Source: a virus. Taken from it: a stretch of 23,614 nucleotides of DNA. Of the stretch, positions 1 through 23,614 are shown one piece after another. A program made the position numbers and the translations under genes. The notes under the pieces were generated by a model. The model searched no databases. It was given only the letters and a program-made list of their open reading frames with translations, and had not been told where the DNA came from. Where the stretch lies: IMG/VR virus record IMGVR_UViG_3300022871_000115, positions 1 to 23,614 of that record; one strand, given 5' to 3'. Position 1 is the first letter of the stretch; each line of letters starts with the position of its first letter.

Positions 1-6
1 CATGTA

Positions 7-138
7 ATGAAATATCATATAGCTTATGCAATAATGTTGGCAAGTTTTGGTTACTTGAGTTTTACAGGTATAGGTTTAAAAGCTAAGGCAATAGGCCTAT
101 TGTGTTTATTAGTGAACGCATTAATTTTTTGGAGATAA
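7..138 (+). CDS. small hydrophobic membrane protein (43 aa)
   Basis: This reading frame starts at an ATG overlapping the TAA stop of an upstream gene (TAATG at 5-9). Only the last codons of that upstream gene are inside the window. The product has 43 residues: a short N-terminal part, then two hydrophobic stretches separated by a Lys-Ala-Lys turn, so one or two membrane spans are likely. It ends 6 bases before the SbcD-like gene, within the same run of genes. I do not recognise a family. The Shine-Dalgarno region would lie outside the window, so the start rests on the TAATG coupling only. Confidence 0.55.
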   Translation: MKYHIAYAIMLASFGYLSFTGIGLKAKAIGLLCLLVNALIFWR

Positions 139-144
139 ATAAAG

Positions 145-1044
145 ATGAGTGAAAAAAATCTAATCATAGGTGACTTACATTATCAAGATAGCAGAGTCGA
201 GGCTATTCATACGGCTGAAGATAGTATACTGGAAAAAATCAAAGGACAGAAATTTGATAGAATTGTTTTATTAGGGGATTTGTTTCATACTAAGCCTTCT
301 GCAAGTGAGCGAGAATTATTAGCACAGTTTATTTCAAAGTTAAGAAATTATACTAAAAGATTTGATTTCATTATTGGAAATGGTAAGCACACGTTTGAAA
401 ATAATGCCATACATGAAAAAGATTGGATGACTTTATGCTCAGACTTTCATCAACACGAAGAATTAAAATTAGGTAAATATGTTTTCGGTCATTACGAGGT
501 TAAAGGAACTAAATATATAAATGGTTTTTTATCTGATAGTAAAAAAGAGGTGAATAAGAATTTGATATATGTTCTAGGTCATGTGCATAGCTCAAGATGT
601 TCTTTTGAGAATGTTCACTATGTAGGTTCAATATACAAAGTATCTTTAGCAGAAGCAGAAGATGTAAAAAGAATAGCTATAATCGAAAATGATGAACTTT
701 CTTTTATTGATATTGAAACAAGACCAATGTATCAGATAAATCTAAAAGCAATTAATAATAAAATAAAAAGTTCTAATATAAAAATTTTACTAGAGAGTAA
801 AGAAAAGGATATTGATTTGAAGATTCAAGTTATTTCAGATGATATTTCTATTTCAGCAGTTTACACATTTATTCAAAAGTTAAAGAAAAAATACACTATA
901 GAATACTATAAAGAAGATTTACAATTAATAAGCGATAAACAAGATGTTCCTGCATATCTTGACAGAGAGAAGCTTCTTAAACAGTATTGCAAAGATAAAA
1001 ATGTTAGTTATAAGTTAATCACGGCAGAACTGGAGAAAAAATAA
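145..1044 (+). CDS. SbcD/gp47-type recombination endonuclease subunit
   Basis: This is a 299-residue calcineurin-fold phosphoesterase of the Mre11/SbcD/T4 gp47 type. It would be the nuclease partner of the SbcC-like ATPase at 2119. Metal-binding motifs are visible in order: GDLH (D10, H12), GDLFH (D45), a GN motif at 78-79, GHYE (H116) and GHVH (H146, H148), followed by a VGSIY strand like the usual PGS(P)Y. The canonical GNHD reads G-N-G-K-H, so the catalytic histidine is displaced by two residues or replaced, which is odd. GGAG lies 10 bases before the start. In T4 the gp46/gp47 pair resects DNA ends for recombination-dependent replication, and the same role is inferred here. The fold is near certain and the SbcD assignment rests on motifs plus the neighbouring ATPase. 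Confidence 0.85.
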   Translation: MSEKNLIIGDLHYQDSRVEAIHTAEDSILEKIKGQKFDRIVLLGDLFHTKPSASERELLAQFISKLRNYTKRFDFIIGNGKHTFENNAIHEKDWMTLCSDFHQHEELKLGKYVFGHYEVKGTKYINGFLSDSKKEVNKNLIYVLGHVHSSRCSFENVHYVGSIYKVSLAEAEDVKRIAIIENDELSFIDIETRPMYQINLKAINNKIKSSNIKILLESKEKDIDLKIQVISDDISISAVYTFIQKLKKKYTIEYYKEDLQLISDKQDVPAYLDREKLLKQYCKDKNVSYKLITAELEKK

Positions 1045-1045
1045 A

Positions 1046-1681
1046 ATGGCACAATTAATCTTGACAATAGCGGAAGTATGTGATATACTTAACAAAGAGA
1101 TTAAGACCAATACAGTCTGTGTAGGCGTAGATGGTGCGACAAAACATACAGGTCTTTGTATTATACGCACAACTGATAATAAGTTTTATGTCGAAGATTT
1201 TTACGGTATTGAAATGACAGGTGTTTGTAAGAAAAATCTACACACAAAGTTAATAGAATATTTTCGTAAGTTTAAGGATTTTAGAGAAGAACTTCCTAAT
1301 TACGAGAAAAAATATACTCGACAGGTTATTATAGAAGATTGTTTTTTTGGATTGAATGTGTGGACATTAAAAGTCTTAGCCAAATATGCTACAGTAAGTT
1401 TCTTCACAATGTTTAAGTGGACTCATAATATTCCAGAACCTATTCAGCCAGTTTCAGTCAGAGCAAAGGTAGGTTTTTCGGCAGATACAGGTGCGTTTCA
1501 TTTTGAACAGATTATGATTAAAGGCAAGAAGAAAAGAAAAAAGATTTGGGATAGAAAACCTATAGACTTGAAGCAACAAATTATAGATTTCATTGATAAA
1601 CAGTTTAATTTAGTAATTGAAGATGATAACCTGGCAGATGCCTTCATGTTAGCATTATCCGGTCTAATAGAGGATAAGTAA
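1046..1681 (+). CDS. RuvC-like Holliday junction resolvase
   Basis: The 211-residue product has the RNase H-fold layout of RuvC-type resolvases. A first strand carries D29 (VGVDG, then HTGLCI), a second acidic site lies at E97 (VIIED), and the C-terminal helix has D194 and D198 (DDNLADAF). A basic Lys/Arg patch near residues 155-165 could contact DNA. Phage RuvC-like enzymes cut branched recombination or packaging intermediates, and the position between SbcD- and SbcC-like genes supports that. The start one base after the SbcD stop has GGAG 10 bases upstream. The first 23 residues precede the catalytic core, and codons 6-15 coincide exactly with a promoter of the family used across this window (1061-1089). 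No in-frame ATG lies between the promoter and D29, so the annotated start is kept. Confidence 0.78.
   Translation: MAQLILTIAEVCDILNKEIKTNTVCVGVDGATKHTGLCIIRTTDNKFYVEDFYGIEMTGVCKKNLHTKLIEYFRKFKDFREELPNYEKKYTRQVIIEDCFFGLNVWTLKVLAKYATVSFFTMFKWTHNIPEPIQPVSVRAKVGFSADTGAFHFEQIMIKGKKKRKKIWDRKPIDLKQQIIDFIDKQFNLVIEDDNLADAFMLALSGLIEDK
1061..1089 (+). promoter_or_regulatory. sigma70-type promoter inside the ruvC-like gene
   Basis: TTGACA (1061-1066), a 17-base spacer and TATACT (1084-1089), with an extended -10 TGa just upstream and TTA just downstream. This matches the other five promoters of the window although it lies within codons 6-15 of the resolvase. It would start transcripts near 1096, serving the zincin, SbcC-like and M16 genes. 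Confidence 0.65.
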
Positions 1682-1682
1682 T

Positions 1683-2135
1683 ATGAGAGCTTATTTAAAA
1701 GATGCAGAAAATCTTGTCGCAATGTGGACAACTATATTGAAGTTGCCCTTTTTAAAAGTAGAGATGGTCAACGAGTGTGAGTGTGAAGTGGCAATGAAGG
1801 CTTGTATAGATTGCGAAAATGGAATAATCATATTTAATACAGATAGAATAGAATCTAAGAATGATTTAATAATGGCAGTAATACATGAAGTCTGTCATTT
1901 TTGGTATTACTATAAGTACAATGATGATAGATACTTACAAGAAAAAAGAATTATAACTATGACATTTAAACTACTGAAATTGTATTATCCTAAAACTTTT
2001 AAACATGCAGTTGATTACGGATTAAACTTTCTAAGTAATTGGGACCTGAGTAAGAACGAAGAAGAACACTATTACGGATATTTATCGGCACTACAAAGAC
2101 TAGGAGTAGTAACATATCATGTTAAAAAATGTTAA
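1683..2135 (+). CDS. putative HExxH zinc metalloprotease
   Basis: This 150-residue protein carries a zincin signature, HEVCH at H68-E69-H72, in a hydrophobic helix (AVIHEVCHFW). A second acidic cluster, KNEEE, lies at 124-128 and could supply a third zinc ligand. The N-terminal half is a short alpha/beta region with three cysteines (CECE, then CIDC). No signal peptide or membrane segment is visible, so it should be cytoplasmic. It sits between the RuvC-like and SbcC-like genes and overlaps the latter by 17 bases, so it is co-expressed with recombination functions. The small zincin at 4703 has the same HExxH-then-KNEEE order, and the two may be diverged relatives. I cannot name the family or the substrate. 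Confidence 0.6.
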   Translation: MRAYLKDAENLVAMWTTILKLPFLKVEMVNECECEVAMKACIDCENGIIIFNTDRIESKNDLIMAVIHEVCHFWYYYKYNDDRYLQEKRIITMTFKLLKLYYPKTFKHAVDYGLNFLSNWDLSKNEEEHYYGYLSALQRLGVVTYHVKKC

Positions 2136-3549
2136 ATTAACTAATTTTGGTATTCATAAAAAATTGAATGTGACCTTCGAGAAAGGCTTAAATGCTATTG
2201 TAGGAGAGAACACAGCAGGTAAAACTCAGATAATGGAAAGTATCTGTTATGCCTTATTCGGTAAAACACAGAACTCAAAATTAGAGAAGATTATTAACTT
2301 CGATGCAGATAAAGCTATATCAGAAATAAATCTGAATGATACACTTGTTCAGAGAGATAGAACAAAAGCAACCTCGTCATTAAATAAAATTAAGAAGATT
2401 GAGTTAGAGAATTTATTGAATATAAATTACAAAGAATTTTTAAGCATCTTTTATATTTCATCGCACGAACAACAAAATCTATTTGACGCCTCTTATCTTA
2501 GAAATTTTCTTATTGAGTTATTTAATTTAAATGAATACTCAACTGTCTATCAAAGATTAAATGTAGAATTAAATACACTAACACAAATTAATACAGAGAT
2601 AGCTAAAGTTAATAAAGAGTTATTAAAGAAAAGATATTTACGAGTTAAGGCCTATAAAACTACACAAGAAAAAAAGATTGACAAATATCATGCAAGTTTA
2701 GATAAAATTCGTGCTGATGTTAATAGCTTATTTGGTAGTAAAGGAAAAATAGAGCAAAAGTTTAATGAGATACAAAGAAAATCAAATCTATTAAAAGCAG
2801 GTAAATGCTCTAAGTGTGAAAGAGATTATTCCGATATCGATGTTAAACAAGGTTTAGAGAAATTAAGTCAAGCAAATTTATTAATAAAAACAAAGGAGTC
2901 AAAGCTTCTAAAAGTATTAGCTGAAACAAAATTAAAAGAGGTTAAATATCAAAGAGCTGTTACTAGCGTAGACAATAAAATTTCAAGATGTATTCGTGTT
3001 ACGACTATCATTAAAGAACAGGCAAATAAAAAATCAGAACTTAGAAATGATAAAAGAATAGCAGAAATTCAATCTGTATTAGCGATATTTAGTCCTAAAG
3101 CATTTCCTTCTCACTTATTAAAAGCATATATTCCAGTTATTATTAATACAGCTAATAAGTTATTAAAATTAATATTTGATAATACTACTGTAGATATTAG
3201 AACAGAAAAACCAGAATCAAATAGACCTGACTTCAAACCTTTTATTAAGAGAGGTAAAGAAATTTTAGAGATGAAAGATTTATCGGGTTCTGAGAGAGTC
3301 TTGGTTAATCTCTGCTTCAGACTAGGCGTTATATCTATCTTCAAGCAACTGTGTAAAACAGAAATTGATTTTATGCTTATTGATGAAGGCTTAGAGCGTG
3401 TTGATGACGATAACAGTATGAGAGTATTACAGATGTTAAAACATTTTATGAAACTGAATTTTCTAAATCAAGTTATATTGGTAACACACAAAACTATTTT
3501 AAAAGACCAAAAAAACATCAACTACATTGAATTAAGGAGAGATGAATAA
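2119..3549 (+). CDS. SbcC/gp46-type recombination ATPase
   Basis: This is a 476-residue Rad50/SbcC-like ABC ATPase. The Walker A is GENTAGKT (29-36), one residue off the usual GxNGxGKS. A short coiled-coil middle carries a zinc-hook CxxC (C230, C233), the ABC signature is LSGSE near 386, and the Walker B reads MLIDEG with D422/E423, followed by a late VTHK switch histidine. All catalytic parts are present. It is shorter than T4 gp46 (about 560 residues) and far shorter than bacterial SbcC (about 1,000), so the coiled-coil arms are short. It would form a complex with the SbcD-like nuclease at 145 to process DNA ends. The two subunits are separated here by resolvase and zincin genes. The start overlaps the previous gene and the stop abuts the M16 gene (TAATG). 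Confidence 0.87.
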   Translation: MLKNVKLTNFGIHKKLNVTFEKGLNAIVGENTAGKTQIMESICYALFGKTQNSKLEKIINFDADKAISEINLNDTLVQRDRTKATSSLNKIKKIELENLLNINYKEFLSIFYISSHEQQNLFDASYLRNFLIELFNLNEYSTVYQRLNVELNTLTQINTEIAKVNKELLKKRYLRVKAYKTTQEKKIDKYHASLDKIRADVNSLFGSKGKIEQKFNEIQRKSNLLKAGKCSKCERDYSDIDVKQGLEKLSQANLLIKTKESKLLKVLAETKLKEVKYQRAVTSVDNKISRCIRVTTIIKEQANKKSELRNDKRIAEIQSVLAIFSPKAFPSHLLKAYIPVIINTANKLLKLIFDNTTVDIRTEKPESNRPDFKPFIKRGKEILEMKDLSGSERVLVNLCFRLGVISIFKQLCKTEIDFMLIDEGLERVDDDNSMRVLQMLKHFMKLNFLNQVILVTHKTILKDQKNINYIELRRDE

Positions 3550-4706
3550 TGGCTAACATCAACATTAAATTAGAAGGTAAATCAACAATCGTAGGAACAT
3601 TTATTCCTGTAGGTTCTCGTAATGAGCCAGATAATATTAAGGGCATATCACATTTTCTAGAACATATGTTATTTAAAGGAACAAAGAATCGTAACATGAC
3701 AGAGATTAAACAGGCTATAGATAAATATGGTGCGGTGTTTAATGCTTGGACTTCAGAAGAACACACATTTTTCTATGTTGTTATTAGCAATAAATATGTA
3801 TCTGAGGCAAGACAGATTATCGACGATATGATAGAAAATTCTATCTTTCCGGAAGAAGAACTTGAAAAAGAAAAACAAGTTGTTTTGCAAGAATTAGAAA
3901 TGTATGAAGATAATCCTCAATCAGCAGTATTTGAATTAGCTCAGAGAGAAATCTTTTCAGAAGGTTCAAATCTTCACATTCCTATTATTGGAACAAGAGA
4001 AAGTGTTACAGACATTACAAGAGATATTTTAGTTGAATACTATAATAAACATTACAAAAACGCAATTAAGCTAGAGATTGGTGGAACTGTAAGAGAAGCT
4101 AGAAACAGAGTCTATATCGCCTCTCAGTTTAAGCAAGAGTCCGTAACTTATGATACTCAAGATGTCATCTCTTATAGAAATGATATTAGTCAAGCCAACA
4201 TGGTAATGACAGGTTTATTTCATATTAATAATTTAAGAGAAAGATTGATAATGGATTTATTTGAGTCTGTTATTAATGGTTTTTGTGGTCGATTCTTTGA
4301 AGTTATTAGAGAGAAAAATAATTTGGTATACAGCACAGCTCTTTATCTACAAGAACATAGTTGTGGAACAGTTCACTATTGCGGATATGCAGGTTTAAAG
4401 CCGGAGAAAGTTCAGTTCGCAAAAGAATTAATGTTAGAGCAATTAACAAAAGAGGTCTCACAAGAAGAGTTAGACTTTGCAAAAGGTAAATTAATAGGTG
4501 GACATGAGCTGGCTATTGATAAGCCTTCCAACATTGCGAGAATTTTAATTGATTGTTCTTTGAATAATACTGATTACGAGTTTTATCTAAGAGAATACGA
4601 GAAGTCCATTAAAACTATCTCTGTAGAAGAAGTTAATAATTTCATCAAAACGATAGGATTTAAAGATAGTAAGCTAGTTGCTATTCTACCTAGAAAGAAA
4701 AAATGA
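3549..4706 (+). CDS. M16-family zinc metallopeptidase
   Basis: The 385-residue product is a member of the insulinase/mitochondrial-processing-peptidase family (M16). It has the inverted zinc motif HFLEH (H35, E38, H39) and a distal glutamate E115 in VVLQELEM, 76 residues after H39, as in active family members. The C-terminal half has the paired domain with REKNNLVYS near 258-266 and the late conserved GKLIGG segment. Its length fits the bacterial M16B type, which works as a dimer on unfolded peptides. No signal peptide is seen. The start uses TAATG coupling to the SbcC-like gene and the stop overlaps the next zincin by 4 bases, so it belongs to the recombination operon. M16 enzymes are not standard phage genes, and the substrate is unknown. 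Confidence 0.88.
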   Translation: MANINIKLEGKSTIVGTFIPVGSRNEPDNIKGISHFLEHMLFKGTKNRNMTEIKQAIDKYGAVFNAWTSEEHTFFYVVISNKYVSEARQIIDDMIENSIFPEEELEKEKQVVLQELEMYEDNPQSAVFELAQREIFSEGSNLHIPIIGTRESVTDITRDILVEYYNKHYKNAIKLEIGGTVREARNRVYIASQFKQESVTYDTQDVISYRNDISQANMVMTGLFHINNLRERLIMDLFESVINGFCGRFFEVIREKNNLVYSTALYLQEHSCGTVHYCGYAGLKPEKVQFAKELMLEQLTKEVSQEELDFAKGKLIGGHELAIDKPSNIARILIDCSLNNTDYEFYLREYEKSIKTISVEEVNNFIKTIGFKDSKLVAILPRKKK

Positions 4707-5119
4707 GTAAACATAAGAACAGCTCAGAGTTTTTCAAAAAAGTTCTAGACGAGTTATTCGTTGAGTATAAGAATAAAATGCGTCTAAATAAGGACTGGTC
4801 TATCAACGTGAAGGTAGTCAATAAGAAAGACACCTACGCTGAGGTTGTCTATGAGTTCGATGGTAGAGAGTTTAATGTTAATGTAAATAGTAAGATGAAT
4901 AAGTCTGTTGTATCTTTAAGAGACTCCATTATACATGAGTTCTGGCATATATTACTATCCTCTTTAACAAGTCGAATAGATGCGATTTTAGATAGAATAG
5001 AAAATAATAAAACTATCAATGTAAAGAAGCAAAGAAAATTACTCAAAAATGAAGAAGAGAGATTAGTCAGAAAGTTTACACGTATTATAAGAAGTCTGGA
5101 GAAAAAAGACAAGAGATGA
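4703..5119 (+). CDS. putative HExxH zinc metalloprotease (second copy type)
   Basis: This 138-residue protein has HEFWH at H78-E79-H82 in a helix beginning SIIHEF, then a Lys-rich linker and a KNEEE cluster with glutamates 117-119. That is the same order as in the 1683 protein. The likely zinc ligands are H78, H82 and one glutamate of the later helix, in the gluzincin manner, but this is inferred. It has no signal peptide and many lysines. It starts 4 bases inside the M16 gene (ATGA junction) and overlaps the nuclease gene at its 3' end, so two predicted peptidases are translated together within a DNA-processing operon. The substrate is unknown. Proteins with this pattern occur in other phages as uncharacterised genes. 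Confidence 0.55.
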   Translation: MSKHKNSSEFFKKVLDELFVEYKNKMRLNKDWSINVKVVNKKDTYAEVVYEFDGREFNVNVNSKMNKSVVSLRDSIIHEFWHILLSSLTSRIDAILDRIENNKTINVKKQRKLLKNEEERLVRKFTRIIRSLEKKDKR

Positions 5120-5811
5120 ATATAAATGTCAGAAATAAAGGTAATTATAGATTTTATGATATTGAGAATGTTGGAGATTTCCCGTCTGTAACAACTATAC
5201 TCGGTATTCTTCCTAAACCTAAAATTATTCTTTGGGCAGTTATGCAGACAATAAAGTTTCTGAAAAAAAGAGGTGACCTCTCAAAAACATCTACATCTTT
5301 GGGTTTCGTATTTCACAAACAACTCTTAAATTCATTAGCTAAAGAAGGTACAAATATTCATAAAATTATAGAGGAATATGTTACAGAGCAAAAAGAGAAT
5401 GACCATAACGCTCTAACACGTTATAAGGAGTTTGAGAAACAATATGATTTTAAGTGTGAACACTCTGAGTTAGTTGTTTGGGATAAAGATGAGTATAAGA
5501 CAGCAGGTACAGTTGACCTTGTAGGTAAGAGTTCTCATATACCTATATTGTTTGATATAAAAACATCTAAAGCGGTTAGACTATCTCACAAAATTCAATC
5601 GTGTATATATAAAGAATTATATTGTAAAGTAAATAATATAGATTCCTCTACAATGAAATCAGGTGTATTATTAATACCTAGAGATAAGCCTAAGAAATGG
5701 GAAGTATATATTAATTCCTCAGAAGAAGAAAAGGTTTATTTACGTATGTTCAAAATTCTTAGTGAACTATTTTACATGTTAATAGATTTAAAGGAATTAG
5801 ACTTAATTTAA
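5116..5811 (+). CDS. PD-(D/E)XK family exonuclease (Cas4/RecB-like)
   Basis: This 231-residue protein has the usual plan of small phage PD-(D/E)XK nucleases. The N-terminus holds SVTTILGILPKP with a following Trp, then an EGTNIHKIIEE helix. The catalytic core is AGTVDLVG (D134) and LFDIKTSK (D147, K149), and a HKIQSCIYKELY helix supplies the conserved Gln and Tyr. Such enzymes cut or resect DNA ends and often accompany phage recombinases. The gene overlaps the zincin by 4 bases and closes the DNA-processing block. The motif order is unambiguous for the superfamily, but the exact activity (exonuclease, Cas4-like or other) cannot be read from the sequence. Confidence 0.85.
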   Translation: MNINVRNKGNYRFYDIENVGDFPSVTTILGILPKPKIILWAVMQTIKFLKKRGDLSKTSTSLGFVFHKQLLNSLAKEGTNIHKIIEEYVTEQKENDHNALTRYKEFEKQYDFKCEHSELVVWDKDEYKTAGTVDLVGKSSHIPILFDIKTSKAVRLSHKIQSCIYKELYCKVNNIDSSTMKSGVLLIPRDKPKKWEVYINSSEEEKVYLRMFKILSELFYMLIDLKELDLI

Positions 5812-5820
5812 GGAGATGTG

Positions 5821-6363
5821 ATGACAAAGAGAGAAAAAGATACAACAGACTTATTAAATGAATTACGAGAATCTTATACTTTGTGGGAAAAAATTATATT
5901 GCATGAAAACATGAATTGGTTGCGTTGGCTGATATATAATTTACCAGATGCTCCTAGAGATATTTATTTAAGTATTAAGTGGTTTATTCAAAGAGGTAGA
6001 CGAGGATATGCTGACTGTGATGTTTGGAGTTTAGATTATTATTTATCTAATGTTATTGCTAATGCAGTTAAAGATTTAAGAATACAGGCTCATGGAGTAC
6101 CTTGTGATTATGCCTCGAAAGATGGTATGCAAATTGATATGAGAGCTTGGAAGAAAGTGTTAAAAGAAATAGAATGGACGTTTAGAACTAATTGTAAAAT
6201 ATCAGAACGTGATTGGGACTATTTAACAGAAAAACAAAGAACAGCCAAAAGACTTGCTCTTAATAAAATGTGTAAGATTCGTACAATGACTAAACAGCAA
6301 TGTAAAAGACATAGAGATGGCTGGAAGCTGTTTAAAAAATATTATTATAATTTATGGGATTGA
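5821..6363 (+). CDS. conserved phage protein of unknown function
   Basis: The product has 180 residues counted from ATG 5821. A GTG three bases earlier is possible, but AGGAG at 5811-5815 sits 5 bases from the ATG and favours it. The protein is rich in Trp, Tyr and Arg, with a central stretch GYADCDVWSLDYYL. That pattern looks like one often seen in uncharacterised phage proteins (GYSDRDVWSLDxYL). I see no catalytic motif, signal peptide or membrane span. The C-terminal third is basic and holds paired Lys/Arg residues, compatible with nucleic acid contact, though this is only a guess. It is the last gene before the promoter at 6376 and may end the first operon. Confidence 0.65.
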   Translation: MTKREKDTTDLLNELRESYTLWEKIILHENMNWLRWLIYNLPDAPRDIYLSIKWFIQRGRRGYADCDVWSLDYYLSNVIANAVKDLRIQAHGVPCDYASKDGMQIDMRAWKKVLKEIEWTFRTNCKISERDWDYLTEKQRTAKRLALNKMCKIRTMTKQQCKRHRDGWKLFKKYYYNLWD

Positions 6364-6375
6364 TAGAAATAAAAC

Positions 6376-6404
6376 TTGACAGATAGCTTTTTATGTGCTA
6401 TACT
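6376..6404 (+). promoter_or_regulatory. strong sigma70-type promoter
   Basis: TTGACA (6376-6381), 17 bases, then TATACT (6399-6404) with an extended -10 TGc. Transcription should start near 6411. AAAGGAG and the ATG at 6429 follow, so this unit has a normal leader. It lies in the only real gap of the first 7 kb. Confidence 0.85.
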
Positions 6405-6428
6405 TAAAGTAATAAAGGAGATAAAGAA

Positions 6429-6608
6429 ATGAGTAAAGTAGAAATAGTAGATAAGTCAACATTTGTTAAGTGCAACAGATGTGTAAAAGGAAAGAAATGT
6501 TCCTCTTGTAATGATACAGGCAAATATAAAAAAGAGAACTATATTTTAATTGCACAGCAACCTGACGGGCAGAAAATTGCGTTTGATGTTGATAATGCCG
6601 GAAAATAA
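6429..6608 (+). CDS. small zinc-knuckle protein (59 aa)
   Basis: The start ATG follows AAAGGAG by 8-9 bases and is the first gene behind the promoter at 6376. The 59-residue product has a compact C-x2-C-x5-C-x2-C cluster (CNRC, then CSSC, then a Gly-containing turn) near residues 15-27, like half of a DnaJ-type or rubredoxin-type zinc knuckle. The C-terminal half looks like a short beta-rich segment. A similar spacing of cysteines occurs in the small protein at 21451. The family is unknown. A role in RNA, DNA or protein binding is possible but not shown. Confidence 0.6.
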   Translation: MSKVEIVDKSTFVKCNRCVKGKKCSSCNDTGKYKKENYILIAQQPDGQKIAFDVDNAGK

Positions 6609-6621
6609 AGGAGAATCGCAT

Positions 6622-7653
6622 ATGAAATTTTGGACAGAAGAAAAGATAGAAATTCTAATTACTTATTTAAGAAACGGAATATCTAATCGAGAAATAGCTA
6701 TAAAGTTTGACACATCTCTTGATGCTGTTAGTAGTGCTATTAGTAGATATAATTTAAGAGAGCATTGTCTTCCAAAAGCGTCTACTAAGAAATTTGTTGA
6801 TTCTCTAGATTTAGAGGAATTAGATGATGAGAAATTTAAAGAGGCTAAAGAGAAAGCTGTTTTAAAATGGAAGATTAAAAAATCTAAAGTTATTCATTAC
6901 AAAAGTAGTGGAATTAAAAAAGCTCTATTTTGGCCGGATACACATATTCCTCATCAAAATGAACCTTCCTGTAAAGCTATATTGAAATTAATGGAAGATG
7001 AGAAATTTGATATTATGTCTATTGTAGGTGACTTTATGGATTTAGGTTGTATTGGTCATTGGGATAGAAATAAACATAGAACTCTTGAGCTAAAGAGATT
7101 GAAGAATGATTATATTATAGGTAACGCTTTATTAGACGAGATTGATTCAAGATTACCTAAGAAGTGTGAGAAACATTATCTCGACGGTAACCACGAAGAT
7201 TGGGCATATGACTTATTAGAAGAGATGCCTGCTCTAGAGGGAATGATTGAGCCAACAAGTCAACTTCAGTTAGTTGAAAGAGGTTATAACTTACATAAGT
7301 ACAACGAGTTATTGAAGTTAGGTAGATTATATGTAACTCATGGTATATATGCAGGTGCTAATCCAATTAAAAAACATTTAGATGAATTAAAAGTCAATAT
7401 CTTATTTGGTCATACACATACATTAGGTATGAGATTGTCCTCTTCTATAGCTAGAGAGATTGCATTTGCAGGTTATAATATTGGTGCAGTATGCGATTTA
7501 TCTCCAGACTTTATGAGAAAACGCCCAAATAGTTGGACACATGGTTTTGCAATAGGTTATTTCTTTCCTAACGGATACTTTGATGTTCAATTAATTAGAA
7601 TCGTACAAGGTAAATGTATTGTTAATGGTAAAGTTTACGATGGAAATAAATAA
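6622..7653 (+). CDS. metallophosphoesterase with N-terminal helix-turn-helix
   Basis: The 343-residue product starts at ATG 6622, 8 bases after AAGGAG. A longer frame from 6550 only overlaps the previous gene. Residues 1-45 (WTEEKIEIL, then GISNREIAIKF, then AVSSAISRY) look like a homeodomain/Myb-type helix-turn-helix. A calcineurin-like catalytic domain follows, with all metal motifs: DTH (D106, H108), GDFMD (D137), GNHE (N190, H191), THG (H240) and GHTH (H264, H266). The fusion suggests a phosphodiesterase or nuclease guided to DNA or to a DNA-bound partner. The substrate is unknown. It ends in a TAATG junction with the basic peptide gene. This is one of three calcineurin-fold genes in the window. 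Confidence 0.85.
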   Translation: MKFWTEEKIEILITYLRNGISNREIAIKFDTSLDAVSSAISRYNLREHCLPKASTKKFVDSLDLEELDDEKFKEAKEKAVLKWKIKKSKVIHYKSSGIKKALFWPDTHIPHQNEPSCKAILKLMEDEKFDIMSIVGDFMDLGCIGHWDRNKHRTLELKRLKNDYIIGNALLDEIDSRLPKKCEKHYLDGNHEDWAYDLLEEMPALEGMIEPTSQLQLVERGYNLHKYNELLKLGRLYVTHGIYAGANPIKKHLDELKVNILFGHTHTLGMRLSSSIAREIAFAGYNIGAVCDLSPDFMRKRPNSWTHGFAIGYFFPNGYFDVQLIRIVQGKCIVNGKVYDGNK

Positions 7654-7814
7654 TGAAAGAGAAGAAGAGAAAACACACACTTTTAGACTCTTATAGACGA
7701 CTAAGAAAGATTTGGGGATTCGCTCCCGTCAGTCGAGTAGTTTACAAAGATAAGAAGAAAAAAGGAAGAGCAAAAATTAAAAAAGAGTTTAAAAAAGAAC
7801 TTGACAATTTGTAA
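7653..7814 (+). CDS. small highly basic protein (53 aa)
   Basis: The start is coupled to the stop of the phosphoesterase gene (TAATG). About a third of the 53 residues are Lys or Arg, concentrated at both ends around a short hydrophobic centre (WGFAPVSRVV). Such charge suggests nucleic acid or ribosome binding, but no family is recognised. The last five codons overlap the -35 box of the next promoter at 7801, so the promoter was fitted into this gene's end. Confidence 0.55.
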   Translation: MKEKKRKHTLLDSYRRLRKIWGFAPVSRVVYKDKKKKGRAKIKKEFKKELDNL

Positions 7815-7830
7815 AAAAATATGTTATACT
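7801..7830 (+). promoter_or_regulatory. sigma70-type promoter, predicted leaderless start
   Basis: TTGACA (7801-7806), an 18-base spacer and TATACT (7825-7830), with extended -10 TGt. Only six bases separate the -10 from the ATG at 7837, where transcription would normally begin. No Shine-Dalgarno sequence fits in between. Confidence 0.8.
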
Positions 7831-7836
7831 TACATT

Positions 7837-7995
7837 ATGAAAACAATCTTACAAATAATTCTAAACGGAGTAATCGCAACAATTATCTGCTTACCAGTAA
7901 TACTCTTAATATTATGCGTAGTTTTGTTTATACAAATAATAACTTGGATTCTTAAAGGTATAATTTTTATTGTAACCATTGGAGAAAGAATATGA
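7837..7995 (+). CDS. small hydrophobic membrane protein, predicted leaderless mRNA
   Basis: From ATG 7837 the product has 52 residues, nearly all hydrophobic. It starts MKTILQ, then has two long membrane segments (about 8-33 and 35-47) with almost no polar break, and ends in ERI. An upstream in-frame TTG at 7801 would lie inside the promoter and is rejected. The predicted transcription start coincides with the ATG, so translation should be leaderless. The stop overlaps the DeoC gene (ATGA), so it may also couple DeoC translation. Its size and hydrophobicity resemble small phage inner-membrane effectors or holin-like peptides, but nothing specific identifies it. Confidence 0.65.
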   Translation: MKTILQIILNGVIATIICLPVILLILCVVLFIQIITWILKGIIFIVTIGERI

Positions 7996-8702
7996 AATTA
8001 AATAAGCACATTGAATACACAAATCTTAAATCACCGAGCAGAAAAGATATAAAAGATTTTATAGAGACTGCCAATGAAAATAAATATCACGGTGTATGTT
8101 TACATCGCTCATGTTTAAGCGTAGCTAAAAAATATGCTGATAAAGATTTGAAGATTATTACAGTAGGTGGTTTCTCTCCAATTAGTAGTTATTATAAATT
8201 TAAACAAGCAAGTCTTAAACAAAGAATGCCTCTATATCTAGGTCTGTATAACTCTGAAGAGGTAGATAATATTAAAAGAGTAATAGATGAAGGAATTGCA
8301 GACGAAATTGATTTAGTGTTTCCTATTTACTGGTACACACAAGGTAATCTTCTAAAAATACATAAGTTATTTAAAGGTCTAAAAGAACGCTATAAGAAGC
8401 CTATGAAGGTTATTGTTGAACTCGGAACTGTATTTAAGAAACGAGTTGCATTATATGAAGTAATCTCTCTATTAAAAGAGAGTAATATAGATTTCTTTAA
8501 AACTAATACAGGTTTAATACCTCAAGATTTTGATTCGTTAGTCAAAGCACTAAGACAAACACAAATGATTATGCAAGACAGCGATATTATTTTACCTATC
8601 AAAGCTTCTGGAGGAATAAGAACAGAGAAACAAGCAAAATTATTAATAGGTATGGGAGTTAATCGTATCGGCACAAGTTCCAACTTAAACTTCATCCAAT
8701 GA
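7992..8702 (+). CDS. deoC: deoxyribose-phosphate aldolase (DeoC family)
   Basis: This is a 236-residue TIM-barrel class I aldolase. DeoC cleaves 2-deoxyribose 5-phosphate to glyceraldehyde 3-phosphate and acetaldehyde in deoxynucleoside breakdown. The active site is intact: D107 in DEIDLVFP, the Schiff-base lysine K170 in FFKTNTG and the second lysine K204 in PIKASGGIRT. The spacing is close to that of E. coli DeoC (D102, K167, K201). The length is slightly below the bacterial 250-260. It overlaps the leaderless membrane peptide gene by 4 bases. In a phage it could turn degraded host DNA into carbon and energy, or shift deoxynucleotide pools. That role is inferred. The next gene begins 10 bases later. 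Confidence 0.88.
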   Translation: MKLNKHIEYTNLKSPSRKDIKDFIETANENKYHGVCLHRSCLSVAKKYADKDLKIITVGGFSPISSYYKFKQASLKQRMPLYLGLYNSEEVDNIKRVIDEGIADEIDLVFPIYWYTQGNLLKIHKLFKGLKERYKKPMKVIVELGTVFKKRVALYEVISLLKESNIDFFKTNTGLIPQDFDSLVKALRQTQMIMQDSDIILPIKASGGIRTEKQAKLLIGMGVNRIGTSSNLNFIQ

Positions 8703-8712
8703 AAGGTATCAA

Positions 8713-9003
8713 ATGCGTAAAGAAATTGTAATACCCGCTGAAATTAAAGAAATTATGAGTTACTTATCATTTACATTTTCAAGGTCTCTGAGAAGTTCTA
8801 TACACGATAAAGAGGACTTGTATCAGGACTTAGTTGTTCTTTACTTGGAGAATTTAAAATCCGGTGCAGTAAAAGATGTTACAAATAAAAATCATTGGTT
8901 CATGTTCTTTAAGTGTAGACTATTGAATAAATTAGATTCTTATAAAATTGAACAAAAACACATGCAAAGAATAAGCAACGAAATGAGAATAAACAATGTC
9001 TAA
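8713..9003 (+). CDS. small protein resembling sigma-factor region 2
   Basis: This 96-residue protein starts at an ATG a few bases after AAAGG. Its middle (DKEDLYQDLVVLYLEN, then WFMFFKCRLLNKL) resembles sigma70 region 2.1-2.2, where an acidic DLxQ(E/D) helix is followed by an aromatic helix that binds the core polymerase clamp. No region 4 is present in this protein, but the next ORF, overlapping by 8 bases, has a helix-turn-helix like region 4. Either a split sigma-like pair or two unrelated small phage proteins would fit. It lies just upstream of the terminase genes, so control of late genes is imaginable. The similarity is by eye and weak. Confidence 0.5.
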   Translation: MRKEIVIPAEIKEIMSYLSFTFSRSLRSSIHDKEDLYQDLVVLYLENLKSGAVKDVTNKNHWFMFFKCRLLNKLDSYKIEQKHMQRISNEMRINNV

Positions 9004-9343
9004 ACGAGAAATATTTAGTAGTAATAAAGTTAAGAATCTTAAATTAGACTTACCTATAAATTTAAAAAAGTTTCTAACTAAAAAACAGCTTCTTCTACTA
9101 AAGTGTATAAGTGCTAATGCAACTATTCAAGAAATGGTTAAGGTAACTGAATACACACGAAAAGATATTATTTTTCATTTAATGAATTTAGGAAGAAATC
9201 TTGCTACTTATGATATGATAGAGAATAAATGTTTTCCAGACAATGTTCATTCAGCAGATTATTTGCAAGGCTGGAACGACTTAAAGCATCAAATAAAAAT
9301 GAACTCAAGGAGTGTTGTAAATGACAAAAAATACTGGAGGTAG
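8996..9343 (+). CDS. small helix-turn-helix protein resembling sigma region 4
   Basis: The 115-residue protein overlaps the previous gene by 8 bases and the terminase small subunit gene by 23. Residues 28-65 read LTKKQLLLLKCI, then ATIQEMVKVTEYTRKDIIFHL. That is the layout of sigma region 4 or LuxR-type helix-turn-helix domains (a first helix with LxxxQ, then a turn, then a recognition helix). The C-terminal part has ADYLQGWNDLKHQI, like the GWN/GYN tails of many small phage proteins. No good Shine-Dalgarno precedes it, so translational coupling to the upstream gene is likely. DNA binding is plausible and the promoter target unknown. Confidence 0.5.
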   Translation: MSKREIFSSNKVKNLKLDLPINLKKFLTKKQLLLLKCISANATIQEMVKVTEYTRKDIIFHLMNLGRNLATYDMIENKCFPDNVHSADYLQGWNDLKHQIKMNSRSVVNDKKYWR

Positions 9344-10070
9344 ACCCTCAAAAGATATGATAGTTTCTAGACGAGAAAAGACAAGAGAGTTGTTTTTAAA
9401 AGGTAAGAATCCTAATGCTATCTCCAAAGAGTTAAGTGTTGCCTATACAACCACTTTAAATGATATTAAATACTTACAGGCTAGATACTCAAGTTTAATT
9501 GTTAAAAATTCTCAGTTAGCTAAAAAACAATTTCAAAGAGTAGAGCAGTTAATTGATGAGGTAGGTTTACTCAAGACAGAGTATTGGAATCTATATGAAG
9601 AAATTACTCTGAAAGTAAAAGAGAATAAACAGAGATTAGTTGAGTGGAAGAAGGAAGTTAAGCGAGTGAAGGCAGAATTAGATATTGCTGATGCGTTGTA
9701 TAAGGCAGATAATGAAAATAAAGAGAAGAGAATAGCGGCCAGAGAGCTTAGAGAGCAGTATGTTAATATATATGATGAACCTAAATATCCAACTTATATT
9801 ACATCTCGAATAGATTCATTGAAGGCAATTTTAGATAGAGTTGATAAGGAATCTAAGTTATTAAGTTTATTTAATCCGCAATCTTTAATGGATAAAAATT
9901 ATGTATCAGTAGAAGTATTACAAAGTATTATGCAGGTATTTAAAACTATTATCACAGACTTAATACCTGAAGATAAAAGAGGTTACGCTTTCAAACGATT
10001 ACGCACAATTAATCTAGACTCGCTCGATACAGAAGAAGTTATTGACGCTGAGTATGAAGAAAGAGCATAA
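9321..10070 (+). CDS. terminase small subunit (putative)
   Basis: The 249-residue protein starts 8 bases after AAGGAG. The N-terminus holds GGRPSK, then a helix-turn-helix (ELFLKGKNPNAISKELSVAYTTTLNDI) as in small terminases that recognise the packaging site. The middle is long, charged and helical (Lys/Glu rich, about residues 65-150), which fits oligomerisation. A further helical segment contains LKAILDRVDKESKLL. The last base of its stop overlaps the large subunit ATG (TAATG). The assignment rests on the helix-turn-helix and on its place directly before terL. The similarity to a named family is not certain. Confidence 0.75.
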   Translation: MTKNTGGRPSKDMIVSRREKTRELFLKGKNPNAISKELSVAYTTTLNDIKYLQARYSSLIVKNSQLAKKQFQRVEQLIDEVGLLKTEYWNLYEEITLKVKENKQRLVEWKKEVKRVKAELDIADALYKADNENKEKRIAARELREQYVNIYDEPKYPTYITSRIDSLKAILDRVDKESKLLSLFNPQSLMDKNYVSVEVLQSIMQVFKTIITDLIPEDKRGYAFKRLRTINLDSLDTEEVIDAEYEERA

Positions 10071-11830
10071 TGGCAGATAAACAAGATTGGCAAAATTTTT
10101 GGGAAGATGCAGAGCAGAAAGTTGTTAGCAAATCAAAGAAGTTTGCTATTCAGCCTGTCTCTGCGGAGATATTTTTTAGAGATTGGTTAAAGTCTCCTTT
10201 ATTTCCTAGACAGCAAAAAGCTGTATCGGCCGCTTTTAATGGTGGCTACACAATGTTAAGTGAGAAGTTTAATGAATTTGTTCTGGCTTGGGGAAAAGGC
10301 TCAGGAAAAGATTTAACTATTGCTTGTCTTTTATGTTATACTATTTACTGGTTATGTTGTTTAAATGACCCTCAAGAGACGCTAGGTATTAAGAGTGGTG
10401 AACCTATTGATGTTGTTAATGTTGCCTTTGATGCAGACCAAGCAAAGTCTGTATTTTTTGAGAAATTTGTAAGAATGGTTAGTCAGACAATAGACCCAGT
10501 TACAGGAAAGAATTTCTTTGAAGAATTGGGAATGAATATTGATAGAGACATTATTCGTAATGCTATTTTATTTCCTAAGAATATTAGAGCGTGGGCGATG
10601 AACTCTAGAGAATCAAAATCTGAGGGTAAAAATGTAGTTCTAGGAATCTTTGATGAGATTGGAACTTTTAGATTTGACCAGGCACAAAACATAAGAAAAC
10701 ATATTAGAACATCAGCAAGAACACGTTGTCCTAAACATTATAAATTATTTTATATTTCTTATTTGACATCTCCAAATGATTACATGTCTTATCTTTTAGA
10801 TAGAGCAGAAGATGGACATATGCCAAAGACTTATTGTGATAGAGCGGCCACTTGGGATATTAGGTCAGATAAAAAATGCTTACCAGAAATAAAGAAATAT
10901 GCAGTACATAAAGAAACTTATAAAGAAGAATTTGATGAGGATCCTTCCACAGCTATGTTAATGTATGAGTGTAAGATACCTAAGTATAGAGCCAATAACT
11001 TTATTAAGAGAGCGGATAGAATAACAGATTGCATTAATTATGAGCGAGAATCTCCAGTTATATTAGAAGAAAACGATTCAGAAAGTGCGTTAAATAGATT
11101 CTGGACACACAATATAATGGAGGAAGAATTAGAGCATTGGTTTAGACCATATCATACTCACGAAATAGAGGTAATGGAAAGAGAGTATGAGAACAATCCT
11201 TCAGACGAGTTAGCACAGAAAATTAAGTTTGAAAAAGAGAAACACGCAAATGCTCAGTATTATGTGCATATTGACCTTTCTAGAGGAGTAGTTGATTGTG
11301 CTGGAATTGCTATGGGACACACATATCACATCTTGGATAAAACAAAAATCTATGTTGATTTGATGTTACAAATACGTTCTCCTAAATCTGAAGATAAGTC
11401 CAAAGAGATTGATTTGAACGAAATACTAGAATTTGTTATTACAAAATTATTTAAAAAATTGAAGTTCCCTATTATAAAGGTAACTGCTGATGGCTGGAAC
11501 TCAGCATTATTTTTAAACATCTGCGAGAAAAATGGTATAAGTGCAAAGATTATTTCTTTAGAGAAGAATACTGGGCCCTATGATACACTCAAAGATTTTA
11601 TATATAAAAGAGATATTAATTATTATCTCTATCCACCTGCAATAAGAGAATTAACAGAATTACTTATTACAGATAGAAATAAAATTGACCACCCTAAAGC
11701 TAGTAAATGGAGAATGAGAGAAGAGGGAATCAATAATGGCTCGAAAGATGTTTCAGATTGTTTATCAGGATTTGTATATTCGATAATTGAAGAAGATGAC
11801 GGTGAACCTTTAGCAGTTGTAGGTAAATAA
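10070..11830 (+). CDS. terL: terminase large subunit
   Basis: The 586-residue packaging motor has an ATPase domain with Walker A GKGSGKD (75-81) and Walker B GIFDE (D195, E196). A C-terminal RNase H-like nuclease domain has acidic sites D402 (HIDLSRG), D474 (TADGW) and D563 (SDCLSG). It cuts concatemeric phage DNA and pumps it through the portal. The Walker A ends in Asp rather than Thr/Ser, as seen in some phage large terminases. The domain order and length fit the family. It is followed 22 bases later by the portal gene, the usual order in tailed phages. Confidence 0.93.
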   Translation: MADKQDWQNFWEDAEQKVVSKSKKFAIQPVSAEIFFRDWLKSPLFPRQQKAVSAAFNGGYTMLSEKFNEFVLAWGKGSGKDLTIACLLCYTIYWLCCLNDPQETLGIKSGEPIDVVNVAFDADQAKSVFFEKFVRMVSQTIDPVTGKNFFEELGMNIDRDIIRNAILFPKNIRAWAMNSRESKSEGKNVVLGIFDEIGTFRFDQAQNIRKHIRTSARTRCPKHYKLFYISYLTSPNDYMSYLLDRAEDGHMPKTYCDRAATWDIRSDKKCLPEIKKYAVHKETYKEEFDEDPSTAMLMYECKIPKYRANNFIKRADRITDCINYERESPVILEENDSESALNRFWTHNIMEEELEHWFRPYHTHEIEVMEREYENNPSDELAQKIKFEKEKHANAQYYVHIDLSRGVVDCAGIAMGHTYHILDKTKIYVDLMLQIRSPKSEDKSKEIDLNEILEFVITKLFKKLKFPIIKVTADGWNSALFLNICEKNGISAKIISLEKNTGPYDTLKDFIYKRDINYYLYPPAIRELTELLITDRNKIDHPKASKWRMREEGINNGSKDVSDCLSGFVYSIIEEDDGEPLAVVGK

Positions 11831-11852
11831 ATAACTTTAACAGGAGGAAAAG

Positions 11853-13100
11853 ATGTCAAAGAAAGTAACTAGAAAAGTAGCAAAAAATTCGGTAGGTCGA
11901 CCAAGAAAGACTTCGGTTAGATTGAAACCTACGGAGCAAGTAAGAGATAAAAAAGTGGAGTCTGTTAGTTTTGGAACTAATTCTACTACATATGCGCCAT
12001 ACTCAAGACAATCTATAGAGCAACTTAGAGAGCTGATTATGACTACTATATGGGCAGAGGCATGTGTTGAGACTATTGTAGACGAGGTTGTGAAGTATGA
12101 CCTGTTTACAGACCCTATGGAAGAGGTAGATGATATTCAAGGATTTTTAAATTATCCTTCTTTAAAAGAACCTCTATTTATGATTAGAAAGCAGTATTTA
12201 AAAGATATGCTTAGATGGGGAAACGGTGCTTGTATTATTGAGTATAAGAATAAATTACCTAGTCAATTAACAGTTGTACCAGGTTATACTCTAAGAATTA
12301 CAGACGATAATCCACCAAAGTATAAATTTATGAAAATAGGAAGTTCTTCTGAGTTCAAGAAAAATAAAAGTGGAGAAAAAGACCTTCTATTAAAACATAA
12401 AGAAGTTATGCACTTTTGTATTAACAAAGATAGTGATGCAACACTAGGCACAAGTTCTATCGAAAGAGGTTATGATGATATAACAACAGATAGAGAGGCC
12501 GCTAAGAAGTTAGTTGCTTTCATTAAAAGAGGCTTTTACAAACCTGCATTTGTTTCCTTTAAAAAAGGTTCTTCTGTATCTAAGAAAGAATTACAGGACT
12601 TCGTAGAATACTTGAACGGACTTATGATTGAGGGTGCTAAGATGTTGGGTATTAATAAAGAAGTTGACTTGAAAGAGATTCCTTTTTGGGACGCCTCGGA
12701 TATTATTGATATTCAAAAATGGATGGGTCTTAAAGTTGCGTCTATTTATAAAGTTCCACCATTTATGTTAAATCTTGCACAAGGTGTAGGTTCATTAAAT
12801 GCAAGAGAGCAAAAGGCTCGTTTCTTAGAGAATGTTGTTATGCCTATTCTAAAATACGAATCTTTTATCTACAATAATGTTTTAGTTAGATTAGGTTTTC
12901 AAAATCTAGACACAAAAGTAGTATCGAATCTTTTAGGCACAAGACTTAATTATGATAAGGCAAGAATAGCAAATCTATTAACTGGAAATGAAGAAGGCGG
13001 TATTCTAACTATAGATGAAGCTAGAAAGTTATTCTTTCACTTACCTACAAAAGCTGTTGCAGAAGAGGCCTTGAAAAAAGATTCAAAAAAGACAAAATAA
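11853..13100 (+). CDS. portal protein
   Basis: The 415-residue protein starts after a strong AGGAGG. It is the dodecameric channel at the capsid vertex that the terminase docks to. Portal-like features are a helical LRELIMTTIWAEACVETIVDEV near 55-75, a WGNGACIIEY strand near 125, LGTSSIERGYDDI near 200, and a late stem/crown region KVPPFMLNL with LNAREQKARFLENVV near 297-327, typical of SPP1/HK97-type portals. The first 30 residues are very basic and include GRPRK, an AT-hook-like patch not expected in a portal. The position directly after terL agrees. The next gene has its own promoter, so this gene ends the packaging operon. Confidence 0.87.
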   Translation: MSKKVTRKVAKNSVGRPRKTSVRLKPTEQVRDKKVESVSFGTNSTTYAPYSRQSIEQLRELIMTTIWAEACVETIVDEVVKYDLFTDPMEEVDDIQGFLNYPSLKEPLFMIRKQYLKDMLRWGNGACIIEYKNKLPSQLTVVPGYTLRITDDNPPKYKFMKIGSSSEFKKNKSGEKDLLLKHKEVMHFCINKDSDATLGTSSIERGYDDITTDREAAKKLVAFIKRGFYKPAFVSFKKGSSVSKKELQDFVEYLNGLMIEGAKMLGINKEVDLKEIPFWDASDIIDIQKWMGLKVASIYKVPPFMLNLAQGVGSLNAREQKARFLENVVMPILKYESFIYNNVLVRLGFQNLDTKVVSNLLGTRLNYDKARIANLLTGNEEGGILTIDEARKLFFHLPTKAVAEEALKKDSKKTK

Positions 13101-13102
13101 AC

Positions 13103-13131
13103 TTGACAAAGTGTAGATTGTATGCTATACT
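13103..13131 (+). promoter_or_regulatory. strong sigma70-type promoter after portal
   Basis: TTGACA (13103-13108), 17 bases, TATACT (13126-13131) with extended -10 TGc, starting 3 bases after the portal stop. AAAAGGAG and ATG 13168 follow with a leader of about 30 bases. Confidence 0.85.
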
Positions 13132-13167
13132 TACTTTATAATAAAAATTGATAAAAGGAGAAATACC

Positions 13168-13635
13168 ATGTCGTTAGAAAAACAAATTGATGAATTAAAA
13201 AAAGATGACTCCAAAGCATTAGCAAAAGTGGAGAAGATTGTAGAAAATTCGTGCAAAGCAATTACTGGCACAAAAGGTATTCTTTTAAAATTAAATGTGA
13301 ATAACATTAATCAAATAAAAGAATTAGAAAAAGATGTAAATGCTCATTACATTATTCTAGAAGAGTGGTTTCAAAAACTATCATCTCTTAAAAAGAATAA
13401 AGAACTTGCCTATTACATGTATCTAAAAAACAAATTAGAAGCTGAGAACGCAAAATTTGTATCTGCGTCTGCTGATAAAGAGTCTGCCTTATACACCGCT
13501 CCAGAAAGAAAGCTAAGAGATAAAGTAGCTGGTTCATTGAACGGTGCTTCTGAGGTAATGAAAACATGTAGAAATATTATTAACAGTCAAAAATTCGCTT
13601 CGCAAACATCTGATAATCCAGATACAGAGTCGTAA
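13168..13635 (+). CDS. helical protein of unknown function (155 aa)
   Basis: This is the first gene behind the 13103 promoter with a good AAGGAG, so it should be well expressed. The 155 residues are mostly amphipathic helix, Lys/Glu rich (starting SLEKQIDELKKD, later LEEWFQKLSSLKK), with a disordered polar tail ending in SDNPDTES. It may form a coiled coil. It has no cysteine cluster, catalytic motif or signal peptide. The place just downstream of the portal would suit a structural or assembly accessory, but the next genes are not capsid genes, so this is only a guess. Confidence 0.6.
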   Translation: MSLEKQIDELKKDDSKALAKVEKIVENSCKAITGTKGILLKLNVNNINQIKELEKDVNAHYIILEEWFQKLSSLKKNKELAYYMYLKNKLEAENAKFVSASADKESALYTAPERKLRDKVAGSLNGASEVMKTCRNIINSQKFASQTSDNPDTES

Positions 13636-13651
13636 AAACAGGAGTAGAGTT

Positions 13652-13846
13652 ATGCCAACATACAGTTTTGAATGTGAAAAGTGCGGTCATAAAGAAGAAG
13701 ATTTTATAGCTATCTCTAAAAGAGACGAACCTAAAAAATGTTCTAAATGTAAAACTCTTATGATTAGACTAATCGGTGGAACTGGTAACTTTATTCTTAG
13801 AGGCTCAGGCTTCTATCAAAATGATTATCCAAAGGAAACAAAATAA
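13652..13846 (+). CDS. FmdB-family zinc ribbon protein
   Basis: The 64-residue protein begins MPTYSFECEKCGH and has a second pair CSKC near residues 30-33, with the closing GSGFYQNDY typical of the FmdB-type zinc ribbon family. C8, C11, C30 and C33 would hold one zinc. FmdB-like ribbons are found in many bacteria and phages as putative regulators, and their function is not established. A GGAG-type site lies upstream, and the stop overlaps the start of the HNH-like gene (TAATG). Confidence 0.85.
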   Translation: MPTYSFECEKCGHKEEDFIAISKRDEPKKCSKCKTLMIRLIGGTGNFILRGSGFYQNDYPKETK

Positions 13847-14244
13847 TGCCGTATAACGATAAACAAAAACAAAAAGAATGTGAAGCAGAATATCGTGCAA
13901 CTCATAGAGAAGATGCAATAGTCAATGCCAAGTTATATAGAGAAGAACACAAGAGAGTTCTAAAAGAAAAGGCTAGAATTAAGCATGAAAAGTTTCCTTG
14001 GCTAAGAGTTCTCGTAAAGATTAGACAAAGATGTTATAATAAAAAACTCAAAGACTATAAATACTATGGTGCAAAAGGTATTGAAGTTAAGATTACAGTT
14101 GAAGAACTCAAGAAGCTGTGGTTGAGAGACAACGCAAGTCTAATGTTAAAACCCAGTATTGATAGAGTTGAAAGTAGTGAAAATTATACATTTGATAATT
14201 GTAGATTTATGGAATTAAGACAAAACGCTAAAAGGAGTAATTAA
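13846..14244 (+). CDS. HNH-like endonuclease-related protein
   Basis: The 132-residue protein has the plan of a widespread group of phage HNH or homing-endonuclease-like proteins. A very basic N-terminus (Lys/Arg/Glu rich, about 1-45) is followed by KIRQRCYN, a DYKYYGAKGIEV segment (compare YxxYGxRGIxV) and the closing SIDRVESSENYTFDNCRF (compare LDRIDNxGxYxxxNCRW) with a final RQNAKR. The expected histidine before the DR step is a serine here, so catalysis is uncertain and it may be degenerate. It lies between FmdB and an unknown gene with a TAATG junction, as expected for a small mobile endonuclease gene that fits into an operon. Confidence 0.65.
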   Translation: MPYNDKQKQKECEAEYRATHREDAIVNAKLYREEHKRVLKEKARIKHEKFPWLRVLVKIRQRCYNKKLKDYKYYGAKGIEVKITVEELKKLWLRDNASLMLKPSIDRVESSENYTFDNCRFMELRQNAKRSN

Positions 14245-14245
14245 G

Positions 14246-14650
14246 ATGAATCCAGAAAGTATGAATAAACTTTGTAGACAATGCTTCAAAGAAGTAATAT
14301 TTGAAAACTCTAATTATGAAAATAGAGCTTATTGTTACATGGATCCTTTCAGAGGTAAAGATATGCAGTATCATATTACAATGGTTGATAAAGCTACTGG
14401 ATATGGACTGACACTTCCACTTGATTCAAAAGCTTGTATACTTCTCGAAAAAGAACATATCAAAGCATTGTTTCAAAAAGTAATGCAAGGTCTATTAATA
14501 GCTGTTAAAAAACATTCAGCTAAATCAACACCTGTGGATTATATTAACTATCCTATTAAAGCAAATAGTAAGAGAAGCGTTTTTAATTTCACAGAAACGG
14601 AAGAGAAAACATCTATTGAATTCTATTCTTGGTCTAGACTAATAACATAA
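14246..14650 (+). CDS. protein of unknown function (134 aa)
   Basis: The start ATG follows AGGAG. The 134 residues begin with a possible metal site (CRQCF near 10-14, Cys near 30). A folded domain follows with alternating strands (YHITMVDK, GLTLPLD) and a helix (HIKALFQKVMQGLLIAVKKH). The C-terminal part is polar. There is no membrane segment or catalytic motif. Spacing to both neighbours is under 15 bases, so it is part of the 13168-18780 unit. The family is not recognised. Confidence 0.55.
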   Translation: MNPESMNKLCRQCFKEVIFENSNYENRAYCYMDPFRGKDMQYHITMVDKATGYGLTLPLDSKACILLEKEHIKALFQKVMQGLLIAVKKHSAKSTPVDYINYPIKANSKRSVFNFTETEEKTSIEFYSWSRLIT

Positions 14651-14663
14651 CAGAAGGTAAAAA

Positions 14664-15164
14664 ATGTTCAAATGTAAGCATAAGAATATAATAAGAAAAT
14701 TTACAAGAGAATTAAGACTCGATGAATCTGTTTTAATTCATTATGAGTATTGTTCTGATTGCAAGACTTTATTACGAGGTGGTGTATCTTTTGTTAAAGC
14801 TACTATAGATAACATTGCGATACAGACAGAGTGCGTAAAAATAGCTAATGGTAGTGAGCTTAACAAAGGAAAAACATTAGGTCAAATAGTTAAGAAAACC
14901 TATAAAAGAAAAATTAAAATGGCTAAGAAAGAATCCTCAGACAATGTATTAAAGGAAGTATGTCAGAAAGTTGTTAAAAATATTCCATCGACTGAGAGCA
15001 TTGATACGTCTACTGGAAAATTAGTTATTGAAGATACTACTGATAAAAAATCTGAAAAAAAACAATCTTATTTTAAAAGACGTGATGCCGAAAAGGAAGC
15101 TCTAGACGAATCAATGGTTTTCGTAAAAGGAACCAAAGACCGAAAAAGAAAGAAGAGGACATAA
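14664..15164 (+). CDS. zinc-knuckle protein with basic disordered tail
   Basis: The 166-residue protein starts a few bases after GAAGG. Residues 1-35 hold a C-x-H pair (C4, H6) and a C-x2-C pair (C30, C33), which would bind one zinc. The remainder is Lys/Glu/Ser rich and probably disordered. Its last 15 residues are almost all Lys/Arg, a likely nucleic-acid or protein contact. The primase-helicase gene begins one base after its stop, so an accessory role in replication is possible but unproven. Confidence 0.55.
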   Translation: MFKCKHKNIIRKFTRELRLDESVLIHYEYCSDCKTLLRGGVSFVKATIDNIAIQTECVKIANGSELNKGKTLGQIVKKTYKRKIKMAKKESSDNVLKEVCQKVVKNIPSTESIDTSTGKLVIEDTTDKKSEKKQSYFKRRDAEKEALDESMVFVKGTKDRKRKKRT

Positions 15165-17369
15165 ATGCACATTAAAAATTTAGATAAAATTAAAGAGATG
15201 ATTAAGTCTAAATTACCTGAATATCTTAACGAATTAGGTTGCAGAACAAATGGTGGTAAAGTGCAATGTCCAAATTCAGCGGCGCATGACCATAATGATG
15301 AGACTAAACTATCAGCGGCCTTTTTACCTGATTCTAAGAATCATTTAATTTACTGTTTTGTTGAACAGCGTTCTTTTGATATATTTGATATTTATGGTAT
15401 TAAAAATAACGTATCAATTAAAGGCTCAAGCTTTTTTGATGCAGTTAAAGCTTTGGCTAGAAAATATAGTATTCCTGTTGAAGAAGAGTACGAATATTCA
15501 CAAATTGAGAAAGCTACGAATAGACAAAGAAAATTTTTAGAGAATCTTCATAAGTTATCTATTCAGAAGAAAAATTTACAGCGAGGTGTTACTTATTATA
15601 AACAAAGAAATATTAATAAAGAGAAACTTCTAACTTGGAAAATTGGTTGCTTATCTCCTAATGATATTACACCTGCATTAAATAAAGAATGTAAAAGTTT
15701 ATTTGATTATAGATTACTGTCTGTATTTCATAAAGAAGGCCTTGTAATTCCTATTCTAAATGAAAACAATCAATATTCAGGTATAATTATTCGTATGTTT
15801 AATACTGAAGATAATGACCCATATATTAAAATCTGTATTAAAGGAAGTAATTTGTTCAATATAGAGCGTGTTAGAGGACATGATGAATTAACTATTGTAG
15901 AGGGACCTTTTGATGCTATTGCCTTACATCCAAATCAAAATGTTATTGGTTGTTTAACGAATGTTATTAATGATGCTAATTTAGAGAAGATAGCGAACAT
16001 AGAATTTAAGAAAATATTTTTAGCTTTAGACCCAGATAACTTATACAAGGGAACCGCAAGAGATGGTTTTTTAAGAACAATAGTCAGAATGAAGAATTTA
16101 GACTCTGAGATTTTTCTTATAAAGATTCCTGTCATAGAGGGCGAAGCTAAACCTGACCCAGACGAGTACATGAAAACTCACACTCTGGAAGATTTTAAAG
16201 ATTTACCTAAACTCTCTGCTTTAAAGTATCTTATAGAGAATTATGAAAAAGGCTTGATTAAAGAAAAAATTATCTATGACTTCATTGCAGGTTGTCCTAA
16301 TTTAATTAGAAAAGAAGCTTACATTACTGAATGTGCTGAATCTCTAAAGATTGGTAAAAGACAACTTACAAAATCAATAGATGATATGTCTAATTCTTCT
16401 ACCTCTTTTAACATGATTCAGTATGTGCAAGAAAAAGATGCTTACGATGAATTGTTAGAAGATTTCACAGAACTTGCTTGGAATAAAAACTTTGCAGGTA
16501 TTCCTTCTGGCTTTCCTTTATTTGATAAGAGATTTGGTGGTTTTGAAGATACGCTTTATTTATTAGCTGGCTTTCCAGAAACAGGCAAAACTACATTTTT
16601 ATTAAACTTTGTCTATAAGTTGGCAATGAATGATGATACGCTTGTTGCTTTCTACTCACTAGATGATGGTGCTAAGAGAGCTATTCTCCCAAGACTAATG
16701 AGTATTACCTCTGGTCTAACATCTAAACAAGTAAGACAGCCTGATAAAGAGACACATGACAAGTGGTTTGATGGTATGAGTCAGTTAAAGAAAATGAAAG
16801 ATAATATCATTATTAAAGATGGCTCTCACATTAGAACTCTTGAAGATTTAGATAATTATGTTAAAATTCATTCTACAATAGCTATTGAAAGAGGTAAGAA
16901 ATTTGTAGTAGTTATTGATAATTTACATGACTTACAGGCTGGTGGTGGAAAGAGTTTAGAAGCTACTCATAATGCTCAACGAGTTGCCTCTTATTTAAAG
17001 AGATTACCACAGCAAATTAATTGTCCTATCATATCTACAGCAGAGGTACCAAAATCCTCATCTGCTAAACCTAGTGGAAAAGATATTAAAGAATCTATTG
17101 ATTTGTGGTATGCGTCAAGATTCGTTGGTGGTGTTTACTCTAACTTTCATCAAGTAAAAAATATTCAAGATAGTAATTTACATTGGGTAGATGAAACTGG
17201 AGCATACAATCCAATTATGGAACTTTTTGTTTCTAAGAATCAGACAGGTGATGCTTTACATGGTTCACTCTTCTTTAAGTTTAGATTTTCAAACAATACT
17301 CTTACTGAATGTAATGAGCGAGAAACAGATATATTAAAAGATGGTGGTTTTTTAACCTTCATGGAATAA
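15165..17369 (+). CDS. primase-helicase (TOPRIM plus DnaB-type ATPase)
   Basis: This 734-residue replication protein resembles T7 gp4/Twinkle-type enzymes. The N-terminal zinc site is degenerate: CPNSAAHDH (C35, H41, H43), then YCFVEQRSFDIFD with C64 but no fourth cysteine. The TOPRIM primase domain has IVEGPFDA (E246) and ALDPD (D289, D291). The C-terminal RecA-like helicase has Walker A GFPETGKTT (469-477), a following FYSLDDG and Walker B VVVIDNLHD (D585). Zinc finger, primase and helicase stand in the expected order, so one protein can unwind DNA and prime the lagging strand. It begins directly after the 14664 gene stop. No separate DnaB- or DnaG-like gene is in the window. Confidence 0.92.
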   Translation: MHIKNLDKIKEMIKSKLPEYLNELGCRTNGGKVQCPNSAAHDHNDETKLSAAFLPDSKNHLIYCFVEQRSFDIFDIYGIKNNVSIKGSSFFDAVKALARKYSIPVEEEYEYSQIEKATNRQRKFLENLHKLSIQKKNLQRGVTYYKQRNINKEKLLTWKIGCLSPNDITPALNKECKSLFDYRLLSVFHKEGLVIPILNENNQYSGIIIRMFNTEDNDPYIKICIKGSNLFNIERVRGHDELTIVEGPFDAIALHPNQNVIGCLTNVINDANLEKIANIEFKKIFLALDPDNLYKGTARDGFLRTIVRMKNLDSEIFLIKIPVIEGEAKPDPDEYMKTHTLEDFKDLPKLSALKYLIENYEKGLIKEKIIYDFIAGCPNLIRKEAYITECAESLKIGKRQLTKSIDDMSNSSTSFNMIQYVQEKDAYDELLEDFTELAWNKNFAGIPSGFPLFDKRFGGFEDTLYLLAGFPETGKTTFLLNFVYKLAMNDDTLVAFYSLDDGAKRAILPRLMSITSGLTSKQVRQPDKETHDKWFDGMSQLKKMKDNIIIKDGSHIRTLEDLDNYVKIHSTIAIERGKKFVVVIDNLHDLQAGGGKSLEATHNAQRVASYLKRLPQQINCPIISTAEVPKSSSAKPSGKDIKESIDLWYASRFVGGVYSNFHQVKNIQDSNLHWVDETGAYNPIMELFVSKNQTGDALHGSLFFKFRFSNNTLTECNERETDILKDGGFLTFME

Positions 17370-17387
17370 TAAAAGAAAGCGTATATT

Positions 17388-17561
17388 ATGGATAATGTAA
17401 AGAGAATTCTTATTAAAACAGTTAAAGACCCTATGATTTCTATTATGAAAATAATTAAATCTAAAGATAATGATACTGCAAAACTAAAAGCAATAAGTCT
17501 TTATTGTACCTGTGTTTTAACGGCAGTCAATAAAACTATTCTGAGAGATAATGAAATCTAA
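17388..17561 (+). CDS. small helical protein (57 aa), unknown
   Basis: The ATG at 17388 lies 19 bases after the primase-helicase stop, with GAAAG upstream. The 57 residues look helical: an N-terminal Lys/Ile-rich helix (IKTVKDPMISIMKIIKSK) and a second hydrophobic stretch with two cysteines (YCTCVL). The stop overlaps the heptose-kinase start by 11 bases, which supports translation of both. No family is recognised. Confidence 0.5.
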   Translation: MDNVKRILIKTVKDPMISIMKIIKSKDNDTAKLKAISLYCTCVLTAVNKTILRDNEI

Positions 17562-18492
17562 TCTAAATAAAAAGAATATACTTGTTGTTGGTGACCTAAT
17601 GCTTGATAAGTATGTTAGAGGCTCAGTCTCACGCATATCTCCAGAAGCACCTGTTCCAATATTAAGTAAAGACTCTAGTGAGTATAAGTTAGGTGGCTGT
17701 GCTAATGTGGCTAAAAATTTAACAGCTCTTGGTGCAAATGTTTGGATTGTAGGCAAAATAGGTGAAGATATTGAAGGTTCTATTGTCTCAGAGTTATTGC
17801 AGAAGAAAGGAATAAACATTAATCTATTAATTGCAGACAAAAACGTAGTTACTACACAAAAGACAAGATACATCTCAGGCAATCAGCATCTATTGAGAGT
17901 TGATAGAGAACATATTTGTTTTAATAATTTTAAACTAGATGTAATTAAAGAGGATTTAGAGCGACACGCTAGATACTTCGATGCAATAATAGTATCTGAT
18001 TATGATAAAGGTATGATTAATGTAGAGTTAGCAGAATTTTTAGGTAAACTAGCTTTAAAGAAAAATAAGATTATAACAGTTGACACGAAGAAAGCAGATG
18101 TCAGTTGTTTTGCTAACTATACTTCCATTACACCTAATTTAAAGGAGTTATCTAAGATATTTAATACTAATATAACTGATTATAAAGCTTCTTTTGAATT
18201 AGCTCATAAATTATTAGCTGAGTATTGTTTTGAAAATGTGCTTATAACACTAAGCGAGAATGGTTTATATTATGCAGATAATTTTATTGGCAATCATCTA
18301 AAAGCAGAAAAGCAGGAAATTGTTGATGTAACAGGTTGTGGTGATACGATAATATCTACATTTACTTTAGCTCTCGCAAATGGTTTAGGTCTAGAGATGA
18401 GTGCTAATATTGCTAACATAACAGCTGGAATAGTGGCTTTAAAATCTGGTGCTGAAAGTTGTTCTCTCGACGAACTCGATGATAATTCTTAG
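17551..18492 (+). CDS. PfkB-family kinase, HldE/RfaE domain-I type (heptose-7-phosphate kinase)
   Basis: The 313-residue ribokinase-fold protein matches the kinase half of HldE (RfaE), not a general sugar kinase. It has VGDLMLDKYVRG, the hallmark SRISPEAPVPIL near 24-35, GGCANVAKN near 49-57, NQHLLRVDRE near 110-120, SDYDKGM near 149-155 and the anion-hole VDVTGCGDT, with catalytic D265 (E. coli HldE D264). The usual VTGAGDT has Cys for Ala. It would phosphorylate D-glycero-D-manno-heptose 7-phosphate at C1, a step toward ADP-heptose for lipopolysaccharide core. The adenylyltransferase domain is absent. The start overlaps a small ORF by 11 bases and has only a weak GAGA site. Reuse for another phosphosugar cannot be excluded. 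Confidence 0.86.
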   Translation: MKSNLNKKNILVVGDLMLDKYVRGSVSRISPEAPVPILSKDSSEYKLGGCANVAKNLTALGANVWIVGKIGEDIEGSIVSELLQKKGININLLIADKNVVTTQKTRYISGNQHLLRVDREHICFNNFKLDVIKEDLERHARYFDAIIVSDYDKGMINVELAEFLGKLALKKNKIITVDTKKADVSCFANYTSITPNLKELSKIFNTNITDYKASFELAHKLLAEYCFENVLITLSENGLYYADNFIGNHLKAEKQEIVDVTGCGDTIISTFTLALANGLGLEMSANIANITAGIVALKSGAESCSLDELDDNS

Positions 18493-18507
18493 AAAGAGGT
18501 TTAAAAA

Positions 18508-18780
18508 ATGGAAAAAGATTTTGAAACATTATTATTTGAACAAGATATAATTAGAGTGTTAAGAAAGCATGAATTATTGCCCAATAGATTAACACCTGCT
18601 ACTATATCAATTTATATAACTGGTGGAAATCAACCTCTCATTACTGTAACCTCTAAATTAAAGACAGAAGAAGAGGAAGATAAATTTTATAAGTCTGAGG
18701 AATTTGAGCAAGAGATGTTTGATGAAGATGATACCCCTGATGATGACCTACCTAGTTTTGACTTCAAAAACAGAAAATAA
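18508..18780 (+). CDS. small acidic-tailed protein (90 aa), unknown
   Basis: The start follows AGAGG by about 9 bases. The first 55 residues form a compact domain with a helix (QDIIRVLRKHELL) and strands (TISIYITG, LITVTSK). The last 35 residues are strongly acidic (runs of Glu and Asp), a tail often seen in phage proteins that bind basic partners or mimic DNA. It is the last gene before the promoter at 18789. No family is recognised. Confidence 0.55.
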   Translation: MEKDFETLLFEQDIIRVLRKHELLPNRLTPATISIYITGGNQPLITVTSKLKTEEEEDKFYKSEEFEQEMFDEDDTPDDDLPSFDFKNRK

Positions 18781-18788
18781 AAATAGAC

Positions 18789-18817
18789 TTGACAAATAGC
18801 GAAAAATATGTTATACT
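18789..18817 (+). promoter_or_regulatory. strong sigma70-type promoter of the small-gene region
   Basis: TTGACA (18789-18794), 17 bases, TATACT (18812-18817) with extended -10 TGt and the shared downstream TTAAAGT. AAAGGA and ATG 18849 follow. Confidence 0.85.
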
Positions 18818-18848
18818 TAAAGTACGCTATAAAATTAAAGGATATTAA

Positions 18849-19013
18849 ATGAGAAATGAACCTGAATCAGTAAAACAAATTGTAGACGGCATAATTAAAA
18901 GATTAAGAGAAGTTACGCCAGCAACGCAAATACTTCATTGCAATAGCTGTCACCATGAATGGGCGGCTTGTTTAGGCACTATCTGTGATTGGTGCGGAGG
19001 AAATGGAAGATGA
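18849..19013 (+). CDS. small zinc-ribbon protein (54 aa)
   Basis: First gene behind the 18789 promoter, with AAAGGA 7-8 bases upstream of its ATG. The 54 residues have an N-terminal helix, then CNSCHHEWAAC and CDWCGG, that is two C-x2-C pairs plus extra Cys and His residues near 33-50. They should bind at least one zinc. The stop overlaps the next start (ATGA). Zinc-ribbon micro-proteins are common in phages and usually have no known function. Confidence 0.6.
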   Translation: MRNEPESVKQIVDGIIKRLREVTPATQILHCNSCHHEWAACLGTICDWCGGNGR

Positions 19014-19168
19014 ATAATTACACAGCATTACAAAGCATGATGATTCAGATTGTAGATGAAGGTGTTGGAGAAACACTTGCATATATTGAAACCATCTCTA
19101 ATGCTACTGAACGCTTTAGAAAGAGAAATATATTTTATAGAGCAGTACAGAAAATGAAAGATAAGTAA
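19010..19168 (+). CDS. small helical protein (52 aa)
   Basis: It begins in an ATGA overlap with the zinc-ribbon gene and has GGAGG-like bases upstream. The 52 residues are helical (LQSMMIQIVDEGVGETLAYIETI, then a basic RFRKRN tail). No family is recognised. The product is supported by the tight coupling and by clean stops, not by motifs. Confidence 0.45.
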   Translation: MNNYTALQSMMIQIVDEGVGETLAYIETISNATERFRKRNIFYRAVQKMKDK

Positions 19169-19193
19169 ATGTATATAAGAAAGATACTAAAAA

Positions 19194-19349
19194 ATGATAA
19201 AGAAATATAAAGACCCAAGTAAATTAGAGCTTGAGAATATAATTATTGATGCAATAAAAGATTTTGATGTTGCACCGGTTGTTGAGCTTATGTTTAAAGA
19301 ATATGCCTGGGTATCAGCTAAAGCAATTAAGAGAAGATTGAGAAAATGA
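19194..19349 (+). CDS. small helical protein (51 aa)
   Basis: The ATG at 19194 lies in an A-rich stretch with only a weak ribosome site. The 51-residue product has two predicted helices (KLELENIIIDAIKDF and VVELMFKEYAWVSAKAIKRRLRK) and a basic end. Its stop overlaps the next ATG (ATGA). No family is recognised. An earlier 13-codon ORF at 19169 is not counted as a gene. Confidence 0.45.
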   Translation: MIKKYKDPSKLELENIIIDAIKDFDVAPVVELMFKEYAWVSAKAIKRRLRK

Positions 19350-19471
19350 AAAGACTTAGAATGAAAATGTTTAAAATGATAGAGATAGCAGTTTTTATAA
19401 TCGTAGTAGCTGTGCCTTTAGCAGTATGGAAAATAATAGACTTAGTAATTCAACTAAAGAATAGGATATAA
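19346..19471 (+). CDS. single-span membrane peptide (41 aa) next to the site-2 protease
   Basis: The peptide has a strongly basic N-terminus (KRLRMKMFK), one hydrophobic span (about 12-27, AVFIIVVAVPLAVW) and a short polar tail. This suggests an N-in single-pass inner-membrane peptide. It starts in an ATGA overlap and ends 3 bases before the M50 protease gene. The orientation and the helix-breaking proline in the span are compatible with a site-2 protease substrate or partner, which is inferred from context only. Confidence 0.55.
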   Translation: MKRLRMKMFKMIEIAVFIIVVAVPLAVWKIIDLVIQLKNRI

Positions 19472-19474
19472 TTT

Positions 19475-20095
19475 ATGTGGCTAATATATTGTGCAATACT
19501 TTTAGGTTCAGTAATTTTACATGAGCTGGGACATCTTCTAGCTTCTCTATATTTTAAGGTTCCTGTATATGCTTTTTCTGTAGGCTTCGGTCCCATATTA
19601 TTACATAAAACAATAGGTAAGATTGATTGGAGAATATCTCTATTACCTTTTGGTGGTTACTGTAAAATAGAAGAATCTCTTGACGTAAAGAATAGCTTGA
19701 CAAATATAGCTTATTATAAACAAGTTATTATTCTAATGGCCGGTATAGCAATGAATCTATTAGTGGCTTTTACATGCTATCTAATTCACTATGGTTCGAT
19801 TATTAAGGGTATTTACATAGATTACTCTGTGATAGCTTACTATTTTACAGGTACGATGAACCTCGTAAGCCTAGACAGCTTTAATGTAGTATTGTTCTAT
19901 ACAGCATTTTTGAATAGCACGTTATTTGTATTTAATCTTTTACCAATACCCGCACTTGATGGTGGTTATCTTTGGATACTTCCATTACGTAGAAAGATGT
20001 CAGATAAATTTTATAAATATTTAATTAATATATCATTCGCACTATTAATGATAGTCCAAGTAATGATAATAATACTTTGGTGGATATCAAAATAA
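19475..20095 (+). CDS. site-2 protease-like M50 intramembrane metalloprotease
   Basis: The 206-residue membrane protein has the full active site of family M50. HELGH (H16, E17, H20) lies in the first transmembrane helix, followed by GFGP, LPFGGYCK near 57-64 and GIAMN at 90-94. NLLPIPALDGG (154-164) carries the third zinc ligand D162. Hydrophobic spans surround residues 1-25, 84-105, 138-160 and 183-204. There is no PDZ domain, so it is a minimal version (E. coli RseP has about 450 residues with tandem PDZ). Such enzymes cut transmembrane peptides within the bilayer, often to release regulators. The gene has a weak AGGAT ribosome site and sits among tiny membrane-protein genes. I know of no established phage role for M50. 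Confidence 0.88.
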   Translation: MWLIYCAILLGSVILHELGHLLASLYFKVPVYAFSVGFGPILLHKTIGKIDWRISLLPFGGYCKIEESLDVKNSLTNIAYYKQVIILMAGIAMNLLVAFTCYLIHYGSIIKGIYIDYSVIAYYFTGTMNLVSLDSFNVVLFYTAFLNSTLFVFNLLPIPALDGGYLWILPLRRKMSDKFYKYLINISFALLMIVQVMIIILWWISK

Positions 20096-20104
20096 AGGAA
20101 ACAT

Positions 20105-20302
20105 ATGAGCTGTTACATTAAAGACTTACGAGAAGAAAATAGATTATTAAGAGAAGCTTTTGATAAATTTTCAAGTAGATTCTACTGCATGGGTGGTCCC
20201 TTAAATGATAATGTATTGCAATTTGATACAGCACAGCAGGTTTACTTAGCTCGTTTTCAAGATGAAATGAAACAAACATTAGGGGAGGTCCCACGTGCCT
20301 AG
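20105..20302 (+). CDS. small protein of unknown function (65 aa)
   Basis: It starts 6-7 bases after AAAGGA, 9 bases after the protease stop. The first 25 residues form a charged helix (DLREENRLLREAFDKF), possibly a short coiled coil. The rest is mixed (YCMGGPL, then a QQVYLARFQDEM helix). The end overlaps the next gene by 8 bases. No family is recognised. Confidence 0.5.
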   Translation: MSCYIKDLREENRLLREAFDKFSSRFYCMGGPLNDNVLQFDTAQQVYLARFQDEMKQTLGEVPRA

Positions 20303-20375
20303 AGAATTTACTAGAGATTTAATCGCATTAATGCAAACTATAATATTGGTAATAATATTAGCTAAAGTTTGGTAA
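20295..20375 (+). CDS. very small membrane peptide with GTG start (26 aa)
   Basis: A GTG codon lies 6 bases after the strongest Shine-Dalgarno of the area (GGGGAGG, 20282-20288), which decides this start. The 26-residue product has a charged front (PREFTRDL) and one hydrophobic span (MQTIILVIILAKVW). It overlaps the end of the previous gene by 8 bases and is followed by a second tiny membrane peptide after TAAGGAG. Size and pattern resemble single-span phage micro-peptides. No family is recognised. Confidence 0.5.
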   Translation: MPREFTRDLIALMQTIILVIILAKVW

Positions 20376-20384
20376 GGAGTTTAT

Positions 20385-20468
20385 ATGCAATATGTTTATT
20401 TAGCACTTTACTTCGCAGTTATTTTAGGAATAGCAAGACTATTAAATCGTTTAGATGCAAAAAAATAA
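20385..20468 (+). CDS. very small membrane peptide (27 aa)
   Basis: The ATG follows AAGGAG by about 6 bases, a good site. The product of 27 residues has one hydrophobic span (YVYLALYFAVILGIA) and a basic tail (RLLNRLDAKK). It ends 4 bases before the tRNA gene. It is the second of two consecutive peptides of this kind, and both lie just downstream of the site-2 protease. Confidence 0.5.
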   Translation: MQYVYLALYFAVILGIARLLNRLDAKK

Positions 20469-20472
20469 GATA

Positions 20473-20549
20473 TGCGGGGACAAGCTTTGGTAGGCTAAGG
20501 TGTCTCATAAGCATCTGTATTGTGGGTTCGATTCCCACCCCCGCAACCA
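20473..20549 (+). tRNA. tRNA with anticodon CAT (Met or Ile2)
   Basis: A cloverleaf can be drawn. The acceptor stem TGCGGGG (20473-20479) pairs with CCCCGCA (20539-20545), and A plus encoded CCA (20547-20549) follow. The D-stem is A-G-C/G-C-T with a GGTAGG loop and a mismatch at the outer pair. The anticodon stem (20499-20503 with 20511-20515) holds loop CTCATAA, giving anticodon CAT after T33 and with A37. The T-stem GTGGG/CCCAC has loop TTCGATT. The variable loop is 6 bases. T1-A72 pairing argues against an initiator. Elongator Met and lysidine-modified Ile2 cannot be separated by eye. Confidence 0.9.
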
Positions 20550-20569
20550 ATTTAGAGAAAGAGAATATT

Positions 20570-20695
20570 ATGAGTAAGATAAAATTAAAAGATTTATCTA
20601 GAGAAGAGTTTGAATTACTAAAAGCAAGTGGTATGATGTGGGAGCTATATCCTGATGCACCAGATGTTTACGAAGATATAGCAGTAATAGAATAA
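20570..20695 (+). CDS. small acidic protein (41 aa)
   Basis: From ATG 20570 the product has 41 residues. A longer in-frame ORF from 20369 runs through the tRNA and is not used. AGAGAAAG-type bases lie upstream. The protein is acidic at the end (YPDAPDVYEDIAVIE) with a basic start (SKIKLKDLS) and a single helix. No family is recognised. Confidence 0.45.
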   Translation: MSKIKLKDLSREEFELLKASGMMWELYPDAPDVYEDIAVIE

Positions 20696-20734
20696 TAATT
20701 AAACTTAGATTTTATGATATTGAGAGGTAAAATT

Positions 20735-20899
20735 ATGCCAGAATTAAAAGAGTTAGTAAAGGAATTCGTAGAGATATTAGACGTAGTTGAGGAATCTGAT
20801 TCAGGAACATCATTTCATCCAGTTTACATAAGTTCTTGTCGCTGTCTAACGGGTAAACGAGTTAATGAAATAATTAAAAGAATGAAAGAGTTGACATAA
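20735..20899 (+). CDS. small protein of unknown function (54 aa)
   Basis: ATG 20735 is preferred over the ATG at 20714 because GAGAGG lies 7 bases upstream. The 54-residue product has an acidic helix (PELKELVKEFVEIL), a central segment with two cysteines (SSCRC) and a basic helical end (RVNEIIKRMKEL). It ends in a TAATG junction with the next gene. No family is recognised. Confidence 0.5.
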   Translation: MPELKELVKEFVEILDVVEESDSGTSFHPVYISSCRCLTGKRVNEIIKRMKELT

Positions 20900-21117
20900 T
20901 GAAACCTCTAAAAGTACAATATGTAGAATTTGGTGCAGGTACACATATAAATGTTGCTATAAGAGAAAGCATTACTTTGGCAAGAAGAAAAGATTATATT
21001 GTTAAATTTAAATTTAATGCAGTAGAGATGAAGATTTGGTCTTTTAGTACGCATACTGAAGAATTAGAGTATTATCGTAAACAACTAAATGAAATTAGAA
21101 ATAGTAAAGTAAGTTGA
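20899..21117 (+). CDS. small protein of unknown function (72 aa)
   Basis: Its start is coupled to the previous stop (TAATG). The 72 residues show a strand-helix-strand layout (VQYVEFGAG, then SITLARRKDYI, then VKFKFNAVEMKIW) followed by a charged helix with RKQLNEIR. It may fold as a small alpha/beta domain. It ends at the only clear non-coding gap of the right half. No family is recognised. Confidence 0.55.
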   Translation: MKPLKVQYVEFGAGTHINVAIRESITLARRKDYIVKFKFNAVEMKIWSFSTHTEELEYYRKQLNEIRNSKVS

Positions 21118-21120
21118 TAG

Positions 21121-21148
21121 TTGACAGTAAACTATAAAGTATCAGAAT
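21121..21148 (+). promoter_or_regulatory. possible weak promoter overlapped by dyad repeats
   Basis: TTGACA at 21121-21126 with CAGAAT at 21143-21148 after 16 bases is a modest promoter, unlike the TATACT family. Its -10 would lie inside the first dyad of the twin repeat. A second candidate -10, TGcTATATA (21161-21169), has no good -35. Confidence 0.3.
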
Positions 21149-21201
21149 TGATGTGTTAGATGCTATATAAGTGTTTAAAGTATCAGTTTTGATATATTAA
21201 G
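21136..21201 (+). repeat. twin direct repeat with dyads, candidate operators
   Basis: AAAGTATCAG recurs at 21136 and 21177. The similarity continues for 24 bases with 19 matches. Each copy contains a dyad ATCA-N4-TGAT (21141-21152 and 21182-21193). The copies are offset by 41 bases, about four helical turns, so a dimeric regulator could bind both on one face. The whole gap 21118-21284 holds these repeats, an ATTTAA-G-TTAAAT palindrome at 21251-21263 and the ribosome site of the next gene. I see nothing else in it. Confidence 0.5.
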
Positions 21202-21284
21202 TTATTACCATACGGGTATAAAACGTAAATAAAGTAGCTTACAATAGTAAATTTAAGTTAAATCATAACCTAAAGGGTATAAAC

Positions 21285-21464
21285 ATGACCTGTAAAGAAG
21301 CTCAACAAATTGCAGAAAGATTCGCAAACTTTCACAGTATGAATATAACACTTGCTGATTTAAGACAAGCTCTTGTTGTTCTAGCTAATTTCTATGAAGA
21401 TAATAGATTCGATAAATCACGTAAACTTTATACTTTAGAGGAGTTTTTAGATGCTATCTCATAA
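21285..21464 (+). CDS. small helical protein (59 aa)
   Basis: First gene after the repeat region, with AAGGG 7-8 bases before the ATG. The 59 residues form two or three helices (CKEAQQIAERFANF, then LADLRQALVVLANFYE, then a final LEEFLDAIS). No family is recognised. Its last 14 bases overlap the next gene. If the twin dyads upstream are operators, this unit is the one controlled. Confidence 0.55.
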   Translation: MTCKEAQQIAERFANFHSMNITLADLRQALVVLANFYEDNRFDKSRKLYTLEEFLDAIS

Positions 21465-21618
21465 ATGTATAATTTGCGACAAATGTTATTTTGGTAAAGA
21501 ATGTCTCGCTTGTAAAGGTAAGATGCACAGAGATGAGCCTATCAAGAAACCTATCAAGGAAACTAAGGTTGACTTACCACCTGAGTTTGATATATTGTTT
21601 AAAGGATTCAATCGCTAA
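21451..21618 (+). CDS. small zinc-knuckle protein (55 aa)
   Basis: The start lies about 8 bases after AGAGGAG, inside the end of the previous gene. The 55-residue product has CIIC, then C, and CLAC within the first 22 residues, near to the C-x2-C-x5-C-x2-C layout of the 6429 protein. A Lys/Pro-rich linker and a hydrophobic C-terminal strand-helix (EFDILFKGF) follow. It would bind one zinc. The function is unknown. The stop lies in the foot of the hairpin at 21617. Confidence 0.55.
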   Translation: MLSHKCIICDKCYFGKECLACKGKMHRDEPIKKPIKETKVDLPPEFDILFKGFNR

Positions 21619-21638
21619 TACAACTTATATGTTGTATT
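21617..21638 (+). promoter_or_regulatory. perfect 8-bp inverted repeat (hairpin or operator)
   Basis: AATACAAC (21617-21624) and GTTGTATT (21631-21638) are perfect inverted copies around a 6-base TTATAT loop. They lie between a stop codon and the AAAGGAG of the next gene. There is no T-run, so it is not a standard terminator. Confidence 0.5.
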
Positions 21639-21653
21639 CATAAAGGAGCTGTG

Positions 21654-21812
21654 ATGACCAAAAAGGAATTAGAAAATGAAATATCTAAACAAATTGTTGA
21701 ATTTGAAAAAGATAATCCTGCAATAGGTTGGATAGATATTACAAAGAAGAGTCCTGTTGGATTTAGTAACGAAAAACCTGAAACTACAGCATCAGTAAAG
21801 TTTAAAAATTAG
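21654..21812 (+). CDS. small hydrophilic protein (52 aa)
   Basis: It has a good AAAGGAG about 7 bases upstream, behind the 21617 hairpin. The 52 residues have an N-terminal charged helix (KKELENEISKQIVEF) and a beta-like remainder (IGWIDITKKS, SVKFKN). No family is recognised. Confidence 0.5.
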   Translation: MTKKELENEISKQIVEFEKDNPAIGWIDITKKSPVGFSNEKPETTASVKFKN

Positions 21813-21824
21813 AAAGAGAAATAA

Positions 21825-21989
21825 ATGCCAGTAAAACAACAATATCTTCTTGGAACAATCATATTTTTAGTTGTAGGGTTTTTAATCTGTCTGCAAAGTG
21901 AGAATACTATATATGCCTCAGGTATGCTTTTTGGTGCAATATTATATTTTATAACTTATTTAACAATACCAGAAAATTATTTTATCTAA
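21825..21989 (+). CDS. small two-span membrane protein (54 aa)
   Basis: The ATG follows AGAAAGAGA. The 54-residue product has two hydrophobic spans (about 8-22, YLLGTIIFLVVGFLI, and 31-47, GMLFGAILYFITYLTI) joined by a short polar loop, a hairpin topology. Such proteins can be holin-like or inner-membrane effectors, but nothing specific supports either. It is one of several mini-membrane proteins in this region. Confidence 0.55.
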   Translation: MPVKQQYLLGTIIFLVVGFLICLQSENTIYASGMLFGAILYFITYLTIPENYFI

Positions 21990-21999
21990 AGGAAACAAT

Positions 22000-22368
22000 A
22001 TGAAAGAATTACAAAAAATAATAGTAGATGCACTTGTAGCTATAGAGACAAAAGACGAAGCTTTACTTCCGGATTTAACTGAGAAATCACAAGAGAATAT
22101 GAAAGCAAAGGCCTCTATTATTGCTAAAGCTATATCTACCCAGGGTTACGTAGACTCTGATAAAGTAATGCTAAGTTGGGCAGATAAATTTAATGTTTCT
22201 TTAAAAGCAATGTTTGAGTTATACGCTGAAGATATGGGTTATATTAAGAGTAAAGATATTACTAAGAGTATTAATGATATGATAAAACTAAGAGCTGTTA
22301 TAAACAGATACGAAACTAAACACAGAGAAATTAGTGATGCCGAAGATAGTGCATTGAGAGAGGAATAA
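22000..22368 (+). CDS. helical protein of unknown function (122 aa)
   Basis: It starts after AAAGGAA. The 122 residues are almost entirely helical: an N-terminal helix (KELQKIIVDALVAI), a central part (SIIAKAISTQGYV, DKFNVSLKAMFELYAEDMGYI) resembling a helix-turn-helix or four-helix domain, and a charged C-terminal coiled-coil-like helix. It has no cysteine or catalytic motif. The next gene begins 2 bases after its stop. No family is recognised. Confidence 0.6.
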   Translation: MKELQKIIVDALVAIETKDEALLPDLTEKSQENMKAKASIIAKAISTQGYVDSDKVMLSWADKFNVSLKAMFELYAEDMGYIKSKDITKSINDMIKLRAVINRYETKHREISDAEDSALREE

Positions 22369-22369
22369 A

Positions 22370-22528
22370 ATGGATAGAGAAGAAGCAGAAGAAATAATTT
22401 CAGAGTATGAAAAGTATTCAGATAGAAGTTGCACTTGTTTTCAATCTGCACCTTGTGCTAAGTGTGAGAATTCCCCTTTAGAAGAAGAGTATGATATAGC
22501 CACAACTTATTTGGAGAATTTAGAATGA
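22370..22528 (+). CDS. small acidic protein with cysteine cluster (52 aa)
   Basis: The start has GAGGAA 4-9 bases upstream, within the previous gene's end. The 52 residues are acidic at both ends. The middle has four cysteines as CTC and CAKC, which could hold one zinc. The stop overlaps the next ATG (ATGA). No family is recognised. Confidence 0.5.
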   Translation: MDREEAEEIISEYEKYSDRSCTCFQSAPCAKCENSPLEEEYDIATTYLENLE

Positions 22529-22743
22529 GCTTATTATGTAGAATATTTGGACACAAGCCTCCTGTTTACGCAAAGACAGACTGGTTTAGTCCTGGAGAAC
22601 AATACGCAATCAAGATACAAAGAGGTGCTACCGATGGCACAGGTAGAGTACACGCTAAAGTTATTGTAGAGTGTGCAAGATGTCAGAAACACTTTACAGT
22701 ATGTAGAATTCATTTACCGAAAAATAAACTTGACAAATGCTAA
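22525..22743 (+). CDS. small zinc-binding phage protein, DUF1660-like
   Basis: The 72-residue product begins SLLCRIFGHKPP and has a later CARC pair. This is the N-terminal CxxFGH plus CxRC layout of DUF1660-type prophage proteins, which probably bind zinc through Cys and His. The last codons (KLDKC) overlap the -35 region of the promoter at 22730. It starts in an ATGA overlap with the previous gene. The function of this group is unknown. Confidence 0.6.
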   Translation: MSLLCRIFGHKPPVYAKTDWFSPGEQYAIKIQRGATDGTGRVHAKVIVECARCQKHFTVCRIHLPKNKLDKC

Positions 22744-22758
22744 AAGATGTGTTATACT
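22730..22758 (+). promoter_or_regulatory. sigma70-type promoter, predicted leaderless start
   Basis: TTGACA (22730-22735), 17 bases, TATACT (22753-22758) with extended -10 TGt. The ATG at 22765 lies six bases after the -10, the same spacing as at 7837, so the mRNA should begin at or next to the start codon. Confidence 0.8.
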
Positions 22759-22764
22759 TAAAGC

Positions 22765-22887
22765 ATGAAAAAGAATAAACAAATAAAAAGACTTACATCT
22801 AATACATATAAAGCAATACTCGTATGTATTTGGACTGTAGGTTTTGTAAGTATAGCACTTAATGTATTTATAATGCTTAATTTATAA
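22765..22887 (+). CDS. small single-span membrane peptide, predicted leaderless mRNA
   Basis: The 40-residue product has a very basic N-terminus (KKNKQIKR), then one hydrophobic span (about 17-38). It is predicted as an N-in inner-membrane peptide. No Shine-Dalgarno site fits between the promoter -10 and the ATG. Like the 7837 gene, it combines this promoter arrangement with a small membrane product. No family is recognised. Confidence 0.6.
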   Translation: MKKNKQIKRLTSNTYKAILVCIWTVGFVSIALNVFIMLNL

Positions 22888-22897
22888 GGAACTAAGA

Positions 22898-23062
22898 ATG
22901 AATGATATAGCTATTGAAAAATTGATTGAAGAATTAGACGCTTTTAAAGTTAGACTTGATTTACATAATGACTCAGCAAGATATGAAAAAGATGTCAGAT
23001 GCGTAGATTTTACGTTAAAAAACTTCTATGATTATCTAAAGAAAGGTTATATAGATGACTAA
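22898..23062 (+). CDS. small helical protein (54 aa)
   Basis: It starts after AAGGAA. The 54-residue protein is helical and charged (IEKLIEELDAFKVRLDLH, later TLKNFYDYLKKG). Its stop overlaps the next gene by 8 bases. No family is recognised. Confidence 0.5.
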   Translation: MNDIAIEKLIEELDAFKVRLDLHNDSARYEKDVRCVDFTLKNFYDYLKKGYIDD

Positions 23063-23614
23063 AATAGTAGCTATTTCTGATACACACGGTCTACATCTAA
23101 ATCTGATTCCTATATCTGGCGATATATTAATTCATGCTGGAGATATGGGCATTAACTCTTTATCTACATTAAACGCTATAAATACTTGGTTCGGTAGTTT
23201 AAGCTTTAAACATGTTATCTGCGTAGGTGGTAATCACGATACCTATTTAGAGAAAATAGGTCCCGCCACTTCAAAACAATTATTTACTAATGCTCATTAT
23301 TTACATAATGAATCAATAGAATTAATGGGAAAAAGCTTTTACGGTAGCCCCTACTGTCCTCTGTTCAATAATTGGGCTTTCATGTATGAAAGACTTTCAC
23401 TAGAATTAAAGCAGAACTGGGAACTTGTTCCCTACAAATTAGATTACTTAATTACGCATTGTCCTCCTTATGGAATTTTAGATAGAAATTTAGATGACGA
23501 GAGATGCGGTTGCGAAATATTGGTCAGAGAAATTGCGAAGAAATTTCCGTTGAACTCAATTTTTGGTCACATACATATGAATGGCGGCAGAGTTGTAAAC
23601 TCTGGCGGGATTTC
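23055..23614 (+). CDS. metallophosphoesterase, MPPED/239FB type (3' end outside window)
   Basis: The first 186 residues are visible and the frame is open to the window edge. Calcineurin-fold motifs are SDTH (D9, H11), AGDMG (D30), GGNHD (N60, H61, D62), ITHCPPYGILD and GHIHMNGG close to the end, followed by the start of a VNSGGI strand. The THxPPYGILD step followed by GC, then GHIH, is typical of the MPPED1/239FB group of small phosphodiesterases, which bind purine nucleotides in animals. Probably only 10-20 residues are missing. It starts within the previous gene. The role in a phage is unknown, and RNA or cyclic-nucleotide hydrolysis would be testable options. Confidence 0.87.
   Translation, partial: MTKIVAISDTHGLHLNLIPISGDILIHAGDMGINSLSTLNAINTWFGSLSFKHVICVGGNHDTYLEKIGPATSKQLFTNAHYLHNESIELMGKSFYGSPYCPLFNNWAFMYERLSLELKQNWELVPYKLDYLITHCPPYGILDRNLDDERCGCEILVREIAKKFPLNSIFGHIHMNGGRVVNSGGI

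Follow-up and report, generated by a model that had tools for sequence, protein, structure and literature searches.

The stretch of DNA analysed here, referred to as the window, is 23,614 nucleotides long and corresponds to positions 1 to 23,614 of the IMG/VR virus record IMGVR_UViG_3300022871_000115. Towards its right-hand end lies a gene for a site-2 protease (S2P) of the M50 family, preceded by two very short genes on the same strand. The features of this locus are as follows:

19194..19349, + strand: 51-aa gene; its TGA stop and the start codon of the peptide gene share the sequence ATGA (ORF calls)
19346..19471, + strand: 41-aa single-span membrane peptide, candidate substrate or partner, 3 bp before the S2P gene (contig conservation, omega)
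19475..20095, + strand: PDZ-less S2P (M50), 206 aa, ATG start (Pfam PF02163, AlphaFold, Foldseek, omega)
19520..19534, + strand: HELGH, residues 16-20, zinc ligands and catalytic Glu in helix 1 (alignment, model)
19565..19669, + strand: membrane-reentrant β-hairpin, residues 31-65, with GFGP and the PxGG motif LPFGGY (model strands 31-47 and 50-65)
19934..19966, + strand: NLLPIPALDGG, residues 154-164, with the third zinc ligand D162 (alignment)

The preliminary description had presented this reading frame as a minimal M50 S2P with a complete active site, HELGH in its first membrane helix and no PDZ domain. Each of these points has been borne out: the frame encodes 206 residues from an ATG, HELGH, LPFGGY and NLLPIPALDGG are all present, HELGH lies in model helix 2-26, Pfam finds M50 only, and profile, structure, conservation, tree and synteny agree. 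The Pfam Peptidase_M50 model (PF02163) matches residues 7-193, nearly the full length of the protein, with an E-value of 2.5e-34 and 119 bits against a family cut-off of 27.2 bits. As M50 is the sole Pfam domain matched, the Pfam search places neither a PDZ nor a CBS domain in the window S2P. The motifs read H16-E17-x-x-H20, P58-x-G60-G61 and N154...P157-x-P159-x-L161-D162-G163-G164, and the third-ligand Asp characteristic of M50 is found as D162 in PALDGG (the LDG motif). H16, E17, H20, G37, G90, N154, P157, P159, L161, D162 and G163 do not vary among 41 aligned S2Ps taken from IMG/VR contigs, and G60 and G61 are conserved in at least 90%. HExxH and NxxPxPxLDG occurred together in none of 200,000 shuffled copies of the protein. 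The S2P is under purifying selection (omega about 0.16 against relatives), and the GC content of its gene, 0.306, matches the 0.309 of the window. The frame very probably encodes a catalytically competent S2P. The S2Ps of two related contigs (L006 and L007) have HELSH in place of HELGH, with the HExxH ligands intact.

Structure prediction depended on the alignment supplied: with three near-identical sequences AlphaFold returned a pLDDT of 37.7, and with the 41 diverse S2P sequences 91.9, with a pTM of 0.87. The latter model has four long helices (2-26, 80-106, 138-154 and 177-205), a short helix (109-125) and a β-hairpin (31-65) that carries the PxGG motif, whilst helix 138-154 runs into LDGG. 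The model thus contains the three-helix core, membrane-reentrant β-loop and PxGG motif that define M50. A role in binding the substrate helix and presenting it has been proposed for this PxGG β-loop in RseP (PMC4597795). The best Foldseek matches in the PDB are the RasP-EcsA complex 9a6w (E 3.8e-8), RseP (7w6y, 7w6x and 9j82) and SpoIVFB (8vjl); the archaeal mjS2P (3b4r) was matched as well. Of the NCBIfam models the nearest is that of RseP, TIGR00054, to which two stretches align with 84.2 bits, below its equivalog cut-off of 147.55 bits. Profile matches to solved relatives (Aquifex, Kangiella and E. coli RseP) fall in the stretches flanking their PDZ region. Group I (RseP) proteins carry a PDZ between helices 2 and 3, and here about 30 residues separate the second and third core helices; Group III (SpoIVFB-type) proteins carry a C-terminal CBS domain, and here the protein ends after helix 177-205. 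Judged from its sequence and predicted fold, the window S2P belongs to the S2P (M50) intramembrane zinc metalloproteases and has an RseP-type catalytic core and no PDZ domain.

The remainder of the window has the gene content of a tailed phage, and three hallmark or replication genes, together with a further metallopeptidase gene, are recognised on the same strand:

3549..4706, + strand: M16 metallopeptidase, HFLEH motif, possible downstream peptidase (Pfam PF00675, E 2.2e-34)
10070..11830, + strand: terminase large subunit, phage hallmark (PHROGs terminase matches, E 1.2e-6)
11853..13100, + strand: portal protein, phage hallmark (Pfam Phage_portal, E 4.4e-22; present on related contigs)
15165..17369, + strand: primase-DnaB helicase (DnaB_C, E 2.2e-21; PHROGs)

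A 48-kb viral contig contains the entire window at 100% identity, and in relatives of 52 kb and 59 kb the gene order is kept, the DNA being 78-89% identical apart from variable stretches; the 59-kb relative continues into a convergent block of tape-measure and tail-like genes. In several related phage contigs that were assembled separately, the S2P gene is found at this same position of the genome. The preliminary description had taken the gene to be phage-encoded, and this stands: terminase, portal and primase-helicase genes lie on the contig and the arrangement recurs in related contigs. M50 proteins are universal in bacteria, and the region could in principle be host DNA misassembled into, or carried along in, a viral contig; recurrence at one position in separate assemblies, terminase and portal genes on the contigs and a phage-only clade in the tree leave this with a negligible probability, and host contamination is rejected.

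The M50 search of phage contigs and the tree with bacterial S2Ps that the preliminary description had proposed revealed S2Ps in many uncultured phages and clades made up of phage sequences only. The tree includes 27 Bacillota S2Ps, its bacterial rows representing one phylum; in it the window S2P groups with L004, L006, L123 (50% identical), L069, L088 and L090 as a phage-only clade of seven members (SH-aLRT 98). A second phage-only clade of 22 members is separate from it and includes contigs of more than 100 kb, up to about 235 kb. A terminase domain scored above the cut-off on 11 of the 34 S2P-bearing contigs tested, many of which are fragments. A scan of a genome collection for S2P relatives returned a single Clostridium locus. 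Matches in a reference phage collection were not counted, being short fragments or bacterial-RseP-like proteins in phage-labelled records. None of five phage S2Ps tested matched a PHROGs family, and no phage S2P was found described in the open-access literature searched; phage M50 proteins are already known as automatic UniProt annotations. Several S2P lineages are thus present in phages.

Several other genes of the window and its relatives deserve a brief description. The M16 protein is YfmH/YfmF-like with an intact HxxEH, and the reference phages matched include Bacillus phage G and Microcystis phage MaAM05. Zincin-like HExxH-type motifs (HEVCHFW, HEFWHIL, HESCH) occur in small proteins at 1683-2135 (which has a weak SprT-like match) and 4703-5119 of the window and at L005:7203-7862, and the window's phage seems rich in metallopeptidase-like proteins. 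Positions 17551-18492 encode a PfkB-family kinase near HldE domain I (heptose-7-phosphate kinase; E 2.6e-91, below the equivalog cut-off), and two cytidylyltransferase-like genes were recognised by eye among the structural genes of the 59-kb relative; this suggests phage sugar-nucleotide synthesis. Shortly after the S2P region comes a tRNA with a CAT anticodon (20473-20549). Multi-span proteins of about 395 aa that by eye resemble BT1-type transporters are encoded downstream of the S2P in L069 and L041, and a similar one, also by eye, occurs in the window's phage (12689-13876 of the oriented 48-kb relative). Small membrane proteins that look SemiSWEET-like by eye are found near the L123 S2P and near the structural block of the 59-kb relative.

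The gene immediately upstream of the S2P falls below the 50-aa cut-off used for open reading frames and is therefore absent from the default list. It encodes the 41-aa peptide MKRLRMKMFKMIEIAVFIIVVAVPLAVWKIIDLVIQLKNRI, whose N-terminal charge of +5, against +2 after the helix, predicts an N-in orientation. Across relatives the peptide is 56-59% identical with an omega of 0.22-0.25, and Pro24, in the middle of the helix, is invariant. When IMG/VR was scanned, the peptide turned up on exactly those six contigs that carry the close S2P relatives and on no other; the peptide gene lies 3 bp upstream of the S2P in 6/6, although no more than two or three distinct phages are represented among them. 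The sole long blastn block in common with relatives from 18.7 to 23.0 kb is 19393-20054, which spans the peptide and S2P genes, and this block sits within a 4.4-kb hypervariable stretch. The 51-aa gene has a homologue in L005, where it is split from the peptide gene by an inserted 219-aa gene; L005 has gene insertions in three successive upstream intervals and none between peptide and S2P, one unbroken interval in four being weak evidence when taken alone. Two tiny hydrophobic reading frames at 20295-20375 and 20385-20468 (about 26-27 aa) were dropped, as they are not found downstream of the S2P in the relatives L004-L007. Within the window's phage lineage, the peptide gene is tightly linked to the S2P gene.

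The linkage has a limited depth. No recognisable 41-aa peptide lies beside the S2Ps of at most 50% identity (L123, L069 and L088), and a weak 40-aa look-alike lies 1.1 kb from the L090 S2P. The 41-aa peptide may therefore be a recent neighbour, and the idea that it is an ancient obligate partner of the S2P is unsupported.

A second, independent pairing is found in the unrelated clade from large phages, where the gene before the S2P encodes a single-span type II membrane protein of 154-181 aa; about 40-55 residues precede its helix, and the region that follows is coiled-coil-like. Taking the first start codon, the S2P frame and that of the type II protein overlap by 16-40 bp. A search of IMG/VR with the type II protein returned 31 loci; the S2P lies directly downstream in 27 (one broken by a frameshift), two end at a contig edge, and two (L166 and L171) continue with a different gene. 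The S2P thus directly follows in 27 of the 29 testable loci; some of the contigs are near-identical, so the independent cases number fewer than 27. The type II protein belongs to an undescribed family (for example L053:2345-2842 and about 30 other loci in large phages). Its matches to an Rz-like spanin (phrog_739, E 4.5e-5, one member only) and to CcmD_alt are weak and were set aside, since coiled coils and single helices produce such matches. No relation between the type II protein and the 41-aa peptide was detectable; two S2P clades are therefore each linked to a different single-span membrane protein. In other S2P lineages the neighbours are of other kinds: peptide deformylase (PDF), like the other upstream neighbours a soluble protein, is encoded directly upstream in L122, L124 and L125, DnaJ-like genes neighbour the S2P in L049, L052, L063, L073 and L081, and glycosyltransferase-like genes do so in L088 and L123.

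The explanation we favour, with a probability somewhat short of even, is that the PDZ-less S2P cleaves small N-in membrane peptides, with the 41-aa peptide as the leading candidate substrate. The protease would be embedded in the inner membrane of the host, its active site facing the cytoplasmic side, and would cut short N-in (type II) single-span membrane peptides within their helix. As the PDZ size filter is missing, prior site-1 cleavage should not be needed, and the enzyme might act even on peptides whose periplasmic tail is tiny. The 41-aa peptide encoded beside it, predicted to be N-in and with a conserved proline in its helix, would be cut during infection, which would activate it, inactivate it or remove it from the membrane. 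Several properties of cellular S2Ps are consistent with such a scheme. Purified E. coli RseP cuts many single-span membrane proteins no longer than about 50 aa, HokB among them, and RseP substrates are generally N-in/C-out (PMC10470546). SpoIVFB, which is also PDZ-less, needs no site-1 protease (PMC10202637). The preliminary description had suggested that the enzyme might process phage membrane peptides; this now has a concrete candidate in the peptide found in six related contigs, and from that lineage-restricted link we infer the cleavage step. The broader proposal, that at least two unrelated phage lineages carry a self-contained module in which a PDZ-less S2P directly follows its own single-span substrate and serves as an infection switch (in lysis or membrane activity, for example), is rather doubtful.

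Four other roles can be ranked beneath peptide cleavage: counter-defence, then processing together with PDF and M16, then takeover of the envelope stress response, then inhibition by the peptide. The first, which is unlikely, holds that the S2P degrades small toxic membrane peptides of the host (type I toxin-like molecules or abortive-infection effectors) that are lethal to the infected cell. The S2P gene lies within a hypervariable accessory stretch, the usual location of counter-defence genes, and a PDZ-less enzyme should take small peptides without priming. RseP offers a parallel, as its activity neutralises HokB by degradation and rescues growth in a manner dependent on its catalytic Glu (PMC10470546). 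This proposal names neither a host nor a defence target, however, and the conserved pairing of the S2P with a peptide that the phage itself encodes suggests a phage target, at least within the window's lineage.

The neighbourhoods with PDF bring in a less probable role, in which the S2P, a phage PDF and the M16 peptidase mature or clear membrane peptides and signal-peptide remnants. PDF genes are present on 10 of 21 S2P contigs and abut the S2P in the three loci named above, and in L124 the order PDF, S2P, M16 (L124:3305-5694) makes three consecutive metallo-enzyme genes. The window's phage itself has the M16 gene, with a PDF just left of the window, and M16 is rare in reference phages, the window's M16 being matched in 14 of 50,697 records. 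Against this, PDF genes are common in viruses (PMC5591237), the PDF, S2P and M16 genes lie far apart in the window's phage, and M16 was found in only three S2P lineages. Two S2P phages besides the window's carry it, in one of them directly downstream of the S2P.

The preliminary description had also suggested that a phage S2P could rewire host envelope stress signalling. In such a takeover the S2P would cut a host anti-sigma factor without site-1 cleavage and turn on the envelope stress regulon. The possibility follows from the loss of the PDZ, which would remove the need for site-1 cleavage, and disruption of the RseP PDZ does permit RseA cleavage in this way (PMC10202637); sequence and fold are, moreover, closest to RseP/RasP. 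The protein nevertheless scores under the RseP equivalog cut-off, no sigma or anti-sigma gene was recognised near the S2P, and in two clades the linkage to small membrane genes hints at substrates of another kind. The idea thus gains no specific support and is less likely again than the PDF and M16 role.

Finally, the 41-aa peptide could be a regulator of the S2P, an active-site inhibitor resembling BofA, instead of a substrate. PDZ-less SpoIVFB is kept inactive by the small membrane protein BofA (PMC10202637), and co-expression from adjacent genes would suit an enzyme and its inhibitor. However, inhibition of the BofA type needs SpoIVFA and additional proteases, none of which were seen here, and distant S2Ps manage without the peptide, making this the least probable of the four.

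Intramembrane proteolysis in phages appears uncharacterised in the open-access literature searched. The window S2P has dispensed with the restraining part of cellular S2Ps, and small membrane proteins can be named as its candidate substrates. It becomes testable what PDZ-less S2Ps cut, and whether phages employ membrane proteolysis to control lysis, to disarm toxic membrane peptides or to take over envelope signalling.

Among known systems, the closest in both sequence and fold are RseP and RasP (Group I, TIGR00054), which share HExxH, the β-loop with GFG and PxGG, and NxxPxPxLDGG; they are about 340-450 aa long, in contrast to the 206 aa of the PDZ-less, phage-encoded window S2P, which falls below the RseP equivalog cut-off. 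SpoIVFB and mjS2P (Group III) have in common with it a PDZ-less core with a membrane-reentrant β-loop and were among the fold matches (8vjl and 3b4r), but Group III has a CBS domain (PMC10202637) that the window S2P does not, and the likeness in fold and sequence is weaker. PDZ-less S2Ps of about 237 aa from Bacillota (L175, L176, L177 and L181) have the same minimal architecture with intact motifs, and this architecture by itself is therefore not unique to phages; these proteins differ in forming a separate clade and in the longer linker that joins their helices 2 and 3 and carries a GxVGIV-type motif. Two M50 proteins of uncultured Caudovirales in UniProt (A0A6J5SMS1 and A0A6J5RHB6), annotated automatically, have a matching fold but only 19-21% identity to the window S2P, and the literature searched held no account of their function or gene context. 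At the level of gene arrangement the comparison is with YydH, from the locus of the epipeptide YydF. That is a bacterial antimicrobial-peptide locus with a radical SAM epimerase, whereas the window locus is without such a modifying enzyme; the likeness is that YydH, too, is a putative membrane protease encoded beside a small peptide, which is thought to be its substrate (PMC7026026).
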